From positions 682,001-746,000 of the forward strand of contig NZ_CP135529.1 of NCBI RefSeq assembly GCF_032401055.1: a stretch of DNA of 64,000 nucleotides, read 5' to 3'. Made by a program: the position numbers and the translations under genes. Below the pieces are notes generated by a model that searched no databases, was not told the origin of the DNA, and was given only the letters and a program-made list of their open reading frames with translations. Shown here piece by piece: positions 1 through 64,000 of this stretch (positions within the stretch are counted from its first letter, which is position 1; each line of letters begins with the position of its first letter). This DNA is from Tardiphaga sp. 709 (GTDB taxonomy: Bacteria; Pseudomonadota; Alphaproteobacteria; Rhizobiales; Xanthobacteraceae).

Positions 1-454
1 GCACGAAGGCAAACAGCCGGCTGCGCGAATGTCCGACCACGTCGCGCTTGAATCCGGCGAACGTGTTGGCGCCAGCATCTCCGGCGCTGACATAGGTTGT
101 CGTCGCCGAGAACGGCACCAGCTCATCCGGCGGAATACCGATCGCCGAACCATAGGGATAGACATGGGTGTGAAGATCAACGAGGCCGGGCGTCACCAGT
201 TTGCCTTTGGCATCGATGCTTTGTTTCGCCCGCTCCGCAGGAATGCTCGGCTCGACGGCGGCGACCTGCCCGAAGCGAATGCCGATATCGCGAATGCCCC
301 GCAGATTCTGGCTGGGGTCGATGACCTCGCCGCCCCGGATCACCAGATCGAAATTCTCAGTGGGCTGCTGGCCGAACGTCCCCCCGGATGCACCTAGCGA
401 CCCAAGCATGGCCGCGCCACCTGCCAACACGTCACGTCGTGAAATCTTAGCCAC
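1..454 (-). CDS. Tat-exported amidohydrolase / dihydroorotase-like metal-dependent hydrolase (5' part, runs off window)
   Basis: Read on the minus strand from a GTG at 454, preceded by GGAG about 7 bases upstream. The first residues contain a twin-arginine motif (SRRDVL) followed by a small-residue-rich stretch, so Tat export is likely. The mature part begins with FDLVIRGGEVIDPSQN and continues to VTPGLVDLHTH, the beta-strand plus HxH metal-ligand signature of the amidohydrolase superfamily (dihydroorotase or N-acyl-amino-acid deacylase type). The gene leaves the window after about 151 codons, so the remaining metal ligands and the substrate class cannot be judged. Family call is firm; the precise reaction is unknown. 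Confidence 0.85.
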   Translation of the reverse strand, partial: MAKISRRDVLAGGAAMLGSLGASGGTFGQQPTENFDLVIRGGEVIDPSQNLRGIRDIGIRFGQVAAVEPSIPAERAKQSIDAKGKLVTPGLVDLHTHVYPYGSAIGIPPDELVPFSATTTYVSAGDAGANTFAGFKRDVVGHSRSRLFAFV

Positions 455-668
455 TGATATCTCCGCCCCTGAACCAAAGCCCTGTCAGGCGAAGATAGTG
501 GCCGGAACTCGAAATGTGCTTTCGTTGATTTTGATTTCACGGCGCTTTTGAACTCCGCCGCGATCGAACCGGAGCAACAGATAGTCGCTGCGATGATTTA
601 ACGAAGGGCGCGACGACGTCGACCGAAAGCTTTCACTGGAATCGGCGCTGCGAGATGCGCCGCCTCGC

Positions 669-1028
669 CTAGCCGCAATTCCAGATCGGTCCGATCGGGG
701 TTCGCGTCCAGCATGGGCCCATGCTGCCGCCATTGTACTGGCCGCGATAAAAGCCGGGCCGGCCGAAATAATATTTCTCGCCGTCGGACCAGCGGTAATA
801 GACCGGGGTACGGTCGATATACCAATGGCGTCGGTCGCGTTTGGCCATGCGCAGGTCCGCGCGCTTCTGCATGAACAGCGGAACGCTGTTGTTCAGTGGC
901 TGGTGATAGCCCGGCAGGAAGCCGTAGCCCTTCCATTGCTGCGGCTTCTTCTTGACCGGCGCCGCCAGCGCAGCGGCAGAGGTAAGCGACAGGACGAGAG
1001 CAATCGATAGACACATGAATCGCGACAT
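669..1028 (-). CDS. Small secreted protein, unknown function
   Basis: 119 residues from the ATG at 1028; an in-frame ATG at 1064 would add 12 residues in front of what looks like a normal signal peptide, so the shorter form is preferred. Residues 1-22 form a hydrophobic signal sequence ending in an ALA-AP cleavage site. The mature protein is rich in Tyr, Trp, Arg and Gly (RRHWYIDRTPVYYRWSDG) and ends with two Cys. This composition resembles small envelope proteins of Bradyrhizobium-type genomes. No domain recognised. Confidence 0.6.
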   Translation of the reverse strand: MSRFMCLSIALVLSLTSAAALAAPVKKKPQQWKGYGFLPGYHQPLNNSVPLFMQKRADLRMAKRDRRHWYIDRTPVYYRWSDGEKYYFGRPGFYRGQYNGGSMGPCWTRTPIGPIWNCG

Positions 1029-1139
1029 GCCAACAGCATAGAGATTTGGCGCGCGGACAGCCATTCAAATTCAGGTGGGGCGGATGGATTCTTCAGGCTA
1101 TCCTGTGGCGTTGTGTCTCCGCCGTGATACCCTCACACC

Positions 1140-1202
1140 ATGAAAACCAACACCCTCGCCGATATCCTGGAACGCATCGAGACGTGGCCGCCACATCTGT
1201 AG
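1140..1202 (+). pseudogene. 20-codon remnant of a small alphaproteobacterial protein
   Basis: The frame reads MKTNTLADILERIETWPPHL and then stops at a TAG. The motif ILERIxTWPxxxQ is, from memory, the start of a roughly 70-residue protein or antitoxin-like family common in Bradyrhizobiaceae, in which the next residues would be Gln/Asp-Glu-Leu. The early stop suggests a truncated relic. A very short real peptide cannot be excluded. Low confidence because the fragment is so short. Confidence 0.3.
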
Positions 1203-1272
1203 GGCGAGCCGCATTCACTGCCGAGCTGATCGTGAAGCGCGACGGACTCCGCCCCCAATCTGGAAGACCGTG

Positions 1273-1695
1273 ATGCGATTTTTGTTCTGCTATCTGTTGG
1301 CGATCGGCTTTCTCGGAACGCAGGCATTGGCGAAGGAGCCAACATTCTTCCAGAAACAACTCATCAAATACGTGGCTGCACACCCGATCGGTTTCCCGAC
1401 AGAATTACGAAGTGAGCGTCTGCCCATCGATGTGCTCTTAAAATTCTCACTCGACCATGATGGTAAACTGTTGAACCCGAGAGTCGAAAAGGGAACGGGC
1501 ATTCCGAAGGTCGATCAGGATTTGCTGGAGTGGCTGGCGAAGCTGCAACCATTCCCGATAGTTTCAGCCGACGACGAGGCCCTGCAAGAGATCCAGTTGC
1601 CTGTCCGGTTTGGAGCGCGGCCGCCTGGGGAGACTTACGAAGAGAGTGAGAGAAAAATAAAACAGATGATCGGAAACGTTTGTAAGGGCTGCTAA
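1273..1695 (+). CDS. Secreted TonB C-terminal-domain-like protein
   Basis: 140 residues. ATG at 1273 follows GGAAG with good spacing; the overlapping GTG at 1270 is the alternative. A signal peptide (FLFCYLLAIGFLGTQALA) is followed by a region matching the TonB C-terminal fold: LLKFSLDHDGKLLNPRVEKG, then VDQDLLEWLAKLQPFP and EIQLPVRFG, the usual beta-alpha-beta order. There is no N-terminal membrane anchor beyond the signal peptide and no proline-rich linker, so this is a free periplasmic domain, not an energy transducer. It ends in two Cys (VCKGC). Function unknown. Confidence 0.75.
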   Translation: MRFLFCYLLAIGFLGTQALAKEPTFFQKQLIKYVAAHPIGFPTELRSERLPIDVLLKFSLDHDGKLLNPRVEKGTGIPKVDQDLLEWLAKLQPFPIVSADDEALQEIQLPVRFGARPPGETYEESERKIKQMIGNVCKGC

Positions 1696-1716
1696 CCGAT
1701 CGCGCGGCAGCCTTCG

Positions 1717-1845
1717 AAATGTCGGCGGCATGCAGTCTCTGATCACCTCACAGGGTTTCGGGCCAACGCACCGGACGGGTGCCAACATCGGCCTTCGAAC
1801 AAATGGCATCGCCAAGGTCGAGAATGCGTCGCTCTTCGTCGACGG
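1717..1845 (-). pseudogene. Decayed copy of the cupin tail of an XRE-cupin regulator
   Basis: The minus strand here is recognisably similar at the DNA level to the 3' end of the intact regulator at 4890-5474. Both read CEVI followed by a Cys-containing PPTF end, and both contain a VDxERRILDxGDA segment, but in the relic these lie in different frames and the part between them is shortened. There is no open frame across it and no HTH part was found. This looks like a leftover of a duplicated or replaced gene. Confidence 0.6.
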
Positions 1846-1937
1846 CGCACGTCCCGGGAGCCATTGGCACTTGCACCCTGCCTCGCCTCGCAACGTGCCC
1901 CCGTGAAGCACCTGCGATCGCTGAGCAGCGATCCGGA

Positions 1938-2438
1938 TCAGTTTCTGCTCATGTTGATGGTGACGTTCCGGATGTCGCCTTCGGACGATATCGAGAAGGA
2001 CTGCTTGTTGCCGCGCGTCGAGAGCGACAGGCTGGCCGAGAAACCCGGCGCGTCGATGACGGCAGAGATGAGGCCGCCGGACTCCCTGCCCGCGATGCTT
2101 CCGCTGATTCCGCGACTGGTTTCGCTCCATGTCCCGGCGATGGTGCCATCCTGGCTGACCACGTCGCTGTTGAGATCGAAGCGGTAGCTGTCGCTCGCAC
2201 AGCGCAAGCTCTGCAGAAGCCGCCTTTCGCCATTGCTGACCTGGTATGTCGCCTTGCAGCGAAGCCGCTCCTTGGATCCGTCGGACAGCGAGATCGCTCC
2301 CGCGCCTGCCCAGGATCCGGTAAGGCCTGTGAACGGCAACGACTGCGCCGCCGCCGAACCCGAGGCGGCGACGAGTAGGATCGACACCAGCGCGAGCCGG
2401 CGCGGTGAAACGATGTTGCGAAGCATGGACAATCTCAT
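1938..2438 (-). CDS. Secreted protein of unknown function
   Basis: 166 residues from the ATG at 2438, which has AGGAG seven bases upstream. A signal peptide (ALVSILLVAASGSAAAQ) precedes a mature domain starting LPFTGLTGSWAGAGAISLSDG and ending in alternating polar beta-strand-like segments (FSASLSLSTRGNKQSFSISS, GDIRNVTINMSRN). The GSWxGxGxI motif with a later RCKATYQ is typical of a small lipocalin-like or beta-barrel periplasmic family in rhizobia; no enzymatic residues are evident. It lies downstream of the patatin operon on the same strand. Confidence 0.65.
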   Translation of the reverse strand: MRLSMLRNIVSPRRLALVSILLVAASGSAAAQSLPFTGLTGSWAGAGAISLSDGSKERLRCKATYQVSNGERRLLQSLRCASDSYRFDLNSDVVSQDGTIAGTWSETSRGISGSIAGRESGGLISAVIDAPGFSASLSLSTRGNKQSFSISSEGDIRNVTINMSRN

Positions 2439-2492
2439 GAGGTCACTCCTGTGTCAGCACGTATGTGCCGGGTTTGAAAGTCGCATCGCACA

Positions 2493-3731
2493 TCAGTTGC
2501 CGCTTGCGACCTGCCGCGTGATTGCTGTGTGTGACGCCGCCACGGAATCCTGATCGTCGGAGGGCGGGGATTTCGACCAGAGACGATTGCCCCGCGCCCT
2601 CTCATAACCGTACTGGAACAGCGCGCGCATATAGGCGGTGTCGAAGCCGGACATCGGCGATGGCGGTCGATCGCCCTCGATATAGGTCAGATTGAATCCG
2701 AACTTGTTGCGGCGGGCGAAGGCATAGGTGCTGTAGAGGATGGAGCGTGTCTGAATCTTCGTCACGGTCGATGACGCCCGCGCAGCGATTTCGATGGTGG
2801 AATTGGGAATGACCTGAAATTCCCGTTCGATCTTGTTGTTGATCAGAACATAGAGTTGCAGCTTCTCTGCCCTCGCGAACGTGGCGTCGCGCAGCAGGAA
2901 AGCCTCCGGCAATGTCAGGACAGGCGCGGTGACGCCGCCATCGACATGCATCTCCTCAAAGCGCTTGCCGTTCGCCTCCGCGGTCACCAGCATCGGCGGA
3001 AACACCACGGGCAGGCTCGCCGATGCCGCGACAACATCCCGGAACAGGTTCAGTGCTTCGGGCGTACGGAGCGAGGCGATCCGTCCCATGTCCCAGATGG
3101 CGGTCCGCTGGGAGTCCAGGTTGGTCGTGACGACGAACAGCATCCGCCCCTTCGCATGTTCGGCTGCGACAGCCGCGACGAAGGTCTCGTCGATATACTT
3201 CGCCACCAACTCGCGTAGCCGCGTGTTGCCGAACAGGCCCGAACCAAAGATCGCATTGAACGGATTGGGTGCATCGAGCAGGCTCGCAGCGACGCCGCTG
3301 GTGTAGACGTCACGCAAAGTCGCGTCATAGTCGGAACCGAGAAACGCGAAGGGCGCGATCAGTGCGCCGGTGCTCACACCGGATACCATCGAGAACGACG
3401 GGCGCGTCCCCGCCTCGGTCCAGCCATTGAGCACGCCGGCGCCATAGGCGCCGTCCGCCCCGCCTCCGGACAGCGCCAGATAGGTTCGAGGCCCTCGCAA
3501 CGCGACCTGGTTCTGACCGTTTCGGAACGTCGAGGCCGGTTCGTCCGCATAACGGCGCAGGTCCGTAAGATCGAGGACGCGCGCACTGGATGCATCCGCG
3601 GCGCTATGCGGCGTCCGCGGCAATGACGAACATCCCGCCACCAGAAGGCCCAGCGCCGCAACGACAAGCAACAAGACCGACGGCCGCCAGGGGCGGCCAT
3701 GCATGACTTGTTCGGTAAGGAGAGCGCTCAC
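2493..3731 (-). CDS. Patatin-like phospholipase, lipoprotein
   Basis: 412 residues. The N-terminus is a lipoprotein signal (LLLVVAALGLLVAGC, lipobox Cys near residue 34), so the protein is probably lipid-anchored in the envelope. The patatin domain shows the glycine-rich oxyanion loop (GGGADGAYGAG), the nucleophile elbow GVSTG and the catalytic Asp in DGG, so the Ser-Asp dyad is complete. Expected activity is acyl hydrolysis of phospholipids. The GTG start at 3731 overlaps the stop of the upstream gene by GTGA, implying translational coupling in an operon that faces a TetR gene. Confidence 0.9.
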   Translation of the reverse strand: MSALLTEQVMHGRPWRPSVLLLVVAALGLLVAGCSSLPRTPHSAADASSARVLDLTDLRRYADEPASTFRNGQNQVALRGPRTYLALSGGGADGAYGAGVLNGWTEAGTRPSFSMVSGVSTGALIAPFAFLGSDYDATLRDVYTSGVAASLLDAPNPFNAIFGSGLFGNTRLRELVAKYIDETFVAAVAAEHAKGRMLFVVTTNLDSQRTAIWDMGRIASLRTPEALNLFRDVVAASASLPVVFPPMLVTAEANGKRFEEMHVDGGVTAPVLTLPEAFLLRDATFARAEKLQLYVLINNKIEREFQVIPNSTIEIAARASSTVTKIQTRSILYSTYAFARRNKFGFNLTYIEGDRPPSPMSGFDTAYMRALFQYGYERARGNRLWSKSPPSDDQDSVAASHTAITRQVASGN

Positions 3732-4006
3732 GGGTTTGACGCCCCACCCATGGAACCGCGTCGCTGGACGACCTGAAGGGATGCCGCCGCGGGTTGGGCG
3801 ACGAGTTCGAGGTAGTCCCGGTGGATCGCCTGGATGGTCTTACGCTCGTCGAACTTGACCCGCCAACTGCTCGGCGAGCCGTGCCCCACGATGACGCCCT
3901 GGCGATCGCCGTATTTGGGATGCCGTTCACGACCGAGAAGGCTCATCCGGACACGGGCACCACGGAACAGTCGCGGTGGCGATTTGCTGTCATCCGCATT
4001 CGTCAT
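3728..4006 (-). CDS. Small SH3/KOW-like protein of unknown function
   Basis: 92 residues; ATG at 4006 overlaps the stop of the upstream small gene in an ATGA junction, and its own stop overlaps the patatin start. The central part (RVRMSLLGRERHPKYGDRQG followed by VIVGHG and WRVKFDERKT) has the alternating pattern of a KOW or SH3-like beta-barrel, the kind that binds nucleic acid or protein. No catalytic motif. The tight coupling suggests that it works with the lipase or is co-regulated with it. Confidence 0.6.
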   Translation of the reverse strand: MTNADDSKSPPRLFRGARVRMSLLGRERHPKYGDRQGVIVGHGSPSSWRVKFDERKTIQAIHRDYLELVAQPAAASLQVVQRRGSMGGASNP

Positions 4007-4149
4007 GCAGCCGTCGCCCCGTCCGGCGCCCGACGGGCAATCAGTGTCGCTTTCGCTGTGGCCACGGTTTCGATCAGCTTGCGTCGCCGATCTGCGGTGC
4101 CGGCCGCATCGACTGGCAACGGAGACATCATTTTGAAAGCACTATGCAT
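4003..4149 (-). CDS. Small protein, first gene of the patatin operon
   Basis: 48 residues from the ATG at 4149. An in-frame ATG at 4200 lies inside the putative operator, so the shorter form is preferred. The sequence is basic and helical (RRRKLIETVATAKATLIARR) with no signal or membrane segment. The stop codon overlaps the next start (ATGA), which supports a real translated gene. Function unknown. Confidence 0.45.
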   Translation of the reverse strand: MHSAFKMMSPLPVDAAGTADRRRKLIETVATAKATLIARRAPDGATAA

Positions 4150-4166
4150 TTGACCGCGCGCGTTAA

Positions 4167-4208
4167 GTGAGCAATCACTCACTATTATTGACTGACTCAA
4201 AAGTCAAT
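4167..4208. promoter_or_regulatory. Double palindrome, probable TetR operator
   Basis: Two inverted repeats lie side by side between the divergent patatin operon and TetR gene: GTGAG-N6-CTCAC at 4167-4182 and ATTGACT-N8-AGTCAAT at 4187-4208. Both have the size and symmetry of TetR-family half-sites. The location allows control of both directions, with autoregulation of the TetR gene. Assignment is by position and symmetry only. Confidence 0.55.
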
Positions 4209-4242
4209 AGTAGCCCTGCCGGGGATCGATTATCCTGGTCCC

Positions 4243-4869
4243 ATGAATGCTGAGCTGAAGAAGCGCGCCCGACGAAAAGCAGAACGACCGATCGAGATCC
4301 TCGACGCGGCCTTCGAGGAATTCGCCAAAAACGGCTATGCGGCGACCCGGCTGGAGGATGTCGCCGCTCGCGCGTCCGTCACCAAAGGCACGATCTATTT
4401 CTATTTCGAAACCAAGGAGCGCGTGTTCGACGAGATGATCCGATACAAGTCCCAGGCGTTCTTTCCCGAACTGGAAAGCTATGCCGCGACGCTGGAAGGA
4501 TCATACAACGCGCGCCTGCGCGCACTCATGGTCTTCGTGTATCGCAAGATTGCCGAGGACAGACCTTTCCGCGAAACACTCCGCTTCCTGATCGCCGACG
4601 GCTCCCGCTTCCCCGACCTCGTCGACCGGCATTATGACGAGTTCATGCGGCCGGTCATCGACCAGTTCCGAATGGTGATCGAAGCGGGAGTCGCGGCCGG
4701 TGAATTCCGCCCGTCGCAGGCAAGCACATTCACCGAAATCGTGATGAGCCCGGCGCTGCTGTTGACTGTGTGGTCACTGTTGTTTGGCACGCGAAGGCAG
4801 ATCGACGTTGCAGTCTTCACCGATGCCAGTATCGACTTGCTGATGAGAGGCATCGATACCTCCCGTTAG
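4243..4869 (+). CDS. TetR/AcrR family transcriptional regulator
   Basis: 208 residues. Residues 10-60 form the TetR DNA-binding domain (ILDAAFEEFAKNGYAATRLE, then VAARASVTKGTIYFYFETKE). The C-terminal part is helical and ligand-binding in type, with segments RPFRETLRFLIADGSRFPDL and ALLLTVWSLLFG like those of regulators paired with lipid or efflux genes. It is transcribed away from the patatin operon, and the palindromes at 4167-4208 sit between them, so it probably represses that operon and itself. Ligand unknown. Confidence 0.9.
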   Translation: MNAELKKRARRKAERPIEILDAAFEEFAKNGYAATRLEDVAARASVTKGTIYFYFETKERVFDEMIRYKSQAFFPELESYAATLEGSYNARLRALMVFVYRKIAEDRPFRETLRFLIADGSRFPDLVDRHYDEFMRPVIDQFRMVIEAGVAAGEFRPSQASTFTEIVMSPALLLTVWSLLFGTRRQIDVAVFTDASIDLLMRGIDTSR

Positions 4870-4889
4870 CCCCGGTGCGGCTTAGATCC

Positions 4890-5474
4890 TTAGAATGTCG
4901 GCGGCGTACAGGCGCTGATGACCTCACAGGCTTTGTTGCCGACGCAGCGGAAGCGATGCGGGCGACGGCTTTCGAAATAATAGGCATCGCCGGGATCTAG
5001 GATGCGGCGCTCGTCATCGACGATGACTTCCAGCCGGCCTGAAATCACGATGCCGCCCTCCTCGCCGTCATGCACCAGCGGCACGCGCCCGGTATCGCTG
5101 CCCGGCTCGTAACACTCCTTCAGTATCTGCAGGGCGCGGCCGAACAGGTTGTCGCCGACCTGGCGATAGGAGATTGGTTTCTTGCCGATCTCGGTCAGCT
5201 CATCCGAGCGGTAGAACGCCTTGCGCGGCCGGTCCGGCTCGATGGCGAAGAATTCGGCGAGTCCCATGGGAATGCCGTCGAGGATGCGCTTGAGCGCGCC
5301 GACCGACGGGTTCATCTGGTTGGACTCGATCAGCGAGATCGTCGAATTGGTCACGCCCGCGCGCTTGGCCAACTCGCGCTGCGACAGCTTGTGACGCCCG
5401 CGCACGAAGCGCAGCCGTTCGCCGAGATCGATGCTCACGCCCAAATCCTGTTGTGAGTGTTCTGGATCGAACAA
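4890..5474 (-). CDS. XRE-family regulator with C-terminal cupin domain
   Basis: 194 residues. An N-terminal HTH_3 domain (LRFVRGRHKLSQRELAKRAG, then VTNSTISLIESNQ) is followed by a cupin_2 barrel (GEEGGIVISGRLEVIVDD, DPGDAYYFESRRPHRFRC). This architecture is that of PuuR-type regulators of polyamine and amino-acid catabolism. It is divergent from an omega-amino-acid aminotransferase with 123 bases between the starts, so it most likely controls that gene. A decayed copy of its 3' end is at 1717-1845. Confidence 0.88.
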   Translation of the reverse strand: MFDPEHSQQDLGVSIDLGERLRFVRGRHKLSQRELAKRAGVTNSTISLIESNQMNPSVGALKRILDGIPMGLAEFFAIEPDRPRKAFYRSDELTEIGKKPISYRQVGDNLFGRALQILKECYEPGSDTGRVPLVHDGEEGGIVISGRLEVIVDDERRILDPGDAYYFESRRPHRFRCVGNKACEVISACTPPTF

Positions 5475-5597
5475 ATATGGCTCGGTCTACTCAGCAAAAT
5501 CAACAGCTTAATCAGCTCAAGAAAAGGACTTGTTGCAATGTTACGAACATGATCCAGATGCGAAAATCAGCCTGAACATCATCCTTGGGAGCGCGAC

Positions 5598-6929
5598 GTG
5601 ACCGTCCATCAGATTCCGAACAGCCTGCAGCTCGACACGTTCTGGATGCCGTTTACGGCCAACCGTCAGTTCAAGGCGGCGCCGCGCATGTTCGCGTCGG
5701 CCCAGGGCATGTATTACACCACCGAAGACGGCCGCAAGGTGATCGACGGCTCCGCCGGCCTCTGGTGCACCAATGCCGGCCACGGCCGCCGCGAGATCGC
5801 CAGCGCCGTGGAGAAGCAGCTCTCCACCCTCGATTTCGCCCCGGCCTTCCAGATGGGTCACCCGCTGGCCTTCGAATTTGCCAACCGCCTCGCCGAGATC
5901 GCCCCGGAAGGCCTCGACCGCATCTTCTTCACGAACTCGGGCTCTGAATCCGGCGACACCGCGCTGAAGATTGCGCTCGCCTATCATCGCGCCAACGGCC
6001 AGGCCGCCCGCACGCGCCTGATCGGTCGGGAGCGCGGCTATCACGGCGTCGGCTTCGGCGGCACGTCGGTCGGCGGCATGGTCAATAACCGCCGCGCCTT
6101 CTCGTCGGCCCAGTTGCCGGGCGTCGACCACATCCGCCACACCCACGATCTCGCGCGCAACGCCTTCTCGAAGGACCTGCCGGATCACGGCGCCGAATTT
6201 GCTGACGACGTCGAGCGTCTGGTCGCGCTGCATGGCGCCGACACCATCGCCGCCGTTATCATCGAGCCGGTCCCCGGCTCTACAGGCGTGCTGCCGCCGC
6301 CGAAGGGCTATCTGCAGCGCCTGCGTGAGCTGTGCACCAAGCACGGCATCCTGTTGATCTTCGACGAAGTCATCACCGGCTTCGGCCGCCTCGGCGCGCC
6401 ATTCGCCTCGCAGTTCTTCGGCGTGACGCCGGATATCATGACCACCGCCAAGGGCATCACCAACGGCACTGTGCCCTGCGGCGCCGTATTCGCCAGCCGC
6501 AAGATCTATGATGGGCTGATGAACGGCCCGGAAGGCCAGATCGAGCTGTTCCACGGTTACACCTATTCGGCACATCCGGTCGCCTGCGCCGCTGGCATCG
6601 CTACGCTCGACATCTACAAGAACGAAGGCCTGCTGACCCGCGGCGCGTCGATGGCGGAATACTGGCGCGACAGCCTGCACGCGCTGCGTGATCTGCCAAA
6701 CGTGATCGACATCCGCAATTGCGGCCTGATGGGCGCCATCGAGCTCGCCCCGCGCAAGGACGCGCCGGGTGCCCGCGGCTACGAGGTCATGGTCGATTGC
6801 TTCAACACCGGCCTCTATCTGCGCCAGAGCGGCGATGCCTTCGCGATGTCGCCCCCGCTCACCGTCGAGAAGAACCATATCGACGAGATCGTCTCGATCC
6901 TGAGCGACGCCATCAAGCGCGTCGCCTGA
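5598..6929 (+). CDS. Class III aminotransferase, omega-amino acid (beta-alanine):pyruvate type
   Basis: 443 residues, full length for the family. PLP-binding features are present: GSESGDTALKIA near residue 120, the Asp of LLIFDEVITGFGRLG, and the Schiff-base lysine K285 in TTAKGITNG. LDTFWMPFTANRQFK at the N-terminus and LFHGYTYSAHPVACAA are characteristic of beta-alanine/omega-amino acid:pyruvate transaminases. The role is transfer of a terminal amino group to pyruvate in beta-alanine, polyamine or related catabolism. A divergent XRE-cupin regulator supports this. A perfect terminator hairpin follows. Confidence 0.9.
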   Translation: MTVHQIPNSLQLDTFWMPFTANRQFKAAPRMFASAQGMYYTTEDGRKVIDGSAGLWCTNAGHGRREIASAVEKQLSTLDFAPAFQMGHPLAFEFANRLAEIAPEGLDRIFFTNSGSESGDTALKIALAYHRANGQAARTRLIGRERGYHGVGFGGTSVGGMVNNRRAFSSAQLPGVDHIRHTHDLARNAFSKDLPDHGAEFADDVERLVALHGADTIAAVIIEPVPGSTGVLPPPKGYLQRLRELCTKHGILLIFDEVITGFGRLGAPFASQFFGVTPDIMTTAKGITNGTVPCGAVFASRKIYDGLMNGPEGQIELFHGYTYSAHPVACAAGIATLDIYKNEGLLTRGASMAEYWRDSLHALRDLPNVIDIRNCGLMGAIELAPRKDAPGARGYEVMVDCFNTGLYLRQSGDAFAMSPPLTVEKNHIDEIVSILSDAIKRVA

Positions 6930-6952
6930 GCCGACACGTCGTCTGATCCAAC

Positions 6953-6988
6953 ACGGCCCGGATGAAGCGCCTGCTTCATCCGGGCCGT
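6953..6988 (+). terminator. Rho-independent-type terminator of the aminotransferase gene
   Basis: Perfect 16-bp stem (ACGGCCCGGATGAAGC and its complement) with a GCCT loop, starting 23 bases after the stop codon. The following tract TGTTGTT is only moderately U-rich. Confidence 0.8.
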
Positions 6989-7014
6989 TGTTGTTAAAGA
7001 GAGCTGGTTGTCGA

Positions 7015-7305
7015 TCAACTTGCGCTCCCATGCGCCCGCGCGCACATCCGTGTCACATGATCCACGCTCATCACCGGCGTCGGCGCGACGGTGTTGCTCG
7101 AACCTGTGCTGGTCGTCCATGAGAAACTGCCGAGCGATGCCATGACAGGCGCTATGGCGAAACGCGACATCATCGCGACATTGACCATCGCCGGCACGTC
7201 GACGCGGGGATGGCTGACAATCGCGTCCACGATCAGGCCAAGCGCGGCCAATCCCAGTGTTCGCTTGCGAGATCTGATTGAGGTCTTGCGGAATTGGATC
7301 GGCAT
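7015..7305 (-). CDS. Doubtful hypothetical protein
   Basis: 96 codons open from an ATG at 7305 (MPIQFRKTSIRSRKR, then LGLAALGLIVDAIV). A basic start followed by a hydrophobic stretch could be a signal or anchor, and the remainder is rich in Ala, Val, Ser and Thr. No family recognised and no clear ribosome binding site. A competing open frame of 77 codons exists on the plus strand. Either may be spurious. Confidence 0.25.
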   Translation of the reverse strand: MPIQFRKTSIRSRKRTLGLAALGLIVDAIVSHPRVDVPAMVNVAMMSRFAIAPVMASLGSFSWTTSTGSSNTVAPTPVMSVDHVTRMCARAHGSAS

Positions 7306-7429
7306 CGCGGGCTCATTGGCTTGAGGATGCGCACGCACCAAGGTCGGAGCGCGCCAACGGATCGACGTCGCTAGCCGTTTTAGCGATCAACTGTGACCAT
7401 CCGGTCTGATGCCGAGAACAACAAAGCTC

Positions 7430-7990
7430 GCAACCGATCACGTCGCGAAGAGTCGCCCGACAATTCCCATCACATTTTCCTGACGACGTGCGTACGCTAC
7501 GCCATGTACCTGCCCCATGAGATCATGAAAATAATCCTTGACGCATTTTCCCTCTAGTATATATTCCCATCCATCCCGCTCCACTTGAGGGAGCGTTACC
7601 GGGACGCCGACTGGCGCGGGGCGGGATGTGGCGCCTGCGGGCGGGAGGGAGACGTTCCTTTTCGCACTCGGGAGGCCTTGGGTCACCGTCCGGCCCCACT
7701 ACGGGGGTCTGCCACTCATGCTGGCTGGACGTGGCATTGGTGAACGGCGGGAAACCGTCGGGATAAGCGGACTGCGGAGGTCTGCGCCATTGACCGGAAG
7801 AACGGTCCCGGGGACAGAAATCGCCACGATGGAGCGTCGAAAGGCGTTTCCGCGGCCTCTGCTGTCCGGCGATCCGGACACTACGCTGCGGCACTGTTAC
7901 CAAGTCGCGCCTTTCGGCGCTTCATCTCCCTCATTTTGAGGGAGAACCCTGGGACCGCCACGCACGCGCACAGGCGCGGGCAAGGACGGC
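7430..7990. repeat. Non-coding GC-rich element, possibly a dispersed repeat
   Basis: The stretch 7306-8281 holds no convincing gene. Its middle part has short open frames on both strands with unusual Pro/Arg-rich translations, several short inverted repeats (for example GAGGGAGCGTTACCGGGACG near 7585, and CTCCCTCATTTTGAGGGAG near 7925), and wording that I associate with sequences repeated between Bradyrhizobium-type genomes. It could be a structured RNA, a dispersed intergenic repeat or a decayed region. Boundaries are approximate. From 8040 to 8281 I see only the leader of the next gene. Confidence 0.35.
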
Positions 7991-8281
7991 GCACGCCCAT
8001 CCCCTCACCTCCATCACAACGATCGACAACGTCATCACGGGAGGTCACATGCATCCGCGTCTCACATCGACAAATTCCACGCTGCGGCAGCAGACGTTAG
8101 CGGCCTTTCGTCTACTTTCCCCGTTACCGTGCGATGCGGTAGCCTGCCTACGGGACTCTGCATTCCGCGACATCCGTAACGGCGCAGAGCGGGCAGACAA
8201 CAAGAAGAACGGTCTGCGATCCAGAGCGAGCGCTACGGCGCTCCCGCCGCTCTGGAGCGCGCCGGCAGTCGAGGAAATGAA

Positions 8282-9265
8282 ATGATGAAGAGCTTCGTCC
8301 GCGCCGCGAGCGTGATCGCCGTTATGGCCGCCTGCGCCGGCAGCGCCGAGACTGCCTTTGCGCAGAGCTGGCCGAACCGGCCGATCCGCATGGTCGTGCC
8401 CTATACGCCGGGCGGCTATACCGACCTGATGGCGCGCCTCGTTTCCGAAAAGATGTCGGCGGCGCTGGGCCAGCCGATTGTCATCGAGAACAAGCCGGGC
8501 GCGAATGCCGCCATCGGCACCGACGCCGTCGCCAAGGCAGCCCCCGACGGCTACACCTTCGGCACCGTGATCGCGGCGCATTCGGTGAATCCGACGCTCA
8601 ATCCGAAGCTTCCCTATGATGCGATGAAGGACTTCACTTACGTGTCGCTGACCTCGGTCGCGCCGCTGATTTTGATTGCGACGCCGTCACTGCCGGCCAA
8701 GGACATGAAGGAGTTCATCGCGCTCGCCAAGGCGAAGCCCGGCTCGCTGAATTTCGCCTCGTCGGGCATCGGCTCGGCGGCACATCTGACCATGGAAATG
8801 CTGAAGAGCCGCGAAGGCATCAACCTGCAGCACATCCCGTACAAGGGCACGTCCGGCGCGCTGCAGGATACGGTCGGCGGCCAGATCAATGTGATGTTCG
8901 ACGTTATCGGCCCGCTGATGTCGCAGGTGAAGTCCGGCAATGCCAAGGCGCTCGCCGTCGCCGCCAAGGAGCGCGTCCCGGCGGCCGGCGACGTGCCGAC
9001 CATGGCGGAAGCCGGCGTGCCGGATTTCGTCTCCGGCACCTGGTCCGGCATCATCGCGCCGGCGGGCACCCCCAAGGAGATCGTCGATCGCGTAGCGGCG
9101 GAGGCAAAGAAAGCCCTCACCGATCCCGACCTGAAGAAGAAGCTCGACGATCAGGGCATCGTCCCCATGGGCACCACCCCGGATGAATTCCGCGCCTTCG
9201 TCACTGACGAAATCGCACGCTGGAAAAAGGTGATCACGGACGCCGGGATCAAGATGGAGCAGTAA
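8282..9265 (+). CDS. Bug/TctC-family tripartite tricarboxylate transporter substrate-binding protein
   Basis: 327 residues with a cleavable signal (ASVIAVMAACAGSAETAFAQ). The mature protein opens with WPNRPIRMVVPYTPGGYTD, the canonical Bug motif forming the ligand pocket, followed by GQPIVIENKPGANAAIGTD and a late APAGTPKEIVDRV. These periplasmic proteins bind carboxylates, amino acids or related small acids. There are no tctA or tctB membrane genes beside it, so it is an orphan receptor. GAGGAAATGA upstream serves as ribosome binding site. Confidence 0.9.
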   Translation: MMKSFVRAASVIAVMAACAGSAETAFAQSWPNRPIRMVVPYTPGGYTDLMARLVSEKMSAALGQPIVIENKPGANAAIGTDAVAKAAPDGYTFGTVIAAHSVNPTLNPKLPYDAMKDFTYVSLTSVAPLILIATPSLPAKDMKEFIALAKAKPGSLNFASSGIGSAAHLTMEMLKSREGINLQHIPYKGTSGALQDTVGGQINVMFDVIGPLMSQVKSGNAKALAVAAKERVPAAGDVPTMAEAGVPDFVSGTWSGIIAPAGTPKEIVDRVAAEAKKALTDPDLKKKLDDQGIVPMGTTPDEFRAFVTDEIARWKKVITDAGIKMEQ

Positions 9266-9284
9266 GGCTCCTTCATGCACTCGT

Positions 9285-9334
9285 CATTCCGGGGTGCGCT
9301 GATCTGCGAAGCAGACCGGCGCGACTCCGGAATG
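9285..9334. repeat. REP-like intergenic palindrome
   Basis: CATTCCGG at 9285 and CCGGAATG at 9327 form the outer arms, with an inner hairpin TCTGC-GAA-GCAGA. This is the CATTCCGGG-type palindrome frequent between genes of Bradyrhizobium relatives. It sits between convergent genes and could also stop transcription. Related sequence occurs at 50551-50736. Confidence 0.6.
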
Positions 9335-9346
9335 GCAGAGCCGCCC

Positions 9347-10330
9347 TCACTCTTCGCTGCGCGTTTTCAGAATCGCCAGATGCACGAAATGCAGCTTTCC
9401 CCTCACCGCTTGCGTCAGGTGAAACGGATAAGCGTCGCTCATACCCATCGAACGATTGAGTTCGTTCATGCTGTAGGACACAGCATCCCACAGCGACAGC
9501 AGCGCTTCGAAGTCGCGCTCCAGATAGGGATCGTCCAGCGTATGGCGCGAGCGTTCGTCCAGTGACAGCGGCAGCGACGACGCGGTGTCCAGCGTCGAGA
9601 CGATGTGCAGGAAATGCGCAAAGGTCTCGGCCCAGTCTTCCCACGGATGCGATGTCGCATATTCGCTGATGAAGGCGTCGCTGTTCCACAAGCGATCGGC
9701 GCGATTGTGATAGGCCGCGAGTGCTTCGCCATAGTCGCGGGTTTCATCGCCAAAGATCAGACGGAACGGGCTGATAAGCTGCGACTGATCGACCAGCGCT
9801 TCCCAGTAGAAATGCCCGACCTCGTGGCGGAAATGGCCGAGCAGCGTCCGATACGGTTCGCGAAACGCCGCGCGCCGCGCCTCGCGCTCGGCATCGTCAG
9901 CTTCCGAGAGGTTCATCGTAATCAGTCCCGACAAATGCCCGGTCATGATCGGATGTCCGGCAGTCTCGTCCGAGAGAATGTCGAACGCGATATGCGCGCC
10001 GCTCGACACAGCAAGGGGCAGCCTGAGCCGCATCAGATCGTAGGTCAGACGACGCTTGGCTTGCTCAACCCGCTTCCAGAGCGCGACATTGCGATCGGAC
10101 ACCAGATTGGGAATCGTCCGCGTAAGCCGGCAGGACGGACAGAACGGATCGCTGGCATCCGTGGCCCAGTTGCAGGCGATCAGATTGCGATTGGCACAGG
10201 ACATCGCCGACGCAGCGCTGACGACATTGGACTGCGCGGTGTCGAAGATCAGCGCCTCGCCGCATTGCACGCAATCGCTCTGCTCGAAGAAAACGCGCGT
10301 CTGGCAATTGGGGCAGATCAGTTGTTTCAT
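9347..10330 (-). CDS. Putative zinc-binding metallopeptidase with N-terminal zinc ribbon
   Basis: 327 residues. The N-terminus carries paired cysteines of a zinc ribbon (CPNC near residue 6, CVQC near 20, later CPSC near 65). The middle has the gluzincin-type HEVGH active site in GHFRHEVGHFYWEALVDQ, with downstream acidic residues in WEDWAETFAHFLH that would supply the third ligand. This order matches the family described as putative zinc-binding metallopeptidase (DUF2248-like). It is cytoplasmic by lack of a signal. Substrate unknown. Divergent from the beta-lactamase gene. Confidence 0.82.
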   Translation of the reverse strand: MKQLICPNCQTRVFFEQSDCVQCGEALIFDTAQSNVVSAASAMSCANRNLIACNWATDASDPFCPSCRLTRTIPNLVSDRNVALWKRVEQAKRRLTYDLMRLRLPLAVSSGAHIAFDILSDETAGHPIMTGHLSGLITMNLSEADDAEREARRAAFREPYRTLLGHFRHEVGHFYWEALVDQSQLISPFRLIFGDETRDYGEALAAYHNRADRLWNSDAFISEYATSHPWEDWAETFAHFLHIVSTLDTASSLPLSLDERSRHTLDDPYLERDFEALLSLWDAVSYSMNELNRSMGMSDAYPFHLTQAVRGKLHFVHLAILKTRSEE

Positions 10331-10508
10331 GGGTGAACTCTAACCCAAAACGGCGGGGATGGTTCAACGCGCTCGCAACATTCGCCGCCGGACCGTGTCT
10401 GTCATGCGCGATGCCGGCATGCAGGAATGCCGCTTGAGAGATCTGCCCAAATCGCGCTTCAATCCTGGCGTTCAGAAGAACCAACAAAATCAGACCGGGA
10501 GGCCAATC

Positions 10509-11396
10509 ATGAAGACGCTGGCAGGAGCCATCTGCGCTCTGGCGCTATTTGCAGGCAACGCGCAGGCACAGACGGTGAAGGATTTTCTGGCGCAGGTCAT
10601 GGTCAAGTGGACCGCCCCCTTCGAGCCGTTTCAGCTGATCGACAACATCTATTACGTCGGCACCGATGGCATCGCGGTCTATATCATCAAGACATCCGAC
10701 GGCCTGATCCTGATGGATACGGGCGTCCCGCAATCGACGGGGATGATCAAGGAGCACATCGCAAAGCTCGGTTTCAAGGAAACCGATATCAAGATCATCC
10801 TCAACAGCCACGCCCATTTCGATCACACCGGCGGTTTTTCCGAGATCAAGAAGGACACCGGCGCGCAGCTGATCGCAGGCTTGCGGGACAAGCCGTTGCT
10901 CGAGAGCGGCACCTATCCGGGCGATGAAACGAACACCGATATCGGTTTCCCGCCGGTCAAGGTCGATCGCACCGTCACCGAAGGCGACAAGGTCACGCTC
11001 GGCGGCACCACGCTGACGGCGCATGCGACACCCGGTCATTCGCCGGGCTGCACGAGCTGGGAGATGACCGTGAAGGACGGCAGCGAGAACCGTGAGGTCC
11101 TGTTCTTCTGCAGCGGCACCGTGGCGCTGAACCGGCTGGTCGGCAATCCGACCCATGCCGGCATCGTCGACGATTATCGATCGACCTATGCCAAGGCCAA
11201 GGCGATGAAGATCGACGTGCTGCTCGGGCCGCATCCGGAAGTCTATGGCATGCAGGCCAAGCGCGCGGCGATGAAGGACGGCGCGCCGAACCCGTTCGTG
11301 AAACCGGGCGAGCTTGCCACTTACGCTGCAACACTCGAACAGGATTTCGACAAGCAGCTCGCCAAACAGACGGCGGCGCTGCAGAACGGCAAATAG
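10509..11396 (+). CDS. bla: Subclass B3 metallo-beta-lactamase, BJP-1-like
   Basis: 295 residues from ATG 10509, which has GGGAGG six bases upstream; a longer in-frame start at 10359 would precede the signal peptide (LAGAICALALFAGNAQAQ). Zinc ligands of the B3 type are visible: H101, H103, D105 and H106 in NSHAHFDHTGG, the His of HATPGHSPGCTSW, and the His of LLGPHPEVYG. Compared from memory it is very close to BJP-1 of Bradyrhizobium japonicum, including WTAPFEPFQLIDNIYYVGTD. Expected role is periplasmic beta-lactam hydrolysis using two zinc ions; physiological role in a soil organism is uncertain. Confidence 0.93.
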   Translation: MKTLAGAICALALFAGNAQAQTVKDFLAQVMVKWTAPFEPFQLIDNIYYVGTDGIAVYIIKTSDGLILMDTGVPQSTGMIKEHIAKLGFKETDIKIILNSHAHFDHTGGFSEIKKDTGAQLIAGLRDKPLLESGTYPGDETNTDIGFPPVKVDRTVTEGDKVTLGGTTLTAHATPGHSPGCTSWEMTVKDGSENREVLFFCSGTVALNRLVGNPTHAGIVDDYRSTYAKAKAMKIDVLLGPHPEVYGMQAKRAAMKDGAPNPFVKPGELATYAATLEQDFDKQLAKQTAALQNGK

Positions 11397-11491
11397 CGAA
11401 TGAACGCTGCGGCGAGCGATTTGTCGCAAGCCGCAGCGGTTGTCGGCGATGGCGGTCGGCTGGTAGTTTGCGCATCAGATGAGGTGCACCC

Positions 11492-11896
11492 ATGGAACTA
11501 GCTTGCCCTTGCAACGCCGTGAAGCTCAGGATTTCAGCCGACCCCATCGCCCATTTCTGGTGCCACTGCGCAGACTGCCAGACCGTCCACGGTGCGGCCT
11601 ATGTGGCCGAAGCCGTCTATCCGGCTGACGGTGTCGAAGTCGTTGAGGGCGATACAACGTCGTTCGCGCTGAAGACGACCCCGCGCCTCAGCTGCGCAAA
11701 ATGTGCCACCCGCCTGATCATCGAACTCGACGGAATCGGCATGCGCAGCATCAACGGCTATCTGCTCGGCGACGCCTTCAAGCCGAGCCTGCATATCAAT
11801 TGCAGCGAAGCAATTGCTCCGGTCCGGGACGGCTTGCCACACTACGCCACCATGCCGGCTGCATTCGGCGGCGAAGACCGGTTCGTCGACTGGTAG
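11492..11896 (+). CDS. GFA (CENP-V/glutathione-dependent formaldehyde-activating) family protein
   Basis: 134 residues. The fold-defining cysteines are present: C6-x-C8 in LACPCNAV, CHCADC near residue 25, and CAKCATRL near residue 69. Members bind zinc and sometimes glutathione, and most have no proven formaldehyde activity. No neighbour of formaldehyde metabolism is present, so only the family is claimed. It ends 20 bases before the convergent MFS gene. Confidence 0.85.
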   Translation: MELACPCNAVKLRISADPIAHFWCHCADCQTVHGAAYVAEAVYPADGVEVVEGDTTSFALKTTPRLSCAKCATRLIIELDGIGMRSINGYLLGDAFKPSLHINCSEAIAPVRDGLPHYATMPAAFGGEDRFVDW

Positions 11897-11916
11897 GACG
11901 CTGAGGTTTTTCCTCG

Positions 11917-13163
11917 CTAGGGCAGCGCCAGCAATCCCGCGGCCACGACCATGGTTGCCAGCGCCGACAGCGCCAGCGACCAGTGGATGCCGATCATGCT
12001 GCCGATCACGCCGACCGAGATGCCGCTAAAGGCGCGCAGACCCAAGCTCGCCATATTGAACAGGCCGATGACGCGACCGCGCTTGTCCAGGGGGCGTCGA
12101 GCTGTACGAGGCTCTGCGCCATGGCGTTGAACGACAATTCAAGAAATCCCGCTGCAAACAGGAACACCAGTGCGATCGCGTAGTGACCGGTCAGCGCAAA
12201 GATCGCGAGCGCACCGCACCAGAGCAGCGCCAGAATGATCGCCGTACGCGGCTTCGGCGCCAGCAATTGCCTGCCCTCCAGCGCCAGGCCGGCAAGCAAT
12301 CCGCCGGCTGCGTCAGCCGCCAGCAGCATGCTGTAGGACATGCCGGGATCGCCATGACCGAGATCGTGGGCGAAGCTCGGCATCTGCGAACTATAGGCGT
12401 TGCCGACGAAGAACGATGCCGCGCCAGCCAGCGCGATCATGGAGACAATCACCGGCCGGTGGCGAACGTCGCGCATGGTCTGGACGATGTCCGCAAAGCC
12501 GCGCACAGCGCGCTGAGGCGCGGGCGCGCCGGTGCGAAAGCGCGGACCATAGGGCGCGTTGATCAGCCACAGCACCAGCGGCAGGTAGAAGATGGTGTTG
12601 AGCATGATGCCATAGGCCGGTCCCAGCGCGAGCAGGATCACGCCGCCGACCGCGGGGCCAACCATCACGCCGAGATAGCGCGCCATGGCGTTCAGACGCA
12701 CCGCGCTGGGCAGGTCGGCGGCACCGACGACATCGTAAAGTAACATCTGGTTCGGTGTCTGCCACAGCACGCCGGCACAGCCATGGATCACCAGCAGGAC
12801 CATGGCCTGCCACATCTGCAGGGTGTCGGTGACGAAGAAATAGCCCCAGCCCAGCGACGCCAGAATGAACAGCGCCATGCCGCACTGGATCACGCGCCGA
12901 GGGTCGAAACGCTCCGCCAGCGCGCCAGACGTGACCGAGAACAGCAGGAACGGCAGCCAGTGCGAGACGATGGCGAAACCACCGAGCGCCGGCGACTGGA
13001 ATTTCTGAAACACCACCCAGTAGCTGATCACATGCTCGATATTGTCGGCCATCATGGCCAGCACATAGGTGATGAACTGGGCGCGAAAGCCCGGGTGATG
13101 GAGCGCCGCGAAGGATCGTTTGGTGGGCGGTGCACCGACGGTCTGCGCTGGGGTATCGCTCAT
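11917..13163 (-). pseudogene. MFS exporter (MFS_3 type), frame broken near the 3' end
   Basis: From the ATG at 13163 (MSDTPAQTVG) the frame encodes some ten membrane segments of a major facilitator of the enterobactin-exporter/MFS_3 type (SYWVVFQKFQSPALGGFAIV, then RFDPRRVIQCGMALFILASL). At LVQLDAP, over the G run at 12090-12094, the frame shifts: one extra base restores the expected continuation LDKRGRVIGLFNMASLGLRA and runs to a TAG at 11917. With the correction the protein has about 415 residues. Either a sequencing deletion in a homopolymer or a recent loss-of-function mutation. Confidence 0.8.
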
Positions 13164-13360
13164 CGGGAGGGAATCTTCGCAAGCAGGAGAATCCCGCCAT
13201 CGGCAGCGACGGCGGTGCGGACTCGTTACATCCCATGTCTCCGCCGGGTGCAAGGCAGGCCTCCATCCCAGCATGCATCGCTGCCTTGCATGCAGATGCA
13301 TTCAACCCTACCTGTCCCCGGCAACCATCAACCCTGCCCCTTTTCCGGAGCCAGCCTGAC

Positions 13361-14233
13361 ATGACCGACGCCCCCTACACGCCTCCCAAAGTCTGGACCT
13401 GGGACAAGGAAAACGGCGGCAAATTTGCCTCGACCAACCGGCCCATTGCCGGCCCCACCCATGAGAAGGAGCTCCCGACCGGCAAACATCCGTTCCAGCT
13501 CTATTCGCTGGCGACGCCGAACGGCCAGAAGGTCACGATCATGTTCGAGGAACTGCTCGCTGCCGGCCATACAGGCGCGGAATACGATGCATGGCTGATC
13601 CGGATCGACGGCAACCAGTTCGGTTCGGGTTTCGTCGATGTGAACCCTAATTCCAAGATTCCAGCTCTGATCGACCGCAGCGGCGACAAGCCGTTTCGCG
13701 TGTTCGAATCCGGCGCGATCCTGGTGCATCTCGCCGAGAAATTCGGCGCCTTCCTTCCAAAGGACGGCGAGGCGCGCGCCGAAACCCTGTCCTGGCTGTT
13801 CTGGCAGATGGGCAGCGCCCCCTTCCTCGGCGGCGGCTTCGGCCATTTCTATGCCTATGCACCGACCAAGATCGAATACGCCATCGACCGCTATGCGATG
13901 GAAACCAAGCGCCAGCTCGACGTGCTCGATCGCCAACTCACCAACAACGAGTTCATCGCCGGCAAGGACTACAGCATCGCTGACATGGCGATTTTCCCCT
14001 GGTATGGCGGCCTCGCAGAGAATGCGATCTATGGCGATGCCGGCACTTTCCTCGATGTGCAGAGCTACAAGAACCTGCAGCGCTGGACCGGGACCATCGC
14101 GGCACGACCTGCCGTGAAGCGCGGTCGCATGGTCAATCGCACCTCGGGCGACCCGGCCGGCCAGTTGCGCGAACGCCATGACGCCAGCGACTTCGACACG
14201 AAGACGCAGGACAAGCTCGAAGCGCAGAGCTGA
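13361..14233 (+). CDS. yghU: Glutathione S-transferase, YghU-like disulfide-bond oxidoreductase
   Basis: 290 residues from ATG 13361; the frame is open further upstream but the added part is not conserved-looking. The sequence follows the nu-class GST pattern: N-terminal extension YTPPKVWTWD, thioredoxin-fold part KHPFQLYSLATPNGQKVTIM with NPNSKIPALIDRSG and ESGAILVHLAEKFG, then the helical domain with KDYSIADMAIFPWYGGL. E. coli YghU binds two glutathiones and reduces disulfides. A strong terminator follows. Confidence 0.9.
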   Translation: MTDAPYTPPKVWTWDKENGGKFASTNRPIAGPTHEKELPTGKHPFQLYSLATPNGQKVTIMFEELLAAGHTGAEYDAWLIRIDGNQFGSGFVDVNPNSKIPALIDRSGDKPFRVFESGAILVHLAEKFGAFLPKDGEARAETLSWLFWQMGSAPFLGGGFGHFYAYAPTKIEYAIDRYAMETKRQLDVLDRQLTNNEFIAGKDYSIADMAIFPWYGGLAENAIYGDAGTFLDVQSYKNLQRWTGTIAARPAVKRGRMVNRTSGDPAGQLRERHDASDFDTKTQDKLEAQS

Positions 14234-14273
14234 GGCGCAGGCCTCGAATTGATATCGCTTCGTCCCGGAATCG

Positions 14274-14299
14274 AAAAGCCCCGCGCGAGCGGGGCTTTT
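14274..14299. terminator. Bidirectional terminator
   Basis: Perfect 11-bp stem AAAAGCCCCGC / GCGGGGCTTTT with a GCGA loop. It lies between the GST gene and the convergent PsiF-like gene and has U tracts in both directions. Confidence 0.9.
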
Positions 14300-14327
14300 G
14301 CACGTCTGGATGCGTGAGGCCGCAGCC

Positions 14328-14555
14328 TCAGCCCTTCATGCACTTGTTGACCGATGAGGTCTTGGCGGCGCCGGCCAGTGGCTTGCCGTCGGCACTCTTG
14401 GCATTGTCCTCGCAACATTTCTTCATGTGGCTGGTCTTGGCGGCGCCGGCAAGCGGCTTGCCATCGGCCGACGTGGCGGAGCAGGCCGCACCTTGCGCAA
14501 TTGCGGGCGCAGCACTGAACAGGCTCAGCAGAACGAGAACAGACAGACGTTTCAT
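14328..14555 (-). CDS. Small secreted protein with two PsiF-like repeats
   Basis: 75 residues from ATG 14555 (MKRLSVLVLLSLFSAAPAIA signal peptide). The mature part is almost entirely two copies of SADGKPLAGAAKTS, each followed by a Cys-containing end (HMKKCCED and SVNKCMKG). The pattern, Cys spacing and terminal KCMKG resemble the PsiF repeat of phosphate-starvation-inducible proteins. The near-identity of the copies implies recent internal duplication. Role unknown; four to five Cys suggest disulfides in the periplasm. Confidence 0.7.
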   Translation of the reverse strand: MKRLSVLVLLSLFSAAPAIAQGAACSATSADGKPLAGAAKTSHMKKCCEDNAKSADGKPLAGAAKTSSVNKCMKG

Positions 14556-14640
14556 GGACCGACTCCCGGTTTGTTGGAGCCGCAGCCTAGCGCAACCACC
14601 GGCTCTCGCAAGACCGGCCATGCGTCACATACTTACCGTC

Positions 14641-15063
14641 TTAAATGCTGTGCCGCGGCTTGACGATCTCGCCGCGTACCGAGGCAACGCCCATCTCGAA
14701 ACTGTCGGCGATACGGCGCGCGCGGATCATGAAGGCCTCGGTGACCTCAGCCGGAAATATCTCGCGCGCGGTCTGTTCGAACAGCAAAAGCCAGCGATCG
14801 AAATGTTCGCCCGTCAGCGGCAGCACGAGATGCGGACGCATGGGCCGGCCATTGTAGCGGCCGGTCTTCAGCATCATCGACGACCAGAAATCGCTGATCT
14901 GCGCGATGTGATGATCCCAGTCGGTCACCGCGCCGTTGAAAATCGGCCCCAGCAAATCGTCCTCGCGTGCGCGGCCGTAAAAGGTCTGCACCAGAAGCGC
15001 GATATTTTCTTCATTCAGGGAGGGCTGGAAGCTGGTAAAGCCGATTTCAGAGGTCTGCGTCAT
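14641..15063 (-). CDS. Group III truncated haemoglobin
   Basis: 140 residues from ATG 15063. The pattern LVQTFYGRAREDDLLGPIFN, then WDHHIAQISDFWSSMMLKTG, RYNGRPMRPHLVLPL and HFDRWLLLFEQT is that of group III (P-type) 2-on-2 haemoglobins, with the proximal haem His in RPHLVLPL. Members are cytoplasmic haem proteins associated with nitric oxide or low-oxygen physiology. The 335 bases upstream to the AraC gene hold no confident gene. Confidence 0.9.
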   Translation of the reverse strand: MTQTSEIGFTSFQPSLNEENIALLVQTFYGRAREDDLLGPIFNGAVTDWDHHIAQISDFWSSMMLKTGRYNGRPMRPHLVLPLTGEHFDRWLLLFEQTAREIFPAEVTEAFMIRARRIADSFEMGVASVRGEIVKPRHSI

Positions 15064-15398
15064 GCGCCCTGATGTAGGCGACGGCGGCCAGCTCGGCAAC
15101 CGCCATCGCCCGAAATCCGTTTTGCAATTGATCCAGCGCAAACTCAGTTGCGACGACCCGCCGTCTGCGTCCGTTCCATCAGGTCCCCTTCCGAGCGAAC
15201 GCCCTAAAATGCCTGCAGGAGCAGGCCCCCGACGCAACTTCCCGGGTGCGATGGAGCGGCACCAAGAATTCTTATAGAGCTGCCGAACTCCCCGGAGAGA
15301 CCGTCCGGCGTCGCATTCGCCAACTCCCGATACTCTCCGGCTTTTTGCAATAGGATGGCGCTGATAATCGGGACCCAAAACCGCAAGGATACCTTCAC

Positions 15399-16298
15399 TT
15401 GCCCGAAGCTCTCCTCTCCGCCCGCTCCGGCGAGTTTCCAACCTTTGAAACCTCGGATTTCGCTGGCGAAGGCTCGTTCTACTTCGATCTCGTACGACTG
15501 GAGGACCGCGACGATATCCCGCGCGGTTTCCTGCACCGGCACAACTACTACCATCTGCTCTGGATGACCCGGGCGAGCGGCACGCACACACTCGACTTCG
15601 CCCATTTTGACGTGCGCGACCACGCGGTGTTTTTCCTTTCGCCGGGCCAGGTCCATGCCTGGACGTCATCGGTCAAGCCTCACGGCTACGTGCTGAACTT
15701 CAGCACCGACTTCTTCGCGCGGATGTTTCCGCGCGCCGACGATGTCGCGAAACTTCCTTTCTTCCAACCTGCGCGCGGCAACAGCGTGCTCTATCTCACG
15801 CAGGCCCAGCATGACGACATGCTGCCGCTGCTCCGCGAGATGGAATGCGAGGCACGCGATCGCCAGCCGGGATTCCCCGATGTGGTGCGGGCCTGCCTGC
15901 TGATCCTGCTCACGCGCCTGAGTCGTCTGTGCCCCGACAACGAGCCCGCCGGTGGTGTTGGTCCACACCAAGCGCTCGCGCGCCGTTTCGCGATGCTGGT
16001 GGAAACGCACTACCTGCGCTTCGGAACCATCGGCCAGTACGCCGAGGCGCTTGGCGTGAGCGAGCGCCAGCTCAACGATGCGGTCAAGCGAACTGTGGCG
16101 CGCACAGCCAGTCAGGTGGTGCAGGAACGCGTGATGCTCGAAGCCAAGCGCTGGCTCAGCAACACTGAAACGGGCATTGCCGAGATCGCGTTCCGCCTCA
16201 ATATCGAGGATCCGGCCTACTTCGCGCGCTTCTTCAAGAAGCAGACCGGCCTCACGCCGGGCGGCTTCCGGCGGAAGCATTGCCGTCCGCTGGACTGA
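15399..16298 (+). CDS. AraC-family transcriptional regulator
   Basis: 299 residues, starting at a TTG at 15399; the next options are internal, so the start is not certain. The N-terminal half is a cupin-like sensor (GFLHRHNYYHLLWMTRASG, FFLSPGQVHAW). The C-terminal half has the two AraC helix-turn-helices (LRFGTIGQYAEALGVSERQL; TGIAEIAFRLNIEDPAYFAR), ending FKKQTGLTPGGFRR. It directly precedes a Bug receptor and a NIPSNAP gene on the same strand and probably controls them. Confidence 0.88.
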   Translation: MPEALLSARSGEFPTFETSDFAGEGSFYFDLVRLEDRDDIPRGFLHRHNYYHLLWMTRASGTHTLDFAHFDVRDHAVFFLSPGQVHAWTSSVKPHGYVLNFSTDFFARMFPRADDVAKLPFFQPARGNSVLYLTQAQHDDMLPLLREMECEARDRQPGFPDVVRACLLILLTRLSRLCPDNEPAGGVGPHQALARRFAMLVETHYLRFGTIGQYAEALGVSERQLNDAVKRTVARTASQVVQERVMLEAKRWLSNTETGIAEIAFRLNIEDPAYFARFFKKQTGLTPGGFRRKHCRPLD

Positions 16299-16514
16299 TA
16301 CGCGAAAAAGTCCAACACAACGTCTGATCTGTCCTAGCGCCGCCGCCGCACGGCTGCATAAAGTGTTCGGCATGGACGCCTGACCGGGTGCAGCTGTCGC
16401 CACTTGCGCGTCCGTATGCGCATGTCGGCATGGCAAGACGCCCACCGCCGCGACCGCCACGCATCTGCGGAGCGCGCCGTCGGCAGGATATAAAAACGAG
16501 GCAGAGGAAACAAA

Positions 16515-17489
16515 ATGTACAAAGCAATCACTCCGTTGCGGAGCCTTGTCGTGGCCGCAGCATTGGCCCTCACGTCAGTCAGCGCGAGGGCCGACTACCC
16601 GGATCGTCCCTTGCGCGTCATCGTGCCGTTCGCCGCCGGTGGCGCCACCGACGTAATCGCACGCACCGTGGCGCAAGCCATGTCGGTCCGGCTCGGCCAG
16701 TCGATCGTGGTAGAAAACAAGGCCGGCGCGAACGGCAACATCGGCGGCGCCGCGGCTGCGCGCTCGGAGCCCGATGGCTATACGCTGCTGATGGCCACAT
16801 CCAGCCACGCGATCAATGCATCGCTCTACCAGAAGCTCAGCTACAGCCTCACGCGCGACTTCGTGGCCTTGTCGAACCTGGCGTCGGTGCCCCTGCTGCT
16901 GGTGGTACATCCGTCGGTGCCGGTCAATTCGGTGAGCGAGCTCGCCGTTTATGCCAAGGCCAATGCCGCGCGCATTAACTATGCGTCGGGCGGCGTTGGC
17001 ACCGCGTCCCACTTGTCCGGCGAGCAGTTCAGCACACTGGCGGGTTCGAAGATAACGCACGTGGCTTACAAAGGCGGGGCGCAGGCGCTCAATGATTTGA
17101 TCGGCGGCCAGGTGCAGATCATGTTCGCCAATCTGCCCGAGGTTCTCTCTCTGGTGCAGAGCGGCAAGCTCAAGGCGCTTGCGGTGACTGGCAGCGCGCG
17201 CCACGCCGCCTTGCCCGACGTGCCAGCTTTCGCAGAAACGCCGTTCCCCGGCATGAACGCGCGCTCGTGGTTCGGCCTCTTCGTGCCGGCCGGCACGCCC
17301 CCCGCTATCGTCGAGAAGCTCTCGCAGACCATCGTTCAGAGCGTGGCCGACCCCGCCGTCCAGGAGCGGCTAAAAGGGATCGGCGCCGACCCCGTCGGCG
17401 ACGATCGGGCGACATTCCAGAAATACGTGAACGACGAGGTGGCGCGCTGGGCCGTGCTTGTCGCGCAGTCCGGCGCCACCGCCGAATGA
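16515..17489 (+). CDS. Bug-family substrate-binding protein
   Basis: 324 residues: signal peptide (LVVAAALALTSVSARA), then YPDRPLRVIVPFAAGGATDV, IVVENKAGANGNIGG and VPAGTPPAIVEKL, the standard Bug blocks. No tripartite membrane components are next to it. The gene lies between an AraC regulator and a NIPSNAP protein. Its sequence style is closer to the many Bug paralogues of Betaproteobacteria than to the 8282 copy, which hints at lateral acquisition of the 15.4-17.8 kb block (inference). Confidence 0.9.
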   Translation: MYKAITPLRSLVVAAALALTSVSARADYPDRPLRVIVPFAAGGATDVIARTVAQAMSVRLGQSIVVENKAGANGNIGGAAAARSEPDGYTLLMATSSHAINASLYQKLSYSLTRDFVALSNLASVPLLLVVHPSVPVNSVSELAVYAKANAARINYASGGVGTASHLSGEQFSTLAGSKITHVAYKGGAQALNDLIGGQVQIMFANLPEVLSLVQSGKLKALAVTGSARHAALPDVPAFAETPFPGMNARSWFGLFVPAGTPPAIVEKLSQTIVQSVADPAVQERLKGIGADPVGDDRATFQKYVNDEVARWAVLVAQSGATAE

Positions 17490-17522
17490 CCCTATTGATC
17501 CGCCACTACACGAGGAAATCCC

Positions 17523-17840
17523 ATGCTGCTTGACGTTCGCACCTACACCTGCCGCCCCGGCACGATCAAGAAACACCTGGCGCTGTATGCCGAGCACGGC
17601 TACGAAATCCAGAGCCGCCATCTGGGCAAGCCGCTCGCCTACGCGCAAATTGAGACCGGCAACGTCAACAGCTACATGCACATCTGGGTGTATGACAGCG
17701 CGGCCGATCGCGAGGCCAAGCGCCAGGGGCTACAAAAGGACCCGGCCTGGGCCGACTACCTGAAGATCAGCGCCGAGGCCGCCTATCTCATCAGCCAGGA
17801 GAACCAGCTGATGACGCCGGTATCATTCTTCAAACCGTAA
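17523..17840 (+). CDS. NIPSNAP-family protein
   Basis: 105 residues. The start LLDVRTYTCRPGTIKKHLAL and the middle NSYMHIWVYDSAADREAKRQ are typical of the NIPSNAP ferredoxin-like (dimeric alpha-beta barrel) fold; the end LISQENQLMTPVSFFKP fits too. Bacterial members often accompany genes for degradation of organic acids or aromatic compounds, but the reaction is unproven. It starts 33 bases after the Bug gene and is probably co-transcribed. Confidence 0.85.
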   Translation: MLLDVRTYTCRPGTIKKHLALYAEHGYEIQSRHLGKPLAYAQIETGNVNSYMHIWVYDSAADREAKRQGLQKDPAWADYLKISAEAAYLISQENQLMTPVSFFKP

Positions 17841-17964
17841 GCGGCCTGCGGTCGCGGCATCTGACTGCCGAACCTGTGATGCGCCGCATTCTTGATGCCG
17901 CGCATCCCTTCTATTCATCAGGTGGATGCCACGCCTGCGAGACCGGCAGGCGCCGAGCCTGCTA

Positions 17965-18013
17965 GAGCATGATCCCGAAAAGTGGACACCGGTTTTCGGA
18001 CAAGATCATGCTC
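17965..18013. repeat. Dispersed palindromic repeat of Bradyrhizobium type
   Basis: GAGCATGATC at 17965 pairs with GATCATGCTC at 18004, with inner arms CGAAAA/TTTTCG around an ACCGG centre. This GAGCATGATC...AAAGTGG...ACCGGTTTTC wording is a familiar intergenic repeat in this group. It lies between the NIPSNAP and aldolase genes. Confidence 0.75.
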
Positions 18014-18029
18014 TCATAGAGAAAATAGC

Positions 18030-18064
18030 TAGAGTCTGATCCATCGAAGATGGATCAGACTCTA
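18030..18064. terminator. Perfect 16-bp hairpin between convergent genes
   Basis: TAGAGTCTGATCCATC, loop GAA, then the exact complement. It sits between the ends of the plus-strand NIPSNAP gene and the minus-strand aldolase gene, so it may end transcription from both sides. No long U tract follows; it may belong to the repeat just upstream. Confidence 0.55.
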
Positions 18065-18072
18065 GCGCAAGC

Positions 18073-18867
18073 TCAGTTGCGATAGGACGGATCGACCCGG
18101 TCGAGCTTGCGGAGCAGTGCCGGCCAGGCGAGTTCGCCGCTGAGGCCCGGAACATTGTCGCGCGGCTTCATGCGGTCGTAAGTGTCCTGCAGGACCTTCT
18201 GTGGCGGCGTGATGAGCTTGGTGTTGCACGATAGCGCTGCAACCTGAACCTGACAGGCTCGCTCCATCCGGAACAGCACGTTGAAAGCGGCGGCGATGGT
18301 CTTGCCCACCACCAGCAGGCCGTGATTACGCAGCACCATCGCCTCGTGATTGCCGAGATGCGTGATCAGTCGTTCCCGCTCTTCTGGATTGTCGGCGATG
18401 CCCTCGAAGTCATGATAGGCGACATGAAGGAAGCGCATGCAGGTCTGCGCCACCGGCAGCAACCCGCATTCCATGGCCGATACGGCCATGCCGGCAACCG
18501 TATGGGTATGCGCGACGCAATCGACATCGTGACGCGCCATGTGGATGGCACTATGGATCACGAAGCCCGCGGCATTCACGGCGTAGTCCGACGCGTTGAA
18601 CAGTGTGTTGCCGTCGAGGTCGATCTTGACGAGGCTCGACGCATCGATCTCTTCATAGAGCATCCCGTAGGGATTGATCAGGAACTGGTCTTCCGTTCCC
18701 GGCACGCGGCAGGAGATGTGGTTGGCGATCATCTCGGTCATGCCGTACATCGCTGTCAGACGATAACAGGCCGCGAGATTGACACGCGACTGCCATTCCT
18801 CGGGGCTGACCTGATCCTGCACCGAACGGACGACTTTCACGGCGGGTGAGCTGACGGCTGCATTCAT
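18073..18867 (-). CDS. Class II aldolase/adducin family protein
   Basis: 264 residues. The zinc-binding His pair is in CVAHTHTVAG and the third His in VLRNHGLLVVG; the domain begins near RVNLAACYRLTAMYGMTEMI. Bacterial relatives include fuculose-phosphate aldolase-like enzymes and decarboxylases of sugar acids. Such adducin-like copies beside Bug receptors are often in uncharacterised organic-acid catabolism. It is preceded on the same strand by a Bug gene 30 bases upstream, suggesting one operon. Confidence 0.88.
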   Translation of the reverse strand: MNAAVSSPAVKVVRSVQDQVSPEEWQSRVNLAACYRLTAMYGMTEMIANHISCRVPGTEDQFLINPYGMLYEEIDASSLVKIDLDGNTLFNASDYAVNAAGFVIHSAIHMARHDVDCVAHTHTVAGMAVSAMECGLLPVAQTCMRFLHVAYHDFEGIADNPEERERLITHLGNHEAMVLRNHGLLVVGKTIAAAFNVLFRMERACQVQVAALSCNTKLITPPQKVLQDTYDRMKPRDNVPGLSGELAWPALLRKLDRVDPSYRN

Positions 18868-18897
18868 TGATGTTCTCCCTTGATCTTGTTCTCGCGG

Positions 18898-19881
18898 TCA
18901 GTCGACCGTGATGTTGGCTTCGCGAATGAGCTTGCCCAGGCGGTCGCGCTCGCTCTTCACATGAGTTTCGAGTTCCGCCGGCGTCATCGGCCATGGTTGA
19001 TTGCCGATCGGCTCCATCTTCTTTGCAAATTCCGGCGTCCTGACGATGCGGGTGATGGCGGCCCTCAGCCTGTCCAAAACCGGCTGCGGTGTACCAGCGG
19101 GCGCGAACACCGCGAACCATGTCGCGCCGACGATCGAAGGGAATCCGAGCTCCTTGAAGGTCGGCACATCAGGCAATTGCGGAAGACGCTCCTCGGACAA
19201 GACGGCCAGCGCGCGGTACATGCCCGCCTTGTGGTTCGGCACCGTATTGGTCAGCGCTTCCACATTGCTGTCGACTATGCCTGCGAGCATGTCGTTCATC
19301 GCCGGCGCGGCACCGCGATAGTGAACATGCTGCAGCTTCACGCCGAGTCCGCGGGCGACGATCTCGCCCATCAAATGCACCGTGCTGCCCGGCCCATTGG
19401 TGGCGTTGTTGACCTTGCTTGGATTGGCCAGCGCATAGGCACGAAACGCCGCGACGTCGACCGCCGGAAAATCCTTCTTCACGACGAAGGCAAACGGCAC
19501 CTTCACCACCATCGCAACCGGCGCGAAATCCTCCAGTCTGTATTTGATGGAGGCCAGCAGATGCGGGTTGGTCGTGAAGGTCGTCGCACTGGCGAATAGC
19601 AGCGTGTAACCATCTTTGTCGGCACCGGCCACGACTTGCGCACCGATCGACGTACTGGCGCCACCGCGATTCTCGATCACCACCTGCTTGCCGAGTTCGG
19701 TGCTGAGCTGTTCGGTGAGGATGCGCGCAACGATGTCGGTCGTTCCGCCGGGCGGAAATGGCACGACCATCGTGATGTTGCGATCGGGATATTGCTGCGC
19801 CTCCCCTGGTGCTGCGGCGAACAGCGATGCGGCAAAGGCCGCGGCGACAACAAACCATCGCCCCTTCTTGTTGTTGCTCAC
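18898..19881 (-). CDS. Bug-family substrate-binding protein
   Basis: 327 residues from the GTG at 19881, which follows GGGAG; an ATG at 19929 would add 16 residues ahead of the signal peptide (WFVVAAAFAASLFAAAPGEA). The mature protein has YPDRNITMVVPFPPGGTTDI, QVVIENRGGASTSIGAQV and APAGTPQPVLDRL. It is upstream of the class II aldolase gene in the same direction, so its ligand may be the aldolase substrate or precursor. Third Bug paralogue of the window, also without TctA/TctB neighbours. The 327 bases upstream contain only a short unassigned minus-strand reading frame near 20030-20180. Confidence 0.9.
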   Translation of the reverse strand: MSNNKKGRWFVVAAAFAASLFAAAPGEAQQYPDRNITMVVPFPPGGTTDIVARILTEQLSTELGKQVVIENRGGASTSIGAQVVAGADKDGYTLLFASATTFTTNPHLLASIKYRLEDFAPVAMVVKVPFAFVVKKDFPAVDVAAFRAYALANPSKVNNATNGPGSTVHLMGEIVARGLGVKLQHVHYRGAAPAMNDMLAGIVDSNVEALTNTVPNHKAGMYRALAVLSEERLPQLPDVPTFKELGFPSIVGATWFAVFAPAGTPQPVLDRLRAAITRIVRTPEFAKKMEPIGNQPWPMTPAELETHVKSERDRLGKLIREANITVD

Positions 19882-20208
19882 GTTTTCTCCCTTTGCGCTG
19901 GTCCATTGGGCTTTCGCCTGGAACAGCATTTTCGGGAGAGGCTAAAACAAGAGCGAAGGCGATGCGACGACTAAATAAGCTGGGCAGCTATCGGATTACA
20001 CGGGACGCGCAGTCGACGAACGGGACGCTGCCGTCTCGATGAATCAATGCACCGTGGTGTTCGAAACAGGTTGATCACGACCTGATCCTTCCCGCCGTCC
20101 GACAGCGCCTGCTCCATGCATTCCGGGCGAGTCAGCACCGCTTTCGCTGCCGATGTCGTATAGAGCCATGCGGGCTATGTCCTTATAATCTATCCCTGAG
20201 AGAATCCC

Positions 20209-20670
20209 GTGACCCCTGCGACGCCGCCTGCTTTCGCTCTCGATACATCCTTCTTCAAGCTCCTCAGCGGGAGCTATCTCCGCACTGTCGGGAAGCCCCT
20301 GTTGGCGCCTGTGCAAGATGCAGCGTGGCTCTACAGCGACGCACCGTTCGCGGTGCTCGCGCATAGCACTGCGGCCGATCCGGTCTTCGTCTATGCCAAC
20401 AAAACCGCACAGCGCTGCTTCGAATATGGCTGGGATGAATTCATCACCATCCCCTCGCGGCTGTCGGCCGAAGGACCGAACCGCGACGAACGCCAGCGCC
20501 TGCTCGACGCCGTCGCGCACAACGGCTTCATCGACAATTATCGCGGGTTGCGGATCGCGAAGTCCGGCCGGCGCTTCTGGATCGAAGGCGGCATCGTCTG
20601 GGAACTGAGAGACGAGAACGGCGAGCGACGCGGTCAGGCGGCGCTGTTCACGTCATGGACGGATGTGTGA
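20209..20670 (+). CDS. MEKHLA-domain protein (PAS-like)
   Basis: 153 residues from a GTG at 20209. The sequence TSFFKLLSGSYLRTVGKPLL, then FAVLAHSTAADPVFVYANKT, CFEYGWDEFITIPSRLSAEG and GLRIAKSGRRFWIEGGIVW matches the MEKHLA domain, a small PAS-related sensor fold found alone in bacteria and fused to HD-Zip proteins in plants. No output domain is present. Function unknown. Confidence 0.82.
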   Translation: MTPATPPAFALDTSFFKLLSGSYLRTVGKPLLAPVQDAAWLYSDAPFAVLAHSTAADPVFVYANKTAQRCFEYGWDEFITIPSRLSAEGPNRDERQRLLDAVAHNGFIDNYRGLRIAKSGRRFWIEGGIVWELRDENGERRGQAALFTSWTDV

Positions 20671-20678
20671 GCGCCGCT

Positions 20679-21179
20679 TCACTCGGCGCGCTCCACTACG
20701 TCGCCGATCGCAACATCACCGCCTTCGATGATTCGCGCCGTGATGCCGCCATGGCCCCGCACGGCATTGTAACCGCCGGGCCCCAGCACTTCCTCCATAC
20801 GGCTGCATGGCGCGCAGTCGCCTGACACTTCGAGCAATGCTGCACCGAGGCGAAAGCGGCGGTCTTTCAGCGCCAGCAGATTTATCCCTGACGTCACGAC
20901 ATTCCGGCGCAGGAGATCCGGCGCAATTCCGGTCTGGCCGAGAAATGCTGCGATGGCCGCGAGATCCTCCGCCGCGATCAGCGTGACCTGTCGCGGCCCG
21001 TCATGGGTCGAGTCATACCGATCGCCATTGATGCCGTGTTGCGCGATTAACCTCACCGACGACGGCGTGAGCATTGGCGCCCGGCGCGCTGGTCGCAGGC
21101 CGAGCCAGGTCACCCGCCCCGATCGCGTCGGAGCGGCCAGCAATCGACCGAGTGGACTGTCAGATGGGAATGCCAACAC
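20679..21179 (-). CDS. MOSC-domain protein
   Basis: 166 residues. MOSC features: HGINGDRYDSTHDGPRQVTL, APDLLRRNVVTSGINLLAL, RFRLGAALLEVSGDCAPCSR and RGHGGITARIIEGGDVAIGD. The conserved Cys of the CAPCSRME segment is the proposed sulfur-carrying residue of the family (molybdenum cofactor sulfurase C-terminal type). Probable role is sulfur or metal-sulfur transfer to a cofactor or xenobiotic. Stands alone, convergent with the MEKHLA gene. Confidence 0.88.
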   Translation of the reverse strand: MLAFPSDSPLGRLLAAPTRSGRVTWLGLRPARRAPMLTPSSVRLIAQHGINGDRYDSTHDGPRQVTLIAAEDLAAIAAFLGQTGIAPDLLRRNVVTSGINLLALKDRRFRLGAALLEVSGDCAPCSRMEEVLGPGGYNAVRGHGGITARIIEGGDVAIGDVVERAE

Positions 21180-21276
21180 GAACTCCTGACATATCGACGA
21201 TCACGCTTTCGTCGCTCGCGGCCTTGTGTCGCCACTCCGCCCTTAAACCACCACATGATTTCAGCTATAGAACATC

Positions 21277-21894
21277 ATGACGGTTTTACGACAGCAACGA
21301 TTCCAATGGCGATTGATCGCTCCGCTACCGGGATTTGCAGCGTTGCTGCTGGCGCCCGGCCTCGCCATACACTGGGGGTTTCTGCCGTTCGAATACCGCA
21401 TTCCCGCGCTGCTGCTGGTCTCCGTGCTGTGTATCGCGCTGTGCCTGCTGGCCGGCTTTTCTGTTGCAGAACTTGGCCTTAGCCGTCCCTCTGACATCAG
21501 GCACTGGCTGTTCTGTGCCGCGATCACGGCAGGCATTGCGGCGATCATGGTCGCGCAAACGCGGTTCCTGACTTTCGACCACAAGCCACCGGTCTGGCTC
21601 AGCTTTGCGCCGTTCTATGTCCTGGTCTCGAGCCCTTGCCAGGAAGTCGTGTGCCGATCGATTCCGAAACTGATGACCGATCGGCTGCAGGTCAGGCCCT
21701 GGACTTATGTGATCTATTCCTCGGCGGTGTTCTCGCTGATCCACATCGCCTATGGCGACAATGTGCTGCTGCTCAACACATTCCTGGTCGGCATTGTCTG
21801 GGGTTTCGCCTATCTGCGGATGCGGAACATCTGGCCGGTGATCCTGTCACATGCCGCCATCGGCACGCTGGCCTTCTCGCTCGGGCTGGCCTGA
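21277..21894 (+). CDS. CPBP-family membrane protein with altered catalytic motif
   Basis: 205 residues with about six hydrophobic segments. It matches the CPBP (Rce1/Abi) family in the second half: SSPCQEVVCRSIPKL corresponds to the EExxxR motif, FSLIH to FxxxH, and LSHAAIG to HxxxN. However the first Glu is Gln and the final Asn is Gly. Active CPBP proteases use the Glu and His residues to hold zinc or activate water, so this copy may be a weak or non-proteolytic member. Confidence 0.8.
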   Translation: MTVLRQQRFQWRLIAPLPGFAALLLAPGLAIHWGFLPFEYRIPALLLVSVLCIALCLLAGFSVAELGLSRPSDIRHWLFCAAITAGIAAIMVAQTRFLTFDHKPPVWLSFAPFYVLVSSPCQEVVCRSIPKLMTDRLQVRPWTYVIYSSAVFSLIHIAYGDNVLLLNTFLVGIVWGFAYLRMRNIWPVILSHAAIGTLAFSLGLA

Positions 21895-21911
21895 TTCAGA
21901 TTTGCCTGAGC

Positions 21912-22193
21912 CTAGCGATCGTATCCGCCACCGAAGCTGCTCTTGATCTGATGCAGCAGCGTCAGCACCCAGCTTAGCGCAAAGGCTCCCGCGAGGCCGT
22001 AGGCCGTGCGGCGATCGATCACCGACAGGCCGGTCCAGAGATAGATGCGATAGAGCCAGAGGCCGGCAAGACCGACGCCCAATAAGCACACCAGCAGTTT
22101 GACGAAGCGCGCATTGGCCACACCTACCGCGGCAAACAGAATGGTCAGCGGCACCAGAAACAATTGGCAGATGGCGATCAGGCTCTCGTTCAC
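21912..22193 (-). CDS. Small membrane protein, unknown function
   Basis: 93 residues with three predicted membrane segments (LIAICQLFLVPLTILFAAVG; VKLLVCLLGVGLAGLWLYRI; AYGLAGAFALSWVLTLLHQI) and a short polar tail KSSFGGGYDR. No family recognised. Convergent with the CPBP gene, with 17 bases between the stops. Confidence 0.65.
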   Translation of the reverse strand: MNESLIAICQLFLVPLTILFAAVGVANARFVKLLVCLLGVGLAGLWLYRIYLWTGLSVIDRRTAYGLAGAFALSWVLTLLHQIKSSFGGGYDR

Positions 22194-22341
22194 AGGCGGC
22201 TCCAGGGAAACGCAAAAGGCGACTCAGAGCCGGGAGTTTAGGCGGCCAATTTCAAACAAATGGTTGCGGAAGCATGCGGCAGAAAATCGCTGTCATGGTC
22301 GAGCGTCATGAACCCGCTCACTCCCGCCGCGACAAAGGATC

Positions 22342-22806
22342 ATGACCCCGTCCTTGCCTCGCGACCTCCGCACCCTCGCCGCATTATTCGCCGCTGCCAT
22401 GACAATGCTGGCCGCTCTCGCACCACACGCGGCAGCACAACAGCCCTGCACCACCGACCCGCTCGCACAATATGCCGAGGTGCGATCCACGCTCGCCGAC
22501 GTCGCCAGACGCGGTCTGCGCGGCCGGCACTATTACGAGATCACGTTCAGAACCTCGTTCAACGGCGTCATCGTGCCCGATGCCCAGCGCGCCCAATATC
22601 CCGAAGACATGACGTTCGTGCTGCAGCACCAGTTCGAGCGACTGAACGTCACCGCGGATCGCTTCAGCGTCAACCTGTGGTTCAAGGGGATCATGTCCCG
22701 CGTCACGGTGCCGTTCAACGCTGTCACCTATTTCGTCGATCCCTCGGTGAATAAGCGGCGCACATTCGATCCGGGGACGAACGCGCGCGTCTGCGACAAG
22801 CCGTAG
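22342..22806 (+). CDS. SspB-fold protein with an apparent signal peptide
   Basis: 154 residues. The first 33 residues look like a Sec signal: Arg near 7 and 10, a hydrophobic LAALFAAAMTMLAAL, and an HAAAQ cleavage site. The remainder aligns over its length with alphaproteobacterial SspB: GRHYYEITFRTSFNGVIVPD, YPEDMTFVLQHQF (YPDEMTIVLQHQY in Caulobacter SspB-alpha), SVNLWFKGIMSRVTVPFNAV and FVDPSV. SspB is a cytoplasmic adaptor that delivers ssrA-tagged proteins to ClpXP through a C-terminal tail. Here the acidic linker and ClpX-binding tail are absent and the protein ends with a Cys-containing VCDKP. The exported location is inferred. Confidence 0.8.
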   Translation: MTPSLPRDLRTLAALFAAAMTMLAALAPHAAAQQPCTTDPLAQYAEVRSTLADVARRGLRGRHYYEITFRTSFNGVIVPDAQRAQYPEDMTFVLQHQFERLNVTADRFSVNLWFKGIMSRVTVPFNAVTYFVDPSVNKRRTFDPGTNARVCDKP

Positions 22807-22819
22807 TCAGCCAGGCTGG

Positions 22820-23695
22820 TCAGAAGCACATATTGCTGACGACGTTGCCGCGCTTGTCCTTGAGCACATAAGGGCACTTGATGCGTTCCAGCGCCTTCTT
22901 CGCATCGTCGTCGCCGAGCGCTGCGGCCTTCTCGTAATAGGCTTTGGCGGCGTCCTTATCCGACGGGCCACCGCGGCCGCTTTGCGCGAATGCACCCATG
23001 CGCTCCAATGCGCCCGCATGGTTCTGCGCCGCCGCCTTCTCGAACAAGCCCCGCGCCGCGACATCGTCCTTGGCGCCGCCGATGCCTTCCGACAGCATCA
23101 TGCCGAGCTGATACTGCGCCTCGGCATTGGTCTCCGCGGATTTCGCCAGCAATTGCCGTGCGCGCACCGGGTCTGCCCCCGCGCTTGCGCCTCCAGATAG
23201 TGCCGCAAGATTGCTGACACCGCGCGGATTGCCGGCTTCGGCGGCGCGCTCGAACAGTTTGCGCGCCTGCACCTCGTCGCGCGCGACGCCGGTTCCGTTG
23301 CCATAGGCGACGCCGAGTTCGACCATGGCCGAGGTACTGCCTTTGTCAGCCGCCTTGCGCCATGCCGCAAGCGCCTCAGCTGCCTGCGCATTAGCCGCGT
23401 AAGCACGCCCGAGCTGGAACATCGCGCGGCGCGAACCGCCGGACGCCGTTCGGCAGAACTTGATGGCGGTCGCGATATCGGCTTTCGCGACGTCGGCCAC
23501 GCCCTTCACGTCGGCGGGCTTGTCGGGATCGGCAGGATCGGCCGCGAGGCGATCGCACAGAACCAGATCGGCGGACTGGGCCTGCACGCGTGTCGGCGCG
23601 GACAGCAAAGCCAATCCGGCGGCAACGCCGAGCAAAGAGATCAGAGCCGTCGCGCCGATACGTTGTGTCATGGGTTTTGTCGCCATCTGTGCCAT
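22820..23695 (-). CDS. Secreted Sel1-repeat protein
   Basis: 291 residues. A signal peptide (LISLLGVAAGLALLSAPTRVQAQ) precedes a Cys-containing segment (DLVLCDRLA) and about five Sel1-like (TPR-related) repeats, e.g. AMFQLGRAYAANAQAAEALA, AMVELGVAYGNGTGVARDEV, AQYQLGMMLSEGIGGAKDDV and ALERMGAFAQSGRGGPSDKD. The tail ends CPYVLKDKRGNVVSNMCF, whose two Cys could form a disulfide. Sel1 proteins scaffold protein interactions; no partner is evident. Convergent with the SspB-like gene, 13 bases apart. Confidence 0.88.
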   Translation of the reverse strand: MAQMATKPMTQRIGATALISLLGVAAGLALLSAPTRVQAQSADLVLCDRLAADPADPDKPADVKGVADVAKADIATAIKFCRTASGGSRRAMFQLGRAYAANAQAAEALAAWRKAADKGSTSAMVELGVAYGNGTGVARDEVQARKLFERAAEAGNPRGVSNLAALSGGASAGADPVRARQLLAKSAETNAEAQYQLGMMLSEGIGGAKDDVAARGLFEKAAAQNHAGALERMGAFAQSGRGGPSDKDAAKAYYEKAAALGDDDAKKALERIKCPYVLKDKRGNVVSNMCF

Positions 23696-23753
23696 TCGCC
23701 GGCAACATTAGGGACAGGGACGCACCCCATCAAGCAGCGCACCTGCCTGGAAC

Positions 23754-24491
23754 TCACACAGCCTTGCGGATCAGCTTCAGCACGGCCTGCAACCGCAGGC
23801 TCCGCTTGCCCGCCAGCGCCGTGGCTTCCAGCTCGGCGCCGGCTTCGTCGCAAGTGCCGGAGAAGCCGATACCGATTTCATAACCGCCGAAGACCGGGTT
23901 CTCGCCCTTTGCCGGCGTGTGCTCCTGATTGAGCATCTCGCCCTTCCAGCGCCCGTCGGCCGAGGAATAGGCGCCGAGATAATAGAAGAACGCGTCCCCG
24001 CCGAGGATGCGGCCGTCATGGAGCAGCATCACGCCATTGAGCCCGCCATCGATGCCGTCGAGTGTGCGCAGATGGATCGAGTACAACCCGTTGGCGATGC
24101 CACCTTCACCGATCGGTCCGGCCGGAGGCATCTCGCCATCATCGATCGTTGTCATGACCGACTCGAATTTCGCACCCGGCATCTGCGGCGACACGCCCTG
24201 AAAACGATAGGTGTCGCCATAGGGTCGGCCGGTGACGCTGATGGTCGCCACATCCTGGCCGAGCAGCGAGGGATAATTGGGATCGTTCATGTGGCGGCGG
24301 CTCTCGATCTCCGCCACCACCTCGTCACCCCGGAGCTCATAGCTGCCGATATGGGCAAAAGCGGAATTGCCGCCGAGCATGCTGCCATGCTCGACAAACA
24401 TCACGCTGCGACCGACCGCCTCATCAACCCGGTATTCGCATTTGTAGAAACCCGTCCGCAACCCGTCATTCCCCTGCAGCACCTTTCGCAT
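23754..24491 (-). CDS. Tandem GrlR-domain-like protein
   Basis: 245 residues. The second half (NGLYSIHLRTLDGIDGGLNG, then VMLLHDGRILGGDAFFYYLG) carries the hallmark of the GrlR fold: a Gly-hydrophobic-Tyr strand and NG/DGxxxGGDxxxxYxG. The first half repeats it (GFYKCEYRV, FVEHGSMLGGNSAFAHIGSY), so the protein appears to be two GrlR-type barrels. GrlR of enteropathogenic E. coli represses type III secretion, but here there is no secretion locus, so a general ligand-binding or regulatory role is likelier. No signal peptide. Confidence 0.75.
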   Translation of the reverse strand: MRKVLQGNDGLRTGFYKCEYRVDEAVGRSVMFVEHGSMLGGNSAFAHIGSYELRGDEVVAEIESRRHMNDPNYPSLLGQDVATISVTGRPYGDTYRFQGVSPQMPGAKFESVMTTIDDGEMPPAGPIGEGGIANGLYSIHLRTLDGIDGGLNGVMLLHDGRILGGDAFFYYLGAYSSADGRWKGEMLNQEHTPAKGENPVFGGYEIGIGFSGTCDEAGAELEATALAGKRSLRLQAVLKLIRKAV

Positions 24492-24655
24492 TGTAGCGGA
24501 AGATGTGCAGTGGAGGAAAGCGCACCAGGCCAGTTGGGTGCGATTCCAACAGTCTTGGACGCAGGCTGCGCAATTCCTAGCCTTAGAATGGGTCGAAACG
24601 GCGCATCCGTGGACCGGCAGCCCTCGTCAGGCGTCTCCTTACCCGGTCCCGGGCG

Positions 24656-27600
24656 TTACGAATGCGACGTGGCATGCGGGCGCGCTTCTGCTTCGTGCGA
24701 TCCCGGTGCCAGCGGCGCGGCCTGATCGACCGTCGCTTCGCCATGCTGGGTCAGCGGACGGTTGCCTGCCATGGCACGCAGCAGCACATAGAACATCGGC
24801 GTGAAGAAGATGCCGAAGGCCGTGACGCCAATCATGCCGGCGAACACCGCGACACCCATAGCATGACGCATCTCCGAGCCCGCGCCAGTCGACGTCACCA
24901 GCGGCACGACGCCCATGATGAAGGCCAGCGACGTCATCAGGATCGGCCGCAACCGCAGACGACTGGCCTCGATCGCCGCCTGGATCGGTGTCCGCCCGGC
25001 GAACTCCAGCTCGCGGGCAAATTCCACGATCAGGATGGCGTTCTTCGCCGACAGACCCACCAACACGATCAAACCAATCTGGGTGAAGACGTTGTTGTCG
25101 CCCTTGGTCAACCAGACCCCGAACATCGCCGCCAACAAGCCCATCGGCACGATCATGATAATCGACAATGGCAGTGTCAGGCTTTCGTATTGCGCGGCAA
25201 GCACCAGGAACACCAGCAGCATCGCCACCGGAAACACGATCAGCGACGAATTGCCGGCGATGATTTCCTGATAGGTCAGTTCGGTCCACTCGAAGTCGAT
25301 GCCCTTGGGCAGCGTCTCCTTGGCGACACGCGCCACAGCGTCCTGCGCCTGACCGGTGGAATAGCCGGGCGCCGCGCCGCCATTGATGTCGGCCGACAGG
25401 AAACCGTTGTAGCGCATGGCGCGCTCCGGCCCTGCACTTTCCTTGACGCGCAGCAGCGTCGAGAGCGGGATCATCTCGTTGCTGTCAGAGCGAACTTTCA
25501 ACTGGCCAATATCATCGGCCCGCGCCCGGAATTTGGCGTCAGCCTGGACGCGCACCGAATAGGTACGACCGAATTTGTTGAAGTCGTTCACGTAGAGCGA
25601 GCCGAGATAGATCTGCATCGTGTCGAACACCGAAGTGACCGGCACGTTGAGCTGTCGCGCTTTGGTGCGATCGACATCAGCATAGAGCTGCGGCACGTTA
25701 ATCTGATAGCTCGAGAACAGGCCGGCCAGCTCCTTCTGCTGCATCGCCTTGCCGATGAAAGCCTTGGTGGCGTCGTTCAGTGCCTCATAGCCGAGACCGG
25801 CGCGATCCTCGATCTGCAGCTTGAAGCCGCCGATCGTGCCAAGACCCGACACCGGCGGCGGTGGGAACATGGCAATGAAGGCGTCCTGAATGCCGGCAAA
25901 CTTCTTGTTCAGCGACAACGCAATGGCATTTCCGCTCAGGCTCGGATCCTTGCGTTTGTCAAACGCATCCAGGCCGATGAAAACGATGCCGGAGTTGGAC
26001 GAATTGGTAAATCCGTTGATCGACAGACCCGGGAACTGGATCGAATTCTCGACGCCGGGCTCCTTTTGCGCGATCTCGCCCATACGGCGGATCACCTCTT
26101 CGGTACGATCCAGCGTAGCGCCGTCGGGGAGCTGCGCAAACCCGACCAGATACTGCTTGTCCTGACCGGGCACGAACCCCCCGGGACTGCGTGGAACAGA
26201 TAACCGGTGACGCCAATCAGCAGAACGTAGATTCCCATCACCGCCGCGCGGCGCGAGACGACGCGCTTCACGCCGCCGCTATAGGCGTCGGAGCTTCTGG
26301 CAAAGAAGCGATTGAAGCGAACAAAAAACCAGCCGAGCGTCTTATCCATGAAGCGTGTCAACGCATCCTTCGGCGCGTCATGGCCCTTCAGGAGCAGCGC
26401 GGCAAGTGCTGGCGACAGTGTCAGCGAGTTGAAGGCCGAAATCACCGTCGAGATTGCCACCGTCAGCGCGAACTGCTTGTAGAACTGGCCGGTCAGGCCG
26501 GTGATGAAGGCGAGCGGCACGAACACCGCGACCAGCACCAGCGCGATCGCGATGATCGGGCCGGTCACTTCGCGCATGGCCTGATAGGCCGCGCTCTTGG
26601 GATCGAGCCCGCGCTCGATATTGCGCTCGACGTTTTCCACCACGACGATGGCGTCGTCGACGACGATGCCGATCGCCAGCACGAGGCCGAACAGCGTCAG
26701 CGCATTCACCGAAAAGCCGAACACATGCATCACGGCGAAGGTGCCGACCACCGATACCGGCACAGCGATCAACGGAATGATCGAGGCGCGCCATGTCTGC
26801 AGGAACAGGATGACGACGAGCACCACCAGTGCGATGGCTTCAAGCAGTGTATGGATCACCGCCTCGATCGAGGCGCGAACGAATTGCGTGGGGTCGTAGA
26901 CGATGTCGTAGGTGACACCGTCCGGCATATTCTCCTTCAGCTCCTTCATGGTCTTGCGGACATTGTCGGAGATCTGGATCGCATTGGAGCCCGGCGACTG
27001 GAAGATCGGAACCGCCACTGCGGACTTGTTGTTCAGCAGCGAGCGCAGTGCATAATCCGCGGCGCCGAGCTCGATGCGCGCGATGTCGCGCAACCGCACC
27101 ACTTCGCCGTTGTCGCCGTTCTTGACGATGATCTCGCCAAACTCTTCCTCACTCTGCAGGCGCCCCTGCGCATTGATGGAGAGCTGGAGGTCGAGGCCCG
27201 GCTCATTGGGCGAACCGCCTACCTGTCCCGCTGCCGCCTGCACGTTCTGCGCACGGATCTCACGCACGACATCGCCGGGCGACAGACCGCGCTCGGCGAC
27301 CTTCTGCGGGTCGAGCCAGACGCGCATGGAATAATCGCCCGAGCCGAACAGCTGCACCTGGCCGACGCCCTCGATGCGCGCGAGGCGATCCTTGACGTTG
27401 AGCACGGCGTAATTGCGTAGATAGGTCATGTCATAGCGGTCGTTCGGCGACAGCAAGTGAACGACCATGGTGAGGTCAGGCGCGCTCTTGATTGTGGTCA
27501 CGCCTAGCGCACGGACTTCCGCAGGGAGACGCGGCTCGGCCTGCGAAACGCGGTTCTGCACCAGCTGCTGGGCTTTGTCGGGATCGGTGCCGAGGCGGAA

Positions 27601-27885
27601 AGTGACGTTAAGAGTCATCCTGCCGTCGGTGGTCGCCTGGCTGCTCATATAGAGCATGTTCTCGACACCATTGATCTGCTCTTCGATCGGCGTCGAGACC
27701 GTTTCCGCAATCACCTTCGGATTGGCGCCGGGATAATTCGCTGTCACCACCACGGTCGGCGGCGCGACTTCCGGATATTCGGAGATCGGCAGCACCGGCA
27801 TCGACAGCAGGCCGGCGAGAAAAATCACCGTCGACAACACGCCGGCAAAGATCGGGCGATCAATAAAGAATTTTGAAAAGTTCAT
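24656..27885 (-). pseudogene. RND efflux pump inner-membrane subunit (HAE1 type), single-base frame break
   Basis: The ATG at 27885 starts MNFSKFFIDRPIFAGVLSTV, a normal HAE1-RND start. The first part runs to about residue 560 (ending GYLFHAVPGG), then the frame is lost over the six-C run at 26177-26182. One more base gives GGFVPGQDKQYLVGFAQLPD and the rest of the pump, through the second periplasmic porter domain and final membrane helices to the stop at 24656. Restored length about 1076 residues. The charged TM4 pair is visible in GLVLAIGIVVDDAIVVVENV. Partner of the adaptor just upstream; proton-driven multidrug export. Confidence 0.9.
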
Positions 27886-28011
27886 GGCGCTATTCCGTGA
27901 TGATCCAGACCTGCAGGGTGCAAGGGCTCTGCGCGGCCGATCGCTCGACCTCGATGACGTGCTGTGTCTTGGGAAGTGCGCCCTGCCCGCCTGCGGACAG
28001 GACGGTCGTTA

Positions 28012-29220
28012 TCAATTCTGCGCGACGGCCTTGACCGAGGCGAGAGATGCGGCGTTCATCGCCACCATCTCCGGCTTGATGGTCACACCCGGCCGCACGC
28101 GCTGAAGTCCGTTGACGACGATCCGTTCACCAGCTTTCAGGCCGTTGAGGATCACGCGCATGCCATCAACCGAGGGCCCCAGGATCACTTCGCGATATTG
28201 CGCCTTGTCCTTGGCATCGACCACCATGACGAACTTCTTGTTCTGGTCGGTGCCAACTGCCCGCTCGCTGATCAGCAGCGTCTGCTCTGCCTTCGGCTGG
28301 CCCATGGTCAACCGCGCGAACTGGCCCGGCATCAAGCGGCCATCGGCATTGTCGAACATCGCGCGCACGCGCACTGTACCGCTGCGCGGATCGACCTGAT
28401 TATCGATGAATTGCATCTGCCCTTTGATGGGCGTCCCATCGGACACGGTCGTCATATGCACGGGAATGCGATCGATCTCGTTCGGTGTCTTCTCGTCGGC
28501 CAGAGTCTTCAATGCGCGCGACACGACCTGTTCGTCCGCATTGAAGCTGGCATAAACCGGATTGACCGAGACCAAAGTCGTCAGCAGCGGGGAGCTAGGT
28601 CCGGCTGCGATCAGGTTGCCGACGGTGATCTCAACCTTGCCGACACGGCCGGAGACCGGTGCACGGACTTCGGTATAGCTGAGATTGAGCTCGGCGGTCT
28701 TGAGCGCCGCCTGCATCGCTTTCAGGTTGGCTTCTGCCTCGTGGAATGCGTTGACGCGATTGTCGAGGTCACGTTGGGTGATGCTGGAGCTGGTGAGCTG
28801 TTGGCCGCGATCAAAATCGGCCTTGGTGAGGATCAGGCGCGCCCGCGCCGCTGACACCTGCCCCTGAGCGCGATCGACTTCGGTGGCATAGAGCGAAGGA
28901 TCGATCTGTACGAGCAAGTCGTCCTTTTTCACCAGCGCGCCTTCGCGAAAGTGGATCTCCTGAACGGCGCCGGCGACGCGAGAGCGTATCTCCACGCGTT
29001 CGATGGCTTCGAGGCGGCCCGAGAACTCATCCGATGCGGCCGTAGCCTTGGCCTCGACCAGCGCGACGGAGGCTTGAACGGCGGCGGGAACAACAGCGCC
29101 GGACTCGGCTTGAGCTGCCACGCTGGACAGATTCATCAGCGCCGCACCGCCGCCAACGGCGACCGCCACCAACGCGATTCCGGCGCCAAAAGCGATCTTG
29201 CGAGGGAGATTATGTGCCAT
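28012..29220 (-). CDS. RND efflux periplasmic adaptor (membrane fusion protein)
   Basis: 402 residues from ATG 29220, with GGGG seven bases upstream; an ATG at 29232 has no visible ribosome site. A single N-terminal hydrophobic segment is followed by the MFP order: barrel-sandwich half EFSGRLEAIERVEIRSRVAG, lipoyl part GALVKKDDLLVQIDPSLY, coiled-coil helical hairpin (VDRAQGQVSAARARLILTKA), then APVSGRVGKVEITVGNLI and the beta-barrel. It lies 126 bases upstream of the pump gene, and no outer-membrane channel gene is adjacent. Confidence 0.92.
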   Translation of the reverse strand: MAHNLPRKIAFGAGIALVAVAVGGGAALMNLSSVAAQAESGAVVPAAVQASVALVEAKATAASDEFSGRLEAIERVEIRSRVAGAVQEIHFREGALVKKDDLLVQIDPSLYATEVDRAQGQVSAARARLILTKADFDRGQQLTSSSITQRDLDNRVNAFHEAEANLKAMQAALKTAELNLSYTEVRAPVSGRVGKVEITVGNLIAAGPSSPLLTTLVSVNPVYASFNADEQVVSRALKTLADEKTPNEIDRIPVHMTTVSDGTPIKGQMQFIDNQVDPRSGTVRVRAMFDNADGRLMPGQFARLTMGQPKAEQTLLISERAVGTDQNKKFVMVVDAKDKAQYREVILGPSVDGMRVILNGLKAGERIVVNGLQRVRPGVTIKPEMVAMNAASLASVKAVAQN

Positions 29221-29384
29221 TGTGAACCCCATTTAATCTGCGTGGGCCTTGTAAAGCCCTGTCATTTCAGTAGCTAAGCTGTACATTCCGCGTCTGGCCG
29301 GTCCCGCCGGGCATCTCGCTGCAACGCACACATTCGTAACGTCCGGTATAGATGGACTATCGACATCCACTGTCAAGAGACTTA

Positions 29385-29400
29385 TCTACTGAACGGTAGA
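29385..29400. promoter_or_regulatory. Palindrome, likely TetR operator of the RND operon
   Basis: TCTAC-TGAACG-GTAGA lies between the divergent adaptor and TetR genes, just before the TetR ribosome site. TetR regulators with a CTAC...GTAG operator are common. It could repress both directions. Confidence 0.5.
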
Positions 29401-29419
29401 AAACTTTGGAGGGCCCGTC

Positions 29420-30007
29420 GTGGCACTGGGACGTCCTCGTGAATTCGATACCGACACGGCCCTCGACCTCGCGCTGCATGTGTTCTGGCGCAAGGGTTAC
29501 GAAGGCGCGTCGATGGCCGACCTCACCGAAGCCATGGGCATCACCAAGCCAAGTCTCTACGCCGCGTTCGGCAACAAGGAAGATCTGTTCCGCAAAGCAC
29601 TGGATCGCTACGTCGATGGCCCCGGCGGCTATTTCCGCACCGGCCTGGAGAAACCCACGGCCCGCGAAGCGGTCGAGCATATCTTCTACGAATCCGTCGA
29701 GGCGGTGACTGATCCCAAGAATCCCGGCTGTCTCGCGGTCCAAGGCGCGCTCTGCTGCGGCGATGCCGCAGAGACGATCAAGCAGGAACTGATGGCGCGC
29801 CGCTCGAAGAGCGAGGGCGATCTGCGCCTTCGCTTCACACGCGCCCTCGCCGAAGGCGATTTGCCAGCCGACGCGGATGCCGGCGATCTCGCGCGCTACG
29901 TGTCGGCCATCCTGCAGGGCATGGCCGTGCAAGCGGCAGGCGGCGCACCGCGCGAGCAATTGCGAAAACTCGCCGACATGGCCATGCGCAGCTGGCCTCC
30001 GGTCTGA
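29420..30007 (+). CDS. TetR/AcrR regulator of the RND operon
   Basis: 195 residues from a GTG at 29420 preceded by TTGGAGG. The DNA-binding domain is GRPREFDTDTALDLALHVFW, then GYEGASMADLTEAMGITKPS and LYAAFGNKEDLFRKALDRYV. The core PGCLAVQGALCCGDAAETIK holds a Cys trio (C-x-x-x-x-x-x-x-CC), typical of the YxaF/AcrR subgroup. Divergent orientation and the palindrome at 29385 support control of the efflux genes. Confidence 0.88.
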   Translation: MALGRPREFDTDTALDLALHVFWRKGYEGASMADLTEAMGITKPSLYAAFGNKEDLFRKALDRYVDGPGGYFRTGLEKPTAREAVEHIFYESVEAVTDPKNPGCLAVQGALCCGDAAETIKQELMARRSKSEGDLRLRFTRALAEGDLPADADAGDLARYVSAILQGMAVQAAGGAPREQLRKLADMAMRSWPPV

Positions 30008-30167
30008 GCCGTCGGCCTGCATTCGCGCTGAAGTCGCACAGCCGGCCTATTGTCCGCTGACAGCCACTCTATCGAAACGCCTCTCGACAGTTTGATGACC
30101 GAGGGGCGCAATGCTGCCTCCCCCGCGAGGCGGTCGCCAAATCGCTGAGGTCGTGGCACATCTCCTG

Positions 30168-30184
30168 ATATTGCATCGCAATAT
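30168..30184. promoter_or_regulatory. 17-bp palindrome upstream of the MFS gene
   Basis: ATATTGC-ATC-GCAATAT is a perfect inverted repeat located 9 bases before the AGGAG ribosome site of the next gene. Probable binding site of an unidentified repressor. The rest of 30008-30204 shows nothing else. Confidence 0.5.
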
Positions 30185-30204
30185 TTCCGCTCAGGAGAAT
30201 ACCC

Positions 30205-31380
30205 ATCCGACTATCCCTTCCTATTCTCGCATTGGCTGCGGCATCTTTCGGCATCGGCACGACCGAGTTCGTCATCATGGGCCTGCTGCCCGACGTCGCG
30301 CGCAGCCTGTCGGTGACCATCCCGCAAGCCGGCTATCTCGTGTCGGGTTATGCATTGGGCGTCGTGATAGGAGCGCCTATCGTGGCGATGGCCACCGCGG
30401 GCATTCCCCGCAAAACGGCGCTGCTCGCGCTGATGGCACTGTTCACGATCGGCAATATCGGCTGCGCCCTTGCGCCGGATTACTGGCTGCTGATGACCGC
30501 ACGTGTGGTCACTGCGTTTGCCCATGGCGCGTTCTTCGGAATTGGCGCCGTTGTTGCCAGCAATCTGGTGCCGCGTGAGCAGCGCACCCAGGCCGTATCG
30601 CTGATGTTTGCGGGACTCACACTCGCCAATGTGCTGGGCGTGCCATTCGGCACCGCGCTGGGACAGGCCGCCGGTTGGCGCGTTGCGTTCTGGGCGGTCG
30701 TGGTGATCGGTATCGTCGCGTTCCTCGCAATCACGCGTTTCGTTCCATCGGGCATGCCGGGCGCGCGCGGCGGACTGGCGAAAGAGTTTCGCGCCTTGGG
30801 CCGCTGGCCGGTGCTGCTGCCGATGCTGATCTCGACCATGGCTTCAGTCAGCATGTTCAGCCTGTTCACTTACATCACGCCGCTGCTCGAAGAGGTCACC
30901 GGCCTCACGCCGCATGGCGTCACCGGGGCACTGCTGGCAATCGGCGTCGGCCTCACCATCGGCAATCTGATCGGCGGTCGCCTCGCCGACCGCAACCTGC
31001 TCTCGACCATCATTGGCGCATTCATCTGTCTCGTCATTGTGCTCGGCGCGCTTGCGCTTGTGGTGCACATGGCGCTCCCGACGCTCGTGCTGCTGATCCT
31101 GTGGGGCGGTATCGCCTTTGCGCTGGTCTCGCCGCTGCAGATCTGGGTGGTCGATGCGGCCACGGACGCGCCGAACCTCGCCTCGACCCTGAACCAGGGC
31201 GCGTTCAATCTCGGCAACGCCACCGGCGCATGGATCGGCGGCGTGGCGTTGAATGCCGGTATGCATTATGCGCAGCTTCCGCTGCTCGCGGCGCTCGTCG
31301 CGATGGCCGGGCTTGGGCTCACGCTGAGCAGCTTCATTGACCGCCGGATCTTGCCGGCGCAAATCAGTCCGGCAGAATAG
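30205..31380 (+). CDS. MFS exporter, AraJ/arabinose-efflux type
   Basis: About 391 residues if translation begins at the ATC of 30205, which stands seven bases after AGGAG and gives xRLSLPILALAAASFGIGTT, the expected start of this DHA1 family (normally MRLSLPILAL...). No ATG or GTG fits; a TTG at 30232 would remove part of helix 1. Twelve helices, with motif A region GVVIGAPIVAMATAGIPRKT and motif C LANVLGVPFGTALGQAAGWR. Probable proton-driven drug or sugar efflux. Followed closely by a second MFS gene. Confidence 0.88.
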   Translation: MRLSLPILALAAASFGIGTTEFVIMGLLPDVARSLSVTIPQAGYLVSGYALGVVIGAPIVAMATAGIPRKTALLALMALFTIGNIGCALAPDYWLLMTARVVTAFAHGAFFGIGAVVASNLVPREQRTQAVSLMFAGLTLANVLGVPFGTALGQAAGWRVAFWAVVVIGIVAFLAITRFVPSGMPGARGGLAKEFRALGRWPVLLPMLISTMASVSMFSLFTYITPLLEEVTGLTPHGVTGALLAIGVGLTIGNLIGGRLADRNLLSTIIGAFICLVIVLGALALVVHMALPTLVLLILWGGIAFALVSPLQIWVVDAATDAPNLASTLNQGAFNLGNATGAWIGGVALNAGMHYAQLPLLAALVAMAGLGLTLSSFIDRRILPAQISPAE

Positions 31381-31426
31381 CGCCGCGACCGCATCAGCTC
31401 GTTCTCGCATATTCAAGGAATCGATT

Positions 31427-32612
31427 TTGGCCCTCAGGCGCGACAGTTTCATTGCCACCGCTGTCGATCGACATGGGATTGCCGGGCCTCCCCGCGATCG
31501 AGGCGAGTTTCGCTGATGCCGCGGGACGCGGGCCGCTGACACTCAGCCTGTTTCTGGCGGGCTTTGCGATCTCGCCGCTGATCTGCGGGCCCCTCGCAGA
31601 CCGCTTCGGCCGACGCGCGACCTTGCTGGATGGACTGCTGCTATTCTCGATCGCGGCCGGCGCCTGCGCGCTCGCGCCATCCTTCACCGTGCTGCTCGCG
31701 TTTCGATTGCTGCAAGGTCTCGCTGCAGGCGCCTGTGCCATCCTGCCCTTCGCCATCGTGCGCGACCTGTTCGAACACGGCACCGCGCGCCACAAGCTGT
31801 CGCAGATCGCCGCGGTACTCGGCATCGCTCCGATGATCGCGCCGGTACTGGGCGGCTGGGTGATGACCGTTAGCGACTGGCGCACCATCTATGCCGCGCA
31901 GGCCGCCGTCGGCCTGATCCTGTTGATCGTCGGCGCCATCAGCCTCGAGGAATCCCAGCCGGTCGAGAAACGCCGCTCGCTCAACCCTAAGCAACTGATC
32001 GAGAGCTACCGCATGGTGCTGTCCGATCGCATCTTCGTCGGCTTCTCCCTGCTCTACGCCTTCGCCTTTGCCTGCATGTTCGCCTTCATCTCGGGCGCAC
32101 CGTCGGTATTGATCGGCAGCCTCGGCCTCTCCACAACGATGTTTGCGCTGCTGTTCGGGCTGACCTCCTGCGGCGTGCTGGTTGCCTCGCTGATCAGCGG
32201 GAGCCTGGGCCGCCGCCATGTGGCCTCACGCAAGATCATCATGGCCGGTCTGCTGATGATGATCGCCAGCGCCGTTGCAGCAGTCGCTCTGGTGCCAGCA
32301 AGCGCCGTCACGACGCTGTCGTTAATGCCGCTGATGGCGCTCACGATCTTTTCCTTTGGCCTGCTCGCACCGAGCACCAATCACGAAGCCTTGCAGAACC
32401 TGCCGCATGTGGCAGGCGCGGCAGCCGGCGTGATGCGATGTATGCAGATGGTCATGGGCGCCTTCGCCAGCGCCATGATCGCGGTGTTCGAACCGTTCGG
32501 GCATCCGGCGCTGGTGATGACCGGCCTGATGGCCGGCATGGCGCTCGCCGCCGGCGCGATCTATCTGTGGCTATTACCCAAGGCCAATTCCGGGCAGGAT
32601 CATCGCGCGTAA
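31427..32612 (+). pseudogene. Bcr/CflA-type drug MFS exporter with damaged N-terminus
   Basis: From 31452 the frame reads LPPLSIDMGLPGLPAIEASF and continues as a complete Bcr/CflA transporter (LADRFGRRATLLDGLLLFSI; WVMTVSDWRTIYAAQ; last helix IYLWLLPK). In another frame, from a TTG at 31427 behind AAGGA, the DNA reads LALRRDSFIATA, the usual first residues of this family. The two segments normally join through about ten hydrophobic residues, so a small out-of-frame deletion near 31452-31460 seems to have removed part of helix 1. A TTG start at 31452 might still give a shortened protein of 386 residues. Confidence 0.75.
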
Positions 32613-32624
32613 CAGGAGTCTCCC

Positions 32625-33305
32625 ATGGACGGAAAGATCGTTGTCATCACCGGAGCGTCCGGCGCGCTGGGTCAGGTCGTGCTCGAACGCGCCGTTGCGA
32701 GCGGTGCAACCATTGCCGCCATCGACCATTCCGCCAGGACGCCGGCCTCAACGCCAGATCGGTTACAGATCGGCGGCGTCGACCTCTCCGATGCCGCGCA
32801 AGCCGACGCCGCCATCGCTGCGGTGGTCAAACAATTCGGCAAGATCGATGTGCTGATCAACATCGCAGGCGCGTTCGCCTTCGAGAATGTCGCTGACGGC
32901 AGCAACAAGAGCTGGGAGACCATGCATCGGCTCAACCTGCTCACCGCCCTCAATGCCTCGCGCGCGGCAATCCCGCATCTGACGGCGTCGAAGGCCGGAC
33001 GGATCATCAATATCGGTGCGATGGGTGCGCTACAGGCCGGCGCCGGCATGGGACCTTACGCCGCCTCGAAGGCTGGCGTGCATCGGCTGACGGAAACGCT
33101 CGCCGCCGAGCTGAAGGGCAAGGTTACGGTCAATGCCGTATTGCCTTCGACCATTGATACACCGGCAAACCGACGCGACATGGCCAATGCGGATTTTTCG
33201 AAATGGGTCACGCCGGACGAACTCGCCAGCGTGATCCTGTTTTTGGCCAGCGATGCGGCGAGTGCGGTGACCGGCGCGCTGCTGCCGGTAAGCGGACGGG
33301 TTTAG
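32625..33305 (+). CDS. Short-chain dehydrogenase/reductase
   Basis: 226 residues. The cofactor loop TGASGALG follows strand 1 (KIVVIT), the NNAG-equivalent is INIAGAF, and the catalytic pair is YAASK with upstream IGAMGAL carrying a non-Ser residue near the usual catalytic Ser position. The end VTGALLPVSGRV is normal. It starts 13 bases after the exporter stop with AGGAG, so it is in the same operon. Substrate unknown. Confidence 0.88.
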   Translation: MDGKIVVITGASGALGQVVLERAVASGATIAAIDHSARTPASTPDRLQIGGVDLSDAAQADAAIAAVVKQFGKIDVLINIAGAFAFENVADGSNKSWETMHRLNLLTALNASRAAIPHLTASKAGRIINIGAMGALQAGAGMGPYAASKAGVHRLTETLAAELKGKVTVNAVLPSTIDTPANRRDMANADFSKWVTPDELASVILFLASDAASAVTGALLPVSGRV

Positions 33306-33328
33306 CCACTATTTGTCCCACGCTCCGC

Positions 33329-33434
33329 CCTCATCCTGAGGAGCGGCCGCTTGGCCGCGTCTCGAAGGATGATTGCATATCACCAACTCATGGTTCGAGA
33401 CGCGCGCTAAAGTAGCGCGCTCCTCACCATGAGG
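33329..33434. repeat. Long intergenic inverted repeat of Bradyrhizobium type
   Basis: CCTCATCCTGAGGAGCG at the left pairs imperfectly with CGCTCCTCACCATGAGG at the right, and inner arms GCGTCTCGAAGG / GGTTCGAGACGCG continue the pairing around a central ATTGCATATCACC. This is a well-known dispersed element in the group. It separates the convergent SDR and helicase genes and can serve as a terminator. Confidence 0.85.
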
Positions 33435-33446
33435 TCGGAGCCCAGA

Positions 33447-35535
33447 CTACCCGGCGTTGCCCCAGACCTTTTTCTTCTTGCCGAAAGCCGGCTTGGCAGC
33501 TGGCGCACCGCCATCGCGCTTGGCCTTGGCGACGTAAGGCGCCTTGTCGCTGCGGGGCTTCTTGTCGAATTTCGGCTTGCCTTCGTAACGCGTGTCTTCA
33601 CCGCGAGGCTTGCTGTAGGCCGGCTTGTCGGCGCGCACCGGATCGTATTTGGGCTTGCCTTCATACTTCGGCTTGTCGTCGAAACGCGGTTTGCCCTCGT
33701 AGCGCGGCTTGTCGCCCTGATAAGGCTTGTCGCTCTTCGGCTTGTCCTTCCAGGACTTCTCCTTATAGGCACCCTTGTCCTTGAAGTCCGGACGGTCGCC
33801 GTCGGATCTGAAGCTGGGCTTGCGCGGGCGCTTATTGGAATAGTCGCGATCTTCCGGCGCCGTACGGCTCGATGCGACCGCGCCTTCCGGACCGTTAGCT
33901 AGCGGCTCGATGTGGATATTGTCTTCCTTGTCCGGACGCTTGATCATGGTCGCGAACTTCTCCGCCGCGGCTGCCGAAATCTCGAATTCCGAATTACCGT
34001 CATAGATCTTGATAGCGCCGATATCGGCCTTCTCGATGCCGCCGCGACGGCAGATCATCGGCAGCAACCAACGCGCTTCGGCATTCTTCTGCCGGCCGAT
34101 GGCGACGCGGAACCACTTGGCACCCTCACCCATCGGTTCGCTCTTTTTCGGGGTCTTGCGGACCGGCGCGCCTTCTTCGTCCCGGCGACGGCTGCCTGGG
34201 CGATCCTCGCGACCGCGGAACGTGCCGGGATCCTGCACATCTTCAGGCGACGGCAGACGCGAGCGATACAGCCGAGCCAGCGCCGCTGCGATCTCCTCGG
34301 CCGAACGCTCGGCGAGCATCGCACGCGCCAGCGTCAGATCGTCCTCGGTAGACTCTTCAGTGAACAACGTGTCCTGCAGCATGCGCTGCTGATCGAGCAC
34401 GCGGATTTCCTCGACGGTCGGTGCCGATCCCCAGACGGCATCGGTGCCGGCGAGATTGAGCAGCATCTCGGCACGGCGACGGCGCGACGGCGGCACCAGC
34501 AGAACGCTGACGCCCTTGCGGCCGGCACGGCCAGTACGACCCGAGCGATGCTGCATCACTTCGGGATCGTTCGGCAGATCGGAGTGAATGACGAGGCCGA
34601 GATCTCGGAAGATCGATACCGCGCGCAGCCACGTCGGTGGCGACGCAAACGCGTGCGCGACCGTCACGCAGCGCCTGCAGCGCATGGGTGCGCTCGTTCT
34701 GGGACAGCTCGCCCGAGAGAGCGACAACCGAGAAGCCGCGCTCCAGCAGGACGGTCTGCAGGTGGTTCACCGCATTACGCGTGTTGCAGAACACGATGCT
34801 GCTCGGCGATTCAAAATAGCGCAGCACGTTGACGACCGCATGTTCGACGTCGTTCGGCGAAATCCGGATCGCGCGATATTCGATATCGGAGTGGCCGCCT
34901 TCGGTGCCGGCGACTTCGACGCGGAACGCCTGCTGCTGATACTGCTTGGCCAGATTGGCGATGCCGCGCGGCAGCGTTGCCGAGAACAGCAGCGTACGGC
35001 GGGATGCCGGCGTGGTCTTGAGAATGAACTCCATGTCCTCGCGAAAGCCCATGTCGAGCATTTCGTCGGCTTCATCGAGTACCACGGCCTTCAGTTCGGA
35101 GACGTCGAGACGGTTGCGACGCAGATGGTCGCATAGACGTCCGGGCGTACCGACGACGATATGCGCGCCTGCGGCCAGTTCGCGCTGCTCCTTGCGCGGA
35201 TCCATGCCACCGACGCAGGAAACGACACGCGCGCCCGCATATTGATAGAGCCAGGTCAGTTCGCCATGCACCTGCAGCGCAAGCTCGCGCGTCGGCGCGA
35301 CGATCAGCGCCAGCGGCGATCCAGCCTTCGGCAGCTTCTCCGCGCCTTCGAGCAGATTTTCGGCGATCGCCAGACCATAAGCGACGGTCTTGCCGGAGCC
35401 AGTCTGCGCCGACACGAGAAGATCGCGACCGACAGCATCGTCAGCGAGGACGGCGGCCTGGACGGGGGTGGATTCATTGTAGTTGCGCTCAGCCAACGCG
35501 CGGGCGAGCGACGGACCAGTCGAAAGAAATGACAC
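33447..35535 (-). pseudogene. DEAD-box RNA helicase with DbpA RNA-binding domain, single-base frame break
   Basis: ATG at 35535 (MSFLSTGPSLARALAERNYN). Helicase motifs are intact: Q motif, SAQTGSGKT (I), APTREL (Ia), DEAD in VVLDEADEMLDMG (II), SAT in LLFSATLP (III). At ARGIDLP (position about 34604) an extra base breaks the frame; removing it gives DLGLVIHSDLPNDPEVMQHR and SGRTGRAGRKG (VI), then the DbpA domain (WFRVAIGRQKNAEARWLLPM) and a long basic repetitive tail of KP/KF/DK units. Restored length about 695 residues. Role: ribosome assembly or cold adaptation. Confidence 0.9.
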
Positions 35536-35799
35536 AGATGTAAACCTTGGTTGCAGCGGACCGCGTCGCGGTCGGACTCATTGAGATCCACGGGATCAAT
35601 ACTTGGGACCAAACGGAAACGAATCTGCCGCCCTTCAGTTGGCGGTCACGTCGGGTCCAGGAGTCCGGTGCGTATCGGGATCGACGGAGCTTTACGCTGC
35701 TTCGCAGCAAAAGGCCAATCATTGCTGCCATGTGCCAGCGAATTCGGGCGAATTGAGGTTAACCCTCACAGAATTGCGCCAGCACCGGTATTTTGTGGC

Positions 35800-36300
35800 T
35801 CATATTTCGCTGTGAGGCGTCGTCGTGCCCTCTTCGGTCTTTGGCCCCTCCTGCTTGAAGGGCACCAGGAGCCACAGTGTCAGGAAGGTGAACAGCGAGA
35901 TGACCACCGCCACGTCATAGGCGCCGAGGCCCACGGCAGCACCAGTTGCGCCGGTTGCCCACAGACTGGCTGCAGTGGCGGTACCACGCACCGAGCCGTT
36001 GTCTTTCAAAATGGCGCCGCCGCCGATAAATCCCATGCCGGTCATCAGACCTTCGATGATGCGCGCCGTGCCTTCGGGATGACCGTTCAGAAACCCCTCA
36101 GTGGCCTGAACGATGCCGCAGGTGGCAAGCGCCACCAGCGGAAAGGTCCGCAGCCCGGCGCTGCGCTCGGCGCGCTCGCGATTCCAGCCGATGGGCAGCG
36201 CCAGAACATAGGCGATCGACATGGCGATCAGATGCGGCAACAGACGAAAGCTGTCCGACATTTCCAGAAGGGTCTTCACCGCGGGTCTCCGATCGCACAA
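35800..36300 (-). CDS. MgtC/SapB-family membrane protein
   Basis: 166 residues with four to five hydrophobic segments. Family marks: LPIGWNRERAERSAGLRTFP, GLMTGMGFIGGGAILKDNGS and TAASLWATGATGAAVGLGAY. It contains the MgtC-type N-terminal membrane domain without the C-terminal ACT-like domain of virulence MgtC. MgtC proteins affect magnesium stress and ATP synthase activity. Downstream part is rich in charged residues (KQEGPKTEEGTTTPHSEI). The 264 bases before the helicase show nothing else. Confidence 0.88.
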   Translation of the reverse strand: MCDRRPAVKTLLEMSDSFRLLPHLIAMSIAYVLALPIGWNRERAERSAGLRTFPLVALATCGIVQATEGFLNGHPEGTARIIEGLMTGMGFIGGGAILKDNGSVRGTATAASLWATGATGAAVGLGAYDVAVVISLFTFLTLWLLVPFKQEGPKTEEGTTTPHSEI

Positions 36301-36411
36301 GGGATTAAGGCGCCTCGGGTGTCGCCGCGGGCCAACCCGGATAAACTCGACCGGTGAGTCGCGGTTGCAGCGGCGGATCGTCTCATGGACCTCGACTAGG
36401 ACGTTCGATTT

Positions 36412-37095
36412 TTGGAAACCTCGCTCTACCTCCCGGTAAAACGCTTCCTCGAAGGCCTTGGCTTTACAGTCAAAGGCGAGATATCAGGCTGCGATCTCGT
36501 GGCGCTGAATGGCGATGATCCGCCGATCGTGGTGATCGGCGAGCTCAAGCTCAGCTTCAATCTCGAACTAATCCTGCAGGCCGTGGACCGCGCCGGAGCC
36601 TGCGACGAAGTCTGGGTCGCCGCCAAGCTGTCGATCCGCGGCAAGGGACGTGAAAGCGATGCGCGCTACCGCAACCTGTGCCGCAGACTCGGTTTCGGCA
36701 TGCTGGGAATTACCGAAGCCGGCGGCGTCGAGGTTCTCGTTGCACCGGCCACAGTCGCGCCGCGGCGCAACCCGAAGAAACGTTCACGCCTGATCACCGA
36801 ACACAAGAAGCGCCAGGGCGATCCCGCGCTGGGTGGCAGCACGCGCGCGCCGATCATGACGGCCTATCGCCAGCAGGCGCTGGCCTGCGCAGCGATACTC
36901 GCCGTCGGTCCGCGCAAGGTGCGCGAACTCACGCCGGATTATCCGGATGCGCAAAAGATCCTGCATCGCAATGTCTATGGCTGGTTCGAAAGTCCTGCGC
37001 GCGGCACCTACGCACTCACCGATGCCGGGCACGCGGCGCTGAAACGCTGGCCGCAGCCTCAGCGGGATACCGCCCCGCCGTCCGCTTTGTCGTAA
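36412..37095 (+). CDS. DUF2161 family protein, PD-(D/E)xK nuclease-like
   Basis: 227 residues from a TTG at 36412. The first half has a nuclease-like core: SLYLPVKRFLEGLGFTVKGE, GCDLVAL (Asp), then VVIGELKLSF (Glu-x-Lys), matching the PD-(D/E)xK pattern; the following helix FNLELILQAVDRAGACDEVW fits as well. The second half (MTAYRQQALACAAILAVGPR, HRNVYGWFESPARGTYALTD) resembles a winged-helix segment. DUF2161 proteins are described as putative PD-(D/E)XK phosphodiesterases. Cellular role unknown. Confidence 0.8.
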   Translation: METSLYLPVKRFLEGLGFTVKGEISGCDLVALNGDDPPIVVIGELKLSFNLELILQAVDRAGACDEVWVAAKLSIRGKGRESDARYRNLCRRLGFGMLGITEAGGVEVLVAPATVAPRRNPKKRSRLITEHKKRQGDPALGGSTRAPIMTAYRQQALACAAILAVGPRKVRELTPDYPDAQKILHRNVYGWFESPARGTYALTDAGHAALKRWPQPQRDTAPPSALS

Positions 37096-37221
37096 AGCTA
37101 CTGACCAAACTCTTTCTCGTTTTCCGGGAACAAGTTTGCATGGCTGCTTTGTCGCGGTAATTCCATATTGCAATGCAACAACCGCTCCCTTAGGTATCGC
37201 AAATCAACACTGAGGCGAGCG

Positions 37222-37521
37222 ATGAGCGAAGACTGGAACACGAAATACGGAACGCGGCGCGTACGGCGCGATCCCCCGACCCTGGAAGAAGCCATCTTCG
37301 CCGCGATGGGTATCACCGAGGATCTCGATCAGCAGGCTGAGATCGCCGCATCGCTGATGGGCATGCCGTTCGATGCCGTGCAGGCCGAAGTGAAGAAAGC
37401 CAATCGCTCGACCGGCACGCTGCGCGTGACCCGCGTCATCGCAGGTGAGCAAGGCGCTCAGCGTTCGGTGGTCGTGGAACGTCGCGTGACACGCAAATTC
37501 GGTAACGACAAGCGCATCTGA
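37222..37521 (+). CDS. Conserved small protein, unknown function
   Basis: 99 residues from ATG 37222 preceded by GAGGCGAGCG. Soluble, with a DNA- or nucleotide-like basic start (NTKYGTRRVRRDPPTLEEAI) and end (VVVERRVTRKFGNDKRI), and a central acidic helix. No signal or membrane segment. A type widely seen in Bradyrhizobium relatives; followed by a strong terminator. Confidence 0.65.
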   Translation: MSEDWNTKYGTRRVRRDPPTLEEAIFAAMGITEDLDQQAEIAASLMGMPFDAVQAEVKKANRSTGTLRVTRVIAGEQGAQRSVVVERRVTRKFGNDKRI

Positions 37522-37556
37522 TTTTGAGGGCGCTCACAGCCCTCCCCGCAGACGCA

Positions 37557-37587
37557 AAAAAGGCCTCGTCCACCACGAGGCCTTTTT
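37557..37587. terminator. Bidirectional terminator
   Basis: AAAAAGGCCTCGT / ACGAGGCCTTTTT, perfect 13-bp stem with a CCACC loop and A and U tracts on both sides, between two convergent genes. Confidence 0.92.
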
Positions 37588-37610
37588 CATTTGTCGCGAT
37601 AGTTCCTGGC

Positions 37611-38297
37611 TCAGGACGATTTGCCCCAGCCGGCAAGCTTCAACCACAGACCCCAATAAGCCCGGTTATAGTCGGCCACCGCGCGCGCCACATCGAGCGC
37701 CGAGGTCTTAGGCTGCGGCGCGACGCCTGCGCCCATGGGATCGCGCAGGTCTATCGTTCCCGTGGATTCGCCATGGCGGAATGACAGGTGCGCACCGAAC
37801 TTGTTGGCCAGCGCACGCATCGCATCGTTCTGCGCGCCGGTGGTGATGCGCAGCTTCGTATAGCCCATCGACTGCGCCTTCGCGATCAACTTGGTGAACA
37901 GGATGCTGCCGACGCCCTTGCGGCGCACGATGGCTTCAACGCTGAAGGCAATCTCGGGCAGCGAGTCCGTCGACAGATCGGCCTGATGCAGTTCAGCGGC
38001 GCCGCGCACGATGCCATCCTCGAAGTAAACGAGAATGACGGTGCCGGTATTGACGGACTTCTCGGCGTAACGTGCGACCCATTCGTCGTCGAGCGAACCG
38101 TTGAAACGATCACGGCGGCTTTCGCGATCCAGTCTCAAGAGATGTTCGCGGAACAGCGGCAGCTCGCGGGCTGCAAGGACACGCACATGTCCGCGGGCCG
38201 GAGCCCGGGTCGAAATGGCGATGGTGGTAGCGGCGTCTAACATGGTCAAAATCCTCAAGTTGCCCTCGAGGACAGCGTCGATCCCTAGACACCCCAT
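37611..38297 (-). CDS. GNAT-family acetyltransferase
   Basis: 228 residues; an ATG at 38243 (MLDAATTIAIST) is a possible shorter start. GNAT core: PLFREHLLRLDRESRRDRFN, EIAFSVEAIVRRKGVGSILF (the acetyl-CoA loop RRKGVGS) and YTKLRITTGAQNDAMRALAN with FGAHLSFRHGESTGTIDL. The substrate is unknown; the C-terminal 50 residues (ADYNRAYWGLWLKLAGWGKS) form an unusual aromatic extension. Confidence 0.85.
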   Translation of the reverse strand: MGCLGIDAVLEGNLRILTMLDAATTIAISTRAPARGHVRVLAARELPLFREHLLRLDRESRRDRFNGSLDDEWVARYAEKSVNTGTVILVYFEDGIVRGAAELHQADLSTDSLPEIAFSVEAIVRRKGVGSILFTKLIAKAQSMGYTKLRITTGAQNDAMRALANKFGAHLSFRHGESTGTIDLRDPMGAGVAPQPKTSALDVARAVADYNRAYWGLWLKLAGWGKSS

Positions 38298-38413
38298 ATT
38301 GTGCGCCGCACCATGAAATACAAGGGCTCAGATGCCGCACCTGCCAGCGCCCACCGCAGGTGAGCCATGCAATTATCCAGCATTAACAAAATCTTAAGGC
38401 GCAACGCGCCGCT

Positions 38414-38812
38414 CTACAGCACCAGCTGGGTCTGCGTCACGACGCCCACCAGCTTGCCCTCCGCGGTCTCGATTCGGGTCTGCCACACCTGCGTTCTGCG
38501 GCCTCGATGAACCGGCGTTGCGATCGCGCGGACGGTGCTTCCGGCTTTTGCGCCACCTGTGAAATTGGTCTTGCTCTCAATGGTCGTCGTTCCCTTGGCG
38601 CCCTCCGGCAGATTGATGACCGTCGCCGCCGCACCAACCGCATCGGCGAGCGCCATCACCGCGCCGCCATGGATCGTATGGCCGAGTGTGCACAGATCCT
38701 CGCGCACCAGCATCGTGGCAACGACGCGCTCCAGGTCGGCGTCGGTGAAGGTCACGCCCATCGATACGGAGAACGGCATCGCGAGGCTGAGGATCTTGTC
38801 GAGTGGCGTCAT
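38414..38812 (-). CDS. PaaI-family hotdog thioesterase
   Basis: 132 residues from ATG 38812. Hotdog features: MGVTFTDADLERVVATMLVR, CTLGHTIHGGAVMALADAVG (the HGG active-site helix start) and TNFTGGAKAGSTVRAIATPV. PaaI-type enzymes hydrolyse aryl- or acyl-CoA esters, preventing CoA sequestration. No phenylacetate genes are nearby, so substrate is open. Confidence 0.85.
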   Translation of the reverse strand: MTPLDKILSLAMPFSVSMGVTFTDADLERVVATMLVREDLCTLGHTIHGGAVMALADAVGAAATVINLPEGAKGTTTIESKTNFTGGAKAGSTVRAIATPVHRGRRTQVWQTRIETAEGKLVGVVTQTQLVL

Positions 38813-38925
38813 GCTGGCATCGTCTCCCTGCAACCTGTCTCGCCCATCGTCGTGCGGGCTTGATGAAATTTCACGACACAACACCATGCCGTGACAAGCT
38901 CTTTGTTAACAGGCATATCGACGTC

Positions 38926-39708
38926 ATGCGCCACTTCCCGCCACGCCGGATCGTCTGCCTTACAGAAGAGACCGTGGAGACGCTGTATCTGCTCGGCGAA
39001 CAGGACCGCATCGTCGGCGTCTCCGGCTATGCGGTGCGGCCGCCGCAGGTGCGGCGCGAAAAGCCGCGGGTGTCCGCATTCATCTCGGCCGATGTACCGA
39101 AGATCCTCGCACTCGATCCTGACCTGGTGCTGTGCTTCTCCGATCTGCAGGCTGAAATCGCCGCAGACCTGACGCGCGCCGGCATCGCCGTTCATGTATT
39201 CAACCAGCGCGACATCGCCGGCATTCTGGCGATGATCCGCACGCTCGGCGCCATGGTCGGCGCAGGTGAGCGCGCAAATCAGCTCGCAACGCAGCTGGAG
39301 CTGCGACTTTCCAGCGTCAAAGCTGCGGCAGACTTGCGGCAGACGAAGCCACGCGTCTATTTCGAGGAATGGGATGATCCGCTGATTACCGGGATCGGGT
39401 GGGTGTCCGAACTGATCGAGATCGCCGGCGGCGAAGAAGCTTTTCCGCAGCTTCGACATCAGAAGGCAGCGAAGGATCGCATCGTCACGCCGGACGATGT
39501 GATTGCAGTGGCACCCGATGTGATCCTCGCCTCCTGGTGCGGCAAGAAGGTCGTGCCCGATAAAATCCGGCAGCGACCGGGCTGGAACGCGATTCCTGCG
39601 GTGCGCGACAATCGCATCTATGAGATCAAATCGCCGCTGATCCTGCAGCCAGGACCAGCAGCGTTGACGGACGGACTCGACGCGATCGTCGCGGCGCTGT
39701 GGCCGTAA
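38926..39708 (+). CDS. Cobalamin/iron-siderophore-type binding protein (BtuF-like) without signal peptide
   Basis: 260 residues from ATG 38926. The fold is the PF01497 periplasmic-binding type: RRIVCLTEETVETLYLLGEQ, DRIVGVSGYAV, LALDPDLVLCFSDLQAEIAA and the Trp/Glu region RVYFEEWDDPLITGIGWVSE with LIEIAGGEEAFP. BtuF members bind vitamin B12, but here no signal peptide or lipobox precedes the domain, and the in-frame upstream extension to 38803 is not hydrophobic. No permease or ATPase gene is adjacent. A cytosolic role is possible. Confidence 0.82.
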   Translation: MRHFPPRRIVCLTEETVETLYLLGEQDRIVGVSGYAVRPPQVRREKPRVSAFISADVPKILALDPDLVLCFSDLQAEIAADLTRAGIAVHVFNQRDIAGILAMIRTLGAMVGAGERANQLATQLELRLSSVKAAADLRQTKPRVYFEEWDDPLITGIGWVSELIEIAGGEEAFPQLRHQKAAKDRIVTPDDVIAVAPDVILASWCGKKVVPDKIRQRPGWNAIPAVRDNRIYEIKSPLILQPGPAALTDGLDAIVAALWP

Positions 39709-39749
39709 CCGGCACGAGCACCGACGCCGTCATCCTGAGATGCTCGCCC

Positions 39750-40502
39750 TTACCTCTCCGGGTACTGCAGAAAATAGGCATCTGTCAGCGCATCTTCGAG
39801 CAGCCGCCCTTCCGAATATGCTTGCAAGGAGGCCGGTCGTTCGACACCGGGCAAGAGCCGCGGACACGGTTCCGGCGCACCGATCACCGTCCTCACCGGA
39901 ATGCGCTCGGCATAGATCGGCAGTTCGTAATCCTCGTCATCGTCAGCCACGCCCTTGGCGCGAATTTTTGCCGAGGCGTCCTCGATCTCCATGGCGATAA
40001 AGGACGTCGCCTTCATCTCCTGTGCCGTGGTCTCGCGCAGACTGGCCGTACGATCCGGAAAGAAACGATCAACCATCGCGATGCCGGCCTGTTCCTTCTC
40101 GTGGGGATCGGTGACGAGATAGGCGTTTCCGAATGCCATCACCGCACGATAGTCCGCCGAATGATTGAAGCCGCAACGTGCCAGCACGAGGCTGTCGAGA
40201 AAGGCCACCGTGAGACAGACGCGTTGCTGCGCGGTCTGGTTCTTCAGCATGCGGCTCGCGCTACTGCCGTGCCAGTACAGTTTCGTGCCTTCGCGCCAGA
40301 AGAAGGTCGGCGTGCAATAGGGCTGCCCGTCGATCACGTAGGACACATGGCACATCATCGATGCGTCCAGAATTTTATGCACGGTCTCGTGGTCATAGAA
40401 GCCGCGGTCATGGCGTCGCTTCACGCGATTGCGCGCCGTGAGCGGATATGACGCGATGTCTGCGTTCGTCGGTTCATCGGTCTTCAGTTCGGCTGTGGTC
40501 AC
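39750..40502 (-). CDS. Pyridoxamine 5'-phosphate oxidase-like flavin protein
   Basis: 250 residues. Split-barrel features: ILDASMMCHVSYVIDGQPYC, TPTFFWREGTKLYWHGSSAS and VCLTVAFLDSLVLARCGFNH, of the PNPOx-like (nitroreductase/FMN-binding) family in which FMN or F420 sits at the dimer interface. Divergent from a MocR/PdxR-type regulator, a recurrent arrangement in proteobacteria that suggests control by a PLP-dependent sensor (inference). Confidence 0.85.
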   Translation of the reverse strand: MTTAELKTDEPTNADIASYPLTARNRVKRRHDRGFYDHETVHKILDASMMCHVSYVIDGQPYCTPTFFWREGTKLYWHGSSASRMLKNQTAQQRVCLTVAFLDSLVLARCGFNHSADYRAVMAFGNAYLVTDPHEKEQAGIAMVDRFFPDRTASLRETTAQEMKATSFIAMEIEDASAKIRAKGVADDDEDYELPIYAERIPVRTVIGAPEPCPRLLPGVERPASLQAYSEGRLLEDALTDAYFLQYPER

Positions 40503-40575
40503 GGCAATTCCCCGTCAATTGGAAGCGTTCGAATGTGTTGTACCGCCACATTTGGTCTGCGATAGTGCCAATTCC

Positions 40576-42067
40576 ATGCGAAAAATTCCGACCAATTCGG
40601 CGAAGCCAATTTCGAAGCCCGAGCTGCCGCTCGATCTCACGGGCGCGCATATCACCGAAGGATCGTCCTCGCAGGATCGGCTCTATCAGGCGCTGTGTCA
40701 TGCCATCACCGGCGGCGTCGCCAAGCCCGGCGAAGCTCTGCCGCCATCGCGTATCCTTGCGAAGCAAACCGGTTTTCAACGCAATGCCGTCACCAATGCC
40801 TATGAGCGTCTAATCGCCGATGGCTTTGCCGTCGCACACGTCGGCTCCGGCACCTTCGTCGCCGCGCGGATTCCGACGCGGACCAACAGCAAGCCAGCCA
40901 AGGCCATCGCCATCGACGCGCCGCAGCGGGGCACGCTCGCTCTCGGCTGTACCGATATCGACGAACAGGCGCTGCGCCGTTTTCGCGCTTTCGCCGGCCG
41001 CCGCCTGCGCGCTTTCGGCGCCGAGCATCTGCACTACGGCGATCCCCGCGGCAGTCATGAACTACGCACCGCCATCGCCAATCATCTTCTGTCAGCGCGC
41101 GGGCTGCGCTGCGATCCCGATCAGATCATGCTGACATCGGGCACACAGCACGGGCTGCGCATCGTGCTGTCAGCCATTCTCAAGCCAGGCGAACAGATCT
41201 GGTGCGAGGACCCCGGTTACCCCGCCGCACGAAAATCGATCGAACATTGCGGCGCCCGGCCGGTGTCGGTGCCGGTCGATGACTTCGGCCTGATCGTCGC
41301 CAGGGGGCGTGCCACGGCGCCATCTGCGCGCGCGGCCTATGTCACGCCCTCGCATCAATTTCCACTCGGCGTGCAAATGGCGATGCCGCGGCGTCTTGAA
41401 TTGCTCGACTGGGCGAAGGACGCCGGCGCATGGATATTCGAAGACGATTACGACAGCGAGTTTCGCTATGACGGCGCGCCGTTGCTGTCGCTCGCCGGGA
41501 TCGATCACCTGCAACGCGTGATCTATATGGGCACGTTTGCCAAGACTCTGTTTCCCGGTCTGCGCATCGGCTACTGCGCCCTGCCCGAACGCCTGATTGG
41601 CCCGGTCACGACAGCGCGCGCGGCGATGGACCGCTTTCCCGGCACATTGATGGAAGGCGCCGTCGCCGACATGTTGAACTCCGGCGCCTTCGCAGCCAAC
41701 CTGCGCAAGATGCGGAACATCTATCGCGAAGCGCGCGACGCTCTGGCGGCGACGTTGACGGATGCGTCGGACGGGCAACTGACGGTTCCGGTGCCGTCAC
41801 AGGGCCTGCATCTGGTGGCAAAGTTCACCCGCGACATCGCTTGAGATCGCCGCAGAGGCCAAGGCCGCAGCCGGCGTCGAGGGCTGGTTGCTGGCTGACA
41901 CTTATCTGCGCGCCCGCCCTGCCCCGGGCTTCGTGCTCGGCTTCGCCGGCCATCCCATTCGTGAGCTTGTCACATCGGCGGAAAGACTGGCGAAAGCCTC
42001 AGCCGCGAGTTTGCGCGCGCACCGCAAGCCTGCGGCAAAGACGCGTGGAACACGCGCGGGGGGCTAA
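40576..42067 (+). pseudogene. MocR/PdxR-type GntR-aminotransferase regulator, single-base frame break near the end
   Basis: From ATG 40576 the N-terminus is a GntR winged helix (DRLYQALCHAITGGVAKPGE, LPPSRILAKQTGFQRNAVTN), followed by the class I aminotransferase-like domain (LTSGTQHGLRIVLSAILKPG; EDDYDSEFRYDG; the PLP lysine in YMGTFAKTLFPGLRIGYC). The frame stops at TGA 41842-41844 after KFTRDIA, but the alternate frame continues with IAAEAKAAAGVEGWLLADTY and ends at TAA 42067, the normal tail. One surplus base near 41844 explains it; restored length about 496 residues. Confidence 0.85.
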
Positions 42068-42189
42068 AACTTAAGGCAGGCTGGCACTCAATGTCGGCGA
42101 CCACTGCGCTTCTAGAATCGGATGCGCATCCCTACAATCCAAGCAGACAGAATGCCCGGCAGGCAGATCTGCCCCCCAACGGAGACCTC

Positions 42190-42342
42190 ATGTCCGGCAA
42201 TCGCAACGTGCTCTATCTGATCATCGGCGCGCTGATCGTCGGCATCGGCGTGCTCGGCTACAATCTCTACCAGACCAAGAAAGAACCCAGCGGGCTGCAG
42301 ATCAATGTCGGCCCCGACGGCCTCAAGATTCAGAACAAGTAA
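42190..42342 (+). CDS. Small single-pass membrane protein
   Basis: 50 residues from ATG 42190 with GGAG nine bases before it. One transmembrane helix (VLYLIIGALIVGIGVLGYNL) and a polar tail ending LQINVGPDGLKIQNK. The tail VGPDGLKIQ is seen in small alphaproteobacterial inner-membrane proteins. Too short for a family call. Likely translated together with the next gene, 14 bases away. Confidence 0.65.
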   Translation: MSGNRNVLYLIIGALIVGIGVLGYNLYQTKKEPSGLQINVGPDGLKIQNK

Positions 42343-42355
42343 CAAAGGTCGCACA

Positions 42356-42601
42356 ATGCGCTCGGCAATCTGGCTATCAGGAATTCTGGCTTCGCTTGCG
42401 TTGGCAACGCCGGCGCTGGCGATCGATCAGGTCAGTCGCGAACAGGACATCGTTGATGTCCGCCTCGGCCAGCGCATTCTGGTCGATGACGGCTCTTGCC
42501 CCACCGGCCAGATCAAGGAAGTGTCCGGCACGACGCTGAGCACGTCCGGTGTGACGCGTGTTCGTAAATGCGTTCCCCGCGCGGGCACCAAGACGCGCTA
42601 G
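42356..42601 (+). CDS. Small secreted protein (DUF6719-like)
   Basis: 81 residues from ATG 42356. A signal peptide (SGILASLALATPALA) precedes DQVSREQDIVDVRLGQRILV, then DDGSCPTGQIKEVSGTTL and RVRKCVPRAG. One Cys pair may form a disulfide. The pattern RLGQRILVDDGSCPxGQIKE is a common small periplasmic family in Bradyrhizobium relatives; the DUF number is recalled, not searched. Confidence 0.7.
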   Translation: MRSAIWLSGILASLALATPALAIDQVSREQDIVDVRLGQRILVDDGSCPTGQIKEVSGTTLSTSGVTRVRKCVPRAGTKTR

Positions 42602-42616
42602 TCCAAGACATGCTCA

Positions 42617-43453
42617 TCAATGCCGCAGTGGCTCGCTTGGCGGCACCGGTGAACCGGTCTGGCCCACACTCGCACCGCCATCGATCGCTAGCGTAATCCC
42701 CGTGATCCAGCGCGCCTCGTCGCTGGCAAGAAACAGAACACCATACCCGATATCCCAGCCGGTCCCTTCGGTGCCCAGCAGTGTGCCCGCTGCGCGCGCC
42801 TTGCGCATCTCGTCGCTCATGCCACGCGACGCCACCATCGGCGTATAAACCGTGCCGGGAGCGATGCAGTTGACGCGAATGCCGTCGCGACCGTGATGCG
42901 CCGCCATCGCTCTGGTGAGGCCGATCACCGCCGATTTCGACGTTGGATACAACAAGCTCGGATGGCCACCACGCAGGCCGGCGATTGACGTCAGGTTGAT
43001 GATCGAGCCGCCGCCGGATTTCATCATTTCCGGAATCGCATACTTCGCCATCAGCATCATTGAGGCAACGTTGATGCGCATGGCACTGTCCCAGGCGCGA
43101 TCGTCGACCTCGATGGCGTCGCCGCGCGGCCCCGTGAGGCCGACATTGTTGACGAGAATGTCCAGCCGGCCGAAGCCTTCGACAGTGCGTTCGACGATCG
43201 CCTCGCATGACGCGCGATCACTGACATCGCCGTCATAGATCTGCGTGATGCCGCCCTCCCCAGCGATCAATCGCGCTGTTTCTTCGGCAGCGTCTACGTC
43301 GGTATCGACCAGAGCGACACGCGCCCCATGCCGTGCAAGCAGCACCGCCGCGGCACGTCCGTTGCCGATGCCATCGCCGCGGGAACCCGCGCCGGTGATG
43401 ATGGCCACCTTGCCCTTCAATCGGTCGTCACGATGAGGTCGGGGTGTATCCAT
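42617..43453 (-). CDS. Short-chain dehydrogenase/reductase
   Basis: 278 residues from ATG 43453, whose A overlaps the final base of the upstream stop (TGATG), implying coupled translation. Classical SDR: cofactor loop TGAGSRGDGIGNG, NNVG, and the catalytic Ser-Tyr-Lys in LTSIAGLRGGHPSLLYPTSK. The usual WITGxxxxIDGGAS end is present. Substrate unknown; the partner gene is an NTF2-like protein. Confidence 0.9.
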   Translation of the reverse strand: MDTPRPHRDDRLKGKVAIITGAGSRGDGIGNGRAAAVLLARHGARVALVDTDVDAAEETARLIAGEGGITQIYDGDVSDRASCEAIVERTVEGFGRLDILVNNVGLTGPRGDAIEVDDRAWDSAMRINVASMMLMAKYAIPEMMKSGGGSIINLTSIAGLRGGHPSLLYPTSKSAVIGLTRAMAAHHGRDGIRVNCIAPGTVYTPMVASRGMSDEMRKARAAGTLLGTEGTGWDIGYGVLFLASDEARWITGITLAIDGGASVGQTGSPVPPSEPLRH

Positions 43454-43902
43454 CAGAACATGCCATTGCTGTTGGCGGATTTTTCCGGGATCGGCTGAAC
43501 GGCGTCCCAATGCTCGACGATCTTGCCGTTCTCGAGCTTGAAGATGTCGATGATCGCACTGCCGCGCGTGCCCTTTTCGCGCACGGCATGGACATGCAGG
43601 ATCACATAATCGCCGTCGGCGAAGACCTGCTTGATCTCGCTATGCGAGTCCGGGAATTTCTCCCGCAGGAAACCGATAAAACCTTTGAAGCCCTCGACAC
43701 CATCAGCCGCGTTGGGATTGTGCTGAACATAACGCGGACCGAAATATTTGGATGCCGCCTCGAAGTCCTTTTGGTTGAGGCCCTTCTCATAGAATTCAAC
43801 GACGGCTTTCTTGTTGGCTTCCTGGGTGCTGGCATCTGCAGCTAACGCCGCGCCGGTCAGAAATATCGAGACACACGTCAAGCCGATCGAAACAAATCGC
43901 AT
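43453..43902 (-). CDS. Secreted NTF2-like (SnoaL) protein
   Basis: 149 residues. A signal peptide (LTCVSIFLTGAALAAD) precedes the SnoaL-like fold: KKAVVEFYEKGLNQKDFEAA, FGPRYVQHNPNAADGVEGFK and FKLENGKIVEHWDAVQPIPE. SnoaL-like proteins include small isomerases and hydrolases; the exported form is a frequent small family. Overlaps the SDR start, so the two probably act together although one is exported. Confidence 0.85.
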   Translation of the reverse strand: MRFVSIGLTCVSIFLTGAALAADASTQEANKKAVVEFYEKGLNQKDFEAASKYFGPRYVQHNPNAADGVEGFKGFIGFLREKFPDSHSEIKQVFADGDYVILHVHAVREKGTRGSAIIDIFKLENGKIVEHWDAVQPIPEKSANSNGMF

Positions 43903-44076
43903 AAAAATCCCTCGGTTCCCACCAATTCAATTAGTAGCGAATCCACCCACCTAACGGTGGTGTAGCAAAACGCTATCATCGGCAGTAACGGGATGACGAG
44001 AGGGAAAGACAGAAATCCGCTATCATTTTGGCGCGACGACGCAGCGCAAAAAGATCACGCGAACTAACTGAGTGGT

Positions 44077-44463
44077 TCAATCCAGCGGCGCCGGATCATA
44101 CATGCATTGCAGGGTCGGCTTCGCGATCTGCGTGAAGGTCGCGCTGATCATCGACTGCTTCGATGCCGGGATCCAGTCCTTCTCGATGGTAGGCACGCCG
44201 CGCTCGCTAATGCCCCGCAGCAGTGCCTCGCGCAAATCTGCGTCTTCCACCGTTGCCACGGCGTGGTCATGCAGGCAGCCGCACACTTCTTCCGGATGCG
44301 CCCAGCGCCCGACCATATGCGGCGAGCACAAACGAACGAACTCCCCACGCTGGTCCGGCAACTTCCGCCACGACCAGATCTGCGCCTGCGCTGCACTTCC
44401 CGTGATGGAACTTGCAAGGGTGGCAGCTACGATAATGGCGGTCAGAACACGTGGTCGGGTCAT
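44077..44463 (-). CDS. Secreted protein of unknown function
   Basis: 128 residues with a signal peptide (LTAIIVAATLASSITGSAAQAQ). The mature part contains Cys residues at LCSPHMVGRWAHPEEVCGC and TLQCMYDP, likely disulfide-bonded, and otherwise helical segments (DADLREALLRGISERGVPTI). No family recognised. Neighbour of another small secreted gene on the same strand. Confidence 0.6.
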   Translation of the reverse strand: MTRPRVLTAIIVAATLASSITGSAAQAQIWSWRKLPDQRGEFVRLCSPHMVGRWAHPEEVCGCLHDHAVATVEDADLREALLRGISERGVPTIEKDWIPASKQSMISATFTQIAKPTLQCMYDPAPLD

Positions 44464-44511
44464 TTCAAAACTTTTCTTGTTGTTTCTCAGGTTGTCCGCC
44501 CGCGATCGAAA

Positions 44512-44673
44512 TCAGCGTGCGTAGGCCACAACCATCGGCGCAGCAGCGCTGATCACCGGCGAACCGGTAAAGGCGAACGTACCGATACCGGCTAGGTTAC
44601 CATCGGTGGAACCAGCCATCGACGGGCCGGCCAGGATGAAGGCGAAAGCGAGGATGAAGCTGATAGTGCGCAT
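44512..44673 (-). CDS. Very small secreted protein
   Basis: 53 residues from ATG 44673 with GGAG upstream. It is mostly a signal peptide (MRTISFILAFAFILAGPSMA) followed by about 30 residues ending PMVVAYAR. The frame extends further upstream, but without the look of a signal peptide. Could be a small envelope peptide. Confidence 0.5.
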   Translation of the reverse strand: MRTISFILAFAFILAGPSMAGSTDGNLAGIGTFAFTGSPVISAAAPMVVAYAR

Positions 44674-45007
44674 CTGACGTCTCCAGTTCGGCAGCGCAGC
44701 CCGCCGCGTCGTTGGCAAATGGATAGCCAATGCGGGTTTCGGCACGTCTGCGGCCCAAGAGGAAAATGGTTTCGTCCCCCCGTCGAATTGTTTCGTGGCG
44801 CCCATGCCGACGACACAATCCGGGCGGCAAATCTGCGAACGGCTTAGAAAGAACGCCTTGGAAAGGATGTCTCGAAAGTTCGTCCGGCTGTCGCACGCCC
44901 TTAACAAAACTGAACCGAAACGCGGCTAAAGCGACTTCAGGAGAGCGTATGCAACCTTTTCAGGCGACTGCGCGTTTCTGTTCACCTCGAAGAGAAGGAA
45001 TGCAGTC

Positions 45008-45247
45008 GTGGGAACCGGCAACAACGACGTTGGCAAGGATACCCCGATCAGCGCCCCCGGACGGCCACTGATCTCCACGGTACACTCGCGCGCCAAATGC
45101 CAAGGCGCCATGTCGCAGCAGGGCTACGGCTCGCACGGCAACGAGTGCTATCCGCAGCAGCTGGTCCAGCTCGTAGGCTATCGTGATCCGCAGCCGTCAT
45201 GGGACCGCTTGCGCACGAAACGCGTCGCCTCCCACTCCGCTGAATAG
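45008..45247 (+). CDS. Doubtful small open frame
   Basis: 79 codons from a GTG at 45008 with GAAGGA ahead (MGTGNNDVGKDTPISAPGRP). The composition is polar, with no signal or family match; a minus-strand frame of 61 codons overlaps it. Neither is convincing. The rest of 44674-45283 shows no recognised element. Confidence 0.25.
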   Translation: MGTGNNDVGKDTPISAPGRPLISTVHSRAKCQGAMSQQGYGSHGNECYPQQLVQLVGYRDPQPSWDRLRTKRVASHSAE

Positions 45248-45283
45248 CGAAGCACGGCTAAGTTCTAGCGGCCGATAGATCGC

Positions 45284-45831
45284 TTATTTGATGAAGTCGC
45301 CGCATTTCTGGACGGCAACGTCTGACTGCCCCCAGGGCATGATCGGAACTGATGACGTCGAGTTCTTCGGCGACCCCTCGATGATCCGGTCCGAATAGAC
45401 CATGTAAACCAGCACGTTTCGCTTGGCGTCGCAGCCGCGGACGATTTGCATTTTCTTGAAGAAAAGGCTGCGGCGCTGCCGGAACATATCCTCGCCCTGA
45501 TCGCTCTTGGCCTTAACGTGATGGGGCCGATCTGCCGGCACGCGAGCGAGATGTCCGAGACTTCTTCGGCCAGACCGAGCCAGCCCTTGAAGCCACCTTT
45601 TTCAGGCACCGTGAAGTGACAGGCCACGCCCTCGACTTCAGGGTCATCGACGCCATAGGTCGCCAGCTTGTCGTTCGGGCTGAGCCATTTGAACACGGTG
45701 GAGCGCCGGAAAATCAGATCCGGCTCGTCCGCAGCGTGTGCCGGGACCATCGCCAACGCCGCGAATGCCGAAAGCGCCAGGACGCCGCGCCGCAGCATCT
45801 TGGTGAGCCCGCCAGATCCATTAAACGTCAT
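45284..45831 (-). pseudogene. creA: CreA-family protein, single-base frame break
   Basis: ATG at 45831 with GGAG upstream, then a signal peptide (GVLALSAFAALAMVPAHAAD). The CreA sequence follows: EPDLIFRRSTVFKWLSPNDK, GVDDPEVEGVACHFTVPEKG, WLGLAEEVSDISLACRQIGP. After ITLR the frame is lost; one more T at the ACGTTAAGG of 45513-45519 restores FKAKSDQGEDMFRQRRSLFF and the end at 45284. About 182 residues when restored. CreA is a conserved periplasmic protein of unknown function. Confidence 0.85.
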
Positions 45832-46006
45832 GCAACTCTCCGTGACCGATCCAGAATATGTAGGCATTCCAACCGGATTCGGAAGCCAGGATGCCCCTCT
45901 GTTAATTCAATGTGAGGCTTTTTTGCTAGGCTGATCCCGACTCAGCGGTAGCCAGATCACTCATGCTGGTGAACCCATCTCGCGCCTGCGAGACTAATGT
46001 TTTCAG

Positions 46007-47656
46007 ATGGATTCGAGGATATTGGACGTGGGTGCATTTCAATTGTCGCGTGAACCAAGGGACAAAAGCCGTTTTCTGAACAGCACGATTTTTTCCGGCA
46101 GCCTCCTGCGGATCGCGCTGGTCGCCATGGCCGGCATGACCGTGGCGGCGCCTGCCGATGCGGCGGTGTTCTGGACCGACGAAAACCCAATGATCATGCG
46201 GGAGATCGAACCGCCGGCGCCGCAACCGCAGCAGCGCCAGAAAAAGCTGAAGCGCCTCGGCGCCAAACTTGAGAAACAAGTCAAGGAACACGCCAAGCCC
46301 GTCGGCCCGCTGGTGATCGCCATCTCGATCGAGCGACAGTCACTGCGGGTGTTCGACGCCAACGGGCTGTTCGCGGAAACGCCGGTCTCCACCGGCATGC
46401 GCGGCCATTCGACGCCCATGGGCGTATTCAGCATCATCCAGAAGAATAAATGGCACCGCTCCAACATCTATAGCGGCGCGCCGATGCCTTACATGCAGCG
46501 CATCACCTGGTCGGGCATTGCTTTGCATGCCGGCGCGCTGCCAGGCTATCCGGCCTCCCACGGCTGCATCCGCATGCCGATGGCCTTTGCAACCAAAATC
46601 TGGGGCTGGACCCGCATGGGCGCCCGCGTGATCATCGCGCCCGGCGAAATCTCCCCGGCGGAAATCTCGCATCCTCTGCTCGCCGCTCAGAAAATCGCGC
46701 CGGGTCCGGTTGCGGCAGCGGCGCCTCAAGACGTCCAGGCGTCGCCCAAGGCTGATAAGGCGTCGGCAGATGCGAAGCCCCAAGACCTTGGTCTGAGGCC
46801 ATCCGCCGCCGACCGCACCAAGACTCAGGACAAAACCCAGACCGCCGATGCCAGCAATGCGATGACAAAACCGGCTCCTGCGACGGTGATGTCGGACGCC
46901 ACACCTGCAAAGGTCGAAACCGCCGTCAAAGCCACCGAGCCCGAGATCATGACGCGCCGCGATCTCGACGCCGCCATTGCCAAAGTCGTCGAACTGCCGA
47001 CACCCGAGGTCAAATCGGCAGAGACCGTCGCGGAAGCCCTAGCCAAGCCTGAGCCTGCCAAGACGGAAGCCCCGAAGGCGGAAATCGCAAAAGCTGATGT
47101 CGCACCGGTCGCCGCCCCTGTGCCCGACGTCAAGAAGGACGAAACGCGCCCCGCCGATTCAGCCAAGGCCGAGATGCCTGCGGCGCCTGCCGCCGATGCG
47201 ACGCCAAAGCGGTCCGGCCAGATTGCCGTACTGGTCAGCGGCAAGGACGGCAAGCTCTATGTGCGGCAGAATTTCGCGCCGCTGTTCGAGACGCCGATCG
47301 CCATCAAGCCCAGCGATCGCCCACTCGGCACTCACATCTTTACCGCCCGCACCGACAAGGATGATGCCAAGGCATTTCATTGGACCGCAGTCTCGCTGCC
47401 TGCCGTCCCGCGTCGCGCCGACGAGGACGACAATGTTTCGCGTCGCCGCAAGTCCACCGGTGCGGTTGAAGTGAAAACCCGGCCGCTGCCAAACAGTGCC
47501 GCAGAAGCGCTCGACCGCCTGAGCATCCCGGCGGATGCCATGGCCCAGATCACCGAAGCGCTCGCGAGCGGCGGCTCCATCGTGGTGTCCGATCAGGGCA
47601 TTGCCGCCGGCGGCGAAACCGGCCAAGGCACCGAATTCGTGGTGCCGCTGCGCTAG
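46007..47656 (+). CDS. L,D-transpeptidase (YkuD) with long linker and second C-terminal domain
   Basis: 549 residues. A membrane or signal segment (LLRIALVAMAGMTVAAPADA) leads into a YkuD domain (GPLVIAISIERQSLRVFDAN; VSTGMRGHSTPMGVFSIIQK) with the catalytic Cys187 of ASHGCIRMP. Family reaction: 3-3 or lipoprotein cross-links in peptidoglycan. Then follows a 200-residue linker rich in Ala, Lys, Pro and Glu, and a second, smaller domain (RSGQIAVLVSGKDGKLYVRQ, then NFAPLFETPIAIKPSDRPLG) related in style to the YkuD fold but without its HxxxxxHGCxR motif. Confidence 0.88.
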   Translation: MDSRILDVGAFQLSREPRDKSRFLNSTIFSGSLLRIALVAMAGMTVAAPADAAVFWTDENPMIMREIEPPAPQPQQRQKKLKRLGAKLEKQVKEHAKPVGPLVIAISIERQSLRVFDANGLFAETPVSTGMRGHSTPMGVFSIIQKNKWHRSNIYSGAPMPYMQRITWSGIALHAGALPGYPASHGCIRMPMAFATKIWGWTRMGARVIIAPGEISPAEISHPLLAAQKIAPGPVAAAAPQDVQASPKADKASADAKPQDLGLRPSAADRTKTQDKTQTADASNAMTKPAPATVMSDATPAKVETAVKATEPEIMTRRDLDAAIAKVVELPTPEVKSAETVAEALAKPEPAKTEAPKAEIAKADVAPVAAPVPDVKKDETRPADSAKAEMPAAPAADATPKRSGQIAVLVSGKDGKLYVRQNFAPLFETPIAIKPSDRPLGTHIFTARTDKDDAKAFHWTAVSLPAVPRRADEDDNVSRRRKSTGAVEVKTRPLPNSAAEALDRLSIPADAMAQITEALASGGSIVVSDQGIAAGGETGQGTEFVVPLR

Positions 47657-47747
47657 CCTCGTTCACTCCGGCCCTGTAACAGCTTGTTGAGTGCGTCATC
47701 TCGGAGATGACGCTACTCTGCTCGCGAAACAGGCTGGGCTACGACGA

Positions 47748-48329
47748 ATGGCGATGATCAATCGCAGGCAGATAGTGACAACGGTATTGGGCGCGGCAAG
47801 TACTGTGGCGGTCGCGCGTCACGCCTCGGCGCAAGGCGCCGTGAGCCGCATCACCGCCTACGGTTTTTCGTTTCCCGGTCTCAAGGGCGGCGACATCAAG
47901 CTTGCCGACTATGCCGGCCGGCCGATCATGGTGGTCAATACCGCATCGCAGTGTGGCTTCACCCCGCAATATGCTGGGCTTCAGACGCTATGGACCGAGT
48001 TCCGCGAGCGCGGCTTGATGATTATCGGCGTGCCCTCCAATGACTTCGGCGGACAGGAGCCGGGCGGGGCCAAGGAGATCGCCGACATTGCCGAGGGACA
48101 TTTCGGCATTGGCTTCCCGATGGCCGCCAAGACCGTCGTGAAGGGACCGAACGCACACCCGTTCTACAAATGGGCGGCAGAAGCCCGCCCGCGCGACCTG
48201 CCGCGTTGGAATTTTCACAAATATCTGGTCGGACGCGATGGCTACCTCACCGACTCCTTTGCCTCCGAATTCGAACCGACCGACACACGCATCAAGACCG
48301 CCGTCGGACGCGCCCTGACCGCGGCTTGA
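47748..48329 (+). CDS. Glutathione peroxidase, exported form
   Basis: 193 residues from ATG 47748 (or 47754). A Tat- or Sec-like leader (NRRQIVTTVLGAASTVAVAR) precedes the thioredoxin-fold: MVVNTASQCGFTPQYAGLQT with the peroxidatic Cys, VPSNDFGGQEPGGAKEIADI and PRWNFHKYLVGRDG with the Trp-Asn pair. Cys-type GPx; in bacteria it usually takes electrons from thioredoxin. The export signal makes a periplasmic peroxide defence likely. Confidence 0.88.
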   Translation: MAMINRRQIVTTVLGAASTVAVARHASAQGAVSRITAYGFSFPGLKGGDIKLADYAGRPIMVVNTASQCGFTPQYAGLQTLWTEFRERGLMIIGVPSNDFGGQEPGGAKEIADIAEGHFGIGFPMAAKTVVKGPNAHPFYKWAAEARPRDLPRWNFHKYLVGRDGYLTDSFASEFEPTDTRIKTAVGRALTAA

Positions 48330-48479
48330 GCGGTTCAATGTCGATCCAGGCACTGACTGGGGATAAGGTCCGTTGCCATAGCGGGACCGCCTGAAATAGC
48401 GCTAGAATTGCGGTCACGACCATCTGGATCAGCCCGACCACCTCGCTGACGACGCTGGTCGCAGTTCAAGGGGGACGTG

Positions 48480-49424
48480 ATGCGCAGTGCGGCAGGTCTG
48501 ATTTTTGCGAGCGCTATTTCATTGTGGGCAGCAGGCGCGCAGGCGCAGGCGCCCAAAGCCGGTGTTGCAGCCCCCGCCCCCGCGGCGACGCCCGCGCCCC
48601 CACCGGCGCCCGCGGCTCCATCGGCTCCTGCCAAATCGACCTGCGCCAATCCCGATGCGCTCGGCGTCAGCCGTGTGGTCGAGATCGACACGACGGGTGG
48701 TCCGGGCTTCGGCTTCGAACATTTCAAGCAACTCGACTTCCTGCGCGACAAGGAAGTGGTGCTGACCTTCGACGATGGCCCATGGCAGACCACAACGCCG
48801 ACCGTGTTGAAGACGCTGGCCGATGAATGCGTCAAGGCAGTGTTCTTCCCGATCGGCAAGCACGCCACCTATTATCCGGAAGTGCTCAAGCAGGTCGCTG
48901 CAGCCGGCCATACCATCGGCGGACACACCTGGGCTCATATCGCGCTGACCAACAAGAAACTGACCCAGCAGCAGCGTATCGATGAAATCGAGAAAGGCTT
49001 CAGCGCCGTGAAGTGGGCCCTCGGCTCAGCCCCCGCACCATTCTTCCGCGCTCCGGCGCTGCAGCACCCGCCGGAAATCGTGACCTATCTCGGCACGCGC
49101 AACATGGCGATCTTCTCCTGTGACATCGACTCGTTCGACTTCAAGACGCGCAAGTCCGAACAGGTCATCACCAATGTGATGACCAAGCTCGATAAACTCG
49201 GCAAGGGTATCATCCTGATGCACGACTTCCAGAAGCACACCGCCGAAGCGCTGCCGACCCTGCTGCGCAAACTCAAGGCTGGTGGCTACAAGGTCGTGCA
49301 TATGCGTGCCAAGGCGCCCGTGCAGACCATCGCGTCCTATGATGAAGCGATCGTCAAGGACGCCAAGCTGCCGACGGTCAGCAGCCGTCCTGTGAACAGC
49401 GTCGTCCAGACGATCTCTGAATAA
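48480..49424 (+). CDS. Secreted polysaccharide deacetylase (NodB domain)
   Basis: 314 residues from ATG 48480 with GGGG upstream. A signal peptide is followed by a Pro/Ala-rich linker and then the NodB domain: VVLTFDDGPWQTTTPTVLKT (Asp pair), AAAGHTIGGHTWAHIAL (His pair), APFFRAPALQHPP, and ILMHDFQKHTAEALPTLL with the final His. Metal-dependent deacetylation of N-acetylated glycans or peptidoglycan is expected. A DHFR-like gene follows 22 bases later. Confidence 0.9.
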   Translation: MRSAAGLIFASAISLWAAGAQAQAPKAGVAAPAPAATPAPPPAPAAPSAPAKSTCANPDALGVSRVVEIDTTGGPGFGFEHFKQLDFLRDKEVVLTFDDGPWQTTTPTVLKTLADECVKAVFFPIGKHATYYPEVLKQVAAAGHTIGGHTWAHIALTNKKLTQQQRIDEIEKGFSAVKWALGSAPAPFFRAPALQHPPEIVTYLGTRNMAIFSCDIDSFDFKTRKSEQVITNVMTKLDKLGKGIILMHDFQKHTAEALPTLLRKLKAGGYKVVHMRAKAPVQTIASYDEAIVKDAKLPTVSSRPVNSVVQTISE

Positions 49425-49446
49425 TGAGGACTCGTCGACGCCCCTG

Positions 49447-50004
49447 ATGCCCGCATTTCGTTTCAACGGCTACGTCATCGTCTCGGCGGACGGCATGCTC
49501 GCCGACGCCAGTGGTGTGATGCCCGATACGCTCAAATTTCCCGGCGACCTCGCCTTTTTCACCGCAGGTCTCGACCGCGCCGATCTGATCGTGCACGGCA
49601 AACATTCGTTCGAGGATCAGCCAAACTCACCGAAGCGCAAGCGCATCATCGTCAGCCGTAGCATTGCTGCCATAGGCCCCGATCCCGAAAACAACAAAGC
49701 CACGCTGTGGAATCCGGCCGGCGCATCTTTTGAAGACGCTTGCGCGCATGCGGGCGTTCATGCCGGCACCGTCGCCATCATCGGCGGCCCCAGCGTATTC
49801 GAGATGTTCTTTGACCGCATCGACGTGTTTTGGCTGTCGCAAGCGCCGCATGTCCACCTGCCCGGCGGCGAAGGATGCTTCCCTGGCGTCCCCGAACGAT
49901 CGCCGCAGGACATTCTCTCCCGTCACGGCTTGCAGGCGAGCGAGGTTCAGATCCTCGACACCACACATGAAGTCACTGTGACGGCTTGGCGGCGGGTGTC
50001 CTGA
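49447..50004 (+). CDS. Dihydrofolate reductase-like protein
   Basis: 185 residues. Rossmann-like DHFR/RibD-C family: FNGYVIVSADGMLADASGVM, LDRADLIVHGKHSFEDQPNS, IVSRSIAAIGP, and GTVAIIGGPSVFEMFFDRID with the glycine pair that binds NADPH. RibD C-terminal-type reductases have varied pterin or pyrimidine substrates; the true role here is unknown. Confidence 0.8.
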   Translation: MPAFRFNGYVIVSADGMLADASGVMPDTLKFPGDLAFFTAGLDRADLIVHGKHSFEDQPNSPKRKRIIVSRSIAAIGPDPENNKATLWNPAGASFEDACAHAGVHAGTVAIIGGPSVFEMFFDRIDVFWLSQAPHVHLPGGEGCFPGVPERSPQDILSRHGLQASEVQILDTTHEVTVTAWRRVS

Positions 50005-50011
50005 ACGAGAA

Positions 50012-50467
50012 CTAAACTTCGTTGTAGCCGCCCGGTAGCCGCGCGCTGCGACCGATACCGGCGATCATGAAGAGGCCACCGATCAGCGACAGGTTCTTCA
50101 GCGCGTGGATCATCTGGTTCTTGGCCTCAGGACCGGTCAGGTTCCAGAAATCGTGAAAGTAGAACGTTGCGGCCATCACGAACAGGACCAGCACCAGAGC
50201 GAAGAAGCGCGCACCCAGGTTCAGCGCGACGAGGATACCGCCGACCAGTTCCAGTGTTGCAACGGCGATTGCGAGGATCTGCTTCAATTCCATGCCCGCC
50301 AGCCCTTCGAGCTGCGTCGCATACGGCGTCACGACCGCAGGGATCGTCGGGATAACCTTGTTCGCGATCGCATCTGCTGTTGCGCTGAGGTCGAGAAACT
50401 TGGATGCGCCGGACGCGATGAAGATCACGGCAAAGAGAATGCGCCCGAAAGTAATAAACGCTGGCAT
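50012..50467 (-). CDS. DoxX-family membrane protein
   Basis: 151 residues with four hydrophobic segments (TFGRILFAVIFIASGASKFL; MELKQILAIAVATLELVGGI; ARFFALVLVLFVMAATFYFH; NLSLIGGLFMIAGIGRSARL). The SGASKF and HDFWNL segments are usual for DoxX. DoxX proteins support oxidative-stress or terminal quinone oxidase-type functions, largely unproven. Confidence 0.85.
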   Translation of the reverse strand: MPAFITFGRILFAVIFIASGASKFLDLSATADAIANKVIPTIPAVVTPYATQLEGLAGMELKQILAIAVATLELVGGILVALNLGARFFALVLVLFVMAATFYFHDFWNLTGPEAKNQMIHALKNLSLIGGLFMIAGIGRSARLPGGYNEV

Positions 50468-50550
50468 TGGTCGGCCTCGCTGGACTGCAATGAATACTTG
50501 TCGAAATACGTGACAAGTATGATCATTCCATCACATTTTTCAAACGAACA

Positions 50551-50736
50551 TCGTCATTCCGGAGCATGTCGGATCGCGCAACGACCCGGCATGAACCCGG
50601 AATCTGGAAATGATGAGCACTTTTTTCTTACAGCGTCTTCCCAAGCGATGAACACATCGGGATTCCCCGCCACTCCACTTGGAGTGGCTGAGGTTCGCGC
50701 CTCGATGCCTTTGGCGTCGTTCGCGCCCCGGAATGA
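50551..50736. repeat. REP-like palindromic sequences
   Basis: CATTCCGG at 50555 with CCCGGAAT ending at 50602, and a second CGCGCCCCGGAATGACC near 50722, are the same CATTCCGG-type motif as at 9285-9334. They lie between the DoxX and maeB genes. No gene seen in the 280 bases. Confidence 0.6.
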
Positions 50737-50747
50737 CCGAGTATAAA

Positions 50748-53058
<2,311 letters not shown>

Positions 53059-53125
53059 GCGTGCTCCCGCGCGTCATAAAACAAAAGTTAGGTAGAAGGG
53101 CGTTTCTTCTTGTTGGTTTGCTGGA

Positions 53126-54898
53126 CTACTTGTCCTGCAGATTGAGACGGATATGCGCTTCACGCAACTGCTTCGGCGAAGCCTCTGACGGCGCGCCCAT
53201 CAACAGATCTTCAGCACGCTGATTCATCGGGAAGAGCGAGATCTCGCGCAGGTTGTTCGTACCGCAGAGCAGCATCACGATACGATCGACGCCTGCCGCC
53301 ATACCGCCATGGGGCGGCGCGCCATACTGGAAGGCGCGATACATGCCGCCGAAGCGCTCGACCACCGTCTCCTCGCCGTAGCCGGCGATCTCAAATGCCT
53401 TCACCATGGCTTCCGGCTTGTGATTACGGATGCCGCCCGACGCGATCTCATAGCCGTTGCAGGTGATGTCATACTGGAACGCCTTGATGGTCAGCGGATC
53501 CTGCCCGACCAGCGCATCCATGCCACCTTGCGGCATCGAGAACGGGTTGTGCGAGAAGTCGACCTTTTTGTCGTCCTCGTTGTACTCGTACATCGGGAAA
53601 TCGACGATCCAGGCCAGCGCAAAGCGCTCCTTGTCGATCAGGTTCAGCTCTTCGCCGACCTTGGTGCGTGCGAGACCGGCGAACTTGTAGAATTTCTCGG
53701 GATCGCCCGCGACGAAGAACGCGGCGTCGCCGGCCTTCAGGCCGAGTTGCTGACGGATCGCTTCGGTACGCTCCGGTCCGATGTTATTGGCGAGCGGGCC
53801 TGCACCCTCACCGCCCTCGCGCCACATGATGTAGCCGAGGCCCGGCTGGCCTTCGCCCTGCGCCCAGGAATTCATGCGGTCGCAAAATGCACGGCTGCCG
53901 CCGCCGGGACCGGGGATCGCCCAAACCTGGTTCTTGTCGTCTTCGAGCATGCGCGCGAACACCTTGAAGCCGGAGCCGCGGAAGTGCTCTGCCGTGTTCT
54001 GCATCTCGATCGGGTTGCGCAGATCCGGCTTGTCGGTGCCGTATTTGCGGAGCGACTCTGCGTAAGGAATCTTCGGCCAGTCCTTGTTGACCGGCTTGCC
54101 CTTGGCGAACTCCTCGAACACGCCGGTGATCACCGGCTGCACCGCCGCGAACACGTCTTCCTGTTCGACAAAGCTCATCTCGAGATCGAGCTGGTAGAAT
54201 TCGCCCGGCAGACGATCGGCGCGCGGATCCTCGTCGCGGAAACATGGCGCGATCTGGAAGTAACGGTCGAAGCCCGACATCATCAGCAGCTGCTTGTACT
54301 GCTGCGGTGCCTGCGGCAGCGCGTAGAACTTGCCGGGATGGATGCGCGACGGCACCAGGAAGTCGCGTGCGCCTTCCGGCGACGACGCGGTGAGGATCGG
54401 CGTCTGGAATTCGAAGAAGCCCTGCTCCTTCATCCGCTTACGCATCGAGTCGACGATGGCGCCGCGGGTCATGATGTTCTGGTGCAGCTTCTCGCGGCGC
54501 AGGTCGAGGAAGCGATATTTCAGCCGGATGTCTTCCGGATAGTCCTGATCACCAAACACCGGCAGCGGCAGTTCGGCTGCGGGGCCGAGCACCTCGATGG
54601 CATCGATATAGATCTCGACATCGCCAGTGGGCAGTTCGGCATTCTCGGTGCCGCCGGGACGACGACGCACCTTGCCGTCGATCTTCACAACCCATTCCGA
54701 ACGCAGCGTCTCAGCGACCTTGAATGCCGGCGAGTCCGGGTCGGCGACGCATTGCGTCAAGCCGTAATGGTCACGCAAATCGATGAACAGCACGCCGCCG
54801 TGGTCGCGGATACGATGGCACCACCCCGACAGGCGAACGGTCTGGTCGATATGGCTGTCGCGGAGCGCGCCGCAGGTGTGAGACCGGTAGCGATGCAT
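53126..54898 (-). CDS. aspS: Aspartyl-tRNA synthetase
   Basis: 590 residues, bacterial-type class II AspRS. N-terminal OB fold ([20 protein letters not shown]), motif 2 [19 protein letters not shown], the bacterial GAD insertion in the middle, and motif 3 [11 protein letters not shown]. The N-terminal His in RDHGG, where E. coli has RDLGS, is the residue associated with non-discriminating AspRS that also charges tRNA-Asn for GatCAB; this inference fits Alphaproteobacteria but needs alignment. The 502 bases up to the chemoreceptor start contain nothing recognised. Confidence 0.95.
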
Positions 54899-55400
54899 GG
54901 GTATCCTGGAAATACGTCAGAGGGCGGAATCGGGATCGCGATCAAGCGCGAAGCGCAGGGTTTACCCGACCGCACCCGACGCGGCAACCAAAGCTCGGCG
55001 ATCAGATCGCCCGAATTTGCGGGCCGCGACTGCATCACCGCAGGCCTCCAACCGATGAATTTCGGACTACCATTTCGAAATGCAATCGAGCGATCGGAAA
55101 ACCTCCCGCAACGCGGGAACTACATGATTGCACACGCAATAATCAGTTACCTCAGATCACGCGCCATCGGCACCCGGATACGCCGCATCGGTATTTCAGC
55201 ACCAGATTCAATTACTTAAAGCGGTATTTGTGTCAAAATTTACTGAACGTTGACGACCACCATTCACTGTCTTGCCGTGAACCCAGCCCGTTTTGAAGGC
55301 AGGTGATTCAACTGGAACTTGCTGCTTCTTGCCCTGCCGCAACCCAAGGCAGCCGCCATTTCGGCTGACCGGCGTCGCAGCCTTAGAACCGCCGAGGAAT

Positions 55401-57086
55401 ATGTTCGTGCTCGCCAGATATTCGATCAGTACCAAGCTGTTTGTCATTGTCGCTTTTCTCTTCGTGGTGATCGCGGGCATCGGCACCCTCGCCTTCATGC
55501 AGATGCGAGCCATCAACGCAGCAACCCAGGATATCCAGACGCAGTGGCTCCCCAGCGTCCGCTGGATCGGTGAGATGCGCGTTCAGTCGGCGCGGTATCG
55601 CGCTGTGCTGCGCGACCACCTGATCGTGGCCGACGCCGACCGTCCTGATGTCGACAAGAACCTCGCCGCCCGCAAGTCTGACTTCGACAAGGCCGCGAAG
55701 GCCTACGCCCCGCTGGTATCGTCGCCAGCCGAACGCGAACTGGCCGACAAGCTTGACGCGGAATGGAAGGCCTTCATCACCGCGGGCAACGACGTCCAGG
55801 CCCTCGCCAACAAGGGCGACGTAACGGCAGCCAAAGAGATCAATGCCAAGAAGGTCGTCCCGACCGGCCGCGCCATGGACGGCACATTGGCCAAGCTAGT
55901 CGAGTTGAACGACAAGGGCGCCGAAGTGGCCGGCAGCAATGCGAACGCAACCTATGCCAACGCGATCTGGATGATGGTTATCATTCTCGGCGCCTCGGTC
56001 GTGCTCGGTCTCGGCGCTGCCATGTATCTGGTGCGCGACATTTCCGGCGGCATCGCCTCGATCCTGAAGCCAATGGGCCAGCTGACCGATGGTCAGTTGG
56101 AGGCCGTCATTCCGCATCAGGGCGAAAGCACCGAGATCGGCCGTATCGCCAGCGCGTTGCAGATCTTCAAGGACGCCCTCATCGCCAAGCGTGCTGCGGA
56201 TCAGGCTGCCGGTGCCGAAGCCGCCATCAAGGCCGCCCGTGCGGAAACCATCACGAAGGCGACCAGCAACTTCGAGTCGATGATCAGCGAACTGGTGGGC
56301 TCCTTGTCATCGGCCTCGACCGAACTCGAAGCCTCCGCCACCACACTGACGCGTACGTCGGATATCACCATGAGCCTCTCGGGGTCGGCCGCATCCGCAT
56401 CGCACGTTGTGTCGAACAACGTTCAGTCGGTTGCTGCCGCCACCGAGGAAATCACCTCGTCGGTGAACGAGATCGGGCGTCAGGTTCACGAGTCCAACCG
56501 CATCGCCTCGACCGCCGTGCTGCAGGCCGAAAAGACCAACGAGAGCATCGCCAAGCTCTCGCAGGCCACCGCGCGGATCGACGACGTCGTGAAGCTCATC
56601 ACGGCTGTCGCCGAACAGACCAACTTGCTCGCGCTCAACGCCACCATCGAGGCCGCGCGCGCTGGTGAGGCCGGCCGCGGTTTCGCTGTCGTCGCCGCCG
56701 AAGTGAAGGCGTTGGCGTCGCAGACCGCCAAGGCCACCGACGAAATCAGCATGCAGATCGCCGGCATGCAGGCAGCTAGTGCAGAAACCGTCGAGACCAT
56801 CAAGGAGATCGGCTCGACCATCACACTGATTTCCGAAGTCTCGTCGGCCATCGCGGCGGCGGTCGAGGAACAGGGCGCGGCGACGCAGGAAATCGCGCGC
56901 AATGTCCAGCAGTCGGCCCAGCTCAGCACCCAGGTTGCCAGCGAAGTCACCGAGGTCAATCGCGGCGCCAGCGAGACTGGCTCAGCCTCCACGCAGGTGC
57001 TGGCTGCGGCGCAGTCGCTATCGCTCGAAAGCAATCGCCTGAAGAGCGAAGTCGACCGGTTCCTCGACACGGTTCGCGCCGCCTGA
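55401..57086 (+). CDS. Methyl-accepting chemotaxis protein
   Basis: 561 residues from ATG 55401; the frame is open to 55293 but that part lacks a transmembrane helix. First helix ([20 protein letters not shown]), a helical-bundle periplasmic sensor ([20 protein letters not shown]), second helix ([20 protein letters not shown]), HAMP, and the signalling domain with the hairpin tip [20 protein letters not shown]. Related to 4HB_MCP_1-type receptors. No che genes adjoin; a solitary receptor of unknown ligand. Confidence 0.93.
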
Positions 57087-57116
57087 GACCACTTTCAGCG
57101 GTTGCCTAACACGTCG

Positions 57117-57137
57117 TGGCCCCCCATCTTGGGGCCA
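57117..57137 (+). promoter_or_regulatory. Hairpin overlapping the selO start codon
   Basis: TGGCCCC-CCATCTT-GGGGCCA, a 7-bp G:C-rich stem whose right arm includes the A of the ATG at 57137. No other Shine-Dalgarno is seen except the GGGG inside the stem. It could terminate the upstream transcript or restrain initiation. Confidence 0.4.
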
Positions 57138-58612
57138 TGACAGTCCACTTCCCGTTCGACAACAGCTATGCCGCCCTGCCCGCGAATTTCTTCGCCCGCG
57201 TTGCACCGACGCCGGTGACAGCGCCGCGGCTGATCAAGCTGAACCGCGCACTGGCCGACCAACTCCGCATCGATCCTGACTGGCTGGCCAGTCCCGAAGG
57301 CGTCGAGGTCCTCGCCGGCAAACGCGTGCCCGATGGCGCCGATCCCCTCGCGATGGCCTATGCCGGACATCAGTTCGGACATTTCGTGGCGCAGCTCGGC
57401 GACGGCCGCGCAATCCTGCTTGGCGAGGTCATCGACCGCGACGGCGTGCGCCGCGACATCCAGCTTAAAGGCTCCGGTCCAACGCCTTTCTCGCGCCGCG
57501 GCGATGGCCGTGCTGCGCTTGGTCCAGTGATCCGGGAATATATCGTCAGCGAAGCCATGGCGGCCCTGGGCATTCCCACAACGCGCTCACTCGCCGCCGT
57601 CCTCACGGGCGAACGGGTTCAGCGTGAGACGATGCTGCCGGGCGCCGTGCTGACTCGCGTCGCCTCAAGCCATATTCGCGTCGGCACGTTTCAGTTTTTC
57701 GCCGCGCGCGAGGATATCGCCGGCGTCAAACAACTCGCCGATCATGTCATCAACAGGCACTATCCCGACGCAGCCGAAGCCGAACATCCCATTCGCGCGC
57801 TGCTCGATGCGGTGATCCGCCGTCAGGCCGAACTTGTCGCCCGCTGGCTGCATGTCGGCTTCATCCACGGCGTGATGAACACCGATAACTGCTCGGTATC
57901 TGGCGAGACCATCGATTACGGCCCCTGCGCCTTCATGGACGCCTACGATCCCGCCACCGTCTACAGCTCGATCGACGAGATGGGCCGCTACGCTTATGCG
58001 AACCAGCCGCGCATCGCGCTGTGGAATCTCACGCGCTTCGCCGAGACGCTGCTGCCGCTGATCGACAGCGATGAGAAGACCGCCATCGAGATTGCGCAGG
58101 CCGCATTGGGTGAATTCTCTGATATTTTCGACACGGCCTATCAGGCCGGTCTCCGCCGGAAGCTCGGGCTATTCACCAGCCAGCCGGACGATGCCGCATT
58201 GGCGCAGGATCTGCTGACCGCCATGACGGCCAATCAAGCCGATTTCACCCTGACCTTCCGCCGCCTCGGCGCCGCCGCGGTTGACACCGACAATGACGAA
58301 GCCGTGCGCGGACTGTTCATCGATCCGACGGCGTTTGACGCCTGGGCCGTGAACTGGCGGGCACGACTCGGCCGGGAGTCGGAGACCTCCGAGGCACGCT
58401 ATCAGGCCATGCAGGCAGTCAATCCGGCCTTCATCCCCCGCAATCATCGCGTCGAGGCGGTGATCCAGGCGGCGCTGGCCGACGACTACGCGCCGTTCGA
58501 GAAATTGCTGGCCGTGCTAGCGAAACCTTATGAAGATCAACCGGAGATGGCGGATTACGCCGAGCCGCCAGAGCCGGATCAGCGCGTACTGAAGACCTTC
58601 TGCGGCACCTAA
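57137..58612 (+). CDS. selO: SelO (YdiU) pseudokinase, protein AMPylase
   Basis: 491 residues from ATG 57137; a GTG seven codons earlier is the alternative. Family marks: [89 protein letters not shown] and the C-terminal TFCGT with a Cys near the end. SelO folds like a kinase with inverted ATP and AMPylates proteins in redox response. The NTDN and DYGPC residues correspond to metal and nucleotide sites. Confidence 0.93.
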
Positions 58613-58713
58613 ACACCCTCATTCTGTCGGAGTAGACCTCCAATCTGCCCGAAACACCTTGACTCAACAGGTTTTTCGGCCGAACGCCTTGGCAAAAGCG
58701 TTATGGACCGTCC

Positions 58714-59862
58714 ATGGAACTGATCACGACCACTGCCCAGCTGACCGCCGCCTGCGAGCGACTTGCCAAGCACCCCGTCATTACGGTCGACACGGAATTC
58801 CTCCGCGAGACCACTTATTACCCGCTGCTCTGCGTGGTCCAGATGGCCAGCGCGGAAGACGCGGTGGTGATCGACACGCTTGCCGACGGCATCGACCTCA
58901 CGTCGTTCTTCGACCTGATGGCCAACGAGGCCGTGCTGAAGGTCTTCCATGCCGCGCGGCAGGACATCGAAATCATCGTGCACCGCGCCGGCGTGGTGCC
59001 GCATCCGATCTTCGACACCCAGGTCGCAGCCATGGTGCTCGGCTACGGCGACAGCATTGCCTATGACCAGCTCGTCGAACGCGTCACCGGCCACCGCCCC
59101 GACAAGACCCACCGCTTTACCGATTGGTCGCGCCGTCCGCTGACCGAAGAGCAGTTGCACTACGCCGTCTCCGACGTCACCCATCTGCGCGACGTGTTCG
59201 CCAAGCTCGATGCCGATCTGAAGAAGCGCGACCGCAGCGACTGGGTCAGCGAGGAAATGGAAATTCTCACCTCGCCAAAGACCTATGATTTTCATCCCGA
59301 ACGCGCCTGGGAACGGTTGAAGACCCGCGTCCGCAAGCCGAAAGAGCTCGCAGTGCTGATGGAAGTCGCTGCCTGGCGCGAACAGGAAGCACAGAGCCGC
59401 GATGTGCCGCGCTCGCGCGTGCTGAAGGACGATGCCGTCGGCGATATCGCGACCCACGCGCCGACCTCACTGGAGAAGCTTGCCAATCTGCGTTCACTGC
59501 CGAAGGGCTTTGATCGCTCCAAGTGGGGCAGCGACATTGTCGCCGCCGTCCAACGTGGCATCGCCCGCGATCCCGCCACGTTGCCGAAGATCGAGAAGCC
59601 GCGCGGCAATTCGAATGGCGCGGCTACCGTCGAACTGCTGAAGGTGTTGCTGCGCATGACGTCCGAGCGTCACGCCGTCGCCAGCAAGGTCATCGCCACC
59701 GTCGACGATCTCGAGCAGATCGCCACCGACGACAATGCCGATGTCGGCGCCCTGCACGGCTGGCGGCGTGAGTTGTTCGGCGAGGCCGCCCTGGCGCTCA
59801 AGCATGGCCGCCTCGCATTGGCGATGGAAAAAGGCCGGGTGATCCGGGTGGATCGCGCGTAG
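58714..59862 (+). CDS. rnd: Ribonuclease D
   Basis: 382 residues. DEDD exonuclease motifs: VDTEFLRE (Exo I), [20 protein letters not shown] (Exo II) and YAVSDVTHL (Exo III with Tyr). The first HRDC domain is [20 protein letters not shown], then a second helical domain at the end. It trims the 3' ends of tRNA and small RNAs. Full length for an alphaproteobacterial Rnd. Confidence 0.95.
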
Positions 59863-59898
59863 GCTGCGTCGTCCAAGGTAGCGCTCTGATTGCCTGCC

Positions 59899-59929
59899 GC
59901 AGGGCGAGGCGTACAGCATCTCGCCCTGC
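59899..59929. repeat. Inverted repeat after rnd
   Basis: GCAGGGCGAG and CTCGCCCTGC, arms of 10, with 11 bases between. The wording ATTGC...GCAGGGCGAGG...CTCGCCCTGCG...GCAAT suggests a dispersed palindrome. It lies between convergent genes and may end transcription. Confidence 0.6.
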
Positions 59930-59949
59930 GAGACGCAATGACGATCGCT

Positions 59950-60243
59950 TTACGCCACCGATCTGTTCTTGATCGCTCCGACGATTGCCGTCAGCACCGC
60001 ACCTGCGACACCGCCTCCGGCCACCTGACCGATCAGCGAACCGATATCGGTGGTCGCCGATGCGTTTGAAAGCATGGGAATCAGCATTCCGAGAATTTGA
60101 CCTCCAACGCCGCCACCTATTGCACCCGCGATCGTGTTGCCGATTGTGCCGAGATCGACAGACTTGGATGCACCACCGGCGACATTTCCGCCAATCGCAC
60201 CGCCAATCAGTTGAACGATAAGGTTGATCAGAAGGGCTGACAT
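59950..60243 (-). CDS. Small glycine-rich membrane protein
   Basis: 97 residues from ATG 60243, with AGGAG upstream. Two to three hydrophobic, Gly-rich segments (LLINLIVQLIGGAIGGNVAG; IGNTIAGAIGGGVGGQILGM; VAGGGVAGAVLTAIVGAIKN). The repeated GxxxG-type packing resembles membrane or glycine-zipper proteins. No family recognised. Confidence 0.7.
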   Translation of the reverse strand: MSALLINLIVQLIGGAIGGNVAGGASKSVDLGTIGNTIAGAIGGGVGGQILGMLIPMLSNASATTDIGSLIGQVAGGGVAGAVLTAIVGAIKNRSVA

Positions 60244-60381
60244 TTCGACTCTCCTGGTCCGGAAATCGTATGTACTTGCCGCGTGGACCAAAACGGCCGC
60301 ACCGGAACAGAGTATACGCACGGAAACCGAGAGTCACGCCGCGCCGCAACCAGTAGTACCATTCAAAACCAGCGACGGTGA

Positions 60382-61887
60382 CTATCGCCTGACGATCGAA
60401 CCGGACTTCCCGACCAGTCGCGCGAGTTGCTTGAAGCGGCTACCGACGCGGTCGGCGACGAGATCGACCATGCGATGCTCGAAGACGAGCATCATCTTGC
60501 GATCCTTGGTGGCGAAATGCGTGGCGGGCAGTACGCCCGGGCGCGCCGCCGAAATGAGATGCGCGACCCTGAACAGCGCGCCGAGCAAACGGGCGCGTTC
60601 GACCTGTGCCGGCGAGACAAGCGCGCGGACCAGCTCCGGGGGCTCGTTCTCGGCGCCGAATCCTGCGTAGCGGTAGTACACACAGAGCGCGAGGAATGCG
60701 CGACCATGATGATCGACCGAGCCGAAATTGCCGTTCGTGATCAGACTGAGCGTCTGCTCGCCGCGATGATCCGGGTGAACGCGCCAACCGATATCGGACA
60801 ACAGACACGCCACTCGGCGTAACCGACGATCCTCGTCGGTCTCTTTGAGCTTGGCGACACGGGCGAACCGATCACTCCAGTCGCTCAGCTCCTGCGCGTG
60901 GCGGGCCGAACGCGACAGCAACTCGTTCATCGTCTGCGCGGCACCGACCAGACCATCTTGCATGCGCTGCGCTTGCGGCAGCATTTCGTACAGCAAGCCC
61001 TCACGGACGCCATAGGTCGAGAACACGATAGTCTTCGGCTTGGCGGTGCGAATGACATATTCAAGCACGAGCGCCGCGTAGACCAGCAGCGGCTGGCGCT
61101 GTTCGGCGATGGCTTCGATGTTGGCAAGAATGTTGGCCGTCGCCAGCCGGCGCAAGCGGCGCACGAAATCGAGCGCTTCGTTGGCCGGGATCGAATAACC
61201 ATGCATCACGCGTAGCGGATAGCCGCTCTGGATGATGTGCAGCCGGGCAAGAGCACGCCAGGTGCCGCCAACCGCATAGAAATTGCGACCCACGCCCGCC
61301 TTGAGTTGCGCGACGTCAGCCAGCGCCAGCTTGACGATGCGTTCGGCCTTCTTTGGCGATTTTTGTGAGGCGTCCTGCAATGCGAGACTACCGAGCGGCA
61401 GCGTCACGCCCTGCCGGACCGCATTGCCTTTGACATCGATCAATTCGAGCGAACCGCCGCCGAGATCGCCAACCAGGCCATCCGGCTTGTGCACGCCTGA
61501 AATTACGCCCAGCGCCGAGAGCTTCGCTTCGCGCGGCCCCGATATGATCTGGATCTCGCAGCCGCAGATTTTCTCGGCTGCTGCGATGAAGGCAGGTCCA
61601 TTGCTCGCATCGCGCGCCGCAGCGGTCGCGATCGCGTAGACGCGACCGACCTTCATGACCCTGCACAACGCACGGAAGCGCCGAAGCGCCGTCAACGCCT
61701 TGTCGACGGCGTCCTTGGCCAGCAGTCCAGTGCTCTGCACTTCGCGGCCGAGACCGCACAACGCCTTTTCATTGAAGAGCGTGACAAGGCTTCGCGTCAG
61801 CGTCTCGTAGACCACGAGACGCACCGAGTTGGAGCCAATATCGATGACGGCGACGCTGGTCGCGCGTTGATTGGCACGCGCTACCAC
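60382..61887 (-). CDS. ppx: Exopolyphosphatase (Ppx/GppA)
   Basis: 501 residues. The actin-like ATPase core shows AVIDIGSNSVRLVVYETLTR, AIATAAARDASNGPAFI and VGDLGGGSLELI. The C-terminal half is a helical HD-like domain common in longer Ppx enzymes. It hydrolyses the terminal phosphate of polyphosphate or pppGpp. It begins 12 bases after the ppk stop, so ppk and ppx form an operon that makes and removes polyphosphate. Confidence 0.93.
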   Translation of the reverse strand: MVARANQRATSVAVIDIGSNSVRLVVYETLTRSLVTLFNEKALCGLGREVQSTGLLAKDAVDKALTALRRFRALCRVMKVGRVYAIATAAARDASNGPAFIAAAEKICGCEIQIISGPREAKLSALGVISGVHKPDGLVGDLGGGSLELIDVKGNAVRQGVTLPLGSLALQDASQKSPKKAERIVKLALADVAQLKAGVGRNFYAVGGTWRALARLHIIQSGYPLRVMHGYSIPANEALDFVRRLRRLATANILANIEAIAEQRQPLLVYAALVLEYVIRTAKPKTIVFSTYGVREGLLYEMLPQAQRMQDGLVGAAQTMNELLSRSARHAQELSDWSDRFARVAKLKETDEDRRLRRVACLLSDIGWRVHPDHRGEQTLSLITNGNFGSVDHHGRAFLALCVYYRYAGFGAENEPPELVRALVSPAQVERARLLGALFRVAHLISAARPGVLPATHFATKDRKMMLVFEHRMVDLVADRVGSRFKQLARLVGKSGSIVRR

Positions 61888-61899
61888 GTTGCTGGTTCC

Positions 61900-64000
61900 T
61901 TACGAGGATTGGTGACGCTCCGAACGGCGGGTGAGCCGGCGCGGGGATGATTTCTCAAGCGACTTTCCACGGCCAGACAGACTCGGATTCGTCATGAAGT
62001 AATTGTGCACATTGAAGGGTTCCTCGCCCTTCGCTGCCTTCATACGCGTTGACGACCCGTCCGGCAACAATTGCCAGCTCTGTTCCGTATCCTTGAGATT
62101 GGCCACCATGATCTGCTCGAGCACCTGGGTATGCACGGTGGGGTTCTGTAGCGGACAGAGAACCTCGACGCGGCGATCCAGATTGCGCGGCATCATGTCA
62201 GCAGACGATATGTATATCGCCGCCTTCGGGCTCGGCAGGCCATTGCCCATACCGAAGCAATAGATTCGACCATGTTCAAGGAAGCGGCCGATGATCGACT
62301 TGACGCGAATGTTTTCGGACAGGCCGGGCACGCCCGGCCGCAGGCAGCAGATGCCACGCACGATCAGTTCAATGGATACACCGGCATTCGACGCCTCATA
62401 GAGCGCATCGATGATTTCCGGATCGACCAGCGAATTCATCTTGAGCCAGATCGCACCCGGCTTGCCGCTGCGGGCGAATGCCGCTTCACCGCGGATGTGT
62501 TCGAGCATGCGTCCGCGCAAGGTCAGCGGCGACACGGCCATCTTCTCGATGTCGCTCGGCTCGGCATAGCCGGTGATATAGTTGAAGACGCGTGCGGCAT
62601 CGCGACCGATGATCGGGTCGGATGTGAAATATGACAGATCGGTGTAAATGCGCGCTGTGACCGGATGATAGTTGCCGGTGCCGGTGTGCACATAGGTCGT
62701 GAGCGAGCCGCCCTCGCGGCGCACCACCAGCGACAGCTTGGCGTGGGTCTTCAATTCCAGGAAGCCATAGACTACCTGAACACCGGCGCGTTCGAGATCG
62801 CGCGCCCAGCGGATATTGGCCTCTTCGTCGAACCGCGCACGTAACTCAACCAGTGCCGTCACCGACTTGCCGGCTTCGGCGGCCTCGACCAGCGTGCGGA
62901 CGATCGGCGAGTTGTTCGAGGTGCGATACAGGGTCTGCTTGATCGCCACCACATCCGGATCGCGCGCGGCCTGCTGCAGGAACTGCACGACGACGTCGAA
63001 GGATTCATAGGGATGATGGACAATCAGGTCCTTCTGACGGATCGCGGCAAAGATGTCGCCGCCATGATCGCGAACACGCTCCGGATGACGCGGCACATAA
63101 GGCACGAATTCGAGATCGGGCCGATCGAGGCGCGTGAGCTGCGAGACCTCGTTCATGGCGAGGATGCCGTCGACCAGCAGGATTTCGTCATCCGAGGTCG
63201 CCAGCGCGCGCTGCACGAAGGCACGGAGTTCTGCCGGCATGCTGGCTTCGATTTCGAGGCGGATCACCGACCCTCTGCGGCGACGCTTCAGCGCAGTCTC
63301 GAACAGCCGGACCAGATCCTCGGCCTCTTCTTCGACTTCGAGTTCACTGTCGCGGATGATGCGGAAGGCACCCTGCCCCTGCACGGTGTAGCCCGGGAAC
63401 AGACGCGCGATGAACAGGCCGGTGGCCTGTTCCAGCGTGATCAGACGGACCGCGCCGTCCTTGCCAGGGGTCGGCAGGCGGATGAAGCGATCGATCTTGC
63501 CGGGCATGCGGATCAGTGCGTTCATCGTCTTGCCATCGGACACACGCGACAGATGCAGCGCGATGGTGAAACCGAGGCTCGGAATAAACGGGAACGGGTG
63601 CGCCGGGTCGATCGCTAGCGGCGTCAGCAACGGGAAAATATTGTGGAGGAAGTGGTCCTCGATCCAGGTCCGGTCGGCCTTGCTGACCTCCTTGCCGTCG
63701 AGCAGTACGATTCCGACATCGGCCAGCATGCCGCGCTGGTCGCGCCAGATCGCCTGCTGGTCGCTGCCGAGCTTGGAGACCGCGCTGTTGATCAGCACCA
63801 GCTGCTCGGCGGGGGTCAGGCCGTCCGGGCTGCGCTCGGTGATTCCCTCGCGGACCTGCGCCTTGATACCGGCGACGCGGACCATGAAGAATTCATCAAG
63901 GTTGTTTGCGGAAATCGACAGGAAGCGGACACGCTCCAGCGCCGGATGGCCCGGATTGACGGACTCCTCAAGGACGCGGCGATTGAAATGCAGCCAGGAC
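61900..64000 (-). CDS. ppk1: Polyphosphate kinase, 3' part (5' end outside window)
   Basis: About 700 codons are present. The sequence from the window edge ([37 protein letters not shown]) is the normal PPK N-terminal domain, so the frame at 63885 is internal, not a start. The phosphohistidine region [20 protein letters not shown] is present, as is the later [20 protein letters not shown]. The tail beyond residue about 680 is unusually basic ([13 protein letters not shown]). PPK transfers ATP gamma-phosphate to polyphosphate. Confidence 0.95.

Follow-up and report, generated by a model that had tools for sequence, protein, structure and literature searches.

The window analysed in this study, a stretch of 64,000 nucleotides from Tardiphaga sp. 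709, contains an open reading frame whose product had been described in the initial annotation as an SspB-fold protein that seems to be exported. SspB is the textbook cytoplasmic adaptor of ClpXP and normally assists in the removal of faulty proteins within the cell. The claimed span of the gene, 22342–22806, was exact by ORF reading of the window; the reading frame begins with ATG, and no ATG, GTG or TTG was found in frame among the ten codons between the previous stop and this ATG. The features of the locus are listed in Table 1.

Table 1. Features of the exported SspB-like gene and its surroundings in the window
Feature	Position	Strand	Basis
Segment missing from Tardiphaga G008 and G002	22277..22819	.	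15-16 other bases between the same two flanks
Gene for exported SspB-like protein (predicted), 154 aa	22342..22806	+	ORF coordinates; PF04386 E 5.2e-29
Predicted Sec signal peptide, residues 1-32, AAA|QQPC cleavage	22342..22437	+	Sequence reading; leader and AxA-type site in 45/45 intact homologues
Mature part (predicted), 122 aa	22438..22803	+	AlphaFold pLDDT 81.8, pTM 0.75; SspB as nearest folds
SspB domain match, residues 47-147	22480..22782	+	PF04386, 101.7 bits
Cys36, first conserved Cys, predicted mature residue 4	22447..22449	+	Cys 2-5 residues past AxA-type site in 45/45
Cys151, second conserved Cys, close to the C-terminus	22792..22794	+	Exactly two Cys in mature part of 45/45

Both the sequence searches and the structure prediction assigned the protein to the SspB fold, as first proposed. 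The score against the Pfam SspB family was far above the cut-off of 27 bits, and the best sequence matches among solved structures were the SspB proteins of Agrobacterium (2nys, E 7.7e-17) and Caulobacter (2qaz/2qas). A stronger match to another fold was sought and not found, the rival family matches being weak (LuxE had an E-value of 0.05 in Pfam and reached 17.8 bits in NCBIfam, where the cut-off is 550). A chance match was rejected on the grounds of the PF04386 E-value, the SspB structures as best matches, and the detection of PF04386 in all 25 aligned homologues of the exported protein. SspB structures were also the nearest folds of the AlphaFold model of the mature part, which leans towards SspB through the three canonical SspB rows included in its alignment; the confidence of the model was low around Cys36 and Cys151. 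E. coli-type SspB proteins, which are cytoplasmic ClpXP adaptors, showed 16–19% identity to the window protein in the structural alignment with their ssrA- or RseA-peptide complexes (1ou8, 1ox9, 1yfn).

The window protein is a paralogue of the cell's cytoplasmic SspB, because the same genome carries a second, leaderless SspB gene (G000:C1:5609383-5609838, E 2.2e-48) whose product has a linker and an RLDRFRKK tail. Both linker and tail are missing from the window protein, in agreement with the earlier statement that it lacks the acidic linker and the ClpX tail. Its leader, as read by sequence, consists of an n-region with R7 and R10, followed by a hydrophobic stretch and the AAA|QQPC site.

Altogether, 48 exported loci were taken, including 43 of the 59 carriers known from the sister genus of Tardiphaga (g25), and 45 intact proteins were counted, 3 from Tardiphaga and 42 from g25, with start codons picked by hand. 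The loci dropped were those of G004, G016 and L083/G376, the last because the usual ATG is absent, though the frame, the AxA site and both Cys are there. The highest 12-residue mean hydropathy was 2.02–3.48 in the 45 exported proteins versus 0.43–1.54 in 72 cytoplasmic SspB proteins. All 45 have K or R ahead of the hydrophobic leader, an AxA-type site ([AV]xA) 2–5 residues ahead of a Cys, and exactly two Cys in the mature part, spaced by 96 in 42/42 g25 proteins and by 114–115 in the three Tardiphaga proteins. The predicted export signal and the Cys pair, residues 36 and 151 in the window protein, thus recur throughout the intact set, but since the proteins are related, counts of this type are not independent events. 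FRKK was found in none of the 45 exported proteins; 69 of the 72 cytoplasmic SspB proteins end in FRKK or FRKKT, two of the remaining three lying at a contig end and one having an odd C-terminus, and 71 of the 72 have no Cys. The protein with the odd C-terminus (L079, from G350) also has one Cys, unlike the other 71, perhaps through a frameshift or an assembly error. A lipoprotein reading was rejected, as no lipobox directly precedes the first mature Cys in any of the 45 exported proteins.

Translation might instead begin at an internal start past the hydrophobic stretch and yield a cytoplasmic protein. In 12 of the 45 proteins a Met is located close to the first Cys, and the leader is a sequence reading with hand-picked start codons. 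However, no such Met is found in the other 33, the leader, the preceding K/R and the AxA-type site are kept in 45/45 despite widely differing leaders, and the Cys pair is missing from the cytoplasmic relatives; this explanation was therefore judged highly improbable.

The initial annotation had further spoken of an ssrA-binding fold moved to the periplasm; that the protein binds ssrA was not supported. A set of positions that vary little or not at all among 70 cytoplasmic SspB proteins (H36-H37-F38, R54, H69, Q70, W72, D73, G84, S86, G89 and P107) is relaxed across the 45 exported proteins. At these places the window protein retains H96, Q97, G116 and P134 (for H69, Q70, G89 and P107), has E99, R100, N111 and W113 in place of W72, D73, G84 and S86, A81 at the place of R54, and H63-Y64-Y65 at H36-H37-F38. 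Positions conserved in both groups alike are core positions, mainly hydrophobic or small, plus Q95, R120 and D133. These changes raise the suspicion that ssrA binding has been lost in the exported family.

The same pattern bears on the main rival explanation: the exported SspB fold may have taken on a function that does not involve binding peptides, serving as a scaffold for another ligand, or inhibiting or forming part of a complex in the envelope. The many altered positions, and the mainly hydrophobic or small nature of those that both groups share apart from Q95, R120 and D133, would be consistent with such a role. On the other hand, the domain has the fold of a peptide binder, and nothing points to a different ligand or partner; reuse of this kind is considered less likely.

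In the samples searched, the exported gene was seen in Tardiphaga and g25 among the matches listed. Among 18 Tardiphaga genomes, in which two relatives are Tardiphaga robiniae strains, a second SspB copy was present in five: it is intact in G000, G003 and G009, interrupted by an in-frame stop in G004, and deprived of its N-terminal part in G016. Across 391 genomes sampled from 47 genera of the family, two SspB matches were detected in another 28 genomes. For 23 of these, all in g25, the second copy is genuine and exported; G018 and G130 contain contig-edge fragments or canonical-type copies, and G041, G136 and G320 each contain a single PF04386 match. A search profile built from 25 exported proteins identified 59 carriers among 265 g25 genomes at 127–226 bits, with cytoplasmic SspB scoring at most 112 bits. 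Exported-level scores were obtained for 4/347 in the order sample and 1/337 in the class sample, all from Tardiphaga or g25 among the matches listed, best first, where an exported SspB scoring like a cytoplasmic one would not stand out. Two g25 genomes, G426 and G490, had two matches each at the score level of cytoplasmic SspB, and outside Tardiphaga and g25, G616 alone had two matches among the genomes listed in the order and class samples. The plasmid collection gave six partial matches (57–72% of the query, 41–45% identity) on records of 1.6–4.6 Mb, one of them annotated as SspB family protein; all six are presumably canonical SspB. Three IMG/VR contigs filed as viral (L135, L136 and L137) carry canonical-type SspB genes and may represent provirus host flanks or misfiled contigs.

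Phylogenetic analysis separated 32 exported rows from 29 cytoplasmic rows by one branch with a support of 97/94, in a tree limited to 103 columns, with an unsettled bootstrap and a long-branch warning for L137. In this tree the exported SspB-like proteins are one clade of paralogues, and not a single odd gene. The divergence of exported copies was correlated with that of the cytoplasmic copies in the same genomes (rho 0.88, 25 genomes, 0/2000 permutations), also within g25 alone (rho 0.86, 22 genomes, 0/2000 permutations). Given this parallel divergence, descent appears to have been mainly vertical, and horizontal spread as the main mode in g25 was rejected on the same correlation.

In g25, dN/dS values of 0.06–0.38 (16 hand-picked pairs) show that purifying selection acts on the mature part; the signal is less clear in Tardiphaga, where the one pair gave 0.44. 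Cytoplasmic SspB gave 0.03–0.15 (nine pairs). The Tardiphaga value and the two broken copies among five are points against the explanation favoured below, and they would fit a functionless, decaying duplicate, as would the lack of an SspB-like match at 10 of the 15 Tardiphaga loci that have the neighbouring small membrane gene. Purifying selection in g25 and the retention of the leader and both Cys in all 45 intact proteins argue against decay, which is regarded as very unlikely.

Comparison of the Tardiphaga loci indicated a clean presence or absence of the gene between the same neighbours. At L142 (G008) and L148 (G002) both flanks align, and 15–16 bases replace the 543 of the window. The small membrane gene next to the exported gene is present in 15 of the 18 Tardiphaga genomes, and five of these 15 loci have an SspB-like match. 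Since the gene occupies the same place in the distant genomes G009 and G016, repeated loss would be the simpler reading. Upstream of the small membrane protein gene, at 22249–22261 of the window, lies a short dyad, ATTTGAAACAAAT, with one mismatch, which recurs at other Tardiphaga loci with or without the SspB-like gene; its 2 matches within the window are no more than chance would give, as 9 of 100 shuffles reach that number. It may be where a regulator of the small membrane protein gene binds. In the neighbourhoods of the family loci, no conserved neighbour gene, ligand or partner was found for the exported SspB gene. Next to it at L104, L114 and L119 is a gene that resembles carbonic anhydrase and has a leader, the family being matched for L104 (PF00484, E 1.6e-37) and recognized by eye for L114 and L119.

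The tmRNA of the window's genome (L132, G000:C1:272379-272731) encodes the tag ANDNVRMNEVRLAA, as read by ARAGORN, and the genome has one S41 protease, whose gene is far from the exported SspB gene. A further alternative is that the exported protein is a periplasmic adaptor that passes ssrA-tagged or nonpolar-tailed proteins to an S41 tail-specific protease of the Prc/CtpA type. The readable tag and the single S41 protease would be in keeping with it, and a review names Prc (Tsp) as degrading periplasmic proteins (PMC9382460). Proteases of this type would recognise C-terminal tails in the periplasm as well, but they are enzymes of another family and are at most a possible partner. Both tmRNA and S41 proteases are common, nothing was found that ties either to the exported SspB gene, the S41 gene is far off in the genome, and the conservation related to tag reading looks relaxed, which makes this adaptor role quite unlikely.

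Compared with alphaproteobacterial SspB (Caulobacter 2qas/2qaz, Agrobacterium 2nys, PF04386), the exported family differs by its predicted signal peptide, its two conserved Cys, the lack of the linker and the FRKK tail, and the alteration of many fixed residues. The SspB domain is already known; no description of an exported, Cys-bearing, tail-less branch was found in the open-access literature, among the matches listed. In Salmonella, SspB is also an old name of SipB. For this reason, the Salmonella SspB that occurs in culture supernatants according to one paper (PMC9670971) is probably a homonym.

Homology to SspB, paralogy, the leader, the Cys pair, the missing tail, the single clade and selection are all demonstrated at the level of sequence, and the explanation preferred here, with a probability of roughly one half, is a duplicated SspB that is exported with two Cys and no tail, resides in the periplasm stapled by a disulfide, and perhaps binds peptides without ClpXP. 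The duplication of the SspB gene would have taken place in the lineage comprising Tardiphaga and the sister genus, one copy having a Sec signal peptide and two Cys near the ends of the mature domain, without the linker and the ClpX-binding tail. After cleavage of the leader, the domain would fold in the periplasm, where a disulfide between the two Cys would staple the ends of the SspB barrel. The SspB groove, judging from the fold, might still bind extended peptides or tails of envelope proteins, and the binder might then act as a chaperone, a sequestering factor or an adaptor of an envelope protease, recognising targets other than the ssrA tag. Given what is established for ClpXP and the predicted export, the protein cannot serve ClpXP, because it lacks the ClpX tail and would be outside the cytoplasm. 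The export signal, the Cys pair and the loss of the part that contacts ClpX therefore probably indicate a new job outside the cytoplasm.

A tentative extension of this explanation is that a ClpXP adaptor domain has moved across the membrane to become a disulfide-stapled reader of peptide tails in the periplasm, that is, an ATP-independent, redox-stabilised counterpart of SspB that would survey or deliver envelope proteins in relatives of rhizobia. If this is true, an adaptor of an AAA+ protease can become independent of the protease and find a new use in the cell envelope. The exported clade would provide a natural set for separating the residues required for SspB folding from those that read the tag, and it draws attention to an envelope factor of soil bacteria that has yet to be studied.
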